A stretch of 64,000 nt of DNA from Pyrinomonadaceae bacterium (GTDB lineage Bacteria > Acidobacteriota > Blastocatellia > Pyrinomonadales > Pyrinomonadaceae). Location of the stretch: assembly GCA_036277115.1 (NCBI GenBank), contig DASUNM010000023.1, positions 124,001 through 188,000 on the forward strand, in the 5' to 3' direction. Position numbers and translations under genes: made by a program. A model generated the notes under the pieces. It made no database searches and had not been told where the DNA came from. It was given only the letters and a program-made list of their open reading frames with translations. Each line of letters starts with the position of its first letter. Positions within the stretch are counted from its first letter, which is position 1. Below are positions 1-64,000 of the stretch, piece after piece.

Positions 1-144
1 TTCGTTTTGAAAATTCTCGTCCGCGCGCGCAGATTCATAGGCCGCCGTTAGTTCTTCCAGCGGCGCCATCAGCGTTTCAGGCACGAACCGCCCGCCGTAG
101 GGACCCCAGTGGCCGAGCGAATCAGGTTGTGTAATTGGCTTCAC
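1..144 (-). CDS. trpB: Tryptophan synthase beta chain, N-terminal part (cut by window edge)
   Basis: This is the first 48 codons of TrpB, which condenses indole and serine to tryptophan with pyridoxal phosphate in a complex with TrpA. The translation reads [20 protein letters not shown] near residues 11-30, which is the highly conserved TrpB N-terminal signature. The start is a GTG at 144-142, and the frame is open to the left edge, so the catalytic lysine lies outside the window. It is on the same strand as, and downstream of, the LPS-export gene; a repeat hairpin separates the two. The recognition of the family is certain; only the exact start (GTG) is inferred. Confidence 0.9.
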
Positions 145-156
145 AAAAAACCAAAT

Positions 157-210
157 CGTTTAGCGGGGCTACTACCCCAAATTCGGCAAGCGGTGGCCCG
201 CCCTAAACGA
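157..210. repeat. Dispersed palindromic repeat, family A copy 1
   Basis: An imperfect inverted repeat with outer arms CGTTTAG and CTAAACG enclosing GGGCTAC/GGCCCGCC-type hairpins. It is related to copies at 2552-2626 and 31639-31703. It lies between the lptC/A stop and the trpB start and can fold into a strong hairpin. Confidence 0.7.
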
Positions 211-222
211 CTTCTGGAGCGG

Positions 223-2538
223 TTAAGGAGTTTTCTTAATCGGATGCGTCGAGCGCACCCGCCCCGGCGATTGCGAGCCACCCGGGTCGTCAACGACGAC
301 GCGATTCTCGCGCCGGTACATGGTCAAACGATTGCCGTCGGTTGATCCTTGTTCGGCATCTTCGACGTGGGCCGGCTTCCCCTTCAAAACCGCAACTTCA
401 TCAACGGCCGTGTATTGACACCAATCACCTGTCCCTCGCTTGCCGGGTTGAATCAACACCACGTTGCGTTGCGCGATCACTCTCTCAAGTTCGTTAACTT
501 CCTTTTGCAGGTAAACGTCGGCAACGCCCGCTGTCATGCGGTCAGTTCCCTGCTTAATGTCGACGTTGGTTTCGTAGTGCACCACGCGCTCGGCATCCGA
601 GTAACGCATGTACTCCGACGTCACGAACACCGGCACCACATTGATGGTGCTGCCCGTTTTTTGCTTTGCCTGATAGAGCGCGGTCTGGACGTGTCCGCGC
701 GCATCCATCTGCTTTTGTTCTCGATAAAGATTGATGACATCGCCGCGGACGAAGTTATCGTCCTGCCACATCCGTCCGTTGCCGGTGTATGTCGCGTTGC
801 CGGAATCATGGGTAATCTCGGCGCGATCGGCGAGCAGATACACGGGACTCTTCACCTTGCGGAAAGGCGCAGCCCCGTTTGTTTGTTCCTGGCTGTAGTA
901 GGTCGTCTGGACTTTTCCGCGACAGTAAGAGACGCGGGTCGAGTTATTCGAATCGATCTCGACGGCTTGAGTGCGCGCGCGCGAATCCCAAACGGTGGGT
1001 TCACCGCCGCGCAAACGAATAGTTTCATCTGCCGCCGTGTAGACGGCCGCGTCAGCAGTTCCATTGCGATCCAGCTCGTTAAACTTCGCTTCGCCCGTCG
1101 CATCGACCTTCTCTACGTCCTGTGTTTCGCGGACGAAGTCAGCATTCATTTTCTGCGACGTGATAGTTCTCGTCCCACGTTTGTCACTCGTTTGATAAGG
1201 CTGAATGACCGCTTTGGCTCCCCCGGTCGCGACGCAATTTCGCGTGATGTTGCCCACCTCAAAGAAATCACAGTCGAACCGCGTCGCGGTCAAAGTCTTC
1301 GCGTCGGCCTTCGCCGTTTTCTGCACCGGCTCAACGTACAACTCGGCATTGCCGGCCGCTTCGGCCTTTTCCAGGTCTTTGCCTTTCAGTCGCCAGATCA
1401 TTTTGATCGAGTCCGCAGTCAAACGCTTGCTCGCGGCGCGCGGATCGCTTGCTCGCGTTTTCGGGGCCGACAGATTCACGACTGAGCGTCCCTCGCTCTT
1501 CATCTCTTTTATGACGCTGCGGTCACCCTGCGCCTGAAAGTTGATGTCCAAAATGTTCGCGCCGGAAAGCTGCACGTCCGAATCCGCATTCAGCGTTTGC
1601 GCGCGAATGTCGCGAACTGCGTAAGCGCGCTGCAATTGCTGATTTGCGTCAAGATAAAAGTCGATGTCGATTGCGTGAGCTTCCGCCGCATGTCCTTCAG
1701 TCAGCGAACGCAAATACGAGTTGCCGCGCATCTCGAGCTTCTGAAGCTTTTTCTCAGCATTGAGATTCGCGGTTAACGTTTCTCCGCTCATGATGTCCTG
1801 TTCCTGCTCGGCCGTGGCGCCGCCTGAGAAAATCAGACGCATTGACCCCTGCTCGAAAACGGCTTGCTTTGAACGGATCGTTACCGGCTTTGCCCGCGCG
1901 CCTTTTAAATTCGCGTTGTTCGTGGCTTCCGGTGCGACGGTGATTTCAACATCGTTCTTCAATTCGAGTCGTTTGTTCCTATCGTCGACGACTGCGCCCG
2001 TAGATTTACCTGAAATATTTTCGCGCTCAAACGTAATCGGCGAAGACGTTTCACCCATCTCTTGTTTCTGATGGTAGAGCAGTGCATCCGTCTTCACCTT
2101 CAGGGCTTCGTGCGTTTCAATCTGCACGTTGCCGTTGAACTGAATCAATTCGTTCGCTTGATCGTAGAGCGCTCGGTCGGCAGTGATGAGATCCGGCTTC
2201 GCACTGTTCGCGGGAAAGACCTGGAGATTGACCTGTTCCAGCTCGTGATGACCATCAGCGTAGGTTACATCGCGCGCGGCCCGCAGCCAGATATAGAGCC
2301 GGTTGTCTTTGGTGACGCGCTGCTCGTATCCGTTGATGATGCCGGTGATTTCTTTTGAGAGGGCGGGCGCTTCCGATCGCAAGCGAAACGGAGTGTTGTT
2401 GCGCATCTTGTAATAAGACACGCCGACGAAAATTGAGCCCGCGATTAACAGAAACAGCGCCAGCGCGCGGGCGATGGCCGGCACGCGCGCGCGCAAGTCA
2501 ACGGCACTGATTCGTCTTTTGCGGTTAACGGCTTCCAT
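223..2538 (-). CDS. LPS export protein, fused LptC-like and LptA/OstA-like
   Basis: A 771-residue inner-membrane-anchored periplasmic protein expected to help carry lipopolysaccharide across the periplasm. A single hydrophobic segment lies at about residues 23-44, followed by an LptC-like region (about 50-200) and a long series of beta-strand-rich OstA/LptA-like repeats. In these, phrases such as LTADSIKM, ITSQKMNADF and LLADRAEITH recur, as in beta-jellyroll strands. LptC is normally about 190 residues and LptA about 180, so this looks like a fusion of LptC with two or more LptA-like units. It is downstream of recJ (gap 78 bases with a repeat). The LptB ATPase is not in the window. Family assignment is by sequence pattern; the domain boundaries are approximate. 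Confidence 0.75.
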   Translation of the reverse strand: MEAVNRKRRISAVDLRARVPAIARALALFLLIAGSIFVGVSYYKMRNNTPFRLRSEAPALSKEITGIINGYEQRVTKDNRLYIWLRAARDVTYADGHHELEQVNLQVFPANSAKPDLITADRALYDQANELIQFNGNVQIETHEALKVKTDALLYHQKQEMGETSSPITFERENISGKSTGAVVDDRNKRLELKNDVEITVAPEATNNANLKGARAKPVTIRSKQAVFEQGSMRLIFSGGATAEQEQDIMSGETLTANLNAEKKLQKLEMRGNSYLRSLTEGHAAEAHAIDIDFYLDANQQLQRAYAVRDIRAQTLNADSDVQLSGANILDINFQAQGDRSVIKEMKSEGRSVVNLSAPKTRASDPRAASKRLTADSIKMIWRLKGKDLEKAEAAGNAELYVEPVQKTAKADAKTLTATRFDCDFFEVGNITRNCVATGGAKAVIQPYQTSDKRGTRTITSQKMNADFVRETQDVEKVDATGEAKFNELDRNGTADAAVYTAADETIRLRGGEPTVWDSRARTQAVEIDSNNSTRVSYCRGKVQTTYYSQEQTNGAAPFRKVKSPVYLLADRAEITHDSGNATYTGNGRMWQDDNFVRGDVINLYREQKQMDARGHVQTALYQAKQKTGSTINVVPVFVTSEYMRYSDAERVVHYETNVDIKQGTDRMTAGVADVYLQKEVNELERVIAQRNVVLIQPGKRGTGDWCQYTAVDEVAVLKGKPAHVEDAEQGSTDGNRLTMYRRENRVVVDDPGGSQSPGRVRSTHPIKKTP

Positions 2539-2551
2539 TTAAGATCGAGTC

Positions 2552-2626
2552 GATTGTTTCGCCGCGGGCTACTGCCCGCCGGGCCTGGTTCATAAACGGC
2601 GGGCGGTAGCCCGCCGCTAAACAATC
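2552..2626. repeat. Dispersed palindromic repeat, family A copy 2
   Basis: A near-perfect inverted repeat: GATTGTTT...GGGCTACTGCCCGCC on one arm and GGCGGGCGGTAGCCCGCC followed by GCTAAACAATC on the other. Its right edge contains the TAG stop codon of recJ. Confidence 0.85.
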
Positions 2627-4371
2627 TCAGTTGTTGCTGCCTTCATGTCACGAACATTTAACTGCAATCTGATATCGCCCATCCACGATTGCGCCTCGAA
2701 CTCGTAAGCAAGATCGATGCGCTGACCGGGCTGTGGCGTTGCTGCCGAGTCTTCAACTCCTCGCCACCAAATCGCTTCCACCGGCCGATTGTTCTCGCCG
2801 GCGACGCGGAACTTGAGATGCTGCGCCTTTATTACCTTTGGATCGCCAAGCACGCGCAGCCCGCGCGTCAGGAACACCGGACGCGGATTTCCGGCGCCAA
2901 ACGGCTCCATCTGCCGCAAATCCTGCGACAGCGCGAAGGTCAAATCGTTCGCGCCTACTTCCGCATCAATTGTGATCGCCGGCGTCAAGTCATCTTCAGT
3001 CAAACACGACGCCGCATGTTCATTCAAGCGGCGTCGAAATTCCGCCACACATTCGCGACGAATCGAAAGCCCGGCCGCATGCGAATGCCCGCCGAATTTC
3101 TCAAACAGGTCGCTGCAGGCCGTCAGGCCATTGAACAGATGGTACGCCTCGATGCTGCGCGCGGATCCGTGGCCCATGTCGTCCTCGAACGAAATAACGA
3201 CGCAGGGGCGATGCAATCGCTCGGCAATTTTGGACGCCGCCAGACCGATAACGCCGCGATGCCACCCGTCACCGGCAATCACCGCCACGTGCGTCTGCGA
3301 GGCGCGATCACTGCCGGTTTCGAACTCTTCGACCGCGCGATTGAAAATCTCGCGCTGCATCTCCATGCGCTCGCGGTTGCGCGTGTCTAGATGTTCAGCC
3401 AATCGACGCGCTTCCTCTCGATCTGTCGCATTGAACAAATCGACGACCGCGCTGGCTGCATCCATGCGACCGGCGGCGTTTATACGCGGGCCGATGCGAA
3501 AGCCAAGGTCGTATGCGTTCACTTCTGCGCCATCGCCGCAACCGGCAATCTCGATCAGCGCGCGCAAGCCGCAGTTCACAGCTTTCGGCAAATCCGAAAG
3601 GCCGAGCGCGACAATCGCGCGATTCTCGCCAACGAGTTTCGCGACGTCGGCAACTGTGCCGATCGCAACCATCTTCAGGAAGCCCGGCACAACTGATTCG
3701 CGCCCCCGCTCGCGAAACAACGCGTGCACCAGCTTGAAAGCGACGCCCACACCGGCGAGGTTCTTGTCGGGATAACTGCAATCGTGCTGATTCGGATTCA
3801 GCACCGCGAACGCGGGCGGCGCGCCTTCATCTTCGTCGGGCAGATGATGATCGGTAATGATGACGTCGAGCCCATGCTCGCGCGCCCAAACCAGCGGTTC
3901 ATGCGCGCGAATACCACAGTCGACGCTGACCACCAGCTTGTAACCTTCGCTCGCCGCCTTCTCCAGCGCAGGTTGTTGAATGCCGTACCCTTCGGTAAAG
4001 CGATGCGGCACGTGATAGCCGCACGTCGCGCCGAGCATCCGCAACGCGCGCAGCAACACCGCCGTGCCCGTTGTGCCGTCCACATCGTAATCGCCGTAAA
4101 TCAGAATCGGTTCTTGATGATCGATGGCCTTGAGTACGCGGGCGACGGCTTCCGTCATTCCTCGCATACGCATCGGATCGTGAAGCTGTTCAAGAGCGGG
4201 TTTTAAGAAGCGTTCCGCGGCCGCTAAGTTTCCATAACCGCGTGACAAGAGCAGGCCGGCGACTATCGGCGAGACGCCCAGTTCCCTGGCGAATTCGCGG
4301 ACTTCAGCAGCGTCGCGCGAGCGCAGAATCCACTTCTTCGGCCGCTTCTCAATCGCGCGCGCGGGGGTCAT
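2617..4371 (-). CDS. recJ: Single-stranded-DNA-specific exonuclease RecJ
   Basis: RecJ degrades single-stranded DNA 5' to 3' in recombination and mismatch or base-excision repair. The 584-residue length is normal. The DHH-family motifs are all visible: DYDVDG at residues 94-99, DCG at 151-153 and DHH at 174-176, with GVAFKL and GHSHAAGLS (DHHA1) further on. These residues bind the catalytic manganese ions. The gene ends in TTEIV, and its TAG stop lies in the edge of a family A repeat. uppP is upstream on the same strand, 124 bases away. The ATG at 4371 gives a normal RecJ N-terminus. Confidence 0.95.
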   Translation of the reverse strand: MTPARAIEKRPKKWILRSRDAAEVREFARELGVSPIVAGLLLSRGYGNLAAAERFLKPALEQLHDPMRMRGMTEAVARVLKAIDHQEPILIYGDYDVDGTTGTAVLLRALRMLGATCGYHVPHRFTEGYGIQQPALEKAASEGYKLVVSVDCGIRAHEPLVWAREHGLDVIITDHHLPDEDEGAPPAFAVLNPNQHDCSYPDKNLAGVGVAFKLVHALFRERGRESVVPGFLKMVAIGTVADVAKLVGENRAIVALGLSDLPKAVNCGLRALIEIAGCGDGAEVNAYDLGFRIGPRINAAGRMDAASAVVDLFNATDREEARRLAEHLDTRNRERMEMQREIFNRAVEEFETGSDRASQTHVAVIAGDGWHRGVIGLAASKIAERLHRPCVVISFEDDMGHGSARSIEAYHLFNGLTACSDLFEKFGGHSHAAGLSIRRECVAEFRRRLNEHAASCLTEDDLTPAITIDAEVGANDLTFALSQDLRQMEPFGAGNPRPVFLTRGLRVLGDPKVIKAQHLKFRVAGENNRPVEAIWWRGVEDSAATPQPGQRIDLAYEFEAQSWMGDIRLQLNVRDMKAATTEIV

Positions 4372-4495
4372 GGCGGGAGTTTACTTGTTGTTTTGCGGAA
4401 GGGCTAATTATTTGGAGTGCTGCGGCTTGCGGCCTCTTTAGCTTCCTACCCTAAGCCTACTACTACAAAGCCGCGTCAAGCCGGACCAGTCCAAA

Positions 4496-5374
4496 TCAGA
4501 GCCCCGTCAACCGGCCCGTCAGCAGCATGACCAGGATCGCTCCCCCAACCAGAATGCGATATCCGATGAAAACTCCGGTCGAGTGCGTCCGCAGAAAACG
4601 AAGCAGAAACCAGATCGAAAGGTAACCGACAATCGCGCTCACCACGGTGCCGGCCGCGAGATTAACCAGGCTTCCCGGCGGCAGCGTGTTTATCGCCTCA
4701 AATAATTCCAACACGCCGCTGGCGGCGATTGCCGGAATTGACAGGAGAAAGGAGAACCGCGCGGCCGTCTCGCGTGTTTGGCCGACAAATAGTCCCGCCA
4801 TCATCGTCGAACCCGACCGGCTCGATCCCGGAATCAAAGCAAGGCATTGAGCCAAACCGACGGCCAGCGCGTCACCAAGACCGAGATCCTGAAGTCGCCT
4901 TTTTCTTTTGCCCACCACCTCAGCCACGATCAATAGCAGCGCGACGAGGATCATCATCGTCGCGATGATCCAAAGATTCTTTGTAAACGACCCTTCTATC
5001 TGTTTCTTAAAAGTGAGGCCGACAATAACGACCGGAATTGTGCCGATGATAATCAGCCAGCCGAGCCACGCATCGGTTGAAAGGCGCGCATGTTCATTCT
5101 CGCGGTTGAACTGATCGCGCCGGCCGTCTTTCAGAATCACCAGATGGTCGTGGATGAACGCGCGCGTGATTCGCCAGATATCGCCGGCAAAATAAACCAG
5201 CACCGCCAGCAACGTGCCGAGTTGAATCACCGCCATCGACGCCGTGGCTTGTTCCGGCGTCAGAGCCAAATCCATCGCGCGCATCGCCAGCACGAGGTGC
5301 GCCGTCGAGCTGATGGGAATGAATTCAGTTAAGCCCTGGACAATGCCGAGAAGGATCGCCTGGAACAAGGTCAT
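4496..5374 (-). CDS. uppP: Undecaprenyl-diphosphatase (BacA family)
   Basis: An integral membrane enzyme that recycles undecaprenyl pyrophosphate to the monophosphate carrier for peptidoglycan and O-antigen synthesis. Its loss typically increases bacitracin sensitivity. The 292 residues include the two family signatures: GLTEFIPISSTAHL near residues 14-27 and PGSSRSGSTMMAGL near residue 183. Multiple hydrophobic helices surround them. The start ATG at 5374 gives the canonical N-terminus MTLFQAILLGIVQGL. It lies upstream of recJ and may be cotranscribed, although a 124-base gap with a degenerate repeat-like stretch intervenes. Confidence 0.95.
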   Translation of the reverse strand: MTLFQAILLGIVQGLTEFIPISSTAHLVLAMRAMDLALTPEQATASMAVIQLGTLLAVLVYFAGDIWRITRAFIHDHLVILKDGRRDQFNRENEHARLSTDAWLGWLIIIGTIPVVIVGLTFKKQIEGSFTKNLWIIATMMILVALLLIVAEVVGKRKRRLQDLGLGDALAVGLAQCLALIPGSSRSGSTMMAGLFVGQTRETAARFSFLLSIPAIAASGVLELFEAINTLPPGSLVNLAAGTVVSAIVGYLSIWFLLRFLRTHSTGVFIGYRILVGGAILVMLLTGRLTGL

Positions 5375-5562
5375 GTCTGGTTTAAGCTTTGGACCTGACT
5401 AATCTGGATTTGAAGAGCTGGATGTGCCATGCGAGACGGCAGAGTATAAACTAACTTTGCCGTGAGTTGCATGCTTAGTTTGATGACGCGGAGTCAACCG
5501 CCGCCCATCTATGTCTCGGCAGCGGCAGATAATTTATCAAATACACAGGAGGCTTTTCGGCA

Positions 5563-6075
5563 ATGGAGGTCATCCGAAAAATATTTACCGTTGGCTACTC
5601 TGGCATTATTGTCCTGTTCGTTTGCTGCGCCGTGGCCTTAATTTCCTTTGCCGCATTGGAACTATGGCACGGAATCAACCCGGGCGCGGTTTTGCCGCTG
5701 CGCGACCGGTTTAATTCTGTTCTGGAGAGCATCGGGTTGTTGACCATCGCCGTGGTCGCGCTCGAACTCGGCCAAACAATCATTGAAGAGGAGGTGCAAC
5801 GGAAGGTACAGGCCAGTAGTCCCACGCGCGCGCGCCGCTTCGTTTCGCGCTTTCTGGTGGTCGTGGTCGTGGCGCTTTCTATTGAATCGTTGGTGGCCGT
5901 ATTTAAACTCGCTCACGAAGATCCCTCACGGTTACCCCAGGCCGCGATGGTTGGCATTGCCGCCGGCGTGCTGCTCGCTAGTTGGGGAGTCTTTGTTCGT
6001 TTGAACCGGAGCGCTGAAGAGCTGGAGCCGGAAGCGATGGAGGAGACCAAGAGCGAGGATCGAAAGGTTAAATAG
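5563..6075 (+). CDS. Uncharacterised four-helix membrane protein
   Basis: A 170-residue protein with about four hydrophobic segments (roughly residues 9-33, 56-77, 96-115 and 126-146) and a charged, Glu/Lys-rich C-terminal tail that should be cytoplasmic. A strong ribosome binding site (AGGAGG) precedes the ATG. The size and helix spacing recall PsiE-type phosphate-starvation membrane proteins, but no diagnostic motif was recognised, so this is only a suggestion. It is divergent from uppP and convergent with the SDR gene that ends 13 bases downstream. Confidence 0.7.
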   Translation: MEVIRKIFTVGYSGIIVLFVCCAVALISFAALELWHGINPGAVLPLRDRFNSVLESIGLLTIAVVALELGQTIIEEEVQRKVQASSPTRARRFVSRFLVVVVVALSIESLVAVFKLAHEDPSRLPQAAMVGIAAGVLLASWGVFVRLNRSAEELEPEAMEETKSEDRKVK

Positions 6076-6088
6076 TCACGCAATTCCC

Positions 6089-6877
6089 CTACTCTCGGAA
6101 CGAGTTTCTCCGCGAGATCCAATCGTACATCGCATTTGGCATGATCATGCCGGCGCGCACAATGCTCGCGAGCTGCCACGGAAAGGCGTAGGACTTTTTG
6201 CGTTTCTCGATCGCCGTTACGATCTTCTTTACCGCGGGGCCGAGCTCCTGAAGCCAGGGGAGTTTCGCTTGCCGTCCGGCGGTCAACGGCGTCTTGATGA
6301 ATCCCGGATGAATGATCGTCACGTCGATCCCGTGCGGTTCCAGATCGAGACGCAAACTTTCGAACATCGCCGAGACGGCTGCCTTGCTCGCGCAGTACGC
6401 CGCTGACTTCGGCAATCCGCGATACGCCGCGAGGCTCGAAATCACCACCAAGTGGCCGCTGCGGCGCTTGACCATATCAGGAACAACCGCGGCAACACTG
6501 TTCGCCGCGCCCAGCACATTCACGTTGATTACGTTTGCGAGGCTGGCGGCATCCAGCTCGGCGGCATCGTTTGACGCCCCGATGCCTGCGTTGGCAATCA
6601 GCACGTCGACACGGCCGAATTCGGACTGCAATCGCGCGGCGGCGGCACGCATCGATTCGGCATCCTTAACGTCTCCTGGAATCGCAAGCACGTTCCCGGA
6701 TTGTTGGTTGCCGTTCTTACCTGTTCCAATCTCAAGAACGATTTCGTCGAGAATGTTTTTGCGACGCGCGACCAGGCCGAGCTTCGCGCCGCGCGGTGCC
6801 AGATCAACGGCGAGTCCACGTCCAATTCCGGAAGAGGCTCCGGTTATGAGAACAACTTTATCGGTCCAGAATGACAT
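6089..6877 (-). CDS. Short-chain dehydrogenase/reductase (classical SDR)
   Basis: A 262-residue NAD(P)-dependent oxidoreductase. Motifs visible are the cofactor glycine motif TGASSGIG (residues 13-20), NAGIG (about 95), the catalytic serine region VISSLAAY, and the active-site YxxxK as YCASK. IIHPGFIKTP follows, as usual. Arginines after the first strand (ARRK) suggest a preference for NADPH. The substrate cannot be told from sequence. The gene stands alone, between a hairpin that probably terminates rnj and a convergent membrane-protein gene. Confidence 0.9.
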   Translation of the reverse strand: MSFWTDKVVLITGASSGIGRGLAVDLAPRGAKLGLVARRKNILDEIVLEIGTGKNGNQQSGNVLAIPGDVKDAESMRAAAARLQSEFGRVDVLIANAGIGASNDAAELDAASLANVINVNVLGAANSVAAVVPDMVKRRSGHLVVISSLAAYRGLPKSAAYCASKAAVSAMFESLRLDLEPHGIDVTIIHPGFIKTPLTAGRQAKLPWLQELGPAVKKIVTAIEKRKKSYAFPWQLASIVRAGMIMPNAMYDWISRRNSFRE

Positions 6878-6937
6878 CGGTGTGAAGTTCCGGAGGAACG
6901 GAATGTTTATAGCACACGCGCCGACAACCCAAAATGA

Positions 6938-6969
6938 CTCCGCCTGAGCGATTCATCGCTCAGGCGGAG
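6938..6969. terminator. Perfect 14-bp stem-loop, likely terminator
   Basis: A perfect 14-bp stem (CTCCGCCTGAGCGA and its complement) closes a four-base loop TTCA. It lies downstream of rnj on the minus strand and upstream of the SDR gene. The T-run after it is short (CATTTTGG on the minus strand), so termination may be imperfect. Confidence 0.6.
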
Positions 6970-7029
6970 AAGAATTTGGAAATGAACGAGTTCTAAACAT
7001 CAGGCTCCTTACGGAGCCCGGAATTGCAG

Positions 7030-7063
7030 AACTCGAAACCTGAAACCTGAAACTTGAAACTTA
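7030..7063. repeat. Short-period repeat of GAAACCT/GAAACTT units
   Basis: Tandem-like units of the form GAAACCTGAAACTTGAAACT. The same text occurs at 61563-61632. The repeat begins directly at the rnj stop codon, on the downstream side of the gene. Confidence 0.75.
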
Positions 7064-8722
7064 GACTTGCTGAATCACCGGCACAATCACAGGTCTCGCG
7101 CCCGTTTCTTTCTGAATGAAGCGCTTCAATTCCACCCGCACGTGCTCTTTTAGAAGCGATGCGTCCTGGAATGTTTGTTTCGACGCGCCGGCCAGCGCCG
7201 CCGTCACTACGCGCTGCGCATCTTCGGTCATTCCGTTCGACGATTCGAAACCGCGCACGCCCTGCGCGATGATCTGCGGCGGTGACCGCAATTCTCCGGT
7301 TTCGCGATTGATGACCACGACAAGCGTGATCATGCCTTCGTACGCCAGCTTCTTCCGCTCGCGCACCGTATCGTATTCAATTTCTTCAAAGCCCGAATCA
7401 TCGATGAATGTCCGCCGGATCTCTTTCTTGTCGGTGATCACCGCGCGCTCGCCATCCAGCTCGAGCACATCGCCGTTTTCAATAAGCACGATGTTCTCTT
7501 CGGCATAACCGAGATGGTTCTTGACGAACTCTTTGTGGCGAAACAGCATGCGATATTCGCCGTGAATCGGCACGACAAATTTCGGCCGCACTGCTTCAGT
7601 CATGATGCGGATGTCGTCCTGCGAAGCGTGGCCGCTGACGTGAATCAGACGCCGCTTCTCTTCAATGATGTTCGCGCCGCGCTTGTAGATGTGACCGATC
7701 AGTTTCGAAATCGCGCGTTCGTTTCCGGGAATGATGCGCGCCGAAAGCACCACCGTATCGCCCTCTTCAATGGTGATGCCTTTGTAAAGCTGCGTGGCCA
7801 TTTGATAGAGGGCCGCCCGCGGTTCAGCTTGCGAGCCGGTCACGAGCAAAACAATTTCATTGTCTGGAAGATTCTTGGCATCGTTGAGGCTGATGAGCAT
7901 GCCGTCGTGAAGATCCAGGTAACCGAGCCGCTCGGCGATCTCCACGTTCTTCTGCATCGAGCGTCCAAGCACGCATACCTTGCGATCGAACTGCTGCGCC
8001 ACATCGAACACGATCTGAAGCCGATGAATCGACGAGGCGAAGGCGGCCACAATGATGCGCCCCTGGGCTTCGGCGAAAATCTCTTCAAAGGCCGGAATTA
8101 CCGCGCGTTCAGAAGGAGTCCTGCCGGGCACGGTCGCGTTCGTCGAATCGGAAAGCAGCGCGAGCACGCCTTCCTGACCATATCGCCGGAGGGTTCGTAG
8201 ATCTATCGGTTCGCCGATGACCGGCGTCTCGTCAACTTTGTAATCACCCGTGTGAATGATGGTGCCGACGGGCGTTTTGATGGCGAGATGAAAACAATCG
8301 ATAAGCGAATGCGAAGCGCGAATGAATTCAATCGTGAACGATCCAATCGTGACTACGTCGCGCGGTTCGACGCGATGCAGCAGCACGTCGTTGAGCAGGC
8401 CGTGCTCGTGCAGCTTGCTTTCGGCTAACCCGAGGGTGAAGTGCGAAGCGTAAACCGGAACGTTGATCTTCTTCAGGACATAAGGCAGCGCGCCCAGGTG
8501 ATCTTCGTGACCGTGCGTGAGGATGACGGCCGTGATCTCCTGCCGGTACTGCTCAAGGATTTCGAAATCGGGAATGCAGATATCGACGCCGTAGACGCTC
8601 TCTTCGGGAAAACCCATACCTGCGTCAAGCACGAGCATCTCGTCGCCGTAACGCAGCAGAGTACAGTTCATCCCGAACTCGCCGATACCGCCGAGGGGAA
8701 TGATTTCAAGGACGTTAGCCAC
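7061..8722 (-). CDS. rnj: Ribonuclease J
   Basis: A 553-residue metallo-beta-lactamase/beta-CASP ribonuclease that processes and decays mRNA and matures rRNA, acting as endonuclease and 5'-3' exonuclease. The zinc motif HGHEDH lies near residues 74-79. The N-terminus IIPLGGIGEFGMNC and the beta-CASP motif VSGHASQDD are characteristic, and the length matches the family. The start codon is GTG at 8722, giving the conserved MANVLEIIPLGG. The stop abuts a GAAACCT-type repeat, and a stem-loop lies beyond it. A GNAT gene is divergent upstream, 53 bases away. Confidence 0.96.
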   Translation of the reverse strand: MANVLEIIPLGGIGEFGMNCTLLRYGDEMLVLDAGMGFPEESVYGVDICIPDFEILEQYRQEITAVILTHGHEDHLGALPYVLKKINVPVYASHFTLGLAESKLHEHGLLNDVLLHRVEPRDVVTIGSFTIEFIRASHSLIDCFHLAIKTPVGTIIHTGDYKVDETPVIGEPIDLRTLRRYGQEGVLALLSDSTNATVPGRTPSERAVIPAFEEIFAEAQGRIIVAAFASSIHRLQIVFDVAQQFDRKVCVLGRSMQKNVEIAERLGYLDLHDGMLISLNDAKNLPDNEIVLLVTGSQAEPRAALYQMATQLYKGITIEEGDTVVLSARIIPGNERAISKLIGHIYKRGANIIEEKRRLIHVSGHASQDDIRIMTEAVRPKFVVPIHGEYRMLFRHKEFVKNHLGYAEENIVLIENGDVLELDGERAVITDKKEIRRTFIDDSGFEEIEYDTVRERKKLAYEGMITLVVVINRETGELRSPPQIIAQGVRGFESSNGMTEDAQRVVTAALAGASKQTFQDASLLKEHVRVELKRFIQKETGARPVIVPVIQQV

Positions 8723-8775
8723 TTATTGGATTTTGCTCGACTCTCTGGACGGGGATGAAATGAGTATAGCATGAT

Positions 8776-9731
<956 letters not shown>

Positions 9732-9748
9732 ACGGTAATCCGATCACA

Positions 9749-10588
9749 CTATTTACATTCACCTGGTTGAATGATCGCATTCACCAGCACCGCCCATTCT
9801 TCAATAGCCAATGTTTCCGCGCGACGCAGCGGTGGAATGCCGGCGTCGCACAGAACGATGCTCGCGCCGCCGCGTTTTGTAAGCAACTCCTGAATCGGCG
9901 CAGGCGCCTCGCGCAGATTATTGAGAATGGTCTTGCGTGGATGCGCGAACCCGGCACTGACCACTTGCCACAATAACGATTCGTCTTTTACGTCCGCGGC
10001 GATCCGTTCGCGAACCCGAAGACGAACCACCGTGCTCACTACCTTCGGGACAGGCCGAAAAGCGCGTGCCGGCACGTCGAAGAATTTTTCCGCGTGGCAA
10101 TAGGCTTCAACAAAAACTGAAAGATAGCCGCGCTCAGACGAATCAGTTGTCGCCGTAATGCGATCGGCGACTTCGCGTTGCAGCATCAGAAACATTTCCG
10201 TGATGCAGGCGCGTTGTTCGATTAGTCTCTGGAGAATCGCCGTGCCGATGTTGTAGGGAAGGTTCGCTACTACGCGCGCTGCTCGTGCGGGTTGGATAAG
10301 CCGGCAGAAGTCTACCGTCAGCGCGTCTGCTTCGATCAGGGTGAAATTCGCATAGTCTTTGAACTGCTCACGGAGCTGCGGAATCAGACTTCGATCAAAT
10401 TCGATCGCTAGAACGCGCGCGCCGCTTTCGAGTAAGCGATCGGTCAGCGCGCCCCGACCCGGACCGATCTCAATAATGGTTTCGTCGGATTTCGGTTGCA
10501 CCGCGTCGATGATGCGGCTGACGACATTCTTGTCAACGAGGAAGTTTTGTCCGAAACGGCGCTTGGGAGAAGGATTTGTTTGTTGCAT
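9749..10588 (-). CDS. rsmA: 16S rRNA (adenine1518/1519-N6) dimethyltransferase
   Basis: RsmA (KsgA) dimethylates two adjacent adenines near the 3' end of 16S rRNA in late 30S assembly; loss of the activity gives kasugamycin resistance. The 279-residue protein shows the N-terminal signature KRRFGQNFL, the SAM-binding motif [12 protein letters not shown] near residue 38 and the catalytic motif NLPYNI near 110. The C-terminal helical domain is complete. It lies 27 bases downstream of ribD on the same strand; a family D repeat fills the junction. Confidence 0.97.
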
Positions 10589-10595
10589 CAGGATG

Positions 10596-10632
10596 CTCCC
10601 TCCCTCACGGTCGGGCTACTGCCCGTGTTTTG
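10596..10632. repeat. Dispersed repeat, family D (GGTCGGGCTACTGCCCG)
   Basis: The core CACGGTCGGGCTACTGCCCG is shared with copies at 41089-41120 and 23935-24014. The ribD stop codon TAG and its last codons lie inside this copy. Confidence 0.8.
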
Positions 10633-11698
10633 GATAACCGGTGATTTCGACGTCGTCGCCATGTGGCCGAACCTCAACGTCCTGCAGCCGCATCGCGTCA
10701 GCAATACTCTCGGCTCCCGCGCCGGCGATCGCTGACGGCGCGTCCTGCCCCCCGATCAACATCGGCGCGACGAAGAACGTCACTTTGTTAACCAGGTTCG
10801 CTTCGAGAAGTAACGCCGCGAGTGACGGGCCACCCTCAACCAGTACGCTTTGAATCGATCGCGCGCCGAGTTCCGTCATGATGCGCTCGAGGTCGAGCAC
10901 AGATCCTCCGGCAACGACTTCTACGCCGTGCGACTGAAGCGCCGTAAGTGAATCCTCTTTCGCTTCCCCGCTGGCAAAAACGATGACCGGCGCTTCATTA
11001 CTCGTCTGCGCCAGCCGCGATTCGGGAGAGACGCGCAGGAACTGTTCGACCACCACCCGGACGATCGGCCGTCGCCTTTTCTTTCCTGAACGATCCGTGA
11101 GCAGCGGATCGTCGGTGCGCGCGGTGCGTCCGCCGACCATGATCGCGTCTGACTGATGACGCAACTCATGCACGCGCGCCCGCGCAACCTCGCCGGTAAT
11201 CCAACGCGAATCGCCCGTCGCGGTCGCGACTTTTCCATCCAGTGACACGGCCATTTTCAGGTGCACGAACGGCCGGCCGGTGCGCATGAAATGAATATAG
11301 GCTTCATTGAGCCGCGTGGCTCCTTCCGCCAGCAGCCCCGTTTTGACTTCAATGCCGGCTTCGCGCAAATGAGCAAAGCCGCGCCCCGAAACTTTTGGAT
11401 TCGGATCGTCGATGGGCGCGACGACGCGTCTGATGCCGGCTTTGATCAAAGCATCAGTGCACGGCGGCGTACGGCCCTGATGGGCATGCGGCTCTAAAGA
11501 AATGTAAGCCGTCGCCCCACGACCGCGTTCACCAGCTTGTTCGAGCGCGATTGTCTCAGCATGTTTGACATCGTCGAACGCGTAGAAGCCTTCGCCGATG
11601 ATTTGCTGGCGGTCGTCGGCGATGACGCAACCAACCAGGGGTCCCGGACTAACCAGTCCAGTTCCCTGCGCGGCGAGCTCAAGCGCGCGCTGCATCAT
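10616..11698 (-). CDS. ribD: Bifunctional riboflavin deaminase/reductase RibD
   Basis: RibD catalyses the deamination and then the side-chain reduction of the pyrimidine intermediate in riboflavin synthesis. Counted from the ATG at 11698, the deaminase zinc motif HAE is at 46-48 and GRTPPC ends at Cys80. The other usual cysteine (EPC) is histidine here (EPHAHQ, His71). The reductase domain follows from about residue 118 (VHLKMAVSLDGKVAT). The frame is open upstream to a TTG at 11782, but that stretch resembles repeat sequence, so I prefer the ATG pair at MMQRALELA. Its stop comes from a repeat. It is followed by rsmA on the same strand. No other riboflavin genes are in the window. Confidence 0.92.
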   Translation of the reverse strand: MMQRALELAAQGTGLVSPGPLVGCVIADDRQQIIGEGFYAFDDVKHAETIALEQAGERGRGATAYISLEPHAHQGRTPPCTDALIKAGIRRVVAPIDDPNPKVSGRGFAHLREAGIEVKTGLLAEGATRLNEAYIHFMRTGRPFVHLKMAVSLDGKVATATGDSRWITGEVARARVHELRHQSDAIMVGGRTARTDDPLLTDRSGKKRRRPIVRVVVEQFLRVSPESRLAQTSNEAPVIVFASGEAKEDSLTALQSHGVEVVAGGSVLDLERIMTELGARSIQSVLVEGGPSLAALLLEANLVNKVTFFVAPMLIGGQDAPSAIAGAGAESIADAMRLQDVEVRPHGDDVEITGYPKHGQ

Positions 11699-11787
11699 GC
11701 GTCGGTCGAAATCGATGGATTGGAGTCTGGAGTCTGGCGACAAAGCGACGTGATTGTGCCGCGTCGGCGGGAGCTTTGCCAAGCAGA

Positions 11788-11824
11788 GCTGAGATCTCAG
11801 ATTTCAAATCTGAAATCCCAGACA
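11788..11824. repeat. Short palindromic repeat (CTGAGATCTCAG / ATTTCAAATCTGAAAT)
   Basis: Two small palindromes in tandem immediately downstream of the stop codon of the XRE regulator gene on the minus strand. It also forms the upstream boundary of ribD. Confidence 0.6.
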
Positions 11825-11825
11825 G

Positions 11826-12239
11826 CTAGCCGCGTTTACGCGCCGGTTTACCTTCAGTCTGACTGAACTGCGCGTACGCGACGCGGAATAGCTCCGAAAG
11901 AGCTTTTGCCGTTTGCGGTGTCAGTTGCCGATCCGCGCGCAGGTGCGCCTCAACGATCTCAGGCGTCGATTCGTGCGGATAGTAGACGACCGGGTTCGGA
12001 TCGCTGGCGGCACGATGGCCGTGGTGCATGACGCGTTCAATTGGCATGTCCAGCCACGCGGCGAGCCGGGCGATGTTATCGGCGTCGGGTTTGCCTGTGC
12101 CGTTTTCAATCCGCGACAGAGTAGAAGCCGAAACGCCCGTTTCATCAGCGACATCGCGCAGACTGAGTCCGTGCTGTTCCCGACGGCGCCGGATGGCACT
12201 GCCCAGTTCGGCGGTGTTGACTCGGGTCTTATTAGTCAT
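11826..12239 (-). CDS. XRE-family transcriptional regulator
   Basis: A 137-residue DNA-binding protein. A helix-turn-helix of the Cro/C1 type lies at about residues 12-66, including the classic LSLRDVADETGVSASTLSRI. The C-terminal part (PEIVEAHLRADRQLTPQTAKALSELF in pieces) resembles the tail of regulators that sit with ImmA/IrrE-type peptidases, but no such peptidase is adjacent. It lies upstream of ribD on the same strand with 127 bases between (repeat included), so a regulatory link to ribD is only a guess. Confidence 0.85.
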   Translation of the reverse strand: MTNKTRVNTAELGSAIRRRREQHGLSLRDVADETGVSASTLSRIENGTGKPDADNIARLAAWLDMPIERVMHHGHRAASDPNPVVYYPHESTPEIVEAHLRADRQLTPQTAKALSELFRVAYAQFSQTEGKPARKRG

Positions 12240-12304
12240 GCGCGAAGCTTACCACGCAGCGGGTTTTAGCCGCAAGACTCTGTTTTACGGCCGCAACACG
12301 CGGG

Positions 12305-12332
12305 CAAAAAGAAAGGCGGGCCGTGACCCGCC
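12305..12332 (-). terminator. Rho-independent terminator of the S41 peptidase gene
   Basis: Read on the minus strand, this is the stem GGCGGG-TCACGG-CCCGCC followed by TTTCTTTTTG. It lies 25 bases beyond the stop codon of the S41 peptidase gene. Confidence 0.8.
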
Positions 12333-12357
12333 TTCTGTTGCGACTGAGTGTGTGAAA

Positions 12358-14073
12358 TTAAGGTTGCGTGGTGCGCGCTCGCATCGCGGCCATGGCCAGG
12401 TCGCGTGCTCGCGGCAGAACCTCGACGGCTTTCGCCACCTGACTGTCATGTCTCATCAGAACTTGCGTCGCGGTGACCGTTCCGTAGGAAGCCATCGCCA
12501 GGTTGTAACGCAACTGACTCTCGACAAACTGCCGGTTCCGATCGACGGTGGGAAGCAACGCTTTGAAGTTCTCGTCTTTCGCGACGTAGTTCCGGAACGC
12601 CTGGTAGAACTCGTTCGAAGACGGAAAATCATCTGCGTCGATCACGTGGTCGTAATCGATCGCGCGATCGACTTTGAATTTCTCAAAGCCCGCCACGCGG
12701 CCGCTCGCGACTTCGCGCGCGAAAAAGAATATCGGGCTGCGCAAACGGTTTTGAGCCGCGTTCACCAGGTCGGGATTCACCTTTTCGTCCGGCGTAATTC
12801 CACCGCCACCGTACACGGTGCGGCCCGTGTCGGTGCGCATGGCCGGGCCGGTCGGCTGAATCGGGGCGTTGTCGCGCGCAATGCCACCCCGATAGATGTA
12901 GTTGTACCAGCTGCCGTCCGAGAAATCGCGTTGAATCAGGCGCCCGGAAGGTGTGTAGTAATACGCTGAAGTGAGCGTCATTCCCGCGCCATGATCCAGC
13001 CGAATAATCGTCTGCACCAGCCCCTTGCCAAAGCTGGTCTGGCCCACGATCAATCCACGATCGTGATCCTGAACCGCGCCGGCCACGATCTCGGACGCTG
13101 ACGCGCTGTACTCGTTGATGAGAATCACCAGCGGCACGCGATCCGGATTCGTTTTGTTTGAAGTGTAGATGCGATCGTTCATGCCGTGGCGGCCTTTCTG
13201 CGACATGATGATCTGTCCGGCCGGCAGGAATGTACGCGCAACGTAGATTGCCTGATCGAGCAAGCCACCCGGATTGTTTCGCAGATCCAGCACCAGCGAC
13301 GTCATACCCTGCGAATGGAGGTACTCGAGGGCTGCTTGCAAGCCGTCATCGGTGTCCGAGTTGAACCCGCGCGTCATGTCGATGTAGCCCACACCCGGTC
13401 GAATGAAGTAAGCATCAGGCACGGAAGGCTGTGGCACCGCGTTGCGAATAATTTCGACGCCTTCCTGCTTTCCGCTTGACGCGCGTGTGACCGTCAGCAC
13501 CACGCGAGTGCCGCGCGGGCCGCGAATCTTGTCGCGCACTTCGGCGGATCCCTTGCCGTGCATCGTGACCCCATCAACCGCGTCAATCCGATCACCGTAA
13601 CGCAGTCCCGCGCGGGACGCCGGCGAATCCTTGAAAGTCGCACTGATGTACGTGTCTACCGAATTGCCGATCGCGTAGTTCAAGATTGAGGCGCCGATGC
13701 CGTAGTACTCGCTGCGCTGATCGCTCAACATGTCTTCGAATTCCTGGCGGTCGAAATAATTTGAGTGCGGGTCAAGCGACCTCAGCATGCCAAAGATCGA
13801 AGACTTGTAGACGTCGTTGTAGTCCAGCTTATTGCCGTCAATATAGTTTTGCCGGATGACTGCGAGTGCTTCCTGAAAATCCTGGGTAATCGCAGTTGGG
13901 TTGGAGCCGGGCGTGTTGACGCGCCGGCTGCGCGCGGCTGGGGGCGCCACGGTCTTGCCGGTTGTGTTACCGGAAGAGCGAGGCTGCGCCAGCACGAAGC
14001 CTGGCATAATGACCGCCAACAGAATTAGGGTTGCGAGTGCTACAGAAATCTTGTGCTTCACTGAGAACCTCAT
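12358..14073 (-). CDS. S41-family C-terminal processing protease (CtpA-like)
   Basis: A 571-residue secreted or periplasmic serine protease. A signal peptide spans about residues 1-29 (ending VLAQ). A PDZ domain lies at about 120-200 (GIGASI, SRAGLRYGDRIDAVDG), followed by the S41 catalytic domain. The Ser-Lys dyad is visible: EYSASASE places the serine at residue 325, and SFGKG places the lysine at 350, the usual 25-residue spacing. Such proteases trim the C-termini of exported proteins or degrade mistranslated envelope proteins. The C-terminal 150 residues are predicted helical. It is followed by a clear terminator and stands as a single gene. Confidence 0.92.
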   Translation of the reverse strand: MRFSVKHKISVALATLILLAVIMPGFVLAQPRSSGNTTGKTVAPPAARSRRVNTPGSNPTAITQDFQEALAVIRQNYIDGNKLDYNDVYKSSIFGMLRSLDPHSNYFDRQEFEDMLSDQRSEYYGIGASILNYAIGNSVDTYISATFKDSPASRAGLRYGDRIDAVDGVTMHGKGSAEVRDKIRGPRGTRVVLTVTRASSGKQEGVEIIRNAVPQPSVPDAYFIRPGVGYIDMTRGFNSDTDDGLQAALEYLHSQGMTSLVLDLRNNPGGLLDQAIYVARTFLPAGQIIMSQKGRHGMNDRIYTSNKTNPDRVPLVILINEYSASASEIVAGAVQDHDRGLIVGQTSFGKGLVQTIIRLDHGAGMTLTSAYYYTPSGRLIQRDFSDGSWYNYIYRGGIARDNAPIQPTGPAMRTDTGRTVYGGGGITPDEKVNPDLVNAAQNRLRSPIFFFAREVASGRVAGFEKFKVDRAIDYDHVIDADDFPSSNEFYQAFRNYVAKDENFKALLPTVDRNRQFVESQLRYNLAMASYGTVTATQVLMRHDSQVAKAVEVLPRARDLAMAAMRARTTQP

Positions 14074-14204
14074 GTCGCTACCTTGAAAATCGAAGCGAAG
14101 ACCTGAATGTGGGGAGATGCCACACCGAACACCGACGCGTGCTCGCTTACAATCTTAACGGATGCGAAAAAAGCGAGCAAGGTTGCGTTTTAGGAAAAGG
14201 CGGT

Positions 14205-14312
14205 CTTTGGACTTAGGACTTTGGATTTTTGTTTTAGGTTTTGGGTCTTGGGTCTTTGGGTTGGTCACTCCGACGGCAAAACAAGGCCAAAGCCCTAAGA
14301 CCTAAGACCTTC
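14205..14312. repeat. Inverted array of GGACTTAGGACTTTGG-type units
   Basis: Units such as TTGGACTTAGGACTTTGG and GGTTTTGGGTCTTGGGTC on one arm mirror CCCTAAGACCTAAGACCTT on the other. The array begins directly after the stop codon of the FHA-kinase gene (minus strand). Confidence 0.7.
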
Positions 14313-15608
14313 TTAGGCCACATGCATCAGGGCCGTCCGCATAGCCGCGGCGGATTGCCAGCGATGAGCAGGATCTTTTGCCAAAGCGCGCTCGATCACT
14401 TCGGCCGCCCGTTCCGGGACTTCGGGCGCGCGGCGGCGCAAAGGCACTATCTGGCCTTCAAAAATAGCGCGGACCATCGCGGCCATGTCGCCTGAAGGGC
14501 CGACGTCCAGGGCAGTGTCGCCGGCGAGCAGGCTATACGCCGTCATGCCGAGGGCATAGATATCCGAGGTTGGTTTGACGTTACGGAAGTCTTTGATTTG
14601 CTCCGGCGGCATGTAGGCGAAAGTCCCCGCCATGTCTCCGGCCATTGTGATTCCGCTCATGCCGGTGTTGGTGAAGCTCTTCGCGAGACCAAAGTCCGTC
14701 AACTTGGCGATATAGTTTGGGGCCGCGCCCGTCAGGAGAATGTTCGACTCTTTGATGTCACGATGGATGTAACCCTGGCCGTGCGCGTAGGCCAGGGCGT
14801 CCAGCGACTGGGTGATGACATTGATGGCCTCTTTGTACGGCATGCGTCCGCCCCGCGAATCGGCCAGTCGCGCGGCGTCAGAGCCTTCGACATATTCCGT
14901 GACCAGATACACCGCGCCATTGTGAGTTCCGCTCTCGATGTAACGCACGATGTTGGGATGGTCGAGCGCCGCGGCCACGTCAATCTCGCGCATGAAGCGA
15001 CGCAGGGCTTGATCAGTGACGGCAACCTCCGGCAGCAAAGTTTTGATGGCGACCGCTCCGCCCGTCTGTTCATTCCGCGCCAGCATCACGCATCCCATGC
15101 CACCGCGCCCAAGCATCTTGATCATCTCGTAGCCGGGAACGGGTTGTGGCTGACGCTTCAGCTCTTCACGGCACTCTTCACAGATAAAAGTCATCGGCTC
15201 GTTCGTGGCTGAGCCCTGGACACATTCGCGCCGGCCGCAATTGACGCATTCAATAGTGATTTCGAGAGGCTTGGTGAGCGTGGGCGCCTCAGCATCCAGC
15301 GCTTGCTTCTCGACTTGCACATCGACTTCGAGAACGGTCTGGCCGCCTTGAAGCCGATCACCGCTTTTCAGAAAAACTTCCTGGACCCGGTCGCCGTTGA
15401 CGAACGTTCCGTTGGTCGAGCCGAGGTCGCGCAGGAAGCAACGTGGTGGCGCGATTTCGAGCAAGCAATGATGGCGGGAAAAGAAGCGATCTTCCGGAAG
15501 ATAAAGGTGGGCGTTTTCGCTGCGCCCGATCAGAAACGTATCGTGCTGATCGAAAACAAACTCCTGCCCGTTGTACGGGCCGGCCAGAACTCGAAGCGTG
15601 ACACGCAT
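14313..15608 (-). CDS. FHA-domain Ser/Thr protein kinase
   Basis: A 431-residue eukaryotic-type kinase with an N-terminal phosphothreonine-binding FHA domain (residues 1-95; GRS 28-30, SRHH 44-47, GSTNGTFVNG 63-72). A CxxC...CxxC zinc ribbon (about 121-146) and a full kinase domain (about 160-430) follow. The P-loop is GRGGMG (167-172), the catalytic loop HRDIKESN (Asp284) and DFG starts at 305. It has no membrane segment, so it is cytoplasmic. A TTG at 15650 could extend it into the upstream gene, but ATG 15608 avoids the overlap and begins the FHA strand. It is the last gene of a three-gene signalling set with 15619-16635 and 16745-18418. Confidence 0.93.
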   Translation of the reverse strand: MRVTLRVLAGPYNGQEFVFDQHDTFLIGRSENAHLYLPEDRFFSRHHCLLEIAPPRCFLRDLGSTNGTFVNGDRVQEVFLKSGDRLQGGQTVLEVDVQVEKQALDAEAPTLTKPLEITIECVNCGRRECVQGSATNEPMTFICEECREELKRQPQPVPGYEMIKMLGRGGMGCVMLARNEQTGGAVAIKTLLPEVAVTDQALRRFMREIDVAAALDHPNIVRYIESGTHNGAVYLVTEYVEGSDAARLADSRGGRMPYKEAINVITQSLDALAYAHGQGYIHRDIKESNILLTGAAPNYIAKLTDFGLAKSFTNTGMSGITMAGDMAGTFAYMPPEQIKDFRNVKPTSDIYALGMTAYSLLAGDTALDVGPSGDMAAMVRAIFEGQIVPLRRRAPEVPERAAEVIERALAKDPAHRWQSAAAMRTALMHVA

Positions 15609-15618
15609 CAGCGAATTA

Positions 15619-16635
15619 TCATTTGCTGATTTCGAGATCGTCGAACGCAACTTCGTTGGTGTCGCTGCTGTAGAAGCCGACGCGCCCGCGCAGAAAATCT
15701 TCGGAATCAGTTATCGAGGTTACAAATTGTCCGTTGATGTAAAAGTCGAGCCGTCGATCGCGAATTCGCACCTCGAGCTGATTCGGAGTTGTGCCGGTGC
15801 GAATCGTGCTGGTGGCGGTCCAGGTCACCAGTTTGGTCTCGGTGCTGTTCTTGTGCTGCACAATCGCGTACTTGGGATTGTCGCCGCTGTAGATCAGAAA
15901 ACCGTAGTCGCGGAACTGATTGTTTTCCCGGGCGCCGTGGACCAGCAACCCGTACCCGGAATCCGGCGATTCGCCTTCGATACTGCGAACCGTGGCGCGC
16001 ACCGTCGCATTGTCATCGTAAAATTCCGGCTTATCAGGCGCATACATCACGATGTAACCGTTGGTGCTCGCCTTAATATGATACTCGTCATCCTCGTACC
16101 AGGTGCGGCCGTACTGGGATGAGCCCGTGTACCAGGTCTCGGTCGAGAAATCGTCCGTGTGAGAAGCCAACGTCGAACGCGTATTTGCATTCGCATTCGA
16201 GCCGTTCGAATTGCGAGTCGTCCGATTCGAATTCGTGTTTGTGTTCGTATTCGTGTTGCCGTTGTTATTGTTGTTTCCCCCCATGCTCGCCAGCACGAGG
16301 ACCAGAACTACGACGCCGATTCCCATGAATGCGAGCACGGCTCCAATGCCCAGAACCCATGGCCAAACACTGCGTTTCTGCGGGGTCATCGGAGGCATCG
16401 GCGACCACTGCGGTGGTGGCGGCGTCGAGGGTGGCGGCATCGATGGCGGCGGCTGTCCCGGCCCGTAAGCAATCGTCGGCTGCGGCGTGGTGTCCCGCGA
16501 CTGCGGATACTGGATGGTGGCGCTCGGGTCGAAAGAAGACGGCGCGCTTGCGCTCACTAACGGTGAACCGTCATCCAGGCAAAAGCTTAGAGCATCGTCG
16601 GTATAAGTACGGTTACATTGCGGACAGCGCTTCAT
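15619..16635 (-). CDS. Zinc-ribbon membrane protein with extracytoplasmic lectin-like domain
   Basis: A 338-residue protein of unknown function. An N-terminal cysteine motif CPQCNRTY...FCLDDG (residues 4-22) looks like a zinc ribbon and is shared with the next kinase. A proline-rich stretch (about 55-85), one transmembrane helix (about 90-115) and an Asn/Thr-rich linker (about 118-155) follow. The C-terminal 180-residue domain has the look of a concanavalin/laminin-G or DUF1080-type beta-sandwich (YGLLVHG, LEVRIRDRRLDFYINGQ, GRVGFYSS). The topology would place the ribbon inside and the sandwich outside. Being between two kinases, it may be a sensor or a substrate; that is inference. Confidence 0.75.
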   Translation of the reverse strand: MKRCPQCNRTYTDDALSFCLDDGSPLVSASAPSSFDPSATIQYPQSRDTTPQPTIAYGPGQPPPSMPPPSTPPPPQWSPMPPMTPQKRSVWPWVLGIGAVLAFMGIGVVVLVLVLASMGGNNNNNGNTNTNTNTNSNRTTRNSNGSNANANTRSTLASHTDDFSTETWYTGSSQYGRTWYEDDEYHIKASTNGYIVMYAPDKPEFYDDNATVRATVRSIEGESPDSGYGLLVHGARENNQFRDYGFLIYSGDNPKYAIVQHKNSTETKLVTWTATSTIRTGTTPNQLEVRIRDRRLDFYINGQFVTSITDSEDFLRGRVGFYSSDTNEVAFDDLEISK

Positions 16636-16744
16636 CTTCGGGCCTCGATTCGTGGAATTCCGTTAGCGACGCGATAACGTGGAAGCATCGTGAATCGCGC
16701 CGAGAGTCTATACGAGAAGGTTAAGATCGCTCAAGTGATGGGCT

Positions 16745-18418
16745 TCAAAGTGTCCGTCCGCAGCGGCCGCAGAATTTTGTGCCGGAAGGATAGGTGACGC
16801 CGCAACCCGGGCACAGCACTTCCACCGGTCGCGGCGCCGCTGACCACGCGATTTGTGCGCCGCCAAGTGACGCGCCGCATTTGCCGCAGAACTTTGTACC
16901 GGCAGGTTGATCGACGCCGCAGCGCGTGCAACGAATGCTGCTGCTCGGGCCAGGTGGGATGGGACGGTTCAGACTCGGGCTTGGAGTGATGCGTCGGGGC
17001 GGAGACGGCCGTCCGCTACTCTCGGCCGTCACTACATCGAACGACGTGCTGCCGCAACGTCCGCAGAATTTTGCTCCCGCCGCGAATCGCGAGCCGCATT
17101 TTGTGCACGACACAATTTGCGGCGCCTTGATGTCCACACCCGATACGCTGCCGAGACTCCCACCTTTTGATGGGGACAGTCCGCTGGACGCGGCGGACTT
17201 AAACTGGGCCTGAATGATTTGCTCCTCGGCGTCCCGGCGAATCTCGATTACGCGTTCGTCGTCTTTGTCCCCCGCGTGCGCAATGCGCAGCACGTGCTGT
17301 CCCGGCGGTATTGAACTGAGAATCAAGCGCCCCGAACGACCGACGCTGCCGTGGCGCTCGTCATCCACGTAAACCTCCGCACCCGCCGGCGCCATGACCA
17401 CAACGCGCGTTTCTCCTTCTTCCTCTTCCTGAATCGAGGCGCTGCCGACGGCCTGATCGAATTCGTGAAACCATTCGGCAACAGTGGCCGAGCGCGCATC
17501 AGCGTCCTTAGTTAGCGCGTGCATGACGGCTTTTTCGACCGCGCTCGGAATGTCCGAACGCAGAGTACTCAGCGCCGGCGTTTCCTGCGTCAGCTTCTGC
17601 GCGAAGATCTGCATGATCTCGCCGGTGAATGGCGGACGGCCGCCCAGCATGTGATAGGCGATCGCGCCGAGTGCATAAACATCAGCGCGCGCGTCGAGCA
17701 CGGCGCCCGCATGCATCTGTTCGGGGGCCATGTATTCAGGCGTGCCGAGAATTCCGCGCGAAGCCGGCCCTGAACCCGAAGTGATTCCGGCGAGACTCTG
17801 ACTAATAATTTTAGCGAGGCCGAAATCCCCAACTTTGACGATGTCATCGCCCGCGAGCGTGCTGCCGTCTTTCTTTTTCTTTTGCACGATGAAGATGTTT
17901 GCGGGTTTAAGGTCGCGATGGAGAATGCCTTCGTCGTGGGCTGCTTCAACTCCGGCACAGGTCTGCCGCAAAAACGTCAGCGCGCGCTGCACCGGAATCG
18001 TGCCTTCGCGCCGCAGCAGTTGATAGAGAGACTCGCCTTCAACGTATTCCATCACGAGAAAGAAGACGCCTTCCTCGCTTTTGCCAAAGTCCGTGACGCC
18101 GATCACATTCGGATGCTGTACGGACGCGGCGGTGCGCGCTTCACGTTCAAAACGCGCGATCGCTTCGCCTTCCTGCAAGTCTTCATCAGACAGAACGTCC
18201 GGCCGAATTGTTTTGACCGCTACGCGGCGCGTGATCAGGTTCTCATCACGCGCGACGTACACCTGGCCCATCGCGCCGCGGCCCAGACGCTTCTCCAATC
18301 GATACCGCGCATTCAGCAGCGTGGTGCCTGGAAGAGTGAGCTTGGTTTTCGCTTGATCGTCAGGACAGAGGAGTACTTCGTCGTCGTAACAGCGTTCGCA
18401 GCGGGGACATTCGCGCAT
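16745..18418 (-). CDS. Ser/Thr protein kinase with N- and C-terminal zinc ribbons
   Basis: A 557-residue kinase. It starts with CPRCERCYDDEVLLCPDD, a ribbon matching the one in the downstream membrane protein. The kinase domain (about 38-310) has GRGAMG at 46-51, the ATP lysine in VAVKT (Lys69), HRDLKPAN and DFG. A PEGA-like beta segment (VVVMAPAGAEVYVDD) follows. Three double-CxxC ribbons then end the protein (CTKCGSRFAAGAKFCGRCG; CTRCGVDQPAGTKFCGKCG; CPGCGVTYPSGTKFCGRCG). There is no clear membrane helix. It is the first gene of the trio, with 109 and 10 bases separating the following genes. No ribosome binding site is obvious. Confidence 0.92.
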   Translation of the reverse strand: MRECPRCERCYDDEVLLCPDDQAKTKLTLPGTTLLNARYRLEKRLGRGAMGQVYVARDENLITRRVAVKTIRPDVLSDEDLQEGEAIARFEREARTAASVQHPNVIGVTDFGKSEEGVFFLVMEYVEGESLYQLLRREGTIPVQRALTFLRQTCAGVEAAHDEGILHRDLKPANIFIVQKKKKDGSTLAGDDIVKVGDFGLAKIISQSLAGITSGSGPASRGILGTPEYMAPEQMHAGAVLDARADVYALGAIAYHMLGGRPPFTGEIMQIFAQKLTQETPALSTLRSDIPSAVEKAVMHALTKDADARSATVAEWFHEFDQAVGSASIQEEEEGETRVVVMAPAGAEVYVDDERHGSVGRSGRLILSSIPPGQHVLRIAHAGDKDDERVIEIRRDAEEQIIQAQFKSAASSGLSPSKGGSLGSVSGVDIKAPQIVSCTKCGSRFAAGAKFCGRCGSTSFDVVTAESSGRPSPPRRITPSPSLNRPIPPGPSSSIRCTRCGVDQPAGTKFCGKCGASLGGAQIAWSAAPRPVEVLCPGCGVTYPSGTKFCGRCGRTL

Positions 18419-18814
18419 GTAGAGGTAAATCGGTCGCTAAAGCTGAACCGCCAGAATAAGTCGTCGCGCCTAAGCGGTCAATCGCAAGTTGTTTGACTGG
18501 AGCGCAAGCGTCCTCGCTTGCTGTGTTGTTTAGTCAGCATGCAAGCGGAACGCTTGCGCCCCAGTCTACGCAACAACATATTGCGGCCCGGGCCCGGCGA
18601 CCCACTGGAAACTGGGCCAGAATAAATGTCTTTACTTGGTGGCCCAAGTGGTCTCATAATTTCGGCCCCTCGTGAATCATTTTGAGGGCTGGGTCGATGG
18701 CCCAGAGGAATGCGGGCGTCAGGCCCGCGTTTGTGTCTAGTGGCCCAGACTTTTGTCTGTGAGCGCTTCACGAATCACAGAGTGAAGTCTGGGCGACCCA
18801 ACGGAGGATCCTCG
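18419..18814. other. Gene-free divergent region with two repeat types
   Basis: A 396-base region between divergent kinase and Ku genes. It holds an inverted repeat at 18497-18564 (CTGGAGCGCAAGCG...CGCTTGCGCCCCAG) and a second at about 18741-18797 (GCCCAGACTTTTGTCTGTG... AGTGAAGTCTGGGC). Between them is a GC-rich stretch with GGCCCAGAGG-like segments. No reading frame here looks real. A GGAGG at 18803-18807 serves Ku. Confidence 0.65.
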
Positions 18815-19684
18815 ATGCGTTCGATTTGGAAAGGTCACATACGATTTCTGCTCGTCGCGATTCCGATTCGCGTCTACAACGCGCTCGAAGCGTCTGAGCG
18901 AATTCAGTTCAATCAACTGCACCGTGACGATTTTGGTCCCATCGGTTACGACAAGCGCTGCAAGAAGTGCGGCGAGGTTGTCACGAACGATCAGATCACA
19001 AAGGGTTATCAGTACGAACCCGATCGTTACGCGATCGTCGAGCCGGAAGAGATCGCTAAGATCAAGATTAAGACGACGCGCGCTGTGGACATTCTCGGCT
19101 TTGTCGAGAGTGCCGAAGTCGCGCCGATGTTCTTTGACTCGCCTTATTACATTGGGCCCGACGGCCCGGTCGCGGAAAAGCCCTTCGCCCTACTGCGTCA
19201 GGTTTTGAAAGACACGGGCAAGATCGGCCTGGCAAAAGTTGTCCTTCGCGATCGCGAAGACCTCGTGGCGGTCTTTCCGCACGATGACGGCATCGTGTTG
19301 CAGAAACTGCGGTATCCAGCCGAAGTACGCAAGGTTGAAGACGTGCCGGAGATCGATGCGGCGCCGAAACTCGACAAGAAAGAGTTGGCGCTGGCGACCA
19401 GCCTGGTCGAACAGATGATCACAACCTTCGCTGACATCGACACCGTCGATCATTATCACGAAGCGCTGCGCAAGCTGATCGATTCGAAGATCAAAGGCAA
19501 GAAGGTTACGGAGTTTGAGAAGTACGAAGAGCCGCCCAGCATGGACATCATGACAGCGCTCAAGAAGAGCCTGCAGGCATCATCGCGCAAGCCCATGGTC
19601 AAAGCTGCGCCGGTCGCTTCGAAGAAGGCGCTTACTCTCGTCAAATCAAAACCCGCGACGGCGAAGAAACGGAAGGTTGGGTAG
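18815..19684 (+). CDS. ku: Ku protein, non-homologous end joining
   Basis: Bacterial Ku forms a homodimeric ring on DNA ends and recruits ligase D. The 289 residues show the canonical start SIWKGHIRFLLVAIPIRVYN, the CKKCG motif of the core, and a lysine/alanine-rich C-terminal tail (about residues 255-289) typical of DNA-binding Ku extensions. The start is ATG 18815 with GGAGG eight bases upstream. LigD is not in the window. The convergent neighbour is a degenerate PolX homologue, which also belongs to the DNA repair set. Confidence 0.95.
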   Translation: MRSIWKGHIRFLLVAIPIRVYNALEASERIQFNQLHRDDFGPIGYDKRCKKCGEVVTNDQITKGYQYEPDRYAIVEPEEIAKIKIKTTRAVDILGFVESAEVAPMFFDSPYYIGPDGPVAEKPFALLRQVLKDTGKIGLAKVVLRDREDLVAVFPHDDGIVLQKLRYPAEVRKVEDVPEIDAAPKLDKKELALATSLVEQMITTFADIDTVDHYHEALRKLIDSKIKGKKVTEFEKYEEPPSMDIMTALKKSLQASSRKPMVKAAPVASKKALTLVKSKPATAKKRKVG

Positions 19685-19730
19685 AGGGGTTTTACGTAGC
19701 CCTGCCGTTTACACCTCGCAAAAACCTCTC

Positions 19731-19783
19731 GTAGCCCAGCTTCGGATTTACGCCTTGTACCCAGCCGTAAACGGCTGGGCTAC
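19731..19783. repeat. Inverted repeat GTAGCCCAGC...GCTGGGCTAC
   Basis: Between the convergent Ku and PolX-like genes. It includes the palindrome CCAGCCGTAAACGGCTGG. Similar partial text (CGTAGCCCTGCCGTTTAC) lies at 19695-19712. It may act as a bidirectional terminator. Confidence 0.65.
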
Positions 19784-19814
19784 AGAAAGGCGGTAATCCG
19801 TTAATGAACAGTCC

Positions 19815-21683
19815 TCACACCGGCCGCACGGCTTTTTGAAACGCTTTCACTCCCAAAGCGTTCAGCACTTCCCCTTTTCGAACCCAGCCGCGGCGCGCGA
19901 TGCCAACGCCGTACTTCACGTTATGCAGCGCGTTCATTGAATGCGCGTCAACGGAAATTACGAACTTGATTTTGCGTTTGCGAGCTTCGCGCACCCAGCG
20001 CGGCTCCATGTCCAGCCTGTACGGATCACCGTTGATCTCAACCGCCGCGCGTGATTCGGCAATCACATCGAGAATCCTTTCGACATCGCAATCAAAGGGC
20101 GGACGTCGCTGAATCAGACGCCCGAGCGCGTGTCCCCAAATCTTGAACACCGGCTGGCGCATGGCCGTGACCACCCGCTTCGTCATCTGTTCAGAGTTCA
20201 TCTTGTAACGCGAATGGATGCTCGCGACGATTACGTCGAACTGCTCCAAAATCCAATCCGGATAATCGAGCGATCCGTCCTGAAGAATGTCTGACTCAGT
20301 GCCTTTCAAAATCTTAATCTTCGTTTGCTCCTGAACGCGGTCGATTTCTTCCCACTGTTGCTGCAGGCGATCGATCTTCACGCCACCGGCGTAGAACGCG
20401 GTCGGTGAATGATCTGTGATCGTTATGTACTTCATGCCCAGCGCTTCGGCGGTGCCCACCATCTGTTCGACGCTGTGCTTACCGTCGGAATACATCGTAT
20501 GACAGTGCACCATCCCCCGAATGTCTTCGGTCGTGATCAAATCTTCAGGCAGCTTGCCTTTCAGTGCCGCTTCGATCTCGCCCGCGTCTTCGCGCATTTC
20601 GGGTGGCACGTATTGCAGTCCCAGTCGTTTATAGATCTCGCTTTCTGAGTGTGGAAGAGCCTTAAACGTCGATTGAGACACTCGGGCACTTTCCCCTCTC
20701 CGCACGCGGAGAGGGGTTAGGGGAGAGGATGGCAAGCGTGCCGAACCCCGCCCCAACCCCTCCCCGCTTGCGGGGAGGGGCAAAGCGAGCTTTTTCTTCG
20801 CGGCAATGGGCTGAAGCTTGTTTAAGTGCGCTTCGGAACCGGTGGCGCGCCACAGTGTGATCGCGAACTCCTCGGGCTTAACCGCGAAGAGCGTTGCCTT
20901 ATAGCCTTCGCTCAGCACCACGGAGCAATATTCTTTGGTTTTTGATTCAGTTCGAATGACGAGGGGGAAACGCAGAAAATGTTCAACGACCGTCTGAGGT
21001 TTCTTTGCCGACGCGACGATCACAATCTGCGAGACCGTCTCTTGCCAGCGTCGCGTTGCGCCTGCCGCTTCAGCCTTCAACACACCGCGCGCCGTCGCGA
21101 GATATTCGAGAATCCGCTCGCTCAAGCGCCAGGCGTGATGAATGTGAATGAACTGCTCGCGCTTTTCATGACCGGCGATTGCATCAAGAATCGCAGCTTC
21201 AGTCTTCGCGCCAAAGCCTTTGACATCGCGCACCTTGCCGGCCTCGCACGCGGCGCGTAACTCTTCGACGCTGGAAATCCCCAGCGCTTCCTGAAGACGT
21301 CCGACTTTCTGAACGGACAAACCGGGTATGTGCGACAGCTCGATGATGCCGGCCGGGAGTTGACCGCGCAGCTCGTTCAGCATCGAAGACTCGCCGGTCG
21401 TATAAAGCTGATCGATTTGCCTCGCCAGTGCATGGCCGATTCCCTTCACGAAAGTCAGACGGTTCTGCTTGATCAGCTTGCCGACGTCTTCGCCTAGTTC
21501 GGCCACCGCGCGCGCGCCTGCTTTATACGCGCGAGCTTTGAAGTACTGCCCGCCTTTCAGTTCGAGCAATGCGCCGATCTCCTGCAGCGCGGCCGCGATC
21601 GCAAATTTGTCTTTCAGTGGTTTAGCCAACGTTTTTAGTTGTACTCGTTGAAATGTGAACGATGGACCCCGTCTATATGGCAT
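19815..21683 (-). CDS. PolX-like protein with lost polymerase site and intact PHP domain
   Basis: A 622-residue homologue of family X DNA polymerase. Helix-hairpin-helix segments (VKGIGHALARQI; IPGLSVQKVGRL; VKGFGAKTEAAI) cover residues 1-170. The palm motif normally GSxRRxxETxGDIDIL reads GATRRWQETVSQIVIV (208-223), and the third acidic site VDL reads ATL (263-265). All three catalytic aspartates are therefore missing. The PHP phosphoesterase domain (about 390-620) keeps its metal ligands: HCHTMYSDG, TDHS, GTESD, SIHS, GHALGR and DAH. A repeat-encoded peptide interrupts residues about 300-337. The start is uncertain: ATG 21683 or TTG 21629 (LAKPLKDKF). Likely a nuclease or phosphoesterase, not a polymerase. 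Confidence 0.88.
   Translation of the reverse strand: MPYRRGPSFTFQRVQLKTLAKPLKDKFAIAAALQEIGALLELKGGQYFKARAYKAGARAVAELGEDVGKLIKQNRLTFVKGIGHALARQIDQLYTTGESSMLNELRGQLPAGIIELSHIPGLSVQKVGRLQEALGISSVEELRAACEAGKVRDVKGFGAKTEAAILDAIAGHEKREQFIHIHHAWRLSERILEYLATARGVLKAEAAGATRRWQETVSQIVIVASAKKPQTVVEHFLRFPLVIRTESKTKEYCSVVLSEGYKATLFAVKPEEFAITLWRATGSEAHLNKLQPIAAKKKLALPLPASGEGLGRGSARLPSSPLTPLRVRRGESARVSQSTFKALPHSESEIYKRLGLQYVPPEMREDAGEIEAALKGKLPEDLITTEDIRGMVHCHTMYSDGKHSVEQMVGTAEALGMKYITITDHSPTAFYAGGVKIDRLQQQWEEIDRVQEQTKIKILKGTESDILQDGSLDYPDWILEQFDVIVASIHSRYKMNSEQMTKRVVTAMRQPVFKIWGHALGRLIQRRPPFDCDVERILDVIAESRAAVEINGDPYRLDMEPRWVREARKRKIKFVISVDAHSMNALHNVKYGVGIARRGWVRKGEVLNALGVKAFQKAVRPV
20691..20781. repeat. 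Dispersed repeat, family C, inserted in frame in the PolX-like gene
   Basis: Arms CCCCTCTCCGCACGCGGAGAGGGG and CCCCTCCCCGCTTGCGGGGAGGGG flank a spacer. A sister copy sits between genes at 35049-35141. Here it is translated as LPLPASGEGLGRGS...LTPLRVRRGES without a frameshift. Confidence 0.9.
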
Positions 21684-21765
21684 AGCGAGTGCCTATTTCC
21701 AAATACACAGACTAGCTCGGCCTTTCGCAACACGAACTCCAGACGCGCGTGAGGATTCTGTAAGA

Positions 21766-22839
21766 ATGGCGGACGAACTGCGCACCGAAGTCGAACAGGT
21801 GATCGAGCGTGAAGATGTTAAGCAAGCGCTCAAACAAGCCAGTCCGACTGAACCTGAAGACAAACCGAAAGCCGAAGCCAAGGACAAACTTTGGCTCGGC
21901 ACTCATTTCGTTGTCCTCGTCGCGTTGGCGGCGGCGCGTTTGTTGATGCAGCTCAGCTTGTTTGGCTACGCGGAAAGATATCCGCGGGTCATCGAGTTGG
22001 CCCAACGACTCACACTGAGTGCGATGGGGGTTGTGCTACTGCTCGCACTGGCAAAGCTGGTCGACGTCTATTGGATCGGAAGAATCGACAGCACAGTTTC
22101 TCGTTACAACCTGCGGCGGGTCGCGAAGCTGGCACTGGGGCTGTTTCTGGTGCTGGTTGTCGTCTCCGGCCTATTTCAAAACTGGTACACGACGGTCGTA
22201 TCGATTGGCCTGCTGTCGTTGATTCTCGGTTTGGCGGTCCAGACGCCGGTCACGAGTTTCCTCGGTTGGATTTATATCCTGGCCCGCTCGCCGTATCGCG
22301 TTGGCGACCGGATTAAGATTGGCGATGCCACTGGCGATGTGATCGACGTCAGTTACCTGGACACGACGTTGTGGGAATTCGGCGGCGGCGACTTGCTCTC
22401 GACCGATCACCCGACGGGGCGCATCATCAGGTTTCCTAATTCCAAGATTCTCGACTCGACGATCTACAACTACACCTGGCCGCTGTTTCCTTACGTCTGG
22501 AACGAAATCAAATTCAGTGTGGCCTATGAAAGCGATCTCGAGTTTGTAGCCGAGACGATGCAGCGCATCGCCGCCGAAGAAGTCGGTGAGCACATGATGA
22601 AACAAGTGCGGGTCTTTCGCGAGATTCTGGCGCAGACCCCGGTCGATCAATTGGAAGTGCGCGAATATCCGGCGGTGCTGTTTCGCCCCAATACGAACAC
22701 GTGGATCGATGCGATCGTGCGTTACCTCGTGCATCCGAAGGAAGCCGGCCGCACCAAGACACGTTTGATTAAGAAGTTACTGGTGGAGCTCAACGCTGCT
22801 CCCGATCGGGTGATGTTCCCGAAGAGCAATGCGAGATAA
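21766..22839 (+). CDS. MscS-family mechanosensitive channel
   Basis: A 357-residue membrane channel that opens on hypo-osmotic shock. The N-terminus is charged and Glu/Lys-rich (residues 1-40). Hydrophobic segments follow at about 44-64, 81-101 and 118-140. The pore-lining and beta-domain signature is LGLAVQTPVTSFLGW...GDRIKIGDATGDVIDV. The C-terminal alpha/beta domain is present but short. ATG 21766 is the natural start; the frame is open upstream to 21655 but would overlap the divergent PolX-like gene. A family B repeat begins 10 bases after the stop. Confidence 0.92.
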   Translation: MADELRTEVEQVIEREDVKQALKQASPTEPEDKPKAEAKDKLWLGTHFVVLVALAAARLLMQLSLFGYAERYPRVIELAQRLTLSAMGVVLLLALAKLVDVYWIGRIDSTVSRYNLRRVAKLALGLFLVLVVVSGLFQNWYTTVVSIGLLSLILGLAVQTPVTSFLGWIYILARSPYRVGDRIKIGDATGDVIDVSYLDTTLWEFGGGDLLSTDHPTGRIIRFPNSKILDSTIYNYTWPLFPYVWNEIKFSVAYESDLEFVAETMQRIAAEEVGEHMMKQVRVFREILAQTPVDQLEVREYPAVLFRPNTNTWIDAIVRYLVHPKEAGRTKTRLIKKLLVELNAAPDRVMFPKSNAR

Positions 22840-22849
22840 GGGTCTGTAC

Positions 22850-22907
22850 GGTACGCACGCCTGGGGCGTGCTAAACCGTCCTCGAGGCACGCCGGAGGCG
22901 GCTTACC
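22850..22907. repeat. Dispersed repeat, family B (GGTACGCACGCC...GGCGTGC) copy 1
   Basis: GGTACGCACGCCTGGGGCGTGC faces GGCACGCCGGAGGCGG across a short spacer. Its GGAGG may serve as ribosome binding site for the gene at 22911. Related copies are at 31611-31632 and 42139-42185. Confidence 0.75.
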
Positions 22908-22910
22908 GAT

Positions 22911-23312
22911 ATGAAAGACTTATTTAGAAAATTCGCGCATGCAGTCTCGCTTGCCACTGGATCGCCGTGGGCCTTTATTATTGCCGCCCTCATCATTGTG
23001 GTCTGGGCGGCGACCGGGCCTTTGTTTGGCTATTCAGACACCTGGCAACTCGTCATTAACACGGGCACCACGATCATTACTTTTCTGATGGTCTTCCTAA
23101 TTCAGAACACGCAGAACCGCGACGCGAAGGCCATTCACCTCAAGCTTGACGAACTTCTCAAAGGCGTCACCGGCGCGCGCACCGGCATGGTTGATTTGGA
23201 AGACATGTCTGATGAGGAACTGGAAAAGTTGCAAGAGGAATTCAGACGTCTTCACAAGCGTCTGGAGGGCAAGAAGGACAAGCCAAAGAGCGAGAAGAAG
23301 GCACGCCGCTGA
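22911..23312 (+). CDS. Low-affinity iron permease family protein
   Basis: A 133-residue protein with two membrane helices (about 20-38 and 45-66). The family signature FAHAVSLATGSPWAFIIA and W.LVINTGTTIITFLMVFLIQNTQNRD is followed by a charged coiled tail (AIHLKLDELL...LEGKKDKPKSEKK). Homologues are annotated as low-affinity iron permease after the yeast Fet4 name, but bacterial members are half-size and function is not established. It lies 71 bases after the MscS gene and could share its transcript; the ribosome binding site seems to come from the repeat. Confidence 0.8.
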   Translation: MKDLFRKFAHAVSLATGSPWAFIIAALIIVVWAATGPLFGYSDTWQLVINTGTTIITFLMVFLIQNTQNRDAKAIHLKLDELLKGVTGARTGMVDLEDMSDEELEKLQEEFRRLHKRLEGKKDKPKSEKKARR

Positions 23313-23382
23313 TGGTTGATTGCACGTTTCCGACCGTGCTAGGCTGCATCGCCCTCGGGCAGAAAAACTTAAGGAGAAGTAA

Positions 23383-23760
23383 ATGAACAAGTTGGCTTCG
23401 AAGACAAAACTATTAGTCGCCTTCAGTGTGCTGGCGATGATTGTGACCGCCACTGCCATGGCGCGCTCAGGCAAGCAGGACTTCGTACTTCACAACGAAA
23501 CCGGCGTCGAAATTCATGAGCTGTATGTTTCCCCGACCACTACAGACGATTGGGAAGAAGACGTGCTGGGCGTGGATACCTTGCCCGCGGGTGACAGCGT
23601 TAAGGTCACTTTTGAGGACCGCGAGCACCGCGCGAAATGGGACTTGAAGGTCGTGGACAGCAAAGGCAACAGCATTGAGTGGGAGAGTCTGAATTTGATT
23701 GAGATTTCAGACGTTACCCTGCACTACAAAGACGGCAAAGCCTGGGCTGAGATTAAGTAG
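23383..23760 (+). CDS. Small secreted beta-sandwich protein of unknown function
   Basis: A 125-residue protein with a signal peptide (residues 1-27, ending ATAMA). The mature domain shows FVLHNETGVEIHELYVSPTT, WEEDVLG and LPAGDSVKVTF. This is the pattern of a family of small exported proteins in many environmental bacteria whose role is unknown. AAGGAGAAG precedes the ATG at a good distance. It follows the iron-permease-like gene on the same strand by 70 bases. Confidence 0.8.
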   Translation: MNKLASKTKLLVAFSVLAMIVTATAMARSGKQDFVLHNETGVEIHELYVSPTTTDDWEEDVLGVDTLPAGDSVKVTFEDREHRAKWDLKVVDSKGNSIEWESLNLIEISDVTLHYKDGKAWAEIK

Positions 23761-24119
23761 TGGTTTACCAACCGCGCGGGCGGTTGAATTTAATAGCCGT
23801 GGGCGACGCCCACGGTCACGCGACGAGCACAACCCGACCCTGGAAGGGTCGAACCTTTAAAGCGATTCGAGCCCTTCCAGGGTCGCCGTGCGTCTATCGT
23901 CCATACCGGTGGAGATTAGAGCGCGTCTCGACGAGGGGCATTAGCGCGACCGTCAGGGAGGGCTCCAAATTTCGCGACTTAATGAGCCCTCCCTAACGGT
24001 CGGGCTAATGCCCCGAACCAGCCCCACGCACTAACACCGATACTTCATCTTGTAATACCTCGCACTTTCAGTAGAATACGCGCGCCGTTTCCAGCTTCTC
24101 TGCGGAAGGAATTTCGTCC
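23761..24119. other. Gene-free region with three nested palindromes
   Basis: A 359-base region upstream of the S9 peptidase. It contains CCGTGGGC-GAC-GCCCACGG (23797-23815), an inverted pair of GACCCTGGAAGGGTC type (about 23843-23895), and a long family D inverted repeat at 23935-24014. In the last, GGGGCATTAGC...GGGAGGGCTC mirrors GAGCCCTCCC...GCTAATGCCCC. No gene is apparent. Promoter elements for the S9 gene must lie in its last 100 bases, but none is convincing. Confidence 0.7.
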
Positions 24120-26315
24120 ATGCGCCTGCGTCTGGTCTTGCTCTCCGTCACGGTTGTATTTGTTGTCTGCCCGGCTCTCGGGCAAAAGCGAAACATCACT
24201 GAAAGGGATCTGTTCAGCTTCAATTGGATAGCCGATCCGCAGGTGTCGCCGGACGGGTCGCGCATCGCGTTCGTTAAAGTCACCGTCAACGACCGGAAAG
24301 ACGGATACAACACGGCGATCTGGATTGTCTCAACGGCGAACGGAGAGACGAAGCAACTGACAGGTGGGACGCGCGACACTTCCCCGCGCTGGTCGCCGGA
24401 CGGAAAGCACCTGGCGTTCGTGCGCGTACCCGAGAAAGACGGCCGGCCTGAGTCGCCACAGTTGTTCATGATTTCGCTTGAGGGCGGCGAAGCGTGGCAG
24501 TTCACCACCCTTCCGCGCGGGGCCGGCAATCCGCAGTGGTCGCCCGATGGGAAGATGATCGCGTTCGCAAACGGCGCGACAGCCGAGGAACTCGCGAAGC
24601 AAAAGGAAACTTCGCCGGTGCCGCCTCCAACATCGAGTGTGCAGCCCGTGGCCTCGCCGACACCGACGCCGACTTCGTCACCGAAAGCCAGTCCGGAGCG
24701 CGAGAGCGACGTGCGCGTAATCACACGCGCCGTTTATCGATCTGATTCCAGCGGCTACCTCGACTTCAAACATCCGTCGCACATTTGGATCGTCAACGCG
24801 CCGCGCACTGGAGCCGACAAAGTCACTCCTAAGCAACTCACCTTCGGGAAATACAGCGACGGCAACGTGGCTTGGGCGCGCGACAGTCTGTCGATCTACT
24901 TCGTGTCTGATCACCGTGACGAGCCTTACTACGAGGTACCCAGTACCACTCTGTATTTGGTTTCAATCTCGGGGGGCGAGCCACGAAAGCTGACCTCATT
25001 CGAGATGGGCGCCGGCGCGTTAGCGGTGAGCCCCGACGGTAAGCGGGTCGCGTTCTATTCTTCCACGACCAAGCCCGTCCGCTCGTATTCGCAACCGGAT
25101 CTCTGGGTGATGGATCTCAGCGCTAATGCGCAGCCGCGCAACCTCACGACGACTTTCGATTGGGATGTGGGTGCGGGCGTGGGCGGCGACAATGCAGCGC
25201 CGCGAGGCGGCAGCGGCAACCCGCCGATTTGGAGCGCCGATGGCCGGACGATCTACGCCCCGTTTGCGAAAGAAGGTCGAGCGAACATCGGCGCGTTCGA
25301 TGCCGCCAATGGCCGGCAGACAAATGTGACCACCGGAGATCATGCCGTCATGAACTTTCGCGCGACGGCCGATCGTTCGCGCTTCGCGTTGTTGATTTCG
25401 ACGCCGACCCGAATTGGCGATTTGTTCTGGCTTGAGAAAGCAGGCGCGGCGCCAAAACAGTTGACGCGCATCAATGATGAGTTGTTCTCAAAACTGAATC
25501 TGACTGAACCGGAAGATGTTTGGTACACGAGCTTTGACGGCAAGAAGATTCAGACCTGGGTGCAGAAGCCGCCGGATTTTGATCCGAACAAGAAGTATCC
25601 GCTGATCCTGAACATTCACGGCGGCCCGCACGCCGCGTATGGCTATATCTTTGACCATGAATTTCAGTGGATGGCGGCGAAAGGTTACGTCGTGTTGTAT
25701 CCGAATCCGCGCGGCAGTACGACCTACGGGCAGGATTTCGGCAACATTATCCAGCATAAATATCCCGGCGATGACCACAAAGATTTAATGGCCGGGGTCG
25801 ATGAACTGCTCCGGCGTGGCTACATCGACGAAACGAAACTCGGTGTTACAGGTGGCAGCGGCGGCGGGCTTTTGACGAACTGGGCCGTCGGTCATACGGA
25901 TCGATTCAAAGCCGCCGTGTCCCAGCGCGACATCTCAAGCTGGACCGATTGGTGGTACACGGCGGACTTCACCCTGTTTCAGCCAAGCTGGTTCAAAGCA
26001 CCCCCGTTTGAAGATCCGGAAGATTTCAAAGCCCGTTCGCCGATCACGTACGTCAACAACATTAAGACGCCGATGATGTTCATCCTTGGCGAAACCGACT
26101 GGCGCACGCCAACCTATTCGGGCGGCGAACAACTATTTCGCGCGTTGAAGTACCGAAGGATCCCGACGGTGATGGTGCGCTTCCCGAACGAGACTCACGA
26201 ATTGTCGCGTTCCGGCCAGCCGTGGCATCGCATTGAGCGGCTGCACCACATCGTCGGCTGGTTCGATAAGTGGCTGATGGGAGCGAAGAAGCCGGAGTAT
26301 GAAGTGGCGCAATGA
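24120..26315 (+). CDS. Exported S9-family prolyl oligopeptidase-like peptidase
   Basis: A 731-residue serine peptidase with a signal peptide (1-20, ending ALG). It has a WD40/TolB-like beta-propeller (about 30-450; PDGSRIAFV, WSPDGKHLAFV, VSPDGKRVAFY) with a Thr/Pro/Ser-rich insert near residues 170-195. A C-terminal alpha/beta-hydrolase domain follows. The catalytic triad is visible: Ser580 in GGSGGG, Asp660 in GETDWR and His693 in NETHEL. These enzymes cleave short peptides, often after proline or at blocked N-termini. AAGGA upstream of the ATG supports the start. An inverted repeat lies 28 bases after the stop. Confidence 0.93.
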   Translation: MRLRLVLLSVTVVFVVCPALGQKRNITERDLFSFNWIADPQVSPDGSRIAFVKVTVNDRKDGYNTAIWIVSTANGETKQLTGGTRDTSPRWSPDGKHLAFVRVPEKDGRPESPQLFMISLEGGEAWQFTTLPRGAGNPQWSPDGKMIAFANGATAEELAKQKETSPVPPPTSSVQPVASPTPTPTSSPKASPERESDVRVITRAVYRSDSSGYLDFKHPSHIWIVNAPRTGADKVTPKQLTFGKYSDGNVAWARDSLSIYFVSDHRDEPYYEVPSTTLYLVSISGGEPRKLTSFEMGAGALAVSPDGKRVAFYSSTTKPVRSYSQPDLWVMDLSANAQPRNLTTTFDWDVGAGVGGDNAAPRGGSGNPPIWSADGRTIYAPFAKEGRANIGAFDAANGRQTNVTTGDHAVMNFRATADRSRFALLISTPTRIGDLFWLEKAGAAPKQLTRINDELFSKLNLTEPEDVWYTSFDGKKIQTWVQKPPDFDPNKKYPLILNIHGGPHAAYGYIFDHEFQWMAAKGYVVLYPNPRGSTTYGQDFGNIIQHKYPGDDHKDLMAGVDELLRRGYIDETKLGVTGGSGGGLLTNWAVGHTDRFKAAVSQRDISSWTDWWYTADFTLFQPSWFKAPPFEDPEDFKARSPITYVNNIKTPMMFILGETDWRTPTYSGGEQLFRALKYRRIPTVMVRFPNETHELSRSGQPWHRIERLHHIVGWFDKWLMGAKKPEYEVAQ

Positions 26316-26343
26316 ACGGGTCGGTTGGTAGAGAAGGTTTTCC

Positions 26344-26432
26344 CCGTGTCTCTGTGTGTCCTCTGTGCCTCTGTGGTTAAAACATACAAACCCCACCACA
26401 GAGACACGGAGGTTTTCACTGAGGCACAGAGC
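26344..26432. repeat. Inverted repeat CTCTGTG.../CACAGAG
   Basis: GTGTCTCTGTGTGTCCTCTGTGCCTCTGTGG on one arm faces CCACAGAGACACGGAGG...GAGGCACAGAG on the other. It sits just after the S9 peptidase gene. Confidence 0.85.
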
Positions 26433-26539
26433 GAATGAGGACACTTACTGCACAACGAGACACATTGTTTCCTTAAACTTCACTCTTCTGTAAAATACCG
26501 ACTCCCGGTAATCATCAGATAGAAAGTTAGACTCAAACA

Positions 26540-27226
26540 ATGATCAGGAAATCTCTGGCATTTATTTTCTTGTTGTTGGTAGTCACGGTCTCGACCGCGG
26601 CGCAAACTCAAACAACGCCTTCGCCGACACCAACACCTTCGGCCTCACCTACCGCGACGCCCGCGCCTTCGCCGAAATCTTCCTCGAAAGAAAACCAGAA
26701 GTACGAGTCATTACTGGAAAAGGTGAAGAAGGGCGACCGCACCGTCAATTTTACCGAGCTGCGATTCGCGTTCTTTGAATCGTCTTACTACAACCCTTAT
26801 GCGCCAATGCTTACCTACCGGCCTCTGTGGGGCGCCGTAGCGCAGAAAAACTACGCCGAAGCCATCAAGATCGCCCAGTCCGTTTTCGAGAAGAACTTTA
26901 TCGAGGTTAACGCCAACATGGTCGCGCACATTGCCTTTCGCGAGACGGGCGATACCGAGCGGGCGGCGTTTCACCGATTCATGGCGGATGGATTACTTAC
27001 TTCGATCAAGTCCACGAAGGATGGCAAAACCCCCGAAACGGCTTTTGAAGTTATTTCAGTAAGCGAAGAGTACGGCCTCATGCGCTCGATGGCGCTGCGG
27101 CCCATCAGACAGTCGCTGATTCAAGACAAGGGACACTTTCTTGACGCGCTCGTCGTCCTGGACAACGCGAACCAGGAAAGCACGGTCTACTTTAATGTTG
27201 ATAAGCCGTTCACCTGGAAGAAGTAG
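26540..27226 (+). CDS. Secreted DUF4919-like protein
   Basis: A 228-residue exported protein: signal peptide (1-22, ending STAAQ), then a Thr/Pro/Ser linker (about 23-50). The domain begins YESLLEKVKKGDRTVNFTELRFAF (in pieces) and includes VNANMVAHIAFRETGD and DNANQESTVYFNVDKPF. This matches DUF4919, a family of tetratricopeptide-like secreted proteins with no known function. It stands alone, with repeats on both sides. Confidence 0.75.
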   Translation: MIRKSLAFIFLLLVVTVSTAAQTQTTPSPTPTPSASPTATPAPSPKSSSKENQKYESLLEKVKKGDRTVNFTELRFAFFESSYYNPYAPMLTYRPLWGAVAQKNYAEAIKIAQSVFEKNFIEVNANMVAHIAFRETGDTERAAFHRFMADGLLTSIKSTKDGKTPETAFEVISVSEEYGLMRSMALRPIRQSLIQDKGHFLDALVVLDNANQESTVYFNVDKPFTWKK

Positions 27227-27240
27227 GAACCAAAGGAACT

Positions 27241-27382
27241 GTCAGTAGTCAGTTGTCCGTGGTCAGTCGGTCATTGTCACTTGCAACAATCAACGTAACG
27301 AATCGAGTTGACTAAGCGAAACAACTGACAACCGACAACTGACCGTTCAGGACCACGGACTACTGACCACTGACTACGGACT
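27241..27382. repeat. Inverted array of CAGTTGTCCGTGGTCAGT-type units
   Basis: Units GTCAGTAGTCAGTTGTCCGTGGTCAGT at the left mirror ACAACTGACC...CCACGGACTACTGACCACTGAC at the right. The same units recur at 62501-62618. It starts 14 bases after the DUF4919 gene stop. Confidence 0.85.
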
Positions 27383-27391
27383 TCATACTTG

Positions 27392-28141
27392 ATGTCGCAC
27401 ACCACTCGACTCTTCAGAGCATTCCTGACCGGCTTTGTCGTAAGCATTCTATTCGCCGCGGCGGCGGCGGGCATTGCTGCTCAACCTGCCGGCGGCAAGA
27501 CTACGACCACCGGCACAACGTCGAGCACAAACTCGAACAGCAGCACTCGCAGCGGTCCGGCTAAGACTACAAAGCCGGCAAAGCCACCGGCGTCGCCACG
27601 TAAACGCACGAACACTGCACCAGCATCGATTGACGGCAAGTGGTGGACCAGCGGTAACGACTTTGGCGCATCCGAAGTTGTCTTCACGCAGAGTGGCGCG
27701 AGCGTTACCGGCACGATTCAGTATTCCGGCGGAGGAAGCGGAACAGTTACCGGAACGATGGTTGGCAAGCGACTGCAATTCACGTTTGCCGATACGAGCG
27801 GGAGAACTGGTTCAGGTTGGCTGGAATTGAGCTGGAACAATTTTCTCGGCGGGCCTTGGCGGAATGCACGTGTTCGTGACGGCTCGTGGACAATGATGCG
27901 CGTCGAAGGCAAGTGGTGTTTCGGCGGCAGTCGCAACCGCATCCGAACGGTCACGCACAATCAACGCGGCGATATGTTCTCAACCGCCGAAGACGGCACG
28001 CAAAGTACCGGTCGCCTGGAAGGACCGTGGATCTATCTGACTTCTGACGACGGGATCACGATCAAGGGCGACTACGATTTCCGCGCGAACCGGGTCACAT
28101 GGTCGACGGGATTTTTCTGGACCTGGTGTGGGCGGAACTAG
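27392..28141 (+). CDS. Secreted protein with beta-barrel-like repeats, unknown
   Basis: A 249-residue exported protein with a signal peptide ending near AAGIAAQ (about 30), a Thr/Ser/Lys/Pro-rich linker (35-75) and a C-terminal domain. That domain contains two related blocks, WWTSGNDFGASEVVFTQSGA...TGTMVGKRLQFTF and WCFGGSRNRIRTVTHNQRGD...GRLEGPWIYL. The pattern 'background signal, then small loss term' is seen in secreted lipocalin-like proteins, but I do not recognise the family. ATG 27392 is taken as start. It is preceded by repeats and is convergent with the murein-hydrolase cluster. Confidence 0.7.
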   Translation: MSHTTRLFRAFLTGFVVSILFAAAAAGIAAQPAGGKTTTTGTTSSTNSNSSTRSGPAKTTKPAKPPASPRKRTNTAPASIDGKWWTSGNDFGASEVVFTQSGASVTGTIQYSGGGSGTVTGTMVGKRLQFTFADTSGRTGSGWLELSWNNFLGGPWRNARVRDGSWTMMRVEGKWCFGGSRNRIRTVTHNQRGDMFSTAEDGTQSTGRLEGPWIYLTSDDGITIKGDYDFRANRVTWSTGFFWTWCGRN

Positions 28142-28222
28142 GGAGACCCAAGTCTTAACTTAACGTCTCCCGTGACCTCGCCGCTGCTTCGCCACTTACT
28201 CCCGTGCATTCTTACTGATCGC

Positions 28223-29032
28223 TCACGTGGGCAGGTTGTTTTTCCATACATTGAGTTTCGCCGTCGGATCAATAAGATCTCTGCGCCGCCTGAAAGGCAC
28301 GTTATCAGCTCTGACCGCGCCTCCCGCGCCCAGCACATTCAGATCACCGGTCGCGCTCTTGTCGTAAAGCTCCAGGTGCAACATGGAAGCCGTAATGTCG
28401 GTAAGGTCGCCAATCTTTGCGACCGGCTGCCCCGCAGTGACTTGATCACCCTCATTAACAAGTGTCGTCCGTTCTATCTCCCCGTAACGAGCTATAAATG
28501 TGCCGTGATCGATTTCCAGCGCAAAGGTACCCTGATAAAACTCATAGGGTCCGCGAACGACTCTTCCGGCAGTGATGGCGTGGATCACCGTCCCAGGCGG
28601 GGAATACAAATCGCAGCCGGCATGCGCGCGCCTACTACCGCTTGAGCTTGTGCGGTTCGCCCCAAAGCGGCGTATTCCCCCGGTCCAATTCTCAGCAGGC
28701 AACTGTTTCAAGGGAAAGAAAAACTCGCCGGGTTCGGTGACGGGTCCTGCGAGCGCGGCCACCAGTTCTTGCCAGGTCCGTTTGCCGACTTCGATCAGAC
28801 CGTCCGGCGTCGTGACAAAGCGTCTCTGAAACGCTTCAATGGCCTTGACCGTATCCGAGTCCTGCTCGTCCTGATTTATCGTTCCGTCAACGCCCTGCGG
28901 GTCGTAGCGCGAATCTGCCAGGATCGTCGCAACTTCGGTAAGCATAGACTGGATGGTCCTGACATCAGCCTCGTTGTTTACTGCGCCTTTGCTCCAGCGT
29001 CCAACCGATGCACTAATTTCATTGTCGGGCAT
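28223..29032 (-). CDS. M23 peptidase with N-terminal peptidoglycan-binding-like domain
   Basis: A 269-residue protein. A peptidoglycan-binding-type helical domain (about 8-95, SVGRWSKGAVNNEADVRTIQ, AIEAFQRRF) precedes an M23 LytM-like domain (about 125-269). The zinc motif HAGCDLYSP and the final HLELYD are present, as in active M23 endopeptidases that cut peptide cross-links. ATG 29032 has AGGAGG eight bases upstream. No signal peptide or membrane helix is seen, which is unusual for this class. It is the third gene of a murein-hydrolase trio on the minus strand (89-base gap to the previous gene). Confidence 0.88.
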   Translation of the reverse strand: MPDNEISASVGRWSKGAVNNEADVRTIQSMLTEVATILADSRYDPQGVDGTINQDEQDSDTVKAIEAFQRRFVTTPDGLIEVGKRTWQELVAALAGPVTEPGEFFFPLKQLPAENWTGGIRRFGANRTSSSGSRRAHAGCDLYSPPGTVIHAITAGRVVRGPYEFYQGTFALEIDHGTFIARYGEIERTTLVNEGDQVTAGQPVAKIGDLTDITASMLHLELYDKSATGDLNVLGAGGAVRADNVPFRRRRDLIDPTAKLNVWKNNLPT

Positions 29033-29121
29033 AATTTCCTCCTTAGGGGGTAGTGAATCTTTTCCACTTGTTGAGCTTAATTCCACGCCGGGACGCGACG
29101 TTCGAATCAGATCAAGCCTTA

Positions 29122-29685
29122 CTATTCCGAGAGAAACCGCTGAAACTCAGCCACCGCGTCCTTGCGCAACCACGGGTTGATCTCTTTTCTTTTGACCGGC
29201 CCGTGATGGTTAACGGTAAACCGAAGCAATCGAGCACAAAATTCGAAGGCGAACGGATGATTCTGCTTGGTCAGGACGATGAATTTGCCGCAGTCGGTTG
29301 TGCCCCCGGAAACGCTCCGCATCAAATCTTTCAAACTCGCGTCAAAGTCCATCGCGTTTCCCGAGCACTGGAAGACTCCGGCTTCTTCGGTGCACGGAGT
29401 GTTTGACGTTGGGTTGGTGATGTCTCGCCCCGCGTTGAAGTCCCATGAACTCTCAAACCCTCCGAGCACCCGCAATGCTTCCAACATTACGGCCTTGCGG
29501 TGCAGGAGATCCGAGAACGGACCCAGCTCCGGCTTCACGTTGGTGTACACATCGTGAAGGTTGTTTCTCTCAAAGATCGCGTCCGGCGCCTGTTTCGCCC
29601 AATCGATTAGCTCGTTCAGAAATGCATCGGATGGCTTTCCCCGATTGAGGACTTTCTTCTTACACGCCACAAAGTCTCTGGCCAT
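29122..29685 (-). CDS. Lysozyme/transglycosylase-like protein
   Basis: A 187-residue protein without a signal peptide. The segment LRVLGGFESSWDFNAGRDIT followed by TEEAGVFQCSGNAMDF resembles the catalytic region of lysozyme-like and SLT-like proteins, with Glu in ESSW as the candidate acid. Flanking genes encode peptidoglycan peptidases, which supports a role on the glycan strand. Family assignment is tentative because no full motif set was recognised. A glutamate mutant or a fold prediction would decide it. Confidence 0.6.
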   Translation of the reverse strand: MARDFVACKKKVLNRGKPSDAFLNELIDWAKQAPDAIFERNNLHDVYTNVKPELGPFSDLLHRKAVMLEALRVLGGFESSWDFNAGRDITNPTSNTPCTEEAGVFQCSGNAMDFDASLKDLMRSVSGGTTDCGKFIVLTKQNHPFAFEFCARLLRFTVNHHGPVKRKEINPWLRKDAVAEFQRFLSE

Positions 29686-29757
29686 GGTTGCACCTTTCTG
29701 TTGGCGCGCGGCGCGGCATTCTCGCTACGTCGCGTGCTTCATTACCGTCGTCAGCGG

Positions 29758-30303
29758 CTATTCGCCGAATCGCTCTTTCATGATTCGATCGATGTCGGTA
29801 AGCGACATAAGGTCGTCCGGGCTTCCCTGAGGCTTGAGCTGCACGTGCGGCCAATCCTTGAAGCCCGGCCACAGTCCGCCGGCAGCGAGGCCCATTTGTT
29901 TCGCCTCTTCGGCGTAGACGCGATACCCATTAAGGCCATTTACCTTTTTGCTGGAGGACCATTCAGCGTCGCCGTTCACGAGCCAGAAACAATCCATGGC
30001 TTCGCCCCACTGGTGCCAGGACAGGCCCGGAATAGCCTTCGTAACCTCGTCGCCCGTTGGTTGCGGTCCGACGCTCTCGAGGCAGAACGCCAGAAAATCT
30101 GCGCCCAAACTCCGCAATTGCGCAATCTTTGCGTGTACCGTCTGCTTGGTTCGCGATTGCCGCCATAGCCTGGCTTGTTCAAACGGCGAGCGCAGGGTGT
30201 CATAGGGTCGCATTTCGATTCCTCGTGCCCGGCATTTCGCAAGCAGTGTTCTTGCTTGCGGTTGAAACTCAGGAATCAAATCCTCTATGCGGCGTGAAGG
30301 CAT
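29758..30303 (-). CDS. M15 D-Ala-D-Ala carboxypeptidase/endolysin-like peptidase
   Basis: A 181-residue zinc peptidase of the M15 type used by VanY enzymes and by phage endolysins. The conserved SxHxxGxAxD appears as SWHQWGEAMD, and the last ligand histidine is in FKDWPHVQL. The N-terminal TLRSPFEQARLWRQSR is also typical of the family. It lacks a signal peptide. It is the first gene of the trio; AGAGG precedes the ATG. Active against the stem peptide of peptidoglycan, if exported. Confidence 0.88.
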   Translation of the reverse strand: MPSRRIEDLIPEFQPQARTLLAKCRARGIEMRPYDTLRSPFEQARLWRQSRTKQTVHAKIAQLRSLGADFLAFCLESVGPQPTGDEVTKAIPGLSWHQWGEAMDCFWLVNGDAEWSSSKKVNGLNGYRVYAEEAKQMGLAAGGLWPGFKDWPHVQLKPQGSPDDLMSLTDIDRIMKERFGE

Positions 30304-30561
30304 CTGAGAATCCTCTCTAAGGGGCCAGCTTCTGTGGCGGGCCGGTATTTACCACTCATCAAATATGTTCCCCAACGCCATTTCATTTCACCGAATGGTT
30401 GCGACCAGTCGCGACTGTTCATTTTCCATTCTCAGGCGGCCGGAGCTGGTTGCGGCTGGAAAGAATTCTTTTGTGCTAATAAGATGGGCGAGAATCTTGC
30501 CGGCGAGCGGCTAAGGAGCCTCACGCAAGGCGAAGTACTTTCAAAACTGCAGCTAACTCAG

Positions 30562-31257
30562 ATGACAACTGTTGGCATCATCGGCGGCATCGGGCCCGAG
30601 TCAACCGTCGAATACTACCAATACATCATCGCCGGTTATCGCGAGCGAACGAACGACGGCAGCTATCCCTCGATCGTAATTAACAGCGTGGACCTCGATC
30701 GGCTGGTCAAATGGATCAATGCCGATGAGATGGAGCCGTTTACCGATTACCTGGTTGCAGAGGTCGAACGGCTCGAGCGCGCAAACGTTGATCTCGCGGT
30801 GCTGGCCGCGAACACCGCCCACATTGTTTTCGATCAGATTAGCGCGCGGACGTCGTTGCCGCTGGTCAGTATTGTCGAGGCGACGCGCGACAAAGTTCAG
30901 ACACTCGGACTGAAGCGCCCGGGACTGTTCGGGACAGGATTCACGATGGGGGCGCGATTCTATCCGGACGCATTCGCGAGAGCAGGTCTGCCGATTGTTA
31001 CGCCAAACGATGAAGAGAAAGCCTTTATCCACGAAAAGTATTTTGGCGAGTTGCTAAAGAGCGTCTTTCTGCCCGAGACACGAACGCGCTTGCTAGAGAT
31101 CGTCGATCGAATGCGCGAGCGAGATAACATCGATGGCCTGATTCTCGCCGGCACAGAACTTCCGCTGATCCTGCGCGCATCGGAACACAATGGTATTCCC
31201 TTGCTCGATACGACGAAGATTCACGTCGAGCGCATTGTCGATCGTCTGTTGTCATAG
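30562..31257 (+). CDS. Aspartate/glutamate racemase family protein lacking both cysteines
   Basis: A 231-residue two-domain protein of the Asp/Glu racemase superfamily. The N-terminal GIIGGIGPESTVEYYQ and the two active-site regions are clear. The first site reads AANTAH where catalytic members have CNTxH; the second reads AGTELPL where they have GCTELPL. Both proton-exchanging cysteines are therefore replaced (Ala and Gly), so classical two-base racemisation looks impossible. I chose ATG 30562 because it starts MTTVGIIGG; the frame is open back to 30334 without conserved sequence. It is followed at 19-61 bases by the FAIM-like gene. Confidence 0.85.
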   Translation: MTTVGIIGGIGPESTVEYYQYIIAGYRERTNDGSYPSIVINSVDLDRLVKWINADEMEPFTDYLVAEVERLERANVDLAVLAANTAHIVFDQISARTSLPLVSIVEATRDKVQTLGLKRPGLFGTGFTMGARFYPDAFARAGLPIVTPNDEEKAFIHEKYFGELLKSVFLPETRTRLLEIVDRMRERDNIDGLILAGTELPLILRASEHNGIPLLDTTKIHVERIVDRLLS

Positions 31258-31317
31258 CGTTCTGGCTATAGTTTCTTGAAATTGCGCTACACCGTAGGCG
31301 TATCTGGATTTAATTCA

Positions 31318-31602
31318 ATGCAATTCAGCTTCATGGTCGGCATCACGGAACCACACCGGGTTGATTTCTCGTTCGATCAGTTCGCGGGCCGTTTGGAAAT
31401 CAAGGTTGACGGAATTTCCGTCGTCGACGAAATACGCACGCTTTCAACGAGTCTTACCAAACGATACGATTTCGTCGTCGGCCTCGCAGAACAACATCAC
31501 GTGACGATCGAAAAAGAGAGAAAGCTTCTGCTCGCCGGTCTTCAGCCCCAGCAATATCGCATCTTCATCGACGGTCAACTGGTGCAGACTTACGAAGGCT
31601 GA
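31318..31602 (+). CDS. Small beta-sandwich protein, possibly FAIM-like
   Basis: A 94-residue protein from ATG 31318; TTG 31276 could add 14 residues. The order VDFSFDQFAGRLEIKVDG, DEIRTLSTSLTKRYDFVVG, HHVTIEKERKLLLAG and YRIFIDGQLVQTYEG gives about eight strands. It resembles the FAIM1 beta-sandwich of animals (VDG..., FxVG, and a final GxxxxxY). That resemblance is from memory and weak. The pattern is well formed, so the gene is probably real. A repeat starts nine bases after its stop. It lies downstream of the racemase-like gene and may share its transcript. Confidence 0.6.
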   Translation: MQFSFMVGITEPHRVDFSFDQFAGRLEIKVDGISVVDEIRTLSTSLTKRYDFVVGLAEQHHVTIEKERKLLLAGLQPQQYRIFIDGQLVQTYEG

Positions 31603-31610
31603 AAATCTCG

Positions 31611-31703
31611 GTACGCACGCCTCCAGCGTGCTCAGATAGTTTAGAGGCGGGCTACCGCCCGCCAACGATGAAAAAAAGGGCGGGCAGTAGCCCGCCTCTA
31701 AAC
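31611..31703. repeat. Composite of family B and family A repeats
   Basis: A family B unit GGTACGCACGCCTCCAGCGTGC (31611-31632) is joined to a family A inverted repeat (31639-31703): GTTTAGAGGCGGGCTACCGCCCGCC and GGGCGGGCAGTAGCCCGCCTCTAAAC. It lies between the FAIM-like gene and the TonB receptor terminator. Confidence 0.85.
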
Positions 31704-31726
31704 GATTTCAATTTAATGAGAACAAA

Positions 31727-31759
31727 GGCGCAGGAGCCACGCGGCCCCTGCGCCTTTTT
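31727..31759. terminator. Bidirectional terminator after the TonB-dependent receptor
   Basis: An 8-bp stem GGCGCAGG/CCTGCGCC is followed by TTTTT on the plus strand and by TTTGTTCTC on the minus strand. It lies 25 bases beyond the stop of the TonB receptor gene. Confidence 0.75.
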
Positions 31760-31783
31760 CGTAATAGTCGGAACCGCCAGTTG

Positions 31784-34700
31784 TCAGAACACAAACTTAA
31801 CAGCCAACTGCAATTGTCGCGGGTCGCCGACGCCCTGACGAAGGAAGCCGTCAAAGTTAAAGAGACTGGGCGCGGTGAGTGAGTTCTGATTTCCAGCGCC
31901 AACCAGCGAATTGATTCGGTTCTTTGAGTTGAAGGTATTGAACATCTCAACCGTAGGAATCAGCGCGTATCGCTCGCCAAACTTGAACCGCCGCGACAGC
32001 CGCCAATCAAACGAGAAAAATTCGTTGTCCTTGCGCAGCGTGTTGCGATTTGTCGCCGTCCGCGGCGCCGGGGTCGCAGGTTGGGCGGTACGGCCCTGCA
32101 GGCGCGGAACGAATTCAAACCCCCAGGGCAGCTCAGCGAACATGTAGAAATTGAACTTGTGCCGAATATCTCGATCCGAGAGCGCATAGTCCAAACTCAA
32201 GTTGAAGATGTCGAACGAGCGATCGAGGAATGGATCACGTTCATTCGAATCGTCATCCTTGTCCCTCGCCAAAGTGTAGTTCCACTCTAACTGGTAACCT
32301 TTGCTAAGCCGCTTTCTCATGCCGGCCGTGAAGCCCTGGTAAGACGCCTTCCCTACCGCGCTGGCGACCATAGTCTCGCCCAGGAAGGGAGCAAAGAAAC
32401 CAGTGCGGGCATAGTCGAGAAAGCGTGTCAGATGGACGCCCTTCGAGTGCGTGAAATCAAAGTACAAGGAAAGATCGCTTAGCAGTTCCTGTTCGAAGGC
32501 TGCATTGAATGTGTAGATACGCGGGTTGGCGTAATCGCGGCTGAACACGCGCACGCCGGAGAAGCACGGGAAAGGATTAGTGCGTCCCCCGGCCGTACAG
32601 GTGCTGGCCGTCGGCGTCACCAGCCCGGGCCACGTTGGACGAACAGTGGGATTCGCGAAAAGGCCTCCGGCGATCGTCTGCTGCTGCACGCCATTGGTCG
32701 TGATCGACCCTACCTGCGTGAGCATGTTTTGCCTGCCGTAGTAGATTCCATAACTGGCGCGGAGGACAGATTTTCCGTTGCTGCCAATGTCCCAGGCAAA
32801 CCCCACGCGCGGCTGGAACTCCTTCTTCGGGCTATGCAGGGTTCCATCGGAAGGAAATCGCGGGTCACTCAAAAACATTCCATAAGCAGTCGCGGACGGC
32901 GCGACTGTCGGTTCGGGAAAGATTTGGGCTTCCCAGCGGAGACCTAGATTGAGCGTGAAGTTGGGCCGCACCTGCCATTTGTCCTGGACGAAGAGCGCGA
33001 AGTCTTCGTTCTTAATGGAAGAAGCGCCGGCGGCGTCGGTCGCGGGACCGTTGGGACCTGCGCCCTGGAGGAAGAGCAACAATGGCGTGGTCGCCCCGGT
33101 GCATGGTGGCATGGCTAAAGTTAAGTCCGTCCAGGCGCCATTCGTGCAGCGACCGGCATTCGGCCCAAAGCCGGAGCCGGGGGCACCCGGTGTCGCATAG
33201 TGTAAAAAGCCCGACACGCTATCAAAGATGTAGCGCCCTTCGAAGAACCCGCGGAAGACTTGATCGTTGAACGAATGCACCCACTCCCCGCCGAACTTCA
33301 GGTTATGGTTGCCCGAAACGATCGAGAAGTTATCTTTAACGTGAGTACGCCAAAACAACTCGTCAACTGTCGGGCCCAGAAAGAATGGATGGCCAAAGCG
33401 GAACGTGTTGACGAATCCCCCCATGGCTGTATCCGCGGGCACATTGGACGTGACCGCCGAGCGCGGCCGCTCCTCGCGCGTGTAGGAAAAATGAGCCTCG
33501 TTCAGCTTGGTGGTTGAGACAGTGCTGAAGAGATTCAAGTTGAAGTTGTTGATCTTTGACGGGCCTTCAATGCCGTTCGCCGAGTTTCCGTACGTGGGCA
33601 CATCAAAAGTTTGGTTCTCGTTCCTCGAGTAATCAAAGTTATAAGAAGCTGCGAGCCTGTGCGCGGAGCTAAGTTCCCAATCCAGTTTGCCAAGAAACGC
33701 GTTGTTGGTGATGTCGTGTTCGATCGGCAGACCCTCTTCCTGATTACGAGCCGTGCGGAAGAAATTCAGTAAGGCCACGCGCTGACATTCCGCGCTGGCG
33801 TTGATGGCCGTTTCATGCGCCGGATTGGTAATCACCGGGGTCGTCACTGAGCACGGCGCCCCCAGAGGCACGCTCAGGTTTTCGCGGGTGAGCTTTTCGC
33901 GGACACCTTCGAACGAAAGGAAGAAGAAAGCCTTGTCCCTTTGGATAGGACCGCCGATGGTCCCGCCGAATTGGGAGCGCATGAAGTCCTGCAGAGGCTT
34001 TCCATCCTCGGTGTTAGCGCTCAGATTCTCGTGTCGCAGAAAATAGAAGGCACTTCCGTGGACGTCGTTGGTTCCTGACTTTGAAATGACATTGATAATC
34101 CCGCCGGCGGTGCGGCCAAACTCGGCGGAAGCGCCGGTTGCCACGACCTGAAATTCTTTAACCGCGTCGAGAGGCACGTCGATGGCCGCGCGCTGGCCGC
34201 CGAGCTGCTCTCCAAAAAAGCCATTATTGTAATCGCCGCCATCAAGGCTCACGTTGTTGAAAACGCCTCGCTGGCCGTTGAAGTTAATCTCATCGCCGTC
34301 CGGGCCCTGGGTGATGCTCACCCCCGGGGTCAGGGTCAGCAGGTCCTCAAATTTCCTTCCCAGAATCGGAGTGTTGTTGACCGCGGTCTCATTCAGAGTC
34401 GTACTTGACTCAGTTTTCACGGTGTCCACGGTTGGCGTTTCAGTGATGATTACTTTGGCTTCGACACCGGCAACCGGCATCTTCACCGGAAGACTGAACG
34501 CCTGACCAACGGTTACCCCAACTCTCTCTGCGACAGAAGTCGCGAAACCTTGCTTGGTGACGGTCACCGAATACGTGCCGGGCTGAAGCGCCAACGCCAC
34601 ATAGCGGCCATCTTCGTCGGTGATCAGTGTTCGCGTCGCGTTCGTCGCCAGATTCTTAATCTCGACAGTCGCGCCCGGGATCGCGGCGTCCTTATCGTCG

Positions 34701-34834
34701 GTGACCACGCCCTGGATCGTTCCGGTGGTGATTTGTGTTTGCGCGTAGCCGCCAATCGCTGTGGCCATTACGAACAGACCGATGACGAAGGCTTTTGCCA
34801 AGCGGGCAAAGCCAGGGGTAACTGATTTGTGCAT
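31784..34834 (-). CDS. Oar-like TonB-dependent outer membrane receptor
   Basis: A 1016-residue outer-membrane protein. A signal peptide (1-31, ending GGYAQ) is followed by a carboxypeptidase-regulatory-like domain (about 36-125; GTIQGVVTDDKDAAIPGATV), a plug (about 150-260; FNNVSLDGGDYNN) and a 22-strand-type barrel ending in the aromatic LAVKFVF. This is the large Oar-like form abundant in Acidobacteria and Bacteroidetes. Its substrate (often polysaccharide, peptide or siderophore) cannot be told. GGAGAAGAAC lies just upstream of ATG 34834. It stands alone with its own terminator and a long leader. Confidence 0.92.
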   Translation of the reverse strand: MHKSVTPGFARLAKAFVIGLFVMATAIGGYAQTQITTGTIQGVVTDDKDAAIPGATVEIKNLATNATRTLITDEDGRYVALALQPGTYSVTVTKQGFATSVAERVGVTVGQAFSLPVKMPVAGVEAKVIITETPTVDTVKTESSTTLNETAVNNTPILGRKFEDLLTLTPGVSITQGPDGDEINFNGQRGVFNNVSLDGGDYNNGFFGEQLGGQRAAIDVPLDAVKEFQVVATGASAEFGRTAGGIINVISKSGTNDVHGSAFYFLRHENLSANTEDGKPLQDFMRSQFGGTIGGPIQRDKAFFFLSFEGVREKLTRENLSVPLGAPCSVTTPVITNPAHETAINASAECQRVALLNFFRTARNQEEGLPIEHDITNNAFLGKLDWELSSAHRLAASYNFDYSRNENQTFDVPTYGNSANGIEGPSKINNFNLNLFSTVSTTKLNEAHFSYTREERPRSAVTSNVPADTAMGGFVNTFRFGHPFFLGPTVDELFWRTHVKDNFSIVSGNHNLKFGGEWVHSFNDQVFRGFFEGRYIFDSVSGFLHYATPGAPGSGFGPNAGRCTNGAWTDLTLAMPPCTGATTPLLLFLQGAGPNGPATDAAGASSIKNEDFALFVQDKWQVRPNFTLNLGLRWEAQIFPEPTVAPSATAYGMFLSDPRFPSDGTLHSPKKEFQPRVGFAWDIGSNGKSVLRASYGIYYGRQNMLTQVGSITTNGVQQQTIAGGLFANPTVRPTWPGLVTPTASTCTAGGRTNPFPCFSGVRVFSRDYANPRIYTFNAAFEQELLSDLSLYFDFTHSKGVHLTRFLDYARTGFFAPFLGETMVASAVGKASYQGFTAGMRKRLSKGYQLEWNYTLARDKDDDSNERDPFLDRSFDIFNLSLDYALSDRDIRHKFNFYMFAELPWGFEFVPRLQGRTAQPATPAPRTATNRNTLRKDNEFFSFDWRLSRRFKFGERYALIPTVEMFNTFNSKNRINSLVGAGNQNSLTAPSLFNFDGFLRQGVGDPRQLQLAVKFVF

Positions 34835-35266
34835 GTTCTTCTCCGTTTCCGAGTTTAGGTTGGAACTGACATCGCGATGACTTCTGCTGGGTCTGCGAGG
34901 AAAGGCTCAGCGGTTAAATTTCAAATGACGAAGCATGTTAGTTAATGCGAGTTGAAAGTGTCAATTTTTTTTGTAAACAGCGTTGCCTATTAACGCAACT
35001 CTCCAAGAGGAGGTGTAACCGACCATGGTCCTGATAATGATGAGATTTCCCCCTCCGCACACGGAGAGGGGGGTTGGGGAGAGAGGTTGGGCGCCCCAAC
35101 CCCACCCCTTTATCCCTCCCCGCTTGCGGGAGGGGAAAGTCCATTTTGCATGAACCTCTCAGGTATTCCTCCGGCCAAAGCGGCTTTCAGCCCGCAAGTT
35201 TTGAAATTCGGGCCGTTCTTCTATCGGTTGTAAATGATTACGCACTCGCAAGGAGAATTCGCACCG
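34835..35266. other. Gene-free divergent region with family C repeat
   Basis: A 432-base region between the divergent TonB receptor and beta-propeller genes. It holds a family C repeat (35049-35141) and a smaller GC-rich inverted segment (35166-35216; GGCCAAAGCGGCTTTCAG...TTCGGGCCG). The first 150 bases before the receptor are AT-richer (for example GTCAATTTTTTTTGTAAACAG) and likely contain its promoter. AAGGAG at about 35250 serves the beta-propeller gene. Confidence 0.65.
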
Positions 35267-37240
35267 ATGAAGACGCACATCCGACCCGTCCGGACATTCG
35301 CAATTTCCGCGACGTCATTTCTATTCACTTTGGCCGCGACGCTGCTCGTAATTACGGCGCTGGCCGCTTGTGCCGGCACGCCGACCAACACCGCCGCCGC
35401 CGGCAATGCGAAGAAAACCGACAAAAAGACGATGCGCGCCTTCACGTCGGAAGAAGAGCTGAAGGCTTACTTTCGAAAACTCGCCGAAGAGCGAAAGCAG
35501 GCCGCGCGCCGCTATCGCGCCGAGTCCAGCGGTCTCGCAAACGCGTCACCACCGCCCGCGCCTGTGGCCCAGGCAAACGACGCGGCGAAGGCAGGCGCGA
35601 AGGATGACGAGTCGGTCACAAACACGCAGCACGCCGGCGTCGATGAGGGCGGCATCGTCAAGCTGCACGGCGATCACCTGGTTGTGCTGCGACGCGGCCG
35701 TTTGTTCACAGTCGCAGTCGGCGATAACGCGCTGAAGCCGATCTCGGCAGTTGACGCTTTTGGTCCGGAGATCAATCCGCGCTCGACCTGGTACGACGAG
35801 ATGCTCGTATCGGATGACACCGTGGTCGTAATTGGTTACAGCTACGAACGCGGCGGCACGGAAGTCGGCCTCTTCAACATCGACGGAGCGGGAAATCTTT
35901 CGTATCGATCGACTTATCACCTGCGCTCGAACGATTACTATTCGTCTCGCAACTACGCGAGCCGCTTAATCGGCAGCAAGTTGATCTTCTACACGCCGCT
36001 GTACATGAATCCTTATGCGGACGATCCGACCGTCACGTTTCCGGCCGTGCGCAAGTGGCACAAGGGCGCGACGCCTCAGGAATTCCAGCGCATCGTTTCC
36101 GCCACGCGCGTCTATCGTCCCGAACGTGAGATCAATCCGAATTCCGGGCTCGCGCTGCACACGGTAACGGTTTGTGATCTCGCGAGCGACTTCAAATGCG
36201 ATGCGACGGCCGTGCTTGGACCTCCGGGACGCGTGTTCTACGTCTCGCCTGAATCCGTTTACGTGTGGACGACTGAGTGGTCTTACAACCGGCAACGCAA
36301 TGTCGAGCGTTCGATGGTTTATCGCATGCCGCTCGACGGCACCGGACCGAGTGCGCTCGGTGTTTCCGGCAGTCCCGTCGATCAGTTCTCGTTTCTGGAA
36401 AGCAGCGACAAGCACCTGAACGTGCTGGTGCGCTCAAACGGCTCAGGAGACGGCATGTGGGGTGCGGAGCGAACTGCGGGCGAAGTTGCCCTGCTGCGCG
36501 TGCCCGTGTCGCATTTCAATGACGGCAGTGACAGCGCGTCGTCCTGGGACTATCACGGATTGCCAAAGCCCGCCGGCTACACTTTCCAGAATCGCTTCGT
36601 CGGCGATTACCTCTTGTACGGCACGGGCAGCGGCTGGGGCGCGCCGCAGAACAAACCGCAATCGAACCTCTACGCAGTGCGTTGGGCGGATGGCGATCTG
36701 AGCGAATTGAAAGTTAATCACGGCGTCGATCGGATCGAGGCACTCGGCTCAGACGCGATCGTCGTCGGCACGGACGGCAGCAACCTGCGCTTCTCAGCGA
36801 TTCGCCTCGGCGGATCTCCGGAAGTTGCCGACGAGTACATTCGCAAAGGCGCTTCGCAAGGCGAGCTTCGCAGTCATGGTTTCTTCTACAAGCCTGATGG
36901 ACCGAATTCGGGCGTGCTCGGTCTGCCCATCAGTGTGCCGGGACGTTCAGGTTACAAGCATCTGTTCCAGGACTCGGCGGCGATTCTCTTCCTGCGCAAC
37001 AACGGTCTGCACTTCGAGGAGATCGGTGAGCTCGGTGCGCAGTCTGAGAAAGCCGTGGATGATGCGTGCCGCGCTTCGTGCGTCGACTGGTACGGCAACT
37101 CGCGGCCGCTGTTTGTGCGTGGCCGAATCATCGCGATGCTCGGATACGAACTCGTCGAAGGCACCGTGAAAGATGGCCGCATGCGCGAGTTGCGCCGGGT
37201 GAACTATTCACCGCAAGCGGTGAAGATCACTCAACGGTAA
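35267..37240 (+). CDS. Beta-propeller lipoprotein (secreted beta-propeller family)
   Basis: A 657-residue protein counted from ATG 35267. The N-terminal hydrophobic stretch ends ITALAAC, a lipobox with Cys35, so it is probably a lipoprotein. The motif TNTQHAGVDEGGIVKLHGDHL is the hallmark of the secreted C-terminal beta-propeller family (PF09826). The following 500 residues repeat beta-strand blocks (WYDEMLVSDDTVVVIGY, RLIGSKLIFYTP, LLYGTGSGWG). Function unknown; members are exported and often found alone. The ribosome binding site is AAGGAG. An inverted repeat and a terminator follow. Confidence 0.85.
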   Translation: MKTHIRPVRTFAISATSFLFTLAATLLVITALAACAGTPTNTAAAGNAKKTDKKTMRAFTSEEELKAYFRKLAEERKQAARRYRAESSGLANASPPPAPVAQANDAAKAGAKDDESVTNTQHAGVDEGGIVKLHGDHLVVLRRGRLFTVAVGDNALKPISAVDAFGPEINPRSTWYDEMLVSDDTVVVIGYSYERGGTEVGLFNIDGAGNLSYRSTYHLRSNDYYSSRNYASRLIGSKLIFYTPLYMNPYADDPTVTFPAVRKWHKGATPQEFQRIVSATRVYRPEREINPNSGLALHTVTVCDLASDFKCDATAVLGPPGRVFYVSPESVYVWTTEWSYNRQRNVERSMVYRMPLDGTGPSALGVSGSPVDQFSFLESSDKHLNVLVRSNGSGDGMWGAERTAGEVALLRVPVSHFNDGSDSASSWDYHGLPKPAGYTFQNRFVGDYLLYGTGSGWGAPQNKPQSNLYAVRWADGDLSELKVNHGVDRIEALGSDAIVVGTDGSNLRFSAIRLGGSPEVADEYIRKGASQGELRSHGFFYKPDGPNSGVLGLPISVPGRSGYKHLFQDSAAILFLRNNGLHFEEIGELGAQSEKAVDDACRASCVDWYGNSRPLFVRGRIIAMLGYELVEGTVKDGRMRELRRVNYSPQAVKITQR

Positions 37241-37246
37241 GTTTAG

Positions 37247-37308
37247 TGGCACAGACTTCAGTCTGTGGTTACTAACAAACGAAGTCACAGACTAAAGTCT
37301 GTGTCACT
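37247..37308. repeat. Inverted repeat CACAGACTTCAGTCTGTG
   Basis: TGGCACAGACTTCAGTCTGTGG faces GTCACAGACTAAAGTCTGTG. It starts six bases after the stop of the beta-propeller gene. The core resembles the repeat at 18741-18797. Confidence 0.85.
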
Positions 37309-37313
37309 TCAAC

Positions 37314-37350
37314 AAGGCTCGTCTCGGTTTTCCGCGACGAGCCTTCTTGT
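37314..37350 (+). terminator. Probable terminator of the beta-propeller gene
   Basis: A stem AAGGCTCGTC/GACGAGCCTT of 10 bp with a 12-base loop, followed by CTTGTTGT. Confidence 0.65.
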
Positions 37351-37378
37351 TGTAACCTTCCGCGACCCGACTTCAGTC

Positions 37379-38536
37379 ATGCAAACATTCGATTGTCCCA
37401 AGTGCGGCGCGCCCGTTTCGTACGAACCAAATGCTTTTCGCGCCGGCAGCGCCAAGTGTTCGTACTGTCAAAGCCAGCTTGCCGTTCCCTATCACGGTCA
37501 ACCGGCACACGTTATCGACATCAAATTAAGTCCGGAGGTCACGGCCGGCGCGAAGAAGGCAGTCGGCGTCATGGTCCTGATTCCCGTTTTGATCGTCTTG
37601 ATCGTCGTCGGGGGAATAGCGATTGCGATCTTTGGCGTGTTCGCTTCGGTGTTTAAAACGACCCGGCCTTCTTCAGGGGTACCGATCAGTGCGCCCCGTA
37701 GCGGGCCCGCCGGTTCGAAGGCTTCCGATCCGGCCAACGCATTCGCGCGCGAAGTCTTAAAGTTTGGCAGCGAAGGCATCGGGCCCGGCATGATGACCGA
37801 CGCGCGCAGCATCGGCGTTGACGGGAACGGAAACATCTACGTTGGCGAATATCTCGGCGGACGCGTGCAGGTCTTTGACGCGAACGGAACTTTCGTCACG
37901 CAGTGGATGGTCGATCGAAAGATGCCGCTACGCGGTATGGCCGTCGATCGCAAAGGGACTGTCTACATCGCGCAGCGCGGGACCATTACGCGCTACGAAG
38001 GCCAAACCGGCAACTCGCTCGGAGATGTGCAGGCCGACAGCGCCGGGTTTGACGATGTGAACGCGACACCGGATGGCGGGCTAATTGCCGCCTCGTATCG
38101 CGGAGGCAACGACAACATTACGCGATTCAACAGCAGCGGCAACGTCACCCTGACGATTCCCAAAGCTATCAGCACGGTGGCGGATCGATCTGAGCTGGAT
38201 ACGAGCGTCGCCGTTGACGGCCTCGGAAACATCTACGCACTGGGCAGTTTCACCAGTGCTGTTTTCAAGTTCAGCCCTGAAGGTAAATTTCTGAACCGCT
38301 TTGGCGGCTCGGGCGACCAATCGGGACAATTCAGGGCCGCGCACGCGATTGCGGTTGACGGCAAAGGCCGCGTGTTTGTCAGCGACATAAAAGGAATTCA
38401 GGTATTTGATTCCGACGGCCGCTATCTCACCGTCTTTAAAACCGACGGCTCTGCCTTTGGAATGGTTTTAAATGACAAGAACGAACTGGTCGTCGCGGCG
38501 CGGACTAAAGTCATCAAACTCGCGTTGAATCAGTGA
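37379..38536 (+). CDS. Zinc-ribbon membrane protein with NHL-repeat propeller
   Basis: A 385-residue protein from ATG 37379. It begins with a CPKCGAPV...CSYCQSQL zinc ribbon (6-35), then has one membrane helix (about 61-87) and a six-bladed NHL-type propeller (about 120-385). The blades carry phrases such as VDGNGNIYVGEYLGGRVQVFD, VDRKGTVYIAQ and VDGLGNIYALGSF. The topology (ribbon inside, propeller outside) mirrors that of the protein at 15619-16635. No enzymatic motif was seen. The gene starts just after a terminator and likely has its own promoter. Confidence 0.82.
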   Translation: MQTFDCPKCGAPVSYEPNAFRAGSAKCSYCQSQLAVPYHGQPAHVIDIKLSPEVTAGAKKAVGVMVLIPVLIVLIVVGGIAIAIFGVFASVFKTTRPSSGVPISAPRSGPAGSKASDPANAFAREVLKFGSEGIGPGMMTDARSIGVDGNGNIYVGEYLGGRVQVFDANGTFVTQWMVDRKMPLRGMAVDRKGTVYIAQRGTITRYEGQTGNSLGDVQADSAGFDDVNATPDGGLIAASYRGGNDNITRFNSSGNVTLTIPKAISTVADRSELDTSVAVDGLGNIYALGSFTSAVFKFSPEGKFLNRFGGSGDQSGQFRAAHAIAVDGKGRVFVSDIKGIQVFDSDGRYLTVFKTDGSAFGMVLNDKNELVVAARTKVIKLALNQ

Positions 38537-38690
38537 GGGCTTTGTCCGCAGGTTAAGCAGACTCCGCAGAGTTAAGAATCCACGTTTAAACGGCTTACCC
38601 GTTCCCGAAACTGTGGAATCGGCGTAATCTGGGATTGAATCTCCCGGTTAGTCATAATTCTTCTCAACGTTTCTCTCCCAACCCAGGTAT

Positions 38691-39377
38691 ATGAAACCAG
38701 GAAGGCGAATAATTCTGAATGTGCCGAACGGAACTGCTGACATGGCTTTGGCTTTAGAAATGCCGTTGCTGGTGAATGGGCCGACTTCAGATCAGTCTTC
38801 GCTTTCATTTTTGATTGAACGCGCGGCCAGCGGTGACAAGGCCGCTTTTGAACAGGTGATGATTAATTCCGAACAGCGAGTGATGGCGATGACTTGGCGC
38901 ATGTTAGGCAACGAAGCCGACGCGCGCGACGCTTCCCAGGAAGTTTTTCTGCGCGTTTATAAGTACCTGGGACGTTTCCGCCGGGATCAGGACTTCTTCG
39001 CGTGGCTGTACGGCATCACGGTCAATGTCTGCCGGGACTTCCTGAAAAAGCGACAAAACCATACGAGCCGATTCGTATCGTTCGGCGAAGATTCAAGCGT
39101 GGCCTACGAAGTTGCTGACGAACACGCCAACGCCGAACAAATGCTCGTCCAGACCCAACAACAAGACTTGATCGCGAAAGCGATGGGCACGCTACCCTTT
39201 AAAGAGCGCGCCTCGATTGTGCTGAGAGACATCGAAGGGCTGTCGACCGATGAAGTCGCCCGAATAATGAAGTCGAGTGCGACGACTGTACGTTCGCAGA
39301 TTAGCTCCGCACGAAAGAAGATCAGAATCTACTGTCAGCAGCATCAACCGGGATTTGGCGAGGGGAGGGCGCGATGA
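38691..39377 (+). CDS. ECF-type RNA polymerase sigma factor
   Basis: A 228-residue extracytoplasmic-function sigma factor. Region 2 (about 45-115; DASQEVFLRVYKYL, FFAWLYGITVNVCRDFL) and region 4 (about 165-215; LPFKERASIVLRDIEGLSTDEVARI) are clear. The N-terminus may start at ATG 38691 or at the downstream ATG at 38742 (MALALEMP). It overlaps the next gene by four bases (ATGA), a coupled arrangement typical of a sigma factor with its anti-sigma factor. Confidence 0.93.
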   Translation: MKPGRRIILNVPNGTADMALALEMPLLVNGPTSDQSSLSFLIERAASGDKAAFEQVMINSEQRVMAMTWRMLGNEADARDASQEVFLRVYKYLGRFRRDQDFFAWLYGITVNVCRDFLKKRQNHTSRFVSFGEDSSVAYEVADEHANAEQMLVQTQQQDLIAKAMGTLPFKERASIVLRDIEGLSTDEVARIMKSSATTVRSQISSARKKIRIYCQQHQPGFGEGRAR

Positions 39378-40093
39378 ATTGCAAGCAGCTTGATGAATTA
39401 CTGCCGCTGTACGCCGGACGCGACCTTGATGAGAAACGCGCGCGGCTGGTGAGCGAGCATATCCAAATTTGTTCAGCTTGCGCGCGCGTCGCCGGCGAAT
39501 ACCGGGACGCAGTTGAGCTGACGCAACATTTCGCGCCGCCCGTCTTCTCTGACCCTGTGTATGCGAGTGTGCGCCGCCAAGTGATGCAGCAGATTGATGA
39601 GCCAACCACGCCGCTGCTGCCGCAATTGTTTGCCAGTTGGTTCCGGCCTCGGGTGGCTTGGGCCGTCGCCGGCGCGCTGATAATCGCTTTTGGCTTCTTC
39701 GCCCTTTATGTAGTCGTCAACCGGACGACTGACGTTCAGCCAGTTGCGGAAACTCATCCTAAAATAATTGAACATCCAGGGTCGACGGCGACTCCGGGAA
39801 CAACTAACCCCGCCAACGCCGGCACCACGTGGAAGCCCACGGAAGACAAGGGCAAGGTCATCCGCCGATTTGTGAATCGAACGCCCAAAGCAAGGGATTC
39901 TTCATTGCGGACGGCGAGTGTCTCGCGAAGGTTGCGCGACCCTGAGGCGACGAACAGCTTGCCGGCCCGCGATGCAGCCCCGGGCGAATCACCTCTGCGC
40001 GTCGAGATTCAGACGCAGAACCCAAACATTCGCATCATCTGGTTTTCTCAACAGAGCACTAAACCAGCATTACCAAACTCGAAAGGAATCTAG
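39374..40093 (+). CDS. Membrane-anchored anti-sigma factor (zinc-binding)
   Basis: A 239-residue protein with an N-terminal zf-HC2-type anti-sigma motif: CKQLDELLPLYAG ... VSEHIQICSACARVAGEY, giving the H-x3-C-x2-C pattern. One membrane helix lies at about 92-116 and a Thr/Ala-rich outer tail follows. It would hold the cognate ECF sigma factor at the membrane until an envelope signal arrives. It starts within the sigma stop codon (ATGA). The gene at 40099 follows by five bases, so a three-gene operon is likely. Confidence 0.9.
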   Translation: MNCKQLDELLPLYAGRDLDEKRARLVSEHIQICSACARVAGEYRDAVELTQHFAPPVFSDPVYASVRRQVMQQIDEPTTPLLPQLFASWFRPRVAWAVAGALIIAFGFFALYVVVNRTTDVQPVAETHPKIIEHPGSTATPGTTNPANAGTTWKPTEDKGKVIRRFVNRTPKARDSSLRTASVSRRLRDPEATNSLPARDAAPGESPLRVEIQTQNPNIRIIWFSQQSTKPALPNSKGI

Positions 40094-40098
40094 GTTTC

Positions 40099-40884
40099 AT
40101 GAAAGTCTTCAAACACCTGCCAGTGACCCTGGCGCTCTTACTGTCGATTGCATCGGTATCGTTTGCCCAGCAGCCAACGGCGAGTGCGTCCCCCACTCAA
40201 CCCGACACGATTACCGAAAGGAATTTTAAGAACAAGGTTTTTCAAGTTAAGTACCGCGATCCGAACAACCTCGCGAACGCGCTGCACGCGCTCGGAAGTG
40301 GATTCACCGGTTCAATGATCACGCATAACGCTGAGTTCAGGACCATCACTGTGCGCGACTTCCCCGAGAACCTGGCCATCATGGAAGAGGCGATCAAGCG
40401 CCTGGACACGCCCGCCGCACCGCGTCCTAACATTGAACTGCGTCTTCATGTACTGATCGCCTCCAACGCCGGCCCTGGCACGCCGGATATGCCGGCCGAG
40501 CTCAAAGAGGTCCTGACACAGTTGCGGGGAACGTTGAATTATCGGAATTATGAGCTGGTATCGTCGATAGTTCAGCGCCTGACCGAAACCCGGGAGATCC
40601 TGCAGGGATCGGGGATCGCCGAAGTCCCGGCCATCAACGCAGGCACGGCGAACATTGCGACGCCCTACGAGTACTACCTCCGTAATGTCTCGCTGGTAGC
40701 GAATCCGGCGGGCGCTCCAACTGTGCAGATTAACGAATTCACATTCAAGACCCACACCGCGACGGAACAGTCGAGAATCCAAACGGCGCTCAATCTCAAA
40801 GACGGGGAAAAGGTCGTGGTCGGGACGGCGACGCTTAGGAACCGCGCGCTGGTGCTCGTGTTGACGGCGAACGTCTTGAAGTAA
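40099..40884 (+). CDS. Secreted protein with secretin N-like domain
   Basis: A 261-residue exported protein: signal peptide 1-24 (ending SFA) and then a domain containing KVFQVKYRDPNNLANALHAL and ITVRDFPENLAIMEEAIKRLD. This is the NolW/secretin-N pattern (type II/III secretion 'short domain') in which a beta-alpha-beta unit binds partners. A full secretin pore domain is absent, and the rest (about 105-261) is unrecognised. It is in an operon with an ECF sigma/anti-sigma pair, so it may be an envelope-stress output. A palindromic terminator follows. Confidence 0.72.
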   Translation: MKVFKHLPVTLALLLSIASVSFAQQPTASASPTQPDTITERNFKNKVFQVKYRDPNNLANALHALGSGFTGSMITHNAEFRTITVRDFPENLAIMEEAIKRLDTPAAPRPNIELRLHVLIASNAGPGTPDMPAELKEVLTQLRGTLNYRNYELVSSIVQRLTETREILQGSGIAEVPAINAGTANIATPYEYYLRNVSLVANPAGAPTVQINEFTFKTHTATEQSRIQTALNLKDGEKVVVGTATLRNRALVLVLTANVLK

Positions 40885-40945
40885 AGATGGAAACTTTCGT
40901 TTAGTCCTGGCTCGGCAGGAGCCAAATGAAGTCTTGATTCAAAAC

Positions 40946-40986
40946 AACGCCGGCAGAAGCGAAATTGCCTCTGCCGGCGTTAACAT
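40946..40986. terminator. Bidirectional terminator between convergent genes
   Basis: A 12-bp stem AACGCCGGCAGA/TCTGCCGGCGTT with a 12-base loop. It lies between the secretin-N-like gene (plus) and the threonine dehydratase gene (minus). Confidence 0.7.
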
Positions 40987-40998
40987 TTGGGGTTGAGG

Positions 40999-42027
40999 TT
41001 AGGCACGCGCGCTCATCAACGACGCGAATCGCTCCGGCGGAATATTGCCGCCCGTTAGAATCCCGACAACTTTCTTACCTCTTAAGCCAGCCCTAACGGT
41101 CGGGCTACTGCCCCGAGTTTTGTCACGCAGCTTGAGCGCGCCGGCGAGTGATGCCGCACCCGAACCTTCCGCAATCTGCTTTGCGTTGACGGCCAGCAAA
41201 CGAATCGCTTCGTTGATCTCGCCATCGGTAACCAGCAGAAAATCGTCGAGCAGTTCCCATAGGATGCGGCTCGGCATCTCGAACGGGACGCGCGTGGCCA
41301 GTCCTTCGTGCTCAGTCTTCATCGTCGGATATTCGTCGAGCGATCGGTTCTTCCAGGCATGCCACATCGCGGGCGCGGCTTCGGATTGAACGGCGATCAC
41401 TTGCACGTTCGGCTTCAGCTGTTTTGCCACGATGCAGTTTCCCGAAGCACAACTGCCGCCGCCCGCCGGCGCCAGAATGACGTCAACATCGGGCAAGTCT
41501 TCAAATATCTCCAGCCCGATCGTGCCGACACCGGCGATCAACTTTGGCTCATTCGCTGAGTGGACGTAGAGATACCCTTCGCGCTCCGCTGCGCGTTCGG
41601 TTTCCAGGCGAGTTTCGTCAAAGTCGCGACCGTGCAGACGCACTTCGGCGCCCAGCGCGCGCATCGCCTCCATTTTCGTTTCGTTAACATTCTCAGCCGG
41701 CGCGTAGACGATCACAGGCACGCCGAACAAACGACCCGCGTATGCGATCGACTGGCCGTGATTGCCGGTGCTGGCGGTGACTATGCCGGCGCGCTTTTTC
41801 TCATCAGGTGTCGTGCCGACCAGATTTACTCCGCCACGCACTTTAAACGCGCCGATGGGTTGCACGTTCTCGCACTTCAAGTAGTAATCACAGTCGAGCA
41901 GCGCCGAAAGTTTTTCGCTGCGTACGAGCGGCGTTTTCGGCAGATACGGCGCGATGAATTCGCGCGCGGCCAGTACATCATCAAGGCTAACGGGCAGAGT
42001 TGATTCGGTCTTTGCTGCAGGTGTCAT
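40999..42027 (-). CDS. Threonine/serine dehydratase-like PLP enzyme
   Basis: A 342-residue fold-type II pyridoxal-phosphate enzyme that would deaminate threonine or serine. The PLP lysine is in GAFKVRG (about residue 63), with ASTGNHGQS and a glycine-rich phosphate loop PAGGGSCASG. No C-terminal ACT domain is present, so it resembles the biodegradative/short class. Near the C-terminus a repeat-encoded segment (about residues 308-320, TRGSSPTVRAG) separates KLRDK from LRGKKVVGILTGG. malQ is upstream with a six-base gap, so the two are likely translationally coupled. Confidence 0.88.
   Translation of the reverse strand: MTPAAKTESTLPVSLDDVLAAREFIAPYLPKTPLVRSEKLSALLDCDYYLKCENVQPIGAFKVRGGVNLVGTTPDEKKRAGIVTASTGNHGQSIAYAGRLFGVPVIVYAPAENVNETKMEAMRALGAEVRLHGRDFDETRLETERAAEREGYLYVHSANEPKLIAGVGTIGLEIFEDLPDVDVILAPAGGGSCASGNCIVAKQLKPNVQVIAVQSEAAPAMWHAWKNRSLDEYPTMKTEHEGLATRVPFEMPSRILWELLDDFLLVTDGEINEAIRLLAVNAKQIAEGSGAASLAGALKLRDKTRGSSPTVRAGLRGKKVVGILTGGNIPPERFASLMSARA
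41089..41120. repeat. Family D repeat inside the threonine dehydratase gene
   Basis: CCCTAACGGTCGGGCTACTGCCCCG lies within the reading frame and is translated as RGSSPTVRAG. The core is identical to the intergenic copies. Confidence 0.85.
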
Positions 42028-42033
42028 GATTTT

Positions 42034-43611
42034 TCAGGATGGTATCGTCGATTTTAGGTTATCGCTTCGGTTCGCCTCTTCGGTGAGACGTTTCAGTCTC
42101 GCCGCATGTTCAGCAGTCAAATTACCATCGGCAGAGTCGGTACGCACGTCTCCGGCGTGCTCTGCAGGCCAGCGGCCTGCGTACCGCCAACGCCAATTGC
42201 CGTTCGTCGTATTCGGCGTGTTCATGCGCGCTTCGGAGCCAAGCCCGAGCACATCCTGGAGCGGGATAATTGCGATGGCGGCAACTGAAGCCATCACCGC
42301 GCGAATAAAATCCCAGTTGATCTCACGACCCTCGCTCTCCAGGTAATTGAGACAAAACTCTCGCACTTTTTCGGTGTCCGGGTTGTTCGTCTCGCTCAAC
42401 TGGTTGAACCAGCCGACAGTCGTGTCGTTGTCATGTGTTCCCGTATACGCCACCACATCCGGCTCGAAGTTCTCTGGCAAATTAACGTCGTCTTTCTCTC
42501 CGCCGAACGCAAATTGAAGCACGCGCATTCCCGGAAAGCCGAATTCTTTTCTCAACTCAACAACGTCGGGCGTAATTAGTCCTAAGTCTTCGGCGATGAT
42601 GGCGACCTCGCCCAGCGTATTTCGAACTGCGGTGAACAATTCCCTTCCCGGCGTCTCGACCCATTCGCCATTTTGCGCCGTCGTCTCCCCCGCCGGAATT
42701 TCCCAACATGCTGAAAAACCTCGAAAGTGATCCAGCCTCACCAGGTCGAATAGCTGAAAGCTCGAGCGCAGTCGTTGAATCCACCACGCGAAACCGTCTT
42801 CGCGCATGCGGTCCCAATCGTAAAGCGGGTTCCCCCAGAACTGTCCCGTGTCGCTGAAGTAATCCGGTGGCACGCCCGCGACAACCGTAGGGCGTCCAAG
42901 CTCGCCGAGCTTGAACTGATCGCGGTTCGTCCAAACATCGGCTGAGTCATGCGCGACGAAGATCGGCACGTCGCCAATGATTCGAATTCCACGCTGATTA
43001 CAAACCGCTTTCAGCGCATGCCACTGTTTGAAGAACAGATACTGAAAGAACTTCTGGGCTTCGATCTCGTCGCGCAGCTCCATACGCGCGCGCGACAATG
43101 CTTCGGGTTCACGGCTGGCGAGTGGTCGATCCCATTCGACCCAGGCCTTGCCGCCGTTCGCTTTCTTCAGCGCCTGAAACAGCACGTAATCATCGAGCCA
43201 GAACGCGTTCTCCTGACCGAAAGATGCAAACGAGTCGCGCAAGGCTTTGCGGTTTGCCTGAAATCGTTCGAATGCTTTCTTTAAAAATGCGTCTTTTGTT
43301 TTTTTGGCCTCGTGAAAATCAACGCGCTCCGACTCGCCGATCTCATCCAGATCGCTTCTCTCGAGGAACCCATCTTCAACTAACTTTTCCGGGCTAATTA
43401 AGAGAGGGTTACAGGCAAACGCCGAGTAGGAGGAATAAGGCGAGCCGCCTTCATCAGTCGGCCCAAGGGGCAGAACCTGCCACAGACTCTGACCGCTCGC
43501 AACAAGAAAGTCGGCGAAGCGATAGGCCTCGTTACCGAGATCACCAATGCCAAAGCGCCCCGGCAGTGAGGTGGGATGCAGCAGAATGCCGCTGGCTCTG
43601 GAAAAGTACAC
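42034..43611 (-). CDS. malQ: 4-alpha-glucanotransferase (GH77)
   Basis: A 525-residue amylomaltase that transfers maltosyl and longer glucans between acceptors in maltodextrin and glycogen metabolism. Standard GH77 features are clear: SGILLHPTSLPGRFGIGDLG at the start, VRLDHFRGF (nucleophile Asp), IIAEDLG (acid Glu) and GTHDNDTTVGW. Normal length is about 500. The C-terminal end differs: after NGNWRWRY a segment AGRWPAEHAGDVRTD derived from a repeat precedes LTAEHAARLKRLTE. The gene is the first of a pair with the dehydratase. Confidence 0.95.
   Translation of the reverse strand: MYFSRASGILLHPTSLPGRFGIGDLGNEAYRFADFLVASGQSLWQVLPLGPTDEGGSPYSSYSAFACNPLLISPEKLVEDGFLERSDLDEIGESERVDFHEAKKTKDAFLKKAFERFQANRKALRDSFASFGQENAFWLDDYVLFQALKKANGGKAWVEWDRPLASREPEALSRARMELRDEIEAQKFFQYLFFKQWHALKAVCNQRGIRIIGDVPIFVAHDSADVWTNRDQFKLGELGRPTVVAGVPPDYFSDTGQFWGNPLYDWDRMREDGFAWWIQRLRSSFQLFDLVRLDHFRGFSACWEIPAGETTAQNGEWVETPGRELFTAVRNTLGEVAIIAEDLGLITPDVVELRKEFGFPGMRVLQFAFGGEKDDVNLPENFEPDVVAYTGTHDNDTTVGWFNQLSETNNPDTEKVREFCLNYLESEGREINWDFIRAVMASVAAIAIIPLQDVLGLGSEARMNTPNTTNGNWRWRYAGRWPAEHAGDVRTDSADGNLTAEHAARLKRLTEEANRSDNLKSTIPS
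42139..42185. repeat. Family B repeat inside malQ
   Basis: GGTACGCACGTCTCCGGCGTGC and GGCCAGCGGCCTGCGTACC form an imperfect palindrome in the coding sequence of the MalQ C-terminus. Confidence 0.85.
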
Positions 43612-43785
43612 TCGTCGTTGCCTCGGGCGAAAGAATAGGGTGTCTGTCGCTTGGGTAGCAACAACGAAGGGTTACATCCGTGTTTAGTTGCGGTCCAAAA
43701 AAACTATATAAGCAGGCAAGCAATCTTCCGATTCGCCGATCTCACCGGTTCGATATTTTGCGAACCAAGCTTAACTCCGGCGGCC

Positions 43786-44139
43786 TCACCAGGCGCCGTT
43801 CTTATCGACCCATCGGATGGCAAGAAGGTACCAGAGAGTCGCCAGGTAGATGATCGCGCCCGTCCAACTCCAGTACATCATCCACCCCGTGGCCACAAGA
43901 ATGCTCAGCACTACAAACGCCCAAGCGGCAGCGCGGGTTTTGAGTCCCCATAATCCAAGGGCAACCCAGATCGGACGTTCCGCTGCAGACTCTCCCGACC
44001 GCGTCGCGGCGACGGTCGCAGCCGCGAGGACTTGACCGCCAAGGCCGGCGGCTTGAGCAAGCGTTAATTTACAGCGGAGACACGTCAAGGAATCCAAACG
44101 ATTGACGAGGCCGCAATGAGGGCACTTAATGTTGTTCAC
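43786..44139 (-). CDS. Zinc-ribbon membrane protein
   Basis: A 117-residue protein from GTG 44139, which has AGGAG ten bases upstream. An N-terminal ribbon CPHCGLVNRLDSLTCLRC (about 6-23) is followed by two membrane helices (about 70-90 and 94-112). Such double-CxxC plus membrane-helix proteins are common in this group and have no known function. The frame is open upstream to 44202 with an unlikely Pro-rich stretch, so I prefer the GTG. It is a single gene between malQ and the beta-helix protein. Confidence 0.7.
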   Translation of the reverse strand: MNNIKCPHCGLVNRLDSLTCLRCKLTLAQAAGLGGQVLAAATVAATRSGESAAERPIWVALGLWGLKTRAAAWAFVVLSILVATGWMMYWSWTGAIIYLATLWYLLAIRWVDKNGAW

Positions 44140-44406
44140 TGTATTTGGTTCTCCTAAAAGGTCGGCGGGCGGTGGGAAACAACCTCGAAAATCGAGGTAC
44201 AAAGAATTCTATTGGGCTGGGAGTGCGCCGGTCAACGTTTTTTTAAGAAGAACTCGGCCGACCGCGCAGTGGTTTTGCCGCTGGCCCGAGCGTTCGTTGA
44301 CCCTGCCACGTGAGAAGAATAAGCGGCGGGCGCGCTCGCGGCGCCTACTGTAAGAGGCTTGACTCACAAATGAGGTTTGTAATTGCGGACCCGCTAAACC
44401 CTCATC

Positions 44407-46611
44407 TCATTCCTTCGGGTTCGAAATCTGCGGACCTTTGACAGTAACTTTGAAACTGCACTCCGGGCCCGCTTCGGTATAGCAGGTGACAATCGTCTCA
44501 CCCAACGGGAAAAAAGATCCCGAAGGCGGAACACACTTCACCCTGCCGCAGCCTTTTGCTTCAGGCATCTCGTACTTGACGATCGCGCCCCGCCTGCCTC
44601 TATCGCTCGGCACGGTAATGTTGTTCGGACAGCAGAGGTCGCAACGACTCTGGCGCGGCTGACGTTCGAAAGCGCCAATGTCGGTTCCGTCGCTGGTCGG
44701 AGCGTTCGCGACCCCAGGATCGTTAAAGGTGCGCGGCAGGCCGCGCTGGTCCGTCGTGGCGCCGGCTGCCACACCCGCATCGATCGCCGCGCTTCCGGCT
44801 TGAAGCGCCATTGTTTCAGTCGGGCCACCATTGTTGGCGAGGGCCGCCAGCATTGGGTTCGCATTGATCTTGTCGCCGGCGCCGCCAAAGCCACCGGCTT
44901 CCGTAGAAACGCCGAGCAGGTTGTGACCGTTGCTGGTGACTGTTCCATCCACATTAGGACCCGGCGTCGGAGCACCGGCTGGATCACCGAGACCGTTGGC
45001 CGCAGTGTTGTTGGCAATGATTGTGTTTTCAAGAGTCACGCCGGCCGTGCCAACGCGGATACCGCCACCGGTGCCTTCGGCCCGCGGACGCGGCGGGAGA
45101 TTAGCACCGGCTTGGTTGACGCCGGTGTTGCCGGCCCTGGCTTCGTTCAAGCTGATCGTCGCGTGGTTGATATTGAGCGTGGCCGCGTTGTTGTTAGTAA
45201 GCGCGCCGCCATGCGCCAGGCCGCCCGCACCGTGTGAGGTCTGAGCGCAGGGCGAACCGCCGTTGGTTTTGCCTCCATCACCACCATGGCCACCCTTGGC
45301 AGAATTGCCGGCAAAGGTTGCGGTGTTGATGATTAGACTGCCGCCGTCGGCCAGGATAGCGCCTCCGCGAGCGGCGCCGCCGTCGCCGGACATGTGAGCG
45401 CCGAAGCAGTCCGGGCCAAAGGAATCGCCTGAGTTACCGCCCGTTGCGATATTCAAAGCGAAGGTCGAGTTAGTGACTTTGACATTACCGAGACTGAAAA
45501 GCGCGCCGCCGCCACTATCCGCACCGTTGTTGGTACCGTTTTGGCCAGTGCCTGAATTGCCACCCGTGGCTGAACAGCTCTTGAAAGTGGAATCGTTGAT
45601 ACTCACGTTCCCACCACCGATGTAAGCGCAGCCACCATGCGCCATCCCACCCATGCCGCCGTTCTGTTGGTTGCCCGGACCGTTGCCTCCGTTACCACCG
45701 ATGGCAATGCTTAATAGGACTCGCGACCCATCGATGACCAGCGTGCCACCTTCGAAATAGATCGAGCCACCCTTCACATTGGATCCTGCGCCGTTGTTAA
45801 AGTTGCCGCCATTGCCGCCTGAGGCAGTGTTCCCGGTAAACGTGCTGTCGGTAATGGTCACATTCGCGTTCGCGGCGACGCTGGCGAGGCCGCCGCCAAA
45901 AGCGTCAAGAGTCGTGTGCTCATTTACGATGCTATCGCCCTTGCCGATCGCCTGGCACGATTGGACGGTCACTCTCTCGAGAGTGATTCTCCCGCTGTTG
46001 TTGAGAATGCCACCGCCGATTCGAGTGGTGTTTTGAGCTGTAGGGTTGGTGCTGGTTCCGGCCGTACCGTCGTCCCCGGCCTGGCCGTTTCGAATCGTCA
46101 GTTCACGCAGGATGACCGTTACATTCGAACCTGTGACATGAAATACGCGGTCACGCCTGGCGCCGGCATTCAATCCAGTCGCATCGATAATCGTCGTCGA
46201 GCCGCCTCCTTCGATAGTCACCGGGTGCTGGCTTGTCGTAATGTCCAGATCACCAGTGGCGGCCGCGTTCTCCTGGTTAGCGTTGCTGAGTGTGAGGTTG
46301 TAGGTGGTCGCGGGTAGCAAGCTGATGACTACGGGCTCCGGTCCGGGCGCCGTGTTCGCTTTCCTCACCGCGCCGCGCAGACTGCAGTCATTGGGAGCGG
46401 CGGTACACGCCGAAGCCGCCGCCACATCGTCGGTGCGATCGACACTTAAGGTCGTGACGAATGCCGGCGCTAGGGCTGGATTCACCCCCTCGGCGCGCAG
46501 CCTTGCTGGTGCCCGGTAAGATGACTTCGAAGATGCGGTTTGGGTGTACTTCGGCGACGTCAAAACCAAAGCAATAATCACTAATGATAAGACGGCGAGT
46601 TTGGTTTGCAT
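44407..46611 (-). CDS. CSLREA/choice-of-anchor-Q beta-helix surface protein with HYR-like domain
   Basis: A 734-residue exported protein from ATG 46611 (GGAG upstream). After a signal peptide (1-25) comes the CSLREA-type motif ACTAAPNDCSLRGAVRKAN (about 67-85). A right-handed beta-helix with Gly/Asn-rich coils follows (GGNGGNFNNGAG, GGHGGDGGKTNGG), then a choice-of-anchor-Q end (NGGPTETMALQAGSAAIDAG...DIGAFERQ). The last 80 residues (NNITVPSDRG...GETIVTCYTE) look like an HYR domain with cysteines. Probably cell-surface or secreted; likely adhesive or structural, but function is unknown. Confidence 0.85.
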   Translation of the reverse strand: MQTKLAVLSLVIIALVLTSPKYTQTASSKSSYRAPARLRAEGVNPALAPAFVTTLSVDRTDDVAAASACTAAPNDCSLRGAVRKANTAPGPEPVVISLLPATTYNLTLSNANQENAAATGDLDITTSQHPVTIEGGGSTTIIDATGLNAGARRDRVFHVTGSNVTVILRELTIRNGQAGDDGTAGTSTNPTAQNTTRIGGGILNNSGRITLERVTVQSCQAIGKGDSIVNEHTTLDAFGGGLASVAANANVTITDSTFTGNTASGGNGGNFNNGAGSNVKGGSIYFEGGTLVIDGSRVLLSIAIGGNGGNGPGNQQNGGMGGMAHGGCAYIGGGNVSINDSTFKSCSATGGNSGTGQNGTNNGADSGGGALFSLGNVKVTNSTFALNIATGGNSGDSFGPDCFGAHMSGDGGAARGGAILADGGSLIINTATFAGNSAKGGHGGDGGKTNGGSPCAQTSHGAGGLAHGGALTNNNAATLNINHATISLNEARAGNTGVNQAGANLPPRPRAEGTGGGIRVGTAGVTLENTIIANNTAANGLGDPAGAPTPGPNVDGTVTSNGHNLLGVSTEAGGFGGAGDKINANPMLAALANNGGPTETMALQAGSAAIDAGVAAGATTDQRGLPRTFNDPGVANAPTSDGTDIGAFERQPRQSRCDLCCPNNITVPSDRGRRGAIVKYEMPEAKGCGRVKCVPPSGSFFPLGETIVTCYTEAGPECSFKVTVKGPQISNPKE

Positions 46612-46884
46612 TATTAGGCTCCAACCTGGCTGTGGTTTGCGACCGTGCAAGCAGTTCGCGACGCGACGCTGGGTGAATGGCGCACCCTAATTACACCGTT
46701 TCCAGTCACGCGGCAAGAAAAATTCTCGAGGTTAGGTGAGCCAACCAGCGCATTTAGGTTGATTTGGCAATTATTTGGTAGCAGATGTCGCGTCCCGAAA
46801 AACCTGTTGACTTTCCCGGTTAAGGATCATATTGTCCCGCGGATTCTCGCATAGTCGTCATCCCTTAAACCCTTAACGACTGCC

Positions 46885-47559
46885 GTGACTTTCAATTACC
46901 TACTCAGAGACTCCGCAGCGTGGACACTTTTCTTCTTCGGCCTGGTGGTGGTTGCTGTAGTCACGCAACTTATTAAGAACCACAGGAAACGTCTGAAGAA
47001 GAAACTAATCTTGCCGTATCTGCTTAGCGCATTGATCAAGGCAGCACCGGCATTGTTCCTGAGCGGACTTTGCTGGTACGTGGGTCTGAATCTGATTGCG
47101 GCGGGGTTTTTGTTATGCGCCGTCGGCGACATTCTGCTGGATCTTCCGGAGGAAAAATTTCCCCTGGCATTTGAGTTTGGCGCGGGATCGTTCGGAGTAG
47201 CGCTGATCGTTTTTGCCGTGGCGAGTTATTACAAACCGCTGGCGGGTCATCCCTTGCGGCCGCTCGTTCTGACAAACGTCATTATCGCCTTGTTCATTAT
47301 CCGCTGGGTGCTTCCTTTGATTCCTCGATCGCGGCGAAAGCTCGAGCTCGCGTATTTTTCCCTATTGATCATTTCAAACTTCTTTGCCGGGCATTCTAAC
47401 GCCGCGGTCTTCCTCGGAAGTTCTTTGTGGTTCATGTCCGATCTATCGATCGGGCTGAGCACATACGTTCCCAAAACTCCGACCAACAGCCTCGACACGC
47501 TCGGCCTTTACGATCTTGGGCTCTATTTTCTCGCCATTGGGTTCCTGAATTTTAACTAG
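46885..47559 (+). CDS. YhhN/TMEM86-family lysoplasmalogenase-like membrane protein
   Basis: A 224-residue membrane protein with seven or eight hydrophobic helices. The family signature is spread over AVGDILL (about 76-82) and FLGSSLWFMSDLSIGL (about 172-187), which hold the conserved acidic residues of the YhhN/TMEM86 family. Animal TMEM86B cleaves lysoplasmalogens. It starts at GTG 46885 and has no clear ribosome binding site. It is convergent with the large cluster ending at 47639. Confidence 0.8.
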   Translation: MTFNYLLRDSAAWTLFFFGLVVVAVVTQLIKNHRKRLKKKLILPYLLSALIKAAPALFLSGLCWYVGLNLIAAGFLLCAVGDILLDLPEEKFPLAFEFGAGSFGVALIVFAVASYYKPLAGHPLRPLVLTNVIIALFIIRWVLPLIPRSRRKLELAYFSLLIISNFFAGHSNAAVFLGSSLWFMSDLSIGLSTYVPKTPTNSLDTLGLYDLGLYFLAIGFLNFN

Positions 47560-47638
47560 CTGGACAGAAACTCTGCCTCTTTGTGATTGAACCACCGCGC
47601 CCGCGCTCAGCCCGCGCGTGCTGCGCCGCTCGCAACGA

Positions 47639-50600
47639 TTACGAAATCACCTCGCCCAGTGAATGCAACGCGGCGAACGGCTCTTGTTTCGGTGTCAGCA
47701 AAAGCCGCTGTAACGGATCCTGCACAGCACCATTCAGGAAGGCCGCCGTCCGTTGCTCGCGCGTTTGACCATCGATCGTGCCCGTGCTGTTAATCCTCTT
47801 GGCGATAGCGTACTGGACCTTTTTGGTTCTGAGATCCACGATCAAGGTAGCACCACCGCGAAAATCAAACTCCTCATTATCGACTTTTAGGCGGCGCGAC
47901 TGCGTCAGTGCCAAAATGATTTGCGGCTTGTGCTGGCCATCTGAGCCCATCCTCATCGCCCGTCGCATATCGCAAATCTCGAAAGGCAAATCAGGATCGA
48001 GACCAATTAGCTCACCAAACTGCTTCCGCAGGTTCGGTTTGAGATCCTTGAAAATGCTGGTGAGCATTTTTTTCAGCGATTCGAGGTACGTACAGGTTTC
48101 GTCGTACAACGCTTCGCGCGTGGGCGAGTAGAAGCAAATGTCCGCGTACCGCTTTAAATGCTCGAGAAACTTTCCTAGTTGCGCTTCCAACGCTTTCTCA
48201 GTTGCTTCGTCCTGCTTAAAGCCTTCAAACAGGTCGACGCCCTGCCAGCGCAGCGTCTCCACGGACAGCGTGTCCAAATCCAACGGATATATGCCGCGTT
48301 TGCGAAAACTTTCAACGAAAGCGACCCGATAATGATAAGGATCGTCCGGCACCAGATCGGCATCCGCGGTAATCAATCCGCGCAGATATTCGCCAAAAGT
48401 GATATCCACCGGCGGAATGTAATCGAGCGCGCGGATGCAGATATTCAACATGTGACCCGCTGTTTTCGACGCCTCAGCCGATAGCCGGTGTACGAGATCA
48501 GGATGGATGGCCCCCGCCTTAAGGACGCCGGTGCCGCCCGTGTAAATTCGCAACAGGTCCGCAGTACGAGTCTTGTAAATTGCCAGGAAGGCATCGAACA
48601 CTGCCGCTACCAAAAGCGCTCCACGCGCGTGGGGTTCTTTCGTCTTCTCGTAATCCGCCGGGTCTGGCTTAATCCTCGTCCAGGTTCCATCTTTACCAAA
48701 CTTTCCTATCGCGTCGCGCAAGGCGCCCCGTCCGCCGATGGCCCTGCCGAATTGCACCGCCAGGCTGCCAAGAATCGATTCCTCCTCCAGATTGCCTCTG
48801 GTTCGGGTAATCACATTCTCGAGGATCTCGGAGATGGTGAAATGCTGCATAAGTGCGACGATGTCGGCGAAGGCCTCGTGGAAGGCCAGCACATCCAGAT
48901 TTGTCGCTTCATTAAACTCCCGGTGCATGCCGTCGAGGATCGCATGGGTTGTTTCATGGGCAATGATGTCATGCGACAAGCATGAATAAACTCTGCTACC
49001 CGGGACATGATCGCCAGGATCGTCAGCCGACGCCTCGAAGTAACCGAAGAGTAGCGAAACCCCCGGCGGACTGTAGAAAGCATTAGCCCCGCGCAGCGCG
49101 TGCGGTTGTATTTCAAGCTGGCGCACAAATTTTGTCCGGTTGTCCGTTTGCCTTGCACGCCAGAGCACACGCCGGCCTAATGCCCGTTCAAAGTGCTCGA
49201 TGGTTTTCATCGCTACGGCGTAAACCATCTGCTGATGGAATTGCGGATTGCCTTCTGCCGGCGGCCAACCATCCTGCGCCAGGAGTTTTGGTTCATTCAG
49301 GTCGACAGGATCATACGTCGTGCCGGATGCATCCGTATCGACGACCTTGACGTATTCTCCAGTCAGTCCGGGAGTCTTCGGGTCTTCCGATGAGTCAATG
49401 AACTCTTTGCTGTTTAGTTCTTCCCACCTGACTTTGAGCACCACTTCGTTAATCCCGGCAGTCTCAAGCTGAGTCGAGAAGCTTGGATCGACTGCATAAC
49501 AACGCAATCGGCGGAACGTTGGGTTGACGAGCTTGACCCCTTTCTCGCTGACGGGCCGCGGCGGCGGCACGATTTCGACTGGAAAGCGTGGTGCTGGACC
49601 GCCAGGTGCTGAGCCGCCAACCACCGACGTATAGCGAGCGGCTAAATGCTTTCGCAGAGTGAGCGAAGCCTTCGGATTGGCGATGACGGCATCCATGAAT
49701 TCCTTGAGCGCCTTATCGCCTGGCGGCGTTGCCGGATCATCAATAATTTCTTGCAACCTAACGCCCTGGACGTCATCGTTCGCCAAATAGAGCTGAGTCA
49801 ACTCGAGGTTGAACATCTCTTCGCGCGGAGGCGCCTCGGAGATGCCCAATCCGGTCAACACACGCAAGAAGGCAAACGAATCCCTGTCAGGCGGCGTCTG
49901 CGGCCGATTGAGGTCCGGCTGTACATTGAGTGCAAAATGGGCTTGCAGGATGCCGTTGCCGAAGTGTTCCGGGTCAACGTTCTTATCTTTTGCCGAGCTG
50001 AACAAGGCATGACGAACCGCCTCCACGCGGCGCCAGTCGCGTGGCAGACGATCTTTGTACTTCTCGTACCAAATTGCCGCGGCGGCCGCGACCTGCGGAG
50101 TAGCCGAGGACGTGCCTTCGCCATTCTCGCGAATCTCAGGACTTTGCTTGAAGACCGGCCATGGAATATTGGGTGTGTACGCGGCGATCGCGGCCGTCAT
50201 TGAACTGGCCGGCCCCCAACTACCCTGAAGTTGGCGCCCCGTAATTCCATCGTAAGGTTTTCCGTTGGCCATCACGCCGCACACGGCGATGGTGCGGTGA
50301 TATCTTGCCGGATACACGACGTGACGCGATGGGAGCCCCATGACGTTGTTGCCCGCCGCCGCGCAAATGCAGATACCCACCTCGTAAGCTTTGTTGACCA
50401 GTTCGCCCCACGCCCTGGACGGCAGGCCGCCCATGCTCATCGTTACGACGTCGCAGCGATTATCGATCGCAAATTGCAAGGCCTGCGCCAACGCGCTGGT
50501 CCTGAACAGAATGACGGAATCCGCTATGCGAAGCGTGACTACGTCCGCCCCGGGCGCGCCGCCCAGAAAATCGCCGCCCAGGAAGTCGACACCCGCGCCG

Positions 50601-51250
50601 GCCAGAATTCCAATCGTGCCGGTGCCGTGATCGAGATTCTCCGGGAACAGGCCCAGCGCGGCCCGCGATTCTGCCTTATTCGGATCCGGATCGCCTTCGA
50701 CAAAGCTACGCTCGAGCACGATGCGAGCGGGTTTAGCAACGTGACTTCGGTCGAATCCCGTGTCGATGTGAGCGATGCGCGTGCGCGGATCGCGGAAGTC
50801 GACGGCGGAACGTGCCCATTGGAGTTGTGTGTACTCGGGCCCGAGGTGCCAGCCAAATGAAGGCGGCCCACCGAACGGTCCGGTAACCTTGTTATTCTTG
50901 TCGTCCTGCGGCGTGTGGCCGCCGGCAGCCGGAGCCGCCGCCATCGCCGCGCCGCCGGGAACCAATTCACTGCCGTCGTCGAATGTTTGGTCCAAGTCGG
51001 GTTCAGCGAAGAGTACCGCCGAAGCGTCGACACCAAGCTGCTCGGCGACCTGAGCATGCGCCAAATCCCATGGATTTGGGCCGACGGTGTCCGGCAAGTC
51101 GGCGAGATACCATTCGGGAGTATCGCTCAGGCCGAACACGTTCAACTGCCGCGGCCGATCATGAAGTGGCCTCAGATTGACTTTTGAAGCAGCTGCGGCG
51201 AGCCCGAAGTTTGGTTTGAGCTTTACCAGCACGCGATTTGAACTGGACAT
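47639..51250 (-). CDS. Fusion of S8 subtilisin-like protease and zinc gluzincin peptidase
   Basis: A 1203-residue protein with two protease domains. The subtilisin domain (about 130-440) has Asp163 in HIDTGFD, His208 in LDHGTGTIG, and Ser381 in GEGTSSATP. A second domain (about 640-900) has HETTH at 765-769 and a downstream HEAFADIVAL with Glu792, the pattern of gluzincins such as M4/M36 thermolysin relatives (HExxH then Glu about 23 residues later). The remaining C-terminal 300 residues are alpha-helical and unrecognised. There is no signal peptide or membrane helix. It is the last gene of the eight-gene cluster, 44 bases after the previous one. An all-in-one double protease is unusual. Confidence 0.88.
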   Translation of the reverse strand: MSSSNRVLVKLKPNFGLAAAASKVNLRPLHDRPRQLNVFGLSDTPEWYLADLPDTVGPNPWDLAHAQVAEQLGVDASAVLFAEPDLDQTFDDGSELVPGGAAMAAAPAAGGHTPQDDKNNKVTGPFGGPPSFGWHLGPEYTQLQWARSAVDFRDPRTRIAHIDTGFDRSHVAKPARIVLERSFVEGDPDPNKAESRAALGLFPENLDHGTGTIGILAGAGVDFLGGDFLGGAPGADVVTLRIADSVILFRTSALAQALQFAIDNRCDVVTMSMGGLPSRAWGELVNKAYEVGICICAAAGNNVMGLPSRHVVYPARYHRTIAVCGVMANGKPYDGITGRQLQGSWGPASSMTAAIAAYTPNIPWPVFKQSPEIRENGEGTSSATPQVAAAAAIWYEKYKDRLPRDWRRVEAVRHALFSSAKDKNVDPEHFGNGILQAHFALNVQPDLNRPQTPPDRDSFAFLRVLTGLGISEAPPREEMFNLELTQLYLANDDVQGVRLQEIIDDPATPPGDKALKEFMDAVIANPKASLTLRKHLAARYTSVVGGSAPGGPAPRFPVEIVPPPRPVSEKGVKLVNPTFRRLRCYAVDPSFSTQLETAGINEVVLKVRWEELNSKEFIDSSEDPKTPGLTGEYVKVVDTDASGTTYDPVDLNEPKLLAQDGWPPAEGNPQFHQQMVYAVAMKTIEHFERALGRRVLWRARQTDNRTKFVRQLEIQPHALRGANAFYSPPGVSLLFGYFEASADDPGDHVPGSRVYSCLSHDIIAHETTHAILDGMHREFNEATNLDVLAFHEAFADIVALMQHFTISEILENVITRTRGNLEEESILGSLAVQFGRAIGGRGALRDAIGKFGKDGTWTRIKPDPADYEKTKEPHARGALLVAAVFDAFLAIYKTRTADLLRIYTGGTGVLKAGAIHPDLVHRLSAEASKTAGHMLNICIRALDYIPPVDITFGEYLRGLITADADLVPDDPYHYRVAFVESFRKRGIYPLDLDTLSVETLRWQGVDLFEGFKQDEATEKALEAQLGKFLEHLKRYADICFYSPTREALYDETCTYLESLKKMLTSIFKDLKPNLRKQFGELIGLDPDLPFEICDMRRAMRMGSDGQHKPQIILALTQSRRLKVDNEEFDFRGGATLIVDLRTKKVQYAIAKRINSTGTIDGQTREQRTAAFLNGAVQDPLQRLLLTPKQEPFAALHSLGEVIS

Positions 51251-51294
51251 CGTCCCCTCCTCAGTAGAGCAACTTGGATCTGCTGGACGCGAGA

Positions 51295-52365
51295 CTAATG
51301 CACTTTGCGCTCGTGCACCCGCGTCGCCGTCGATGGATTATTCCGATCGGATCGCCAGGTCGGATGATTAAAATGGATCACAAAATCACCGTTGTAAGAA
51401 ATTACCGCGTCGTCAAAAGTAATCCTGCCAATCCGACGCCAGTTGTTGAAACTGAACTTTTGCGCCACGCCCGGTCCCCGACGCGAACCCTCGTCCGTCG
51501 TTTCAATGTTGAAGACTAATTTACGTCTGGGCGCCGGATCCCCTCGGTCAAAGATCTGCGCCATGATTTCATCACGAAAATCCAGGTCGCGATCTTCGAT
51601 TCTCGGCTGCTCAGGGGAAACCGTGAGTCGCATAAAGTTTGGACATCGCGTTTGCTCGCTGTCGGACTTATCCAGCTCGGCCAGTTGGTACAGTTGCCGT
51701 TGCGCCGGCTCGCGGTCAACGATCTGAAACACGAGCCCGGTAATAATCAGAATTGGTGTTCCCCAACCGCGCCGCCAGGCATGCACGTCAGGCGCGCTGC
51801 GCAATTCAGCATCATTTATGTAGTCGGTGTTTTCCCCCGCGATGTCCTGCTGCGTAAAAAAACTCGCGGTCCGCAGCGGTTGTTGATGTTCGGGGTCAGT
51901 AGTCGGAAACAATTTTCCCACCATTGCCAACGAACGAGTGTGTCCGCGCCGCGTTTCAGTGCAACAGGTTGAATAGCGCGCGATCAGGAGGCCGCGACTG
52001 TCTTTGCGAAAGTAACCTGAGTATTCGGTCGCCTCAGTTATCTCCCAAAGTCCCGTAAGGCAAACGCCGTTCGGATGCAATAGGCGACGAAAGCCCTTGC
52101 CATTCTCGCCCCAGCGCAAGTCCGCATGCGAATCAACCGTGCGCTCAATGGCTTTGCGGAAAACATATGACTTTCCGAAAGGGAGCACGCCTCGCAGGAC
52201 ACTCGCGAGGGTGACTTTATAGGTGGGCAAGGGCGGCGCCGCGGAGCTGCCCCAAACTTTTTGATATGGATTCTTGAAGACGGCCTCTCGTACTTCGGCA
52301 AAGCGCGATCCGTTGTAACTACGGTCCGCCTCGGTAATTTCGATCCCGGAATAGTCTGTCTTCAT
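51295..52365 (-). CDS. Uncharacterised protein, possibly catalase-fold
   Basis: A 356-residue protein without signal peptide or membrane segment. A central stretch (about 105-195: HPNGVCLTGLWEITE, RGLLIARYS, RSLAMVGKLFPTTDP, ASFFTQQDIAG) and a C-terminal region (RRIGRITFDDAVISYNGDFV, FNHPTWRSDRN) have the order seen in some distant heme catalase-superfamily proteins. I could not find the heme-ligand tyrosine motif, so this is a weak fold guess. It sits between the HabA-like protein and the double protease, 36 and 44 bases from each, so it belongs to the cluster. Confidence 0.55.
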   Translation of the reverse strand: MKTDYSGIEITEADRSYNGSRFAEVREAVFKNPYQKVWGSSAAPPLPTYKVTLASVLRGVLPFGKSYVFRKAIERTVDSHADLRWGENGKGFRRLLHPNGVCLTGLWEITEATEYSGYFRKDSRGLLIARYSTCCTETRRGHTRSLAMVGKLFPTTDPEHQQPLRTASFFTQQDIAGENTDYINDAELRSAPDVHAWRRGWGTPILIITGLVFQIVDREPAQRQLYQLAELDKSDSEQTRCPNFMRLTVSPEQPRIEDRDLDFRDEIMAQIFDRGDPAPRRKLVFNIETTDEGSRRGPGVAQKFSFNNWRRIGRITFDDAVISYNGDFVIHFNHPTWRSDRNNPSTATRVHERKVH

Positions 52366-52401
52366 GAGGCCTCAATAGGGTTGGTTTCGATGCCTGGTCG
52401 T

Positions 52402-52827
52402 CTAGGTCGCCTTCGCGCGGCGCAGTCCCCAAAGCACGAGGACGCAGAAACTCACCATCGCGACTGACGATAAAACCAGGCCGCCGGTAACAATATTTTC
52501 TTTCCAGGCGGCAGCCAGCCGGCCCGAACCCGCCAAAGGCGTCAGCCGGTTCGTGCTGAAAGCCGCGGCCAAAAAACTCGTACAAAGATTCAAATATGAG
52601 CTGAACACCGCGAGCCTAGCGGCCGCCGTGCTCCACTTTCCCGGCAAGTTTTGCAGCGGCCAAATGGCGCCGATGGCCATCAAGAACAGGCCGCCGAGAA
52701 GCCCGACCAAATGTGCGCTCAATCCCATGCGCATGTTGGCGAGCCACGGCATGATCATCCCGGTCACCAACGCCAGGATAAAAAGCAAGACTCCGGCGCT
52801 CACTAGAAACCGGCGTTGATCCTCCAT
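52402..52827 (-). CDS. HabA-like four-helix membrane protein
   Basis: A 141-residue membrane protein with four hydrophobic helices (about 9-29, 37-58, 70-92 and 113-135). The segment ANMRMGLSAHLVGLLGGLFL, then AIGAIWPL, and a final LVLWGLRRA follow the pattern of the hydroxylaminobenzene mutase (HabA) family. HabA rearranges hydroxylaminobenzene to aminophenol in nitrobenzene-using bacteria, but most family members have unknown roles. It starts two bases after the stop of the patatin gene, so it is likely translated together with it. Confidence 0.7.
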   Translation of the reverse strand: MEDQRRFLVSAGVLLFILALVTGMIMPWLANMRMGLSAHLVGLLGGLFLMAIGAIWPLQNLPGKWSTAAARLAVFSSYLNLCTSFLAAAFSTNRLTPLAGSGRLAAAWKENIVTGGLVLSSVAMVSFCVLVLWGLRRAKAT

Positions 52828-52829
52828 AT

Positions 52830-53681
52830 TCAGCCTATTCGATTAGCCTCGCACCAGGCGCGGGCGGCGCTCACGCCTTCTTCCACTGCCTCGGGAAAGC
52901 GCCGCGGCTTGAAGTTGAAGAGATAGTGTAAGCCGACCTCCGCCTTCAATTCGTAGACTTTGATCGGTCGTCCAAACTCACCTGGTAATCCACGTTCGAT
53001 CGCCGCGTTGTTCGCGTCAATCCGCGTCAGTACCCGCCGGTAACTGTAATTCGCCGTGGCTTCAAAAATTCCAAAGAAGTTACCGAGAAAGCCTTTGCCC
53101 CACTTGCCGCGCTCACTCGTGTTCCAGATTATCCAGACCTCATCAGCACCGCGACGAATGGCTTCTTCAAGATTAGTAGCCGTGTTAAGGACCGCATCGA
53201 TGTACGTATCACCTTCGATCTTCACCGGCGGAAAGAACATCGGCAACGACGCGGTTGCGATCAGAAAGTCTTCTGTGAGCTCCGGGGTCGTGACGGGACG
53301 CAGCTGGTGTTTCGAGAAGTTGTAGACATTAAATGTGCCATCGCGCGGACTGGCGCGAATCTTGTTTAGATCAATTCCCCACCTGGGAAAGATCTTTTTT
53401 CGGAAGGCGTCCAACTCGAAAAACGATTCGGCGAAGAAGAGTAGCGGCAACTGCGACCAGTTGACGTTAACCGCGGTGAAGGGTTTGAAGTTACGCCAAT
53501 TGTCGGCGATCTGTGTGCCACTCATCCCCTGCACCCACATCGCCAGGTTGAAACACGCCGCACTCACGCCGTCACCGTGATCGAATTCGATGCCCGCTTC
53601 GTCGAGCCACACTTGAAGCACACCTGCCTGAAACGGGATCTTGAGTCCGGCTCCGGCGAGCATCAGCGATCGCTTTGGCAT
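52830..53681 (-). CDS. Patatin-like phospholipase homologue
   Basis: A 283-residue protein of the patatin family, which hydrolyses acyl chains from lipids with a Ser-Asp dyad. The start MPKRSLMLAGAGLKIPFQAGVL carries the oxyanion-hole glycines, with the usual GGGxKG degenerate (GAGLKI). The nucleophile elbow reads GDGVSAACFNL, the serine being in GVSAA instead of GxSxG. The Asp is in YIDAVLNTATN where DGG is usual. The residues are present but the motifs are relaxed, so the specificity may differ. No signal peptide. It lies 18 bases after the GMC gene and two before the HabA-like gene. Confidence 0.78.
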   Translation of the reverse strand: MPKRSLMLAGAGLKIPFQAGVLQVWLDEAGIEFDHGDGVSAACFNLAMWVQGMSGTQIADNWRNFKPFTAVNVNWSQLPLLFFAESFFELDAFRKKIFPRWGIDLNKIRASPRDGTFNVYNFSKHQLRPVTTPELTEDFLIATASLPMFFPPVKIEGDTYIDAVLNTATNLEEAIRRGADEVWIIWNTSERGKWGKGFLGNFFGIFEATANYSYRRVLTRIDANNAAIERGLPGEFGRPIKVYELKAEVGLHYLFNFKPRRFPEAVEEGVSAARAWCEANRIG

Positions 53682-53699
53682 TTCCCCTCGATTCGGATC

Positions 53700-55583
53700 T
53701 CATTCCCCATCGTCGAGAATGGCGTTGGCCGCCTTTTCCGCAATCATGTAGATGGGCATCACTACAAAGAATCCCGGGATGCGAGGAAATACCGAGGCAT
53801 CCACGACGCGCAGTCCTTTGACTCCACGCACGCGAAACTTTGAATCAAGAACTGCATCCGGATCGTCGTCGGCGCCGATCTTGCACGTGCACGATGCGTG
53901 ATGGCCCCAGGAGCGATCCTGTACGAACTTGTCGATTCCTTCCTGCGAGCTCAGATCCACTCCCTTCATACACTCGGGATCGACGGGCAATCGGTTCTTG
54001 GTTCCTTTCAAAAGGCTCTTGACGATGGCGACGCCCTCACGCATCGCCTGCAGATCCTTCTCAGAGTCGGGCGTTAGTTTGCCGCTTTCGTCGCGCTCAA
54101 AGTAATTGAAATTAACGTGAGGCGGATCGAGTGGATCGCTGGAGTTAAGGGTCACTTTGCCGCGAAAGCGCGCGTGTCCTTTCAGCAACAGCCATGTCCA
54201 TTTGTTGTGCGGCGGTGTGGTGGATTCCTTGGCCCAGCCGGTGTAATAGCCGACAAAAGCTCCGGGCACGCCGAAGATAAATAAATCGGGTTCGTTGTTC
54301 TCAGCGACGCTGGACTTAGCCAGAAATCCGACTACCGCGCCGTTCGTGGCGTACAAGCCGGTGTATTTGTCCTTCCATTGGGTGAAGAACTCGTCTCCCT
54401 CCTCACCTTCGGCCGGCCCGGCAAACGTCGCCTTAGCAAGCAAGCTAAAGGGTTCCTTTGATTCCGCCACGATCCCCACTTCGTATCGATCCTGCAGGTT
54501 CTTGCCGACGCCGGGGAGATCGACACGCACCGGAATGTTTATCTCTGGCCGCTCCAACTCTTCGCGCGGACCGATGCCGGAGAGCATCAACAACTGCGGC
54601 GTAATGTATGCCCCGGCAGCCAGGATGACTTCATGTTTCGCGCGCACTTCCTGTGGGGGACCGTTTGGTTTTCCAAATCGTTCCGGGTTGCGGTCGGCGC
54701 GATAGAGTCCTTCGCCCTGGAGGTACCGCACGCCGACTACCTGCTTATCATCGGCGTCATCAAAGATGAGCTCCGTCACGTGACAGTTCGTCCGCACTTC
54801 CAGGTTGCCGGTTTTTGCGGCGGTCTTGATTCGTTCGCGCGTGCCCGCGCGACGGCCCTGGCTGTCGATGGCCATCGGCACCAGGATCACGCCTTCGCCG
54901 TGGCGCAAGCGCAGATCGTTCGGATCGACTCGCGCTCGCCAGCGCACGCTGAGCGGAAACCACGGCCGGTTCCAAAACCGAAACGGAAGAAGTTTTCGGT
55001 GTGACCAGAACGAGTGCTTGACGATCTCACCAATCGACGGGTCATGATGCATGATGGCCGCGCGGGCCAACGAGATGGTGTCGGCGTTACGTGTCGGCAA
55101 CCAACCTTCCTTGCCATGGCCGGAAGAGCTTGCGCAACGATGACGCCAGCTCTCAACCTGCGCGAAATACTGGTCCATTTTCCGCGGCGCCCAACTGTTG
55201 TCGCCGGTGGCATCGACGATGGTCTGCCAATCACTATCGTGTGGGCGAATAATGATCATCGCGTAGTGCGCAGTGCAGCCACCCACGGTGCGCGCGCGCG
55301 GGTAATAGACGCCGTTTCGCCCGGCCTTCAGCTCCACCTGGTATTTCGGATCCTGTTTCTGCCGCTCTTCTTCTTCGTAGTGCCGCACGTAATGATCCAA
55401 ACGCATGTCGGGATCTTCGGTGGCATTGCCGTGAAAGACGGGCACTTGATAGTTGTACGGCTGGTGATCGCCGCCGGCTTCGAGTAACAGGACTGACTTC
55501 CCTTTTTCGGCCAGGCGCGCCGCCAGCGGACCGCCACCGGCGCCTGATCCAACCACGATGTAATCAAACTGTGGTGCACTCAT
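53700..55583 (-). CDS. GMC-family FAD oxidoreductase
   Basis: A 627-residue flavoenzyme of the glucose-methanol-choline family. The FAD-binding GSGAGGGPLAARLAEKG is at residues 12-28, with a second GMC motif in GRNGVYYPRARTVGGCTAHY. The C-terminal part (SWGHHASCTCKIGADDDPDAVLD...LRVVDASVFP) carries the histidine region usual for the base. Substrates of the family include alcohols, sugars and sterols. No signal peptide is seen, so the enzyme is cytoplasmic or uses another route. It lies between the cytochrome and patatin genes (31- and 18-base gaps). Electron transfer to the adjacent cytochrome is possible. Confidence 0.92.
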   Translation of the reverse strand: MSAPQFDYIVVGSGAGGGPLAARLAEKGKSVLLLEAGGDHQPYNYQVPVFHGNATEDPDMRLDHYVRHYEEEERQKQDPKYQVELKAGRNGVYYPRARTVGGCTAHYAMIIIRPHDSDWQTIVDATGDNSWAPRKMDQYFAQVESWRHRCASSSGHGKEGWLPTRNADTISLARAAIMHHDPSIGEIVKHSFWSHRKLLPFRFWNRPWFPLSVRWRARVDPNDLRLRHGEGVILVPMAIDSQGRRAGTRERIKTAAKTGNLEVRTNCHVTELIFDDADDKQVVGVRYLQGEGLYRADRNPERFGKPNGPPQEVRAKHEVILAAGAYITPQLLMLSGIGPREELERPEINIPVRVDLPGVGKNLQDRYEVGIVAESKEPFSLLAKATFAGPAEGEEGDEFFTQWKDKYTGLYATNGAVVGFLAKSSVAENNEPDLFIFGVPGAFVGYYTGWAKESTTPPHNKWTWLLLKGHARFRGKVTLNSSDPLDPPHVNFNYFERDESGKLTPDSEKDLQAMREGVAIVKSLLKGTKNRLPVDPECMKGVDLSSQEGIDKFVQDRSWGHHASCTCKIGADDDPDAVLDSKFRVRGVKGLRVVDASVFPRIPGFFVVMPIYMIAEKAANAILDDGE

Positions 55584-55614
55584 TTTATTTTTCTCTTAAT
55601 CTGCGACAGGCGTC

Positions 55615-58188
55615 CTAAAAGGTTTTGAGAAATTCGATGAGATCGCGTTTGTCCTGCTCGCTCAAACGTGAGTCGTCGCCGAATTGGCCGGTGCCGAAGT
55701 AGTGTCCACGATTCACTACGTAGTCGGGACACTTACTCAACGCGATCAAACTGTTAGCGAGGGGCTCGAAGACGCGTTTTGCCTCTTCATCAGTTGCGTT
55801 CGGCGGCAACTCTTTGAGTTTCTGTTTGATTTCTTTAACCAGCCCGAGCAACTTCCAGTCATATTGAGCTCGCCCCCAAAAACCCAGACCCTCAGGACGA
55901 AGATCCAAACTCGCCAGCAGTCCCACCGGCGTATCAGGTGGAATTGGACCAAGTTGGATACCACCGTCTTCGGAGAAAAGGCTCGGGAAAAACAAGTCGC
56001 CAAAACCCTCGACGAGGTTCGGCACGTATCCCGGCGCCACCGTAATGAAACAGCGTTGCGTGGTGCGATCGATGAGGCCGGCCTTGACGCCCCGCGCCGC
56101 CAGCACCGGATCTGTCGCGCGCTCTTTTATCAACAACATCTGCTCGATTGAATCGTCGAACGACTTCATCCGATCATCGACGGATCCGCTCCAATAAAAA
56201 GTGCCGACGGCGTTGTTGAGCAGGAACGGCGCGGTGGACCAGAGACTGACGAGCGACGCCGGTCGTGTGTAACCACGACCACCACCCGGCATTTGGTATG
56301 CGCGCTCCTCACCCGTGATCGGATGAATCACTTTGATCGGCCCGACCGGGGGCAGATCTTTGTACGTGTCGGAAGAGAAGTTGTCCCAGATGTTGTCGCG
56401 AATCGCATTCGTGCCCAGCGGGCTGCATGCATTGGTTTGCAGTAGGGTGACCGGAACACGATGCTCCGCTGAAAGGTAATTGTTGTCGAGGAAGTCGGGC
56501 GCCATGACGATCGCCAGCATCTTCGTCTTGAACTCATCCGTCTTTGACCACGCCCAGTACTCTTCCCAACACTGCAAATAGTTCGGTCCCGCACAACCCT
56601 GCGTTTCCATGATCTTTTTGGGACTGTCTGGCGCCGGCAGTTTGCTTGAATGACAACGGGCGCAGTTTTCCGCAAAGACCTTCTTGCCGTTTTCGACCCT
56701 CTTCACGTACGCCGGTTCAGTCGGCTTGCCCTTATTGAAATACTGCGCACCACCCGGAGCCGCGCTTAGCTTGTGTGGCAATGCAGCCTTGAGGAAGAAG
56801 CGCGCCATGTTGACCGTTTGCGCTTCAGTTGCTTCCCAGTAGCTGGAGTTCTTGCGCGCAACTGCGATTTCAATCGGCGTAACAGTCTTGCCGCCGACGA
56901 GTGCGTTGAAGTGGAGCAACCATTCTTCACTGAAGAGACCGATGTTTAGATAGACCCGATTCAGCGCGCCGAGGGCGCCCACCGAGTCGGAACCATCTTT
57001 CAAAACACGCGGCGAGTAAACCGTGTTCGGCGGCGTAAAAAACTTCGTCAATGGATCGCCCGCCGGCACGTAATCGTTCAACTGCTTATTGTTGTCGCTG
57101 CCCGGACCAAGGGTCTCTTTTCCAAAGCGAGTTGCCTGATCAATCCGTGGCCCAAGGTTGTAGATCGCATTCATCGTCCGCGGGTTGTTGATGTTGTCAG
57201 TCGAGACCAACGACGTGTCGAGTGAGCCTGGCCGCGAAGTATGGAACATTTGATAGATGTAAGTTGACGGGTCTGACTTCCAGTCAAAGATGCGATCGAT
57301 CCAGAAGTACTGCGCGCCGACGCTGTTATTCAGGTTTTCCCACTTGGGACGTTCGGGATCTGCCGGCGGCTTGGTGGGATCGGGACCGACGTGACAAAAG
57401 GCGCACGACATGCCGACGCGATACGGGCGAACAATATCTTTTGAGTAGTAGTACGTCGGATCGCTGTAGTAACGCTCCGGATCCCATTTCTCCGCCGCGG
57501 CGGCGTCAAAGGCCGGGTTCGGAAACAAACGTAGCCCGACGATTCCGGTCGCATAACCGTAGAAAGAACCTACCGGCATCTTTCGGTCTTTTGGCAGATA
57601 CTGATTCTCCCGGCCCGCCGGCAGAGGCTTACCACGCGAACCAACTACAACGCCCGGATACTTCGCTTCATTTTCAAACGGATCGGGAGGACACTCAGGC
57701 GATACGATTCGTTTGTCGAGCCAGAGTCCGAACCGTTCCGGATCGGGGCCCGTCGCTTTCTCGAAGCACGGCTCGTTGACGAGTCCAAGGTAGTACCAGC
57801 GATTGTCGCGGCTAAACTTCAGTTTGTCATTCGGATCTTTGGAGATTGGATTCGGATACGAGGCAAGCGTTTTCAGCAGATCTAAAGCGCCGAAACTCCG
57901 CGCGCTTATCGTGTCCCAAAAACGATCGTTGCCGCCGGTCCAGACAACCCAAGTGTTGCGACCTTTTACTTCATCGGGCGTGAGCGGAATCGCGCCATCC
58001 ATGTCGCGGAAGTAGTCTTCATCAGCGGCCGGAAAAGAACTGGCCGCCCGGTTTGCCTGTCGGGCTTCATCGAGGACCGTTCCGGGTTTGGGTCCTTTGT
58101 GAGAAACAAGCCGGTACACGATGAACCCGACCGGGATCAACAGCACGGCTATGATGATGCCCAGAATTTTGACTTTTCTTCCTGGCAT
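55615..58188 (-). CDS. Large membrane-anchored dihaem cytochrome c, RoxA-like
   Basis: An 857-residue protein with a single N-terminal hydrophobic anchor (about 8-27) and two c-type haem sites, CAFCH (262-266) and CARCH (509-513). The haem spacing of about 245 residues and the phrases NTWVVWTGGNDRFWD, NLGPRIDQATRFGKE, NIWDNFSSDTYKDLPPVG and TRPASLVSLWSTAPFLLNN match the style of RoxA/RoxB rubber oxygenases and related dihaem proteins. RoxA itself is about 680 residues, so this is larger. It should act outside the cytoplasmic membrane. Oxygenase activity on isoprenoids or lipids is inference. The cluster context is a GMC enzyme and a patatin. Confidence 0.75.
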   Translation of the reverse strand: MPGRKVKILGIIIAVLLIPVGFIVYRLVSHKGPKPGTVLDEARQANRAASSFPAADEDYFRDMDGAIPLTPDEVKGRNTWVVWTGGNDRFWDTISARSFGALDLLKTLASYPNPISKDPNDKLKFSRDNRWYYLGLVNEPCFEKATGPDPERFGLWLDKRIVSPECPPDPFENEAKYPGVVVGSRGKPLPAGRENQYLPKDRKMPVGSFYGYATGIVGLRLFPNPAFDAAAAEKWDPERYYSDPTYYYSKDIVRPYRVGMSCAFCHVGPDPTKPPADPERPKWENLNNSVGAQYFWIDRIFDWKSDPSTYIYQMFHTSRPGSLDTSLVSTDNINNPRTMNAIYNLGPRIDQATRFGKETLGPGSDNNKQLNDYVPAGDPLTKFFTPPNTVYSPRVLKDGSDSVGALGALNRVYLNIGLFSEEWLLHFNALVGGKTVTPIEIAVARKNSSYWEATEAQTVNMARFFLKAALPHKLSAAPGGAQYFNKGKPTEPAYVKRVENGKKVFAENCARCHSSKLPAPDSPKKIMETQGCAGPNYLQCWEEYWAWSKTDEFKTKMLAIVMAPDFLDNNYLSAEHRVPVTLLQTNACSPLGTNAIRDNIWDNFSSDTYKDLPPVGPIKVIHPITGEERAYQMPGGGRGYTRPASLVSLWSTAPFLLNNAVGTFYWSGSVDDRMKSFDDSIEQMLLIKERATDPVLAARGVKAGLIDRTTQRCFITVAPGYVPNLVEGFGDLFFPSLFSEDGGIQLGPIPPDTPVGLLASLDLRPEGLGFWGRAQYDWKLLGLVKEIKQKLKELPPNATDEEAKRVFEPLANSLIALSKCPDYVVNRGHYFGTGQFGDDSRLSEQDKRDLIEFLKTF

Positions 58189-58240
58189 GGATTTTCGCTC
58201 CTTTTATAGATATGTCGAAACTGGCAGCATCGTTTCGAGA

Positions 58241-59422
58241 TTACCGGTGCACATGGAAGTTATTGAGATTAGGGTTGAGTTCGGCGGCCATCTGCAGGTA
58301 GCGGGCGCCCTTACCATTTGGACTGGCGGCCTGGTAGATCTTTCCGGCCGTTTTGAACAGTCGCGCGTCTTTTGCGCCTGAGGCGAGCGCCTCATCCATC
58401 AATTCTTTCGCTTCTGAAAACTGTCCCGCGCGATACAAAGCCCACGCAAGCGCCGCCAACGTTGAGAAGTTTCTGCGGAGGTCGAGATCCTTCCGCGCCC
58501 ACTTAACCGCCTCCGGGCCGTCTTCGTCTACGTCTGCATAAAAGTCTGCGAGGTGGTGATAGTAGTGGACCTCGCCTAGGGCCGCCGACTCCAGAAAACC
58601 AGTCCGCGCTCTGTCTAACCACTTGGTAGCCTCAGGACTATTTCCCATCGAGATGTAGAGTTCGCCGAGTGCCTGTTGAAAATCCGGACGTGGCACTCGC
58701 TCAACCACGCTCCGATAAAATGCTTCCGCCTCCTCGTACTTTCCCTGCGCGCCTAATAGCTCCGCCATGTGTTCGTCAACCAGCCAATGGCCCGAGTACG
58801 CGCGTTCAGAGCGTTCATAATGCCGGCGCGCTTTGTCGTAGTCGCCCTGGCTCAGATCGACCACGCCCCTTTGCAGCTCGAGCCAAGAGTAATGTCGCAT
58901 CTCTTTTGCGGTCAGCTCGTCGGCGGCTTCGTCATACAGACGATCGGCTTTTTCGAGATCGCCCATCTTGAAGTGGAGATGAGCGAGACGCGCGAGCGCG
59001 TCCCAGGTGCGTTCTTCCGCAATCAGTGCTTCGTATTCTTCTTGCGCGGCCTGGTAACGACCTTTCTGAAAATCGAAGTCCGCTTTCAAGGCCCGGCCGG
59101 GAGTGCTCAGCAATAGATCGCGACCGAGCTGGAGATCCTGTTCGACGTCGTTGAGGCGGTGAAGTTTGAAGTGAATATTCGCCTTGAGGAAATAAAAGTC
59201 GCCACTTGGACCAAGATGGCGGATCGCGTGATCGAGGGTGGCGTCGGCGTCGTTAAGCGCGTCCAGGTCGCCGGTGAGCGACGCGCGTTGATATTGCAGG
59301 TACGCCAGCCGCGATACTTTCGCGCTGTCGACCGGGAGGGCCAATGCGTTGCCGTTGATCTCGGCAAGTCCCTGATGGATTCGCTCGAGTTCGTTTTCGA
59401 AGTCAGTTCTTTTGGTAATCAT
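58241..59422 (-). CDS. Tetratricopeptide-repeat protein
   Basis: A 393-residue protein of TPR-like helical repeats, about ten units over the full length (for example GDLEKADRLYDEAADELTA, GKYEEAEAFYRSVVERVP, GQFSEAKELMDEALASG). It has no signal peptide or membrane helix. Such proteins act as scaffolds. It is the second gene in the cluster, 53 bases after the DUF4331 gene and 52 before the cytochrome gene. Partner identity is unknown. Confidence 0.85.
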   Translation of the reverse strand: MITKRTDFENELERIHQGLAEINGNALALPVDSAKVSRLAYLQYQRASLTGDLDALNDADATLDHAIRHLGPSGDFYFLKANIHFKLHRLNDVEQDLQLGRDLLLSTPGRALKADFDFQKGRYQAAQEEYEALIAEERTWDALARLAHLHFKMGDLEKADRLYDEAADELTAKEMRHYSWLELQRGVVDLSQGDYDKARRHYERSERAYSGHWLVDEHMAELLGAQGKYEEAEAFYRSVVERVPRPDFQQALGELYISMGNSPEATKWLDRARTGFLESAALGEVHYYHHLADFYADVDEDGPEAVKWARKDLDLRRNFSTLAALAWALYRAGQFSEAKELMDEALASGAKDARLFKTAGKIYQAASPNGKGARYLQMAAELNPNLNNFHVHR

Positions 59423-59475
59423 CGGATCTCTGCGAACGCGCGACGGCGGAGTGAAGCCGCGAACCAGTCAGCGGA

Positions 59476-61044
59476 TTACCAGGGCTCTGCTAAATAGGGA
59501 AAGTCGCTGAGAAACTCTTTGTCGTTCTTCATCGGATTCGGCACCGTCTTCGGCTCGATCGGCGCGCTGTTCCACAACGCGGGATCGTTGAGCAACTCGA
59601 TGTGATACTTCTTCCCGTTCAATTCGGCTTCCATATCAAGAAACATCGAGAGAAAACGAGTCGCAACCTGATCTTCCAGCCGGCGTCCATAAGGCCAGGT
59701 GCCCGTGGTATCCATATCGATCGCGCAAACATTGGGCACGAAGATTTCCACGGGTCGGCGGAAGGGAATGTTCAGCCCTTTGGGATTCCAACTGTCGTCG
59801 GGCATGTTCAGGCTCTGAAACAGAGTTTTCTTCGCGCGCGGAAATGCCAGCGTCGCGAGGGAGTACGTTTTATGGACCGACACCGGTGAGTTGTCGTGAT
59901 CGAAAGACGTCTGTAATCCCAGCGCGCTAATCGATGGTCCAAATCCCCAACCGAGATGGGCCAGCCGCTTGACGAAAGCCGGCCCGAGCCAGAAGTTGTT
60001 GGCTCCGAGTTGACGATTATCTTCCCGCTCGCTCAGCGCAGCGTCGGCAAAGGGCTGTCCGTCAGTATCGACCAGCTTGTACTTCTTCAACTCATCGTCG
60101 AGTTTGAGTTGACCGATGAGCGATATGGGATTCTCGAGCCAGAACGGATGATCGGGAATCGTCTCGATCTTGTCTGCAGCTTTTAACACCCAACTTTCGC
60201 CCCACGTGTTAACGATCCGGTTGTGATCGGGCGCACTCGTGATGAAGGCAAGCGGGATTTCGAGAATGATCGCATTGATGTTGATGCCTGCCTGGCAGTC
60301 TCGGCCACTGTAGACGAAGCGGAAGTTGCCGTTGGCATCTTTGAAAAACTTGTCGCCGTTCCAGGTGTGTGGGCCGGGCGGAAGTTCGCGTTTGTTATCG
60401 CCGTAGCCCCACTCGGGATCGTTTGGATCAAAGTTGAATAGATGATTGCCTTCGAGTTCGATCAGCGTCTTGGGAATCTTCAGTTCGCGCGAGCCGGCCA
60501 TCGTGTGAGGGACGCGATAGAACTGGGGTGCGTAATTGATCGAGCGGAAGAAGCCGGTCAGATCGTTGAAGAAAGCATCGTCGCGGCCGCCGATGTACGC
60601 TTTAATCGCGTGACCGTTCGGCGTGTCGATAGTCGTAACCTTGTTGGTATCGATTACCGTCGAGAAACTGGCGCCGGGAAAGTCTATGAATTTGATTGAG
60701 GCGCGTTGACTCTGATCAACTGTGACGCGAATCTCGGAAGCCTTTGACGGTCCCAGAAATTTCTCTTTGATAGCGTCGAAATATTTAAGCAACCCTTTCA
60801 ATGTGTGTTCATCTGAACCTGGACCAACCACTCTCGGATCCGGGGACACCAGGATTCGATAAAGCATGTCGGTGTCGAAAACACCGGCCGCCGGTATCGA
60901 GGCAAAGGTGAGCGCGATGACTACTTTTTCGCCGCCGTCGGTATCCGCGCTGGGAAAGCCGAACAAGTCATAGAGGTCAGCAGCGCTGATGTCGATATCA
61001 GAGAAGATCGAATTGACTGCGTTTGGATCGTTGTGGTCAGCCAT
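59476..61044 (-). CDS. DUF4331-family protein
   Basis: A 522-residue protein whose N-terminus has ISAADLYDLFGFPSADTDGG, and whose body has paired beta-rich segments including GNHLFNFDPNDPEWGYGDN and a C-terminal ALWNSAPIEPKTVPNPM. This matches the DUF4331 pattern (DHxDP...DLYxF), a widely spread bacterial family of unknown role. Unlike most members it shows no signal peptide. It is the first gene of the eight-gene cluster and so lies nearest the promoter, in the region upstream of 61044. Confidence 0.78.
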   Translation of the reverse strand: MADHNDPNAVNSIFSDIDISAADLYDLFGFPSADTDGGEKVVIALTFASIPAAGVFDTDMLYRILVSPDPRVVGPGSDEHTLKGLLKYFDAIKEKFLGPSKASEIRVTVDQSQRASIKFIDFPGASFSTVIDTNKVTTIDTPNGHAIKAYIGGRDDAFFNDLTGFFRSINYAPQFYRVPHTMAGSRELKIPKTLIELEGNHLFNFDPNDPEWGYGDNKRELPPGPHTWNGDKFFKDANGNFRFVYSGRDCQAGININAIILEIPLAFITSAPDHNRIVNTWGESWVLKAADKIETIPDHPFWLENPISLIGQLKLDDELKKYKLVDTDGQPFADAALSEREDNRQLGANNFWLGPAFVKRLAHLGWGFGPSISALGLQTSFDHDNSPVSVHKTYSLATLAFPRAKKTLFQSLNMPDDSWNPKGLNIPFRRPVEIFVPNVCAIDMDTTGTWPYGRRLEDQVATRFLSMFLDMEAELNGKKYHIELLNDPALWNSAPIEPKTVPNPMKNDKEFLSDFPYLAEPW

Positions 61045-61469
61045 GAGGGTGGCCCATCCTTCCGAGTATTAGAACGTGTCAGGCTAGTTGTAAGGGAAGC
61101 GGACTTTAGCGATCTCGGGATGAATCTACAGCGAGGAAGCTAAGCTAAAAAGCATTGATCGTTATGCCCGATTCCAAATCGCGGCGGAGTCTATCACGAG
61201 CGTTATAGGGCGTCAATAAAATGGTAAGCGGTGGTAGTAGTCAGTTTTGCGAGAAAAATTTTCGAGTGACAAAACCCAAGAACCAAAATTTTTCCGGGCA
61301 GTTCGTCGAATTCCGGTCTTCCCGTTCGTCGTTATACTGAAGGCTCGGCAACTAGCCTGGCTGAAAATCCGCGCGAACAGGAACTGCTGACGGAAAAGTC
61401 GAAGCAGAGTAAGAAGGCGCAATAGAAAAGCGGCCAAAGTGCGCTGGCCGCCGTAAAGTAACGGAGCGT
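61045..61469. other. Gene-free region upstream of the eight-gene cluster
   Basis: A 425-base region between the DUF4331 gene and tRNA-Met. It contains an AT-rich stretch (about 61240-61310; GAAAAATTTTCGAG, CCAAAATTTTTCCGG) that could hold promoter elements for the cluster on the minus strand. It also contains the tRNA terminator (61426-61451). A short open frame at about 61335-61425 has no recognised homology. No other gene is supported. Confidence 0.55.
61426..61451 (-). terminator. Terminator of tRNA-Met
   Basis: Read on the minus strand, this is GCGGCCA, an eight-base loop and TGGCCGC, followed by TTTTCTATTG. It lies 18 bases beyond the tRNA 3' end. Confidence 0.75.
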
Positions 61470-61546
61470 TGGTAGCGGGGGGCGGGATCGAACCGCCGAC
61501 CTTGGGGTTATGAATCCCACGCTCTAACCATCTGAGCTACCCCGCC
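61470..61546 (-). tRNA. tRNA-Met (anticodon CAU), CCA encoded
   Basis: A 77-base cloverleaf read on the minus strand. The acceptor GGCGGGG pairs with CCCCGCT, the D-arm is GCTCAGATGGTTAGAGC, the anticodon loop is ATTCATAAC, the T-arm is GGCGGTTCGATCCCGCC, and the 3' end is ACCA. First pair G-U, so it is the elongator type and not initiator (which has a mismatch). Ile2 with a lysidine-modified CAU anticodon cannot be fully excluded by eye. Confidence 0.93.
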
Positions 61547-61562
61547 AAAAACTCACAGCCAG

Positions 61563-61632
61563 TTTAAAGTTTCAGGTTTCAAGTCTCAAGTTCGCCCCCA
61601 AACTTGAAACCTGAAACCTGAAACTTGAAACT
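61563..61632. repeat. GAAACCT/GAAACTT unit repeat, copy 2
   Basis: AAAGTTTCAGGTTTCAAGTCTCAAG mirrors CTTGAAACCTGAAACCTGAAACTTG. It ends at the MerR-TPR stop codon. The units match those after rnj (7030-7063). Confidence 0.85.
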
Positions 61633-62434
61633 AGACATTCGGCCGGCCCAGCTCCATGGCTTTCAGAAGCTGATCGACTAATTCAATCTCTTCGTCGCCG
61701 GGCTCAAGCTCTTTGTATTTGTGCAGGGCATGGCGCGCGCCGACGACGTTCGCCAGACGGTGATAGACCAGCGCAAGGTTGTAGTAAACCAACGAAAAGT
61801 TCGGCTCGATTTGCGTCGCCGCTTCGTAGTGCAGGCGCGCGAGCGGAAAGTCGCCGGCGTCGTAATAGAGGTTCGCCAGGTTGTAGTGAGCTTCCACGTG
61901 ACGCGGATCATGCTTCAGTGACTGCGTGAAGTTGTCGAGCGCGCCGACCATGTTGCCGCGATCGAGATCGATGATGCCGAGGTTGCAATAGGCCTCAGCG
62001 ATGTTGTCCCCCGCCGCGATCGCTTCCCGGTAGAACTCAACAGCCTGCGTGTCGCCCTGTTCATGAAGCAGCAGCGCTTCTTCGAACGGCGTCAACAGAC
62101 GCGAGACCTGCACGTTCCCGACTTCAGCACGAAACAAACTGAGTTGTCCCTGCAGCTCGGCCTCGATCTGCTTGATCGTCAAACCGTGCGTGCGCATGTC
62201 GCGGACGCGACGGAAGAGCGTCAGCGCCTGAAAGTCGTAGGTGACTTCTTCGACGTTTGCCGACGCCGCAGCCTGGATAATTCCGGTTTCGGTCCAACGA
62301 CGAATCGTGCGCTCGCTCAAGCCAAACATCTGCTTGATTTCACGAATCGAGTAATTTGATTTGACGCGCTGGTAATCCGCCTTGGCGGGGACTGGTTGCG
62401 GAAATGAGAGGACCTTGCGACTCTTGTCGGCCAT
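61631..62434 (-). CDS. MerR-like regulator fused to TPR domain
   Basis: A 267-residue protein with a MerR-type winged helix at about 26-95 (SIREIKQMFGLSERTIRRWTETGII, then the wing and RDMRTHGLTIKQIEAEL). A TPR solenoid (about 115-260) follows, with four or five units (NIAEAYCNLGIIDLDRGNMV, HVEAHYNLANLYYDAGDF, FSLVYYNLALVYHRLAN). The TPR replaces the usual effector-binding domain, suggesting that a protein partner is the signal. The stop codon touches a repeat. It is a single gene next to tRNA-Met. Confidence 0.88.
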   Translation of the reverse strand: MADKSRKVLSFPQPVPAKADYQRVKSNYSIREIKQMFGLSERTIRRWTETGIIQAAASANVEEVTYDFQALTLFRRVRDMRTHGLTIKQIEAELQGQLSLFRAEVGNVQVSRLLTPFEEALLLHEQGDTQAVEFYREAIAAGDNIAEAYCNLGIIDLDRGNMVGALDNFTQSLKHDPRHVEAHYNLANLYYDAGDFPLARLHYEAATQIEPNFSLVYYNLALVYHRLANVVGARHALHKYKELEPGDEEIELVDQLLKAMELGRPNV

Positions 62435-62500
62435 TCAGGGCCTAAGCGTACACGAAAATCCGCGAGTTTGGGTAAAGTTTTTCAATAAAACAACCGGCAG

Positions 62501-62618
62501 CAGTGGTCAGTTGTTCGTGGTCAGTTGTCGATTCCGTTATTCATGCGCCTTTTCGAAATTTGCAGGTCGACGGGCAAACAGACCGCGACTGACTACTGAC
62601 AACGGACTACTGACCAGC
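62501..62618. repeat. CAGTTGTCCGTGGTCAGT-type repeat, copy 2
   Basis: CAGTGGTCAGTTGTTCGTGGTCAGTTGTC at the left mirrors GACTACTGACAACGGACTACTGACC at the right. It shares units with 27241-27382 and ends three bases before the stop of the small membrane-protein gene. Confidence 0.8.
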
Positions 62619-62620
62619 CA

Positions 62621-62743
62621 TCAACAGTTCACGTATCCCAGCAGCCAGAAAACGACGATGAAGATAAGAATCATTGAGAACAAACCGCCGCCAAATTTCC
62701 AGGCGGCCGCGCCAGCCAGACATCCTCGTAGTGGTCCTTCCAT
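62621..62743 (-). CDS. Small 40-residue membrane protein
   Basis: A short frame from ATG 62743 gives 40 residues starting MEGPLRGCLAGAAAWKFGGG, followed by one strong hydrophobic helix (LFSMILIFIVVFWLLGYV) and ending NC. AAAGGCGG upstream is a weak ribosome binding site. Glycine-rich small proteins with a single helix ending in LLGY are common in this group. The short length means chance cannot be excluded, but the clean helix and the repeat immediately after its stop codon support it. Confidence 0.5.
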   Translation of the reverse strand: MEGPLRGCLAGAAAWKFGGGLFSMILIFIVVFWLLGYVNC

Positions 62744-63074
62744 AGTTAAGCCGCCTTTGCTTTAGTTGAGTTGCGGTCGTTGAACTTTGAGAAACAGTTT
62801 CTCACCGCTTGAACAAGAGCAACCAACGTGCCCTCATTCGAAATTCCCGCTTACTAATAATGAATCGTGCAAAACCACCGCGAACGAGGTTCGTCACTTA
62901 GCTTTCAGCCAACGAACGTGTATGCGTCCGGTACATCGCGACTGTGATTCTGTTTAGTTTTCGCAACTGACATTCAGATGGCCTGGCGGATATGGTCGTC
63001 TCTTTTGCACGGCGAGCAATGTGCAAAGAAGGTGCAGTGGTTGCATGTCGTATCGACAAAAGGAGGGTGAGCTT
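62744..63074. other. Gene-free region upstream of the stress-type operon
   Basis: A 331-base divergent region between the small membrane protein and the basic protein genes. The only notable site is AGGAGG at about 63061-63066, which serves as ribosome binding site for 63075. No repeat or reading frame is convincing. The promoter of the following pair probably lies here. Confidence 0.55.
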
Positions 63075-63365
63075 ATGCCCAGAGGAGACAAAAGCGCATA
63101 CACCGACAAGCAGAAACGCAAAGCTGAACACATCGAAGAGAGTTATGAGGAGCGGGGCGTCTCGTCAAAGGAGGCCGCGAAGCGCGCTTGGGCAACCGTG
63201 AACAAAGAGTCGGGCGGAGGCAAGAAGAGCGGCTCAGGCCGGGGCAAGAAAGAAAACCGCTCGGCCTCGAAGAAAGGCGGCAAGAAGGGCGGTAAGAAAG
63301 CTGCCAAGAAGGCGGGAACAAAGAAAAGCGCAAAGAAAAAGGGCGGAAGGAAGAAGAGTTCGTAG
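63075..63365 (+). CDS. Basic protein of the plasmid-stabilisation-like family
   Basis: A 96-residue protein from ATG 63075 with AGGAGG nine bases upstream. The conserved N-terminal domain (about 1-55: MPRGDKSAYTDKQKRKAEHI, ERGVSSKEAAKRAWATVNKE) belongs to a family annotated as plasmid stabilisation proteins, though it is chromosomal in many bacteria. The last 40 residues are Lys/Gly/Ala-rich (KKGGKKGGKKAAKKAGTKK), like histone H1 tails, and could bind DNA. It is followed 20 bases later by an SDR gene, so the two are probably cotranscribed. Confidence 0.8.
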   Translation: MPRGDKSAYTDKQKRKAEHIEESYEERGVSSKEAAKRAWATVNKESGGGKKSGSGRGKKENRSASKKGGKKGGKKAAKKAGTKKSAKKKGGRKKSS

Positions 63366-63385
63366 TATCGAATCCGACAATAATC

Positions 63386-64000
63386 ATGGCACGACAAACA
63401 AAGAGACGAACATCAGCGCGCCCGACCGCGCGTAAGGCATCAACAAAGAAATCCGAGAAGCGCCTTCCGCGTTCTGCATCTACGCCGACGCGACGCAGCG
63501 CGGAAATTCATCAACGGCCCGAACCGAAATCTCCAATGCCCAGGCAACATCAGGAGAAGCCGGGACTCGAATCAAAAGTTACTCCACGTCCGCGTTATGA
63601 AGCGCCGAATTACAAGGGGTCTGACAAGCTCGCCGGCAAAGTAGCCCTGATAACCGGCGGCGATTCCGGCATTGGCCGCGCGGTGGCGGTGCTCTTCGCG
63701 CGCGAAGGCGCCGATGTCGCGTTCACTTATCTCAAAGAAGAGGAAAGCGATGCGCGCGAAACGAAAGAAGCAATCGAACGCGAAGGCCGCCGCGGGTTGA
63801 TGATGACGATGGAAGCCCGCGATTCGGATTCGTGCCGGAAGGCCGTCGAAAAGACGATCAATAACTTCGGCAAGCTCAGCATTCTCGTCAACAACGCGGC
63901 CTACCAGGAGAGTCAGGATTCGATTGATGAACTGACTGAAGAGCAATGGGACCGCACGTTCAAGACAAACATCTACGGCTACTTCTATCTGGTGAAAGCC
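63386..64000 (+). CDS. SDR oxidoreductase with basic N-terminal extension (cut by window edge)
   Basis: The first 205 codons of a short-chain dehydrogenase. The N-terminal 75 residues are Arg/Lys/Pro-rich and unlike the usual SDR. The Rossmann domain then starts at KLAGKVALITGGDSGIGRAV, with NNAAYQES as the NNAG equivalent. The sequence ends before the catalytic YxxxK. The GGDSGIGRAVAVLFAREGADV style is that of stress-associated SDRs (YghA group). It begins 20 bases after the basic protein, with which it shares a highly positive tail, suggesting the same operon. Confidence 0.88.
   Translation, partial: MARQTKRRTSARPTARKASTKKSEKRLPRSASTPTRRSAEIHQRPEPKSPMPRQHQEKPGLESKVTPRPRYEAPNYKGSDKLAGKVALITGGDSGIGRAVAVLFAREGADVAFTYLKEEESDARETKEAIEREGRRGLMMTMEARDSDSCRKAVEKTINNFGKLSILVNNAAYQESQDSIDELTEEQWDRTFKTNIYGYFYLVKA

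What the first reader, a model, noticed from the sequence alone, without database searches (positions are those of the whole stretch)
19815..21683. PolX homologue with all three polymerase aspartates lost but PHP metal site kept
Family X palm aspartates are replaced: GDID reads SQIV (Gln219, Val221) and VDL reads ATL (Thr264), while every PHP metal-binding motif is present. The protein therefore cannot be a polymerase by the known mechanism. It may be a structure-specific nuclease or phosphoesterase that keeps DNA-binding helix-hairpin-helix units. It is convergent with Ku.
Basis: partly seen in the sequence, partly recalled or inferred. Interest (0 to 1): 0.7.

Follow-up and report, generated by a model that had tools for sequence, protein, structure and literature searches.

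The report
Polymerase-dead PolX nuclease beside Ku
This soil-bacterium gene encodes a relative of a DNA-repair polymerase that has lost its DNA-copying site but kept an intact DNA-trimming (nuclease) site; the sequence reading is correct, but such 'noncanonical PolX' proteins were described and biochemically tested in 2022, so this is a new member of a known kind.

Summary
The 622-aa minus-strand ORF at 19815-21683 is a full-length bacterial PolX. The three palm aspartates of Thermus PolX (D198, D200, D243) align with Gln219, Val221 and Thr264. The dNTP site is eroded too, while all nine PHP metal ligands (HHHEHHEDH) are intact. Twelve orthologues, 11 from the same acidobacterial family and one from another family of its class, also lack the triad, with variable substitutions, while their PHP ligands never vary. 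At equal PHP divergence, palm and fingers evolve far faster than in canonical PolX but the 8-kDa domain does not, so the relaxation centres on the polymerase site. AlphaFold keeps the palm fold. Ku is the convergent neighbour in six of seven genus members, and the genome carries split NHEJ enzymes.

This fits the 'noncanonical PolX' group of Prostova et al. 2022 (PMC9226535), whose Deinococcus members lack polymerase activity and act as Mn2+-dependent PHP 3'-5' exonucleases. Most likely function: PHP 3'-end processing during repair or end joining, with the dead palm as scaffold. Activity and NHEJ role are inferred, not shown. Incidental: a dispersed ~90-bp near-palindrome is inserted in frame in the linker before PHP.

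The parts
19815..21683 (-). noncanonical (polymerase-dead) PolX, 622 aa
   Evidence: NCBIfam NF006375 PolX 430 bits, over its cut-off of 426
21390..21602 (-). 8-kDa domain with HhH (HHH_8, residues 28-98)
   Evidence: Pfam PF14716, E 4.5e-12
21177..21341 (-). thumb tandem HhH (HHH_5, residues 115-169)
   Evidence: Pfam PF14520, E 1.9e-7
20865..21113 (-). palm domain without a catalytic triad (about residues 191-273); fold kept, pLDDT mostly 88-97
   Evidence: boundaries set by alignment to Tth PolX
21021..21029 (-). Q219-I-V221, in place of Tth D198-L-D200
20892..20894 (-). T264, in place of Tth D243
20823..20849 (-). eroded dNTP site, residues 279-287 (steric gate Y258 to R279, K263 to E284, S266 (N in most canonical) to L287; GS kept)
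   Evidence: compared with PMC9226535 section 12
20691..20780 (-). copy of a ~90-bp dispersed near-palindromic repeat inserted in frame (residues about 302-331, low-confidence linker before PHP)
   Evidence: about 40 distinct places in own genome; in-frame copies in other genes; pLDDT under 50 at 306-340; absent from orthologues
19818..20522 (-). PHP domain with all nine metal ligands (HHHEHHEDH)
   Evidence: Pfam PF02811 E 1.5e-13
18710..19684 (+). Ku, convergent neighbour
   Evidence: Pfam PF02735 E 4e-46; adjacency kept in 6 of 7 genus members

Best explanation
It is a noncanonical PolX: a family-X polymerase whose palm metal site and dNTP pocket have decayed, and which works as a PHP-domain, Mn2+-dependent 3'-5' exonuclease / 3'-end-cleaning enzyme on DNA. 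The 8-kDa and thumb HhH units would bind DNA ends or gaps, the dead palm and fingers would serve as scaffold, and the PHP site would trim or clean 3' ends, plausibly during Ku-dependent end joining in which LigD-type proteins supply synthesis and ligation. Shown here: loss of the triad, PHP ligands intact, relaxation centred on palm and fingers, Ku adjacency, NHEJ genes in the genome. Inferred from studied relatives: the nuclease activity. Inferred only from context: the NHEJ role.
For: Triad Q/V/T and dNTP-site loss with HHHEHHEDH intact. The 13-member clade has variable triads and 13/13 invariant PHP ligands. dN is about 3-9 times lower in PHP than in palm in all pairs examined. At PHP identity 0.78-0.84, mean palm identity is 0.46 against 0.70 in canonical PolX, fingers 0.44 against 0.82, 8-kDa 0.64 against 0.60. 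The model matches Tth PolX 3au6 (Z 46.5, rmsd 6.9 over 542) and D. radiodurans PolX 2w9m (Z 40.0, rmsd 2.1 over 393). D. radiodurans and D. gobiensis noncanonical PolX lack polymerase activity and have Mn2+ 3'-5' exonuclease activity, PHP-dependent in D. radiodurans (PMC9226535). Convergent Ku in 6 of 7 genus members. LigD Prim-Pol, LigD-type ligase and stand-alone LigD_N are present.
Against: No activity was measured for this protein or any acidobacterial one. Outside the genus, PolX is not next to Ku. The genome already has a LigD_N phosphoesterase, so the idea that PolX replaces a missing LigD nuclease is not needed here. Convergent genes are not an operon, so adjacency is weak evidence of joint function.
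Confidence: 0.88

Rival explanations
1. PHP works mainly as a 3'-phosphatase / 3'-phosphodiesterase or AP endonuclease in base-excision repair rather than as an exonuclease in end joining.
For: [quoted passage not shown] The 8-kDa and HhH domains, which fit gapped DNA, are kept.
Against: Ku adjacency is conserved in the genus. D. radiodurans PolX is reported as important after gamma-irradiation and not for BER (PMC9226535 discussion).
Confidence: 0.3
2. The palm has acquired a different chemistry or a new metal site using other acidic residues.
For: E259 is acidic in all 13 clade members against 6% of canonical PolX; K262 and K289 are newly conserved. Palm dN/dS in the three close pairs is 0.09-0.19, so it is under purifying selection.
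Against: E259 lies in the turn between predicted strands 252-257 and 262-268. No comparable set of acidic residues is newly conserved around it. Palm and fingers are the least conserved structured parts of the protein.
Confidence: 0.04
3. It is a decaying pseudogene.
For: Polymerase site lost; a mobile repeat sits in the linker; one relative (G006) shows an in-frame stop.
Against: Full-length open frame. PHP dN/dS is about 0.03-0.06 in the three closest pairs and 117 of 235 PHP columns are invariant across 13 sequences. The repeat sits in frame in a disordered linker.
Confidence: 0.03

Closest known systems
Noncanonical prokaryotic PolX (Prostova et al. 2022, PMC9226535), e.g. Deinococcus radiodurans PolX, PDB 2w9m, triad AEE
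   Same: 8-kDa, thumb, palm, fingers and PHP order; catalytic triad lost; dNTP residues replaced (N279 equivalent hydrophobic, K263 equivalent to E); PHP HHHEHHEDH; NHEJ genes in the genome
   Different: All three positions non-acidic (QVT); no large palm deletion, unlike the alphaproteobacterial short-palm group; in-frame repeat in the linker; directly convergent with Ku
Canonical bacterial PolX (Thermus thermophilus 3au2/3au6, B. subtilis PolX)
   Same: Overall fold, about 32-33% identity to Thermus PolX, PHP metal site
   Different: Lacks D198/D200/D243, the steric gate, K263 and the S/N266 equivalent, and R245 and R270 (both 100% basic in canonical rows)
YcdX / histidinol-phosphatase-type PHP proteins (1m65, 2yxo)
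   Same: PHP fold (Z 27.4 and 22.9)
   Different: No 8-kDa, thumb, palm or fingers domains

Membership tests
PolX (family X polymerase with PHP) | 8-kDa HhH, thumb, palm and PHP in one chain | tested here: met
   Pfam, NCBIfam NF006375 over cut-off, structure matches 3au6 and 2w9m
Canonical PolX | Three acidic palm residues | tested here: not met
   Q219/V221/T264
Noncanonical PolX | One to three triad residues replaced | tested here: met
   all three replaced
Noncanonical PolX | dNTP-binding residues degraded (N279 equivalent hydrophobic, basic D276 equivalent lost, steric gate lost) | tested here: met
   L287, E284, R279-A280; GS kept, as in 42% of the group
Noncanonical PolX | PHP motif HHHEHHEDH intact | tested here: met
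   nine of nine
Noncanonical PolX | Deletions in palm or fingers (common in the group, not required) | tested here: not met
   the palm aligns to Tth without a large deletion; an optional feature, so it does not exclude membership
Noncanonical PolX, main phylogenetic cluster | Groups with Bacteroidota, Deinococcus and Alphaproteobacteria noncanonical PolX | tested here: inconclusive
   careful 43-row tree: canonical rows on one side (94/95), the window clade with the other noncanonicals; quick 84-row tree puts three canonical rows among the noncanonicals
Noncanonical PolX | No polymerase activity; Mn2+-dependent 3'-5' exonuclease | not testable with these tools
   needs purified protein
NHEJ-associated PolX | Ku and LigD-type enzymes encoded in the genome | tested here: met
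   Ku adjacent and two more Ku; LigD Prim-Pol, ligase, LigD_N

The most novel reading that the evidence does not exclude
The acidobacterial clade lost the polymerase site independently of the Bacteroidota/Deinococcus cluster, and the dead palm has been kept as a Ku-associated DNA-end scaffold (with newly fixed E259, K262 and K289) that positions 3' ends for the PHP nuclease.
Probability: 0.15. Interest if true: 0.4.

Novelty: new member of a known kind. Interest (0 to 1): 0.2.

Why it matters
It extends a known but thinly sampled group. Prostova et al. named two acidobacterial members of the main cluster; here many acidobacterial families carry such proteins. It supports the view that PHP end-processing, not DNA synthesis, is what selection keeps in many bacterial PolX. 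The equal-PHP-divergence comparison locates the relaxation in palm and fingers, and the conserved Ku neighbour gives a clean genus in which to test an end-joining role.

Tried and rejected
Alternative acidic residues for the triad: E259 is the only fully conserved new acid near the site and it stands alone. PolX as substitute for a missing LigD nuclease: rejected as a needed explanation, since a stand-alone LigD_N is present. Independent loss of the polymerase site: the two trees disagree, left open. Genes between paired canonical and noncanonical PolX in another acidobacterium (L101): cell-wall, secretin and unrelated genes, no NHEJ genes among those scanned. Inverted repeats of 15 nt or more in the linker repeat: none reported; the palindrome is imperfect and shows as both-strand BLAST matches.

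Full report
What is there. The window is G000:C23:124001-188000 of a 4.85-Mb genome. The ORF 19815-21683 (-) encodes 622 aa. Pfam finds HHH_8, HHH_5, DNA_pol_B_thumb and PHP. NCBIfam calls it PolX just over the equivalog cut-off, 430 against 426 bits. The only full-length solved relatives are Thermus thermophilus PolX (E about 1e-92) and Deinococcus radiodurans PolX (E 7e-79).

Observation. Aligned to Tth PolX (chain numbering from 3au2), D198, D200 and D243 correspond to Gln219, Val221 and Thr264. The flanking landmarks G208, R211-R212 and E215 are retained, so the register is secure. The dNTP pocket is also gone: Y258 to R279, L259 to A280, K263 to E284, S266 (N in most canonical rows) to L287; the GS turn is kept. 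R245 and R270, 100% basic in canonical rows, are F266 and Q291. All nine PHP ligands are present.

Is it real and general? Twelve orthologues (55-72% identical in the alignment), eleven from the same family and one (G067) from another family of the class, also lack the triad with different residues (QVT, QIK, QVQ, EVT, GVT, TRS, TES, TRF), while PHP ligands are invariant. In the members EVT and TES one position is glutamate. Among the 60 searched genomes of this family (G000-G059) full-length PolX is patchy: 12 of 60.

Selection. In the three closest pairs dN/dS is 0.03-0.06 in PHP and 0.09-0.19 in palm; dN in PHP is about 3-9 times lower than in palm across the pairs examined. Synonymous sites are near saturation in the more distant pairs, so only the dN comparison should be used there. 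The control that matters: at PHP identity 0.78-0.84, mean palm identity is 0.46 in this clade and 0.70 in canonical PolX, fingers 0.44 against 0.82, thumb 0.56 against 0.65, but 8-kDa 0.64 against 0.60. Constraint was thus relaxed chiefly at the polymerase site. The palm is still under purifying selection, which suits a structural or DNA-binding role.

Structure. AlphaFold2 from a 26-sequence alignment gives mean pLDDT 87 and pTM 0.73, with the palm strands well predicted and only residues 1-21 and 306-340 under 50. Foldseek and VIA-align place it on Tth PolX (3au6: Z 46.5, rmsd 6.9 over 542) and D. radiodurans PolX (2w9m: Z 40.0, rmsd 2.1 over 393). The large whole-chain rmsd to other Tth entries most likely reflects different domain orientation.

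Phylogeny. The 13 sequences form one clade with full support. A careful 43-row tree puts all canonical sequences on one side (94/95) and the window clade with the other noncanonical ones; a quick 84-row tree puts three canonical rows among the noncanonical ones. A common origin with Prostova's main cluster is compatible with the data, but an independent loss is not excluded.

Surroundings. Ku (18710-19684, +) is convergent with polX, 130 bp apart. The order kinase-Ku-PolX-MscS-permease is seen in several genus members, and Ku adjacency in 6 of 7; no Ku was found in the 3.2 kb held downstream of polX in G005 (L002). Outside the genus polX and Ku lie on different contigs. The genome encodes two further Ku genes in tandem, a LigD Prim-Pol upstream of a LigD-type ligase, three other ATP-dependent ligases, and a stand-alone LigD_N phosphoesterase.

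Linker repeat. Residues about 302-331 are encoded by a ~90-bp near-palindromic sequence found at about 40 distinct places in the genome. Copies lie in frame in an arginyl-tRNA synthetase, an amidohydrolase-family protein and a DNA ligase. The orthologues of this PolX lack it. It resembles in kind the Rickettsia palindromic elements found in coding genes (own knowledge; one search was a literature look only).

Comparison with what is known. Prostova et al. 2022 (PMC9226535) define noncanonical PolX by triad substitution, dNTP-site decay and intact PHP: 27.5% of prokaryotic PolX, including two acidobacterial members in the main cluster. They show D. radiodurans and D. gobiensis PolX to be polymerase-dead, Mn2+-dependent 3'-5' exonucleases, with PHP dependence shown by mutation in D. 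radiodurans, and report enrichment with NHEJ genes. A 2026 survey reaches the same view (PMC12926913). The window protein meets every sequence feature of this group that could be tested except the optional palm or fingers deletion.

Verdict. A correct reading of a known kind of protein. Most likely it is a PHP 3'-end-processing nuclease with a retired polymerase domain, possibly in Ku-dependent end joining. Activity and pathway are inferred.

Noticed in passing
20691-20780 (-), and about 39 other places in G000: Dispersed ~90-bp near-palindromic repeat that also sits in frame inside other genes (ArgRS L011, amidohydrolase L008, DNA ligase L074/L148).
   Followed up: partly
L006 (G000:C27:586564-587037): Stand-alone ~180-aa protein with only the PolX-type 8-kDa HHH_8 and HHH_5 domains; a similar protein occurs in many searched relatives, including genomes without PolX.
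   Followed up: partly
L101, L103, L104, L108: Four other acidobacterial genomes carry a canonical PolX and a noncanonical one (triads DEG, DET, DSD, DAV) 10-13 kb apart; the noncanonical ones form a separate clade with L099 and L102.
   Followed up: partly
L100, L111-L118: Noncanonical PolX with many different triads (NNV, RDR, ATE, AER, SDS, SDR, GER, QPV) in several acidobacterial families, more than the two acidobacterial members Prostova et al. name in the main cluster.
   Followed up: partly
L019 (G006:C181): One orthologue shows an in-frame TAA in its N-terminal half; assembly error or decay not resolved.
   Followed up: no
G000:C21:7303-8769: Two further Ku genes in tandem, apart from the Ku next to polX.
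   Followed up: no

Follow-up and report, generated by a model that had tools for sequence, protein, structure and literature searches.

RoxA and RoxB are described (PMC6311187) as carrying the MauG motif PYxHNGSVP, which includes a histidine, and the distal ligand of RoxA is given there as H641. In the present study, eight open reading frames of a 64,000-nt window (the whole stretch of DNA analysed) were found to include a dihaem cytochrome c, P0003 (CYT), in which leucine replaces this histidine (Table 1). All eight lie on the minus strand and start with ATG, and the seven intergenic gaps, computed from the ORF coordinates, are 53, 52, 31, 18, 2, 36 and 44 bases, which confirms the one-strand cluster with gaps of 2-53 bases that a first-pass annotation had described. 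The same annotation did not recognise the gene mix as a described system, and no such set was found by title or abstract in the open-licence literature searched. The cluster is a composite with a CYT-GMC core. The reading that we tentatively favour, with somewhat less than even confidence, is that of a composite operon that arose around a CYT-GMC(-patatin) module; this module would have spread horizontally and would oxidise a lipid-like substrate.

Table 1. Features of the cluster and its upstream edge in the window.
Feature	Description	Position	Strand	Basis or remark
tRNA-Met gene	upstream edge of cluster	61470..61546	-	
Terminator-like hairpin	interval between tRNA gene and cluster	61429..61452	-	weak: count equals chance
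Promoter-like site	upstream of first gene	61188..61216	-	weak: count equals chance
P0001	DUF4331 protein, 522 aa; begins at mature end MADHNDPN, no signal peptide	59476..61044	-	
P0002	TPR protein, 393 aa; no hydrophobic N-terminus	58241..59422	-	Pfam TPR
P0003 (CYT)	membrane-anchored dihaem cytochrome c, 857 aa	55615..58188	-	two CxxCH; AF2; VIA-align
CYT haem site 1	CAFCH, residues 262-266	57391..57405	-	coordinates by arithmetic
CYT haem site 2	CARCH, residues 509-513	56650..56664	-	coordinates by arithmetic
Altered MauG motif	APFLLNNAVG, residues 653-662, Leu in place of motif His	56203..56232	-	
His829	in NRGHYFG, candidate distal ligand of haem 2	55702..55704	-	analogy with RoxA H641
P0004	GMC oxidoreductase, 627 aa; no signal peptide	53700..55583	-	Pfam; CYT partner
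GMC WGHHA motif	residues 559-563	53895..53909	-	40/40 rows
GMC IPGFF	residues 602-606	53766..53780	-	I, P, G and last F in 40/40 rows
P0005	short patatin, 283 aa; GAGLK, Ser40 (GVSAA), Asp162 (YIDA)	52830..53681	-	Pfam; motifs
P0006 (MEM)	small membrane protein, 141 aa; three hydrophobic stretches	52402..52827	-	
P0007 (CATL)	conserved protein, 356 aa	51295..52365	-	7 relatives 55-72% identical
P0008	S8 subtilase (D163, H208, S381), HETTH...HEAF in C-terminal half, 1203 aa	47639..51250	-	

The dihaem cytochrome

CYT matched the Pfam cytochrome c family with 30.4 bits (cut-off 21.3), and haem 1 is kept in all full-length rows of the CYT alignment. Its AF2 model (pLDDT 77.5, pTM 0.82) was grouped by VIA-align with MauG (3sxt, top row, Z 7.7 over 268 residues) and RoxA (4b2n, Z 7.5 over 368 residues); the MauG and RoxA rows covered Z 7.4-7.7 and the next row had Z 3.2, all scores being below 8, a range flagged by a warning of the tool. 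Foldseek returned no match to the model at E 0.001 or better. In hhalign comparisons, STAPFLLNN of CYT was placed over the peroxidase motif TAPYMHDGS at E 0.0034 with a low probability of 9.6%, and two control profiles gave E 0.42-0.43. Moreover, the profile made from 13 neighbouring RoxA-like cytochromes aligned with CYT at a probability of 94.8%, in a stretch of 38 columns around the haem site. The model suggests that CYT likely shares the dihaem fold of the MauG/CCP superfamily.

The earlier label of a RoxA-like cytochrome is retained as a structural likeness through the VIA-align grouping, and membership in RoxA is not. Since the histidine of the MauG motif is absent, CYT is, by its sequence, not a RoxA according to the published features of that enzyme. 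RoxA/RoxB are further characterised by an O2-site Phe317 or its equivalent and by the cleavage of polyisoprene. P0003 gave no match at E 0.1 to the RoxA-like domain PF21419 or to PF03150, and the di-heme-cytochrome C peroxidase model NF040606 reached 39.3 bits, under its curated cut-off of 150. The single P0003 sequence found no RoxA among the PDB sequences, and a profile of 32 cytochromes retrieved 48 short cytochrome c matches from the PDB, among which 4b2n was absent. The PF21419 cut-off was exceeded by two neighbouring cytochromes of locus L033, and a His-bearing paralogue in L045 scored 19.2 against the cut-off of 26.7. In a quick tree, the loss of the motif histidine mapped to a single event basal to a group of 47 rows, and Acidobacteriota were intermixed with Proteobacteria in the cytochrome tree. 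His829, conserved to at least 90% in A2, could by analogy be the distal ligand of haem 2 and the counterpart of RoxA H641. The SACCP of methanotrophs was considered as a candidate for the closest relative of CYT.

The position of MauG as the top structural row, tied with RoxA, raises the question of whether CYT acts as a maturase in the manner of MauG, oxidising residues in a partner protein, so that the cluster would assemble a protein-derived cofactor. The annotation of the Mesorhizobium plasmid pOM4 (L032) does place a LodA/GoxA CTQ-dependent oxidase some 7 kb away from CYT. However, of the three annotated records, one has a LodA-like gene, the motif histidine is missing from the main clade, and the GMC protein looks cytosolic, hence an unlikely periplasmic target. 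We consider this reading very improbable.

The GMC partner and recurrent patatins

P0004 scored 108.2 bits for GMC_oxred_C (PF05199, cut-off 24.6) and 82.7 bits for GMC_oxred_N (PF00732, cut-off 23). A GMC gene lies within 6 kb of the His-less cytochrome in 39 of 44 judged cases and directly downstream in 31 of 44, the judged set being related His-less cytochromes with sufficient downstream sequence; the loci were retrieved via the cytochrome and include many close kin, so these counts are non-independent. In the other five of the 44, no GMC gene was found within 6 kb. Ten genomes with such cytochromes hold 1-5 GMC_C matches each, and therefore chance proximity would be, by arithmetic, of the order of 1%. 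These results agree with the first-pass view that the cytochrome and the GMC enzyme belong together. The pair was found in Acidobacteriota and in Alpha- and Gammaproteobacteria, and a CYT-GMC cluster is carried on plasmid pRL11 of Rhizobium johnstonii 3841. The distribution of CYT itself is patchy: 18 of the 396 genomes from the phylum and 9 of the 162 from the class carry it. A tyrosinase was also seen in the L034 neighbourhood (one of the three annotated records).

The patatin P0005 matched PF01734 with 69.8 bits (cut-off 27.7); its nucleophile elbow is GVSAA rather than GxSxG, and the positions of the Ser-Asp dyad were assigned from motifs. No phmmer relative of P0005 was found in the loci searched, and by phmmer it is unrelated to the patatins of other neighbourhoods. 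The proposed association of a patatin with the cytochrome and GMC enzyme is supported: patatin-like proteins of several kinds occur in 16 of 51 CYT neighbourhoods, and on pOM4 a GMC enzyme and a patatin are fused as one protein. No patatin was found in the remaining 35 of 51, some of which are cut by contig ends, and ten of these 35 contain a DyP-like protein. In L109, no patatin stands between the GMC gene and P0007.

Under the favoured reading of lipid oxidation, CYT would sit in the inner membrane, its haems facing outward, and attack an acyl or isoprenoid compound using O2 or peroxide, the patatin may free or trim acyl esters, and the cytosolic GMC enzyme would oxidise the resulting alcohol or aldehyde and hand on the electrons, via FAD, to either the quinone pool or O2. 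Direct electron transfer between CYT and GMC is unlikely because the two apparently lie in separate compartments. The same pair could instead serve a respiratory dehydrogenase route. GMC would then oxidise a small choline-like alcohol on the inner side of the membrane and supply quinones with electrons, and CYT, as its partner in the periplasm, would transfer electrons or reduce peroxide; the substrate would not be a lipid and the patatin would be a frequent passenger. The best NCBIfam and PDB matches of P0004 are choline dehydrogenases (NF002550, 251.6 bits against a cut-off of 605; 9lq0, E 1.2e-38), the loss of the MauG-motif histidine could signal lost oxygenase or peroxidase chemistry, and a relative of PQQ dehydrogenases is found close to 3 of the 51 clusters. 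However, the choline label is non-specific because a fatty acid photodecarboxylase is the next PDB match (E 5.1e-37), and the retention of haem 1, the recurrence of patatins and the GMC-patatin fusion all speak against such a route, which we regard as rather unlikely.

Composition and surroundings of the cluster

A gene-order check set beforehand gave a divided result: the whole eight-gene order was in no locus fetched, and sub-blocks are conserved, DUF4331-TPR-CYT-GMC-P0007 in L109 and CYT-DUF4331-TPR-GMC-S8 in L036. Different subsets and orders of DUF4331, TPR, CYT, GMC, P0007 and S8 occur in L036, L070, L080 and L109, and a P0007-DUF4331-CYT-GMC set occurs in L032 and L077. As parts of the gene set recur in other genomes, the cluster is not due to chance.

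The DUF4331 protein P0001 matched PF14224 with 48.3 bits (cut-off 27), and a same-strand TPR gene lies within 300 nt of the PF14224 gene in 22 of 29 judged loci of relatives. DUF4331-TPR is a separate, widespread gene pair. The first-pass statement that only the cytochrome is clearly exported was upheld, since P0003 alone has an N-terminal hydrophobic segment with a long soluble part, and the argument was sharpened by distant L070 and L080, where the DUF4331 and TPR proteins have signal-like N-termini that are absent from this lineage; those of the DUF4331 relatives end right before ADHNDPN.

Two further assignments gained no support from the searches. For P0006, previously called HabA-like, Pfam and NCBIfam gave no family match at E 0.1, and phmmer found no relative in the searched loci. 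P0007, for which a catalase fold had been suggested, shares its neighbourhood with CYT-GMC in L032, L045, L076, L077 and L109; it had no Pfam or NCBIfam match at E 0.1, all eight family members were without a Pfam match, and its profile had no match in the PDB. Comparison by hhalign with 20 catalases, two small catalases and both combined gave E 0.15-0.45, the best local match to the combined set (E 0.21) falling on the region where the catalase distal His would be expected. AF2 with two input sequences reached a pLDDT of 27.7. An HMM of P0007 over 396 genomes found relatives in five genomes and none more distant, and plasmid records searched at a loose E-value gave chance-level matches apart from pOM4. 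The supposed S8/gluzincin fusion P0008 stands in its first half, with 88.6 bits for Peptidase_S8 (PF00082, cut-off 21.8) and the Asp-His-Ser triad; the second half is suggested by the motifs HETTH (765-769) and HEAF (791), with no Pfam metalloprotease match in the C-terminal half. A relative in L036 is 66% identical.

The upstream MerR-TPR gene is conserved across the genus, and the flanking genes vary. A tRNA-Met gene behind MerR-TPR was found in G004 (L131) and not in L130, L132 or L133. In an empty-site check downstream of MerR-TPR, the window ORF products were unmatched in L130, L131 and L133, barring weak matches (31-33%) in L133, and the sequence of L132 stops just past the MerR-TPR gene; a clean insertion junction could not be drawn from these four loci. 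PADLOC returned weak TPR and subtilase matches alone (E about 1e-4) and lent no solid support to an anti-phage defence system.

The come and go of members among relatives, the differing flanks and the independence of the DUF4331-TPR pair would fit a loose assemblage in a variable region beside a tRNA, with joint function limited to CYT-GMC. However, the single strand, the short gaps and the return of the same partners in varied subsets and orders argue against it, and this explanation appears unlikely. Within the favoured composite operon, the DUF4331-TPR pair, P0007 and the S8 protease would be accessory modules recruited separately; as a guess, the pair may provide binding or a scaffold and the protease may act in turnover.

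Comparison with known systems

These findings name a recurring, testable CYT-GMC pair in Acidobacteriota, methanotrophs and rhizobia, including the laboratory strain R. johnstonii 3841. The CYT clade would be another branch of the RoxA/MauG/peroxidase superfamily, marked by a single motif change, and the cluster suggests how DUF4331-TPR was recruited and then moved into the cytoplasm. It is possible, albeit doubtful, that the His-less clade forms a new functional class of dihaem cytochromes usually paired with its own GMC subfamily (WGHHA...IPGxF), and, together with patatins, a new oxidative lipid pathway of soil Acidobacteriota, methanotrophs and rhizobia.

CYT resembles RoxA/RoxB in its two c-type haems, its similar modelled fold and a C-terminal His829 that may stand for H641; it differs in the missing PF21419 match, the missing motif histidine and the pairing with GMC. 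With MauG and the dihaem peroxidases (3sxt, PF03150) it shares the predicted fold and, at low probability, a TAPYxHxGS-type motif region, whereas CYT is more than twice the length of MauG, lacks the histidine and does not match PF03150. P0004 is like choline dehydrogenases and other GMC enzymes in exceeding the Pfam cut-offs for the GMC domains, yet it falls far under the choline dehydrogenase cut-off. The usual motif of other GMC enzymes at the position concerned bears Asn or His; in the P0004 subfamily, in contrast, IPG(F/Y/M/L)F is found there. Finally, the DUF4331 and TPR genes of the window are adjacent as in the widespread pair, but export signals are missing in the window, L109, L035 and L036, and the pair is embedded in an oxidoreductase operon.

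The cytochrome and its flavin partner

The dihaem cytochrome c of the window (CYT) carries APFLLNNAVG at the MauG motif, and the position of the motif histidine was occupied by Leu or Gln in CYT and its clade. Fifty relatives without this histidine (His-less) were found, and the 44 with at least 2 kb of sequence downstream were judged. In these phylogenetically non-independent rows (L048/L063 and L072/L074, among the loci fetched from other genomes and plasmids, are pairs of close kin), a flavin oxidoreductase (GMC) of the window's kind lay within 6 kb in 39/44, with none in the remaining five, and in 31 it followed immediately downstream in the same orientation; the corresponding numbers for 12 His-bearing relatives were five, two of which shared a locus with a His-less cytochrome, and three. 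Since the loci were fetched by their cytochrome, the neighbouring genes are an independent result. PF05199 had 1-5 matches per genome in ten genomes with a His-less cytochrome, which by our own arithmetic puts chance proximity of the pair on the order of 1%.

Alignment of the 39 partners with the window's GMC showed W559, G560, H561, H562, A563, I602, P603, G604 and F606 to be identical in all 40 rows; ordinary GMC enzymes have an active-site Asn or His in the region of F606-V608. The partners in L054, L056, L064, L065 and L066 were about 1030 aa long with about 400 extra C-terminal residues, and this extra part had no Pfam match in L054. Export was scored for 37 of the 39 partners (L033 and L034 were left out). 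An ATG, GTG or TTG was located at most 35 residues from the FAD motif, mostly at 7-15, in 36 of these 37, and the window's GMC starts eight residues ahead of its own motif. The L045 partner had no such codon within 35 residues, and for the L072 partner alternative starts further upstream would add a hydrophobic stretch; GMC may therefore be exported in one or two cases. In L048, a hydrophobic stretch preceded the sole start codon.

The CYT model (pLDDT 77.5, pTM 0.82) gave no significant match in Foldseek. VIA-align returned MauG (Z 7.7, 7.6 and 7.4) and RoxA (368 residues, Z 7.5) well ahead of the next rows at 3.2, with the program's warning that Z below 8 possibly reflects just a common arrangement; the two haem motifs and the hhalign motif alignment nevertheless agree with the likeness. 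In hhalign, the STAPFLLNN region fell over the peroxidase motif TAPYMHDGS (E 0.0034, probability only 9.6%), the GMC and catalase control profiles gave E 0.42 and 0.43, and a profile built from RoxA-like cytochromes of the neighbourhoods reached a probability of 94.8%, but across just 38 columns, situated at the second haem. A role for CYT as a MauG-like maturase is improbable in our judgement, and ranks below the respiratory and loose-assemblage readings discussed below. In a quick tree of 59 rows, which has no bootstrap and carries a long-branch warning, the 47 His-less rows formed one group (SH-aLRT 100) and the histidine state changed once. The part of PMC6797691 consulted contains nothing on this histidine.

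Make-up and assembly of the cluster

All eight ORFs of the first-pass annotation were present as described; they lie on the minus strand, separated by 53, 52, 31, 18, 2, 36 and 44 bases, and Pfam backed its DUF4331, TPR, cytochrome c, GMC, patatin and S8 labels. Neither the 141-aa membrane protein (MEM) nor P0007, which is 356 aa long, had a Pfam or NCBIfam match at E 0.1. The proposed double protease held for its S8 half (triad D163, H208, S381); the C-terminal half contains HETTH...HEAF and had no Pfam match. A tRNA-Met gene lies upstream, and promoter-like and terminator-like sites around the cluster were no more numerous than in shuffles. The upstream MerR-TPR gene has close relatives in 6/7 genus genomes (own counted, one partial), and the proteins of the five other members share 73-83% identity with the window's. 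It was followed by tRNA-Met in one of four fetched genus loci (L131), and content further downstream differed between genus members where the sequence reached that far.

CYT was single-copy in its own genome and was found in 18/396 sampled phylum genomes, 9/162 class genomes and 2/7 genus genomes (own counted); a relative occurred on 21 rhizobial plasmids. From the genome collection, 33 named loci were taken, the L035 contig being from the window's family. The patchy distribution and a tree mixing Acidobacteriota with Proteobacteria point to horizontal spread.

Gene order varied among loci. L109, from the same family, reads DUF4331-TPR-CYT-GMC-P0007; P0007 begins some 60 bases past GMC, neither patatin nor MEM lies in between, and the contig ends at P0007. 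Its broken CYT frame reflects assembly error or decay. L036/L107, of the same genus, read CYT-DUF4331-TPR-GMC-S8; L035 reads DUF4331-TPR-CYT and then ends; in L070 and L080, GMC-DUF4331-TPR follows CYT. Searching the neighbourhoods with phmmer gave no relative of the window's patatin or of MEM, and both thus look like private additions. A reading of the eight genes as a loose assemblage seems somewhat unlikely.

DUF4331 and TPR form a pair of their own: PF14224 occurred in 31/60 relatives, and in 22 of the 29 loci that could be judged a TPR gene of the same orientation lay no more than 300 nt away. Signal-like N-termini were seen by eye in four ordinary DUF4331 proteins and in those of L070 and L080. 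In the window, L109, L035 and L036, by contrast, DUF4331 begins directly with the mature sequence (ADHNDPN), and no hydrophobic N-terminus was visible by eye in the TPR partners either; from these termini, the pair was apparently moved to the cytoplasm in this lineage.

Companions and P0007

Companion counts over 51 neighbourhoods are lower bounds, since contig ends truncate several of the loci: patatin-like proteins of several kinds in 16 (L061 by phmmer evidence alone, L034 under the Pfam cut-off), DyP-like proteins in 12, ten of these without patatin (Pfam matches weak, and none in L068), DUF4331 in nine, extra RoxA-like cytochromes in seven, P0007 relatives in five, and S8 and PQQ dehydrogenase in three each. 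GMC and patatin form a single 1562-aa protein on Mesorhizobium plasmid pOM4, the patatin part scoring 26.6 bits, slightly below the cut-off of 27.7, and CYT-GMC-patatin are consecutive on Rhizobium johnstonii pRL11 by its own annotation. L070 has a HupE/UreJ_2 gene after TPR.

P0007 was found in 1/60 relatives (own genome) and 5/396 phylum genomes, and L109 has it cut short. Its seven relatives were 55-72% identical with an invariant His97 in an LHPxG-like setting, and none of the tests run showed the catalase fold once guessed for it. An epoxide hydrolase neighbour in G281, a sampled genome in which no CYT was found, is no more than a hint of epoxide or lipid chemistry. The possibly lipoprotein-like N-terminus of the L045 relative could mean that members of the P0007 family differ in compartment.

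Coordinates of features in the window and in fetched loci
Location	Feature	Remark
window:61631-62434	MerR-type HTH + TPR protein	edge of stretch variable between genus members
L085:3687-7313	Vgb-like propeller, SCO1/SenC, multicopper oxidase genes in a row	~4-7 kb past window's end
L055:12694-17267	weakly DyP-like protein (or relative) adjoining 430-aa family without Pfam match	second architecture near CYT; also L038, L042, L048, L053, L063, L068, L072, L074; in some loci also 150-aa protein
L032:4318-24859	CYT and GMC-patatin in one ~20-kb stretch together with LodA/GoxA CTQ oxidase, HupE/UreJ, DUF4198, DUF4331 genes	pOM4
L054:12515-15616	GMC partner with extra C-terminal part	
L109:2855-5384	CYT frame in three overlapping or abutting ORFs	draft contig
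L105:9259-9417	match to last 53 residues of TPR protein only, before CYT	other genus of family; GMC only 42% identical; rearranged cluster version
L118:1495-3816	P0007 relative adjoining epoxide hydrolase gene (EHN 127 bits) in divergent orientation	G281
L045:1924-3159	P0007 relative	possible lipoprotein-like N-terminus

Proposed function and comparison with known systems

Our tentative proposal is an oxidative lipid-processing module of CYT, GMC and hydrolase, in which CYT would be a periplasm-facing haem enzyme while GMC and the hydrolase would act in the cytosol. The lipid theme derives from the patatin recurrence and the GMC-patatin fusion, and the oxygen theme from the CYT fold; any order of steps or substrate that we infer for the module is provisional. 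A respiratory route with a small alcohol as substrate seems somewhat unlikely.

No description of DUF4331, RoxA/MauG/dihaem, GMC, patatin, peroxidase or oxylipin combinations like this set was found in the open-licence literature, though the cluster so far falls short of an established pathway. The single motif loss together with the steady GMC partner is worth testing for haem-enzyme specialists. In comparison with known systems, the individual parts are of known kinds, and what is new is the His-less cytochrome clade with its usual GMC partner.
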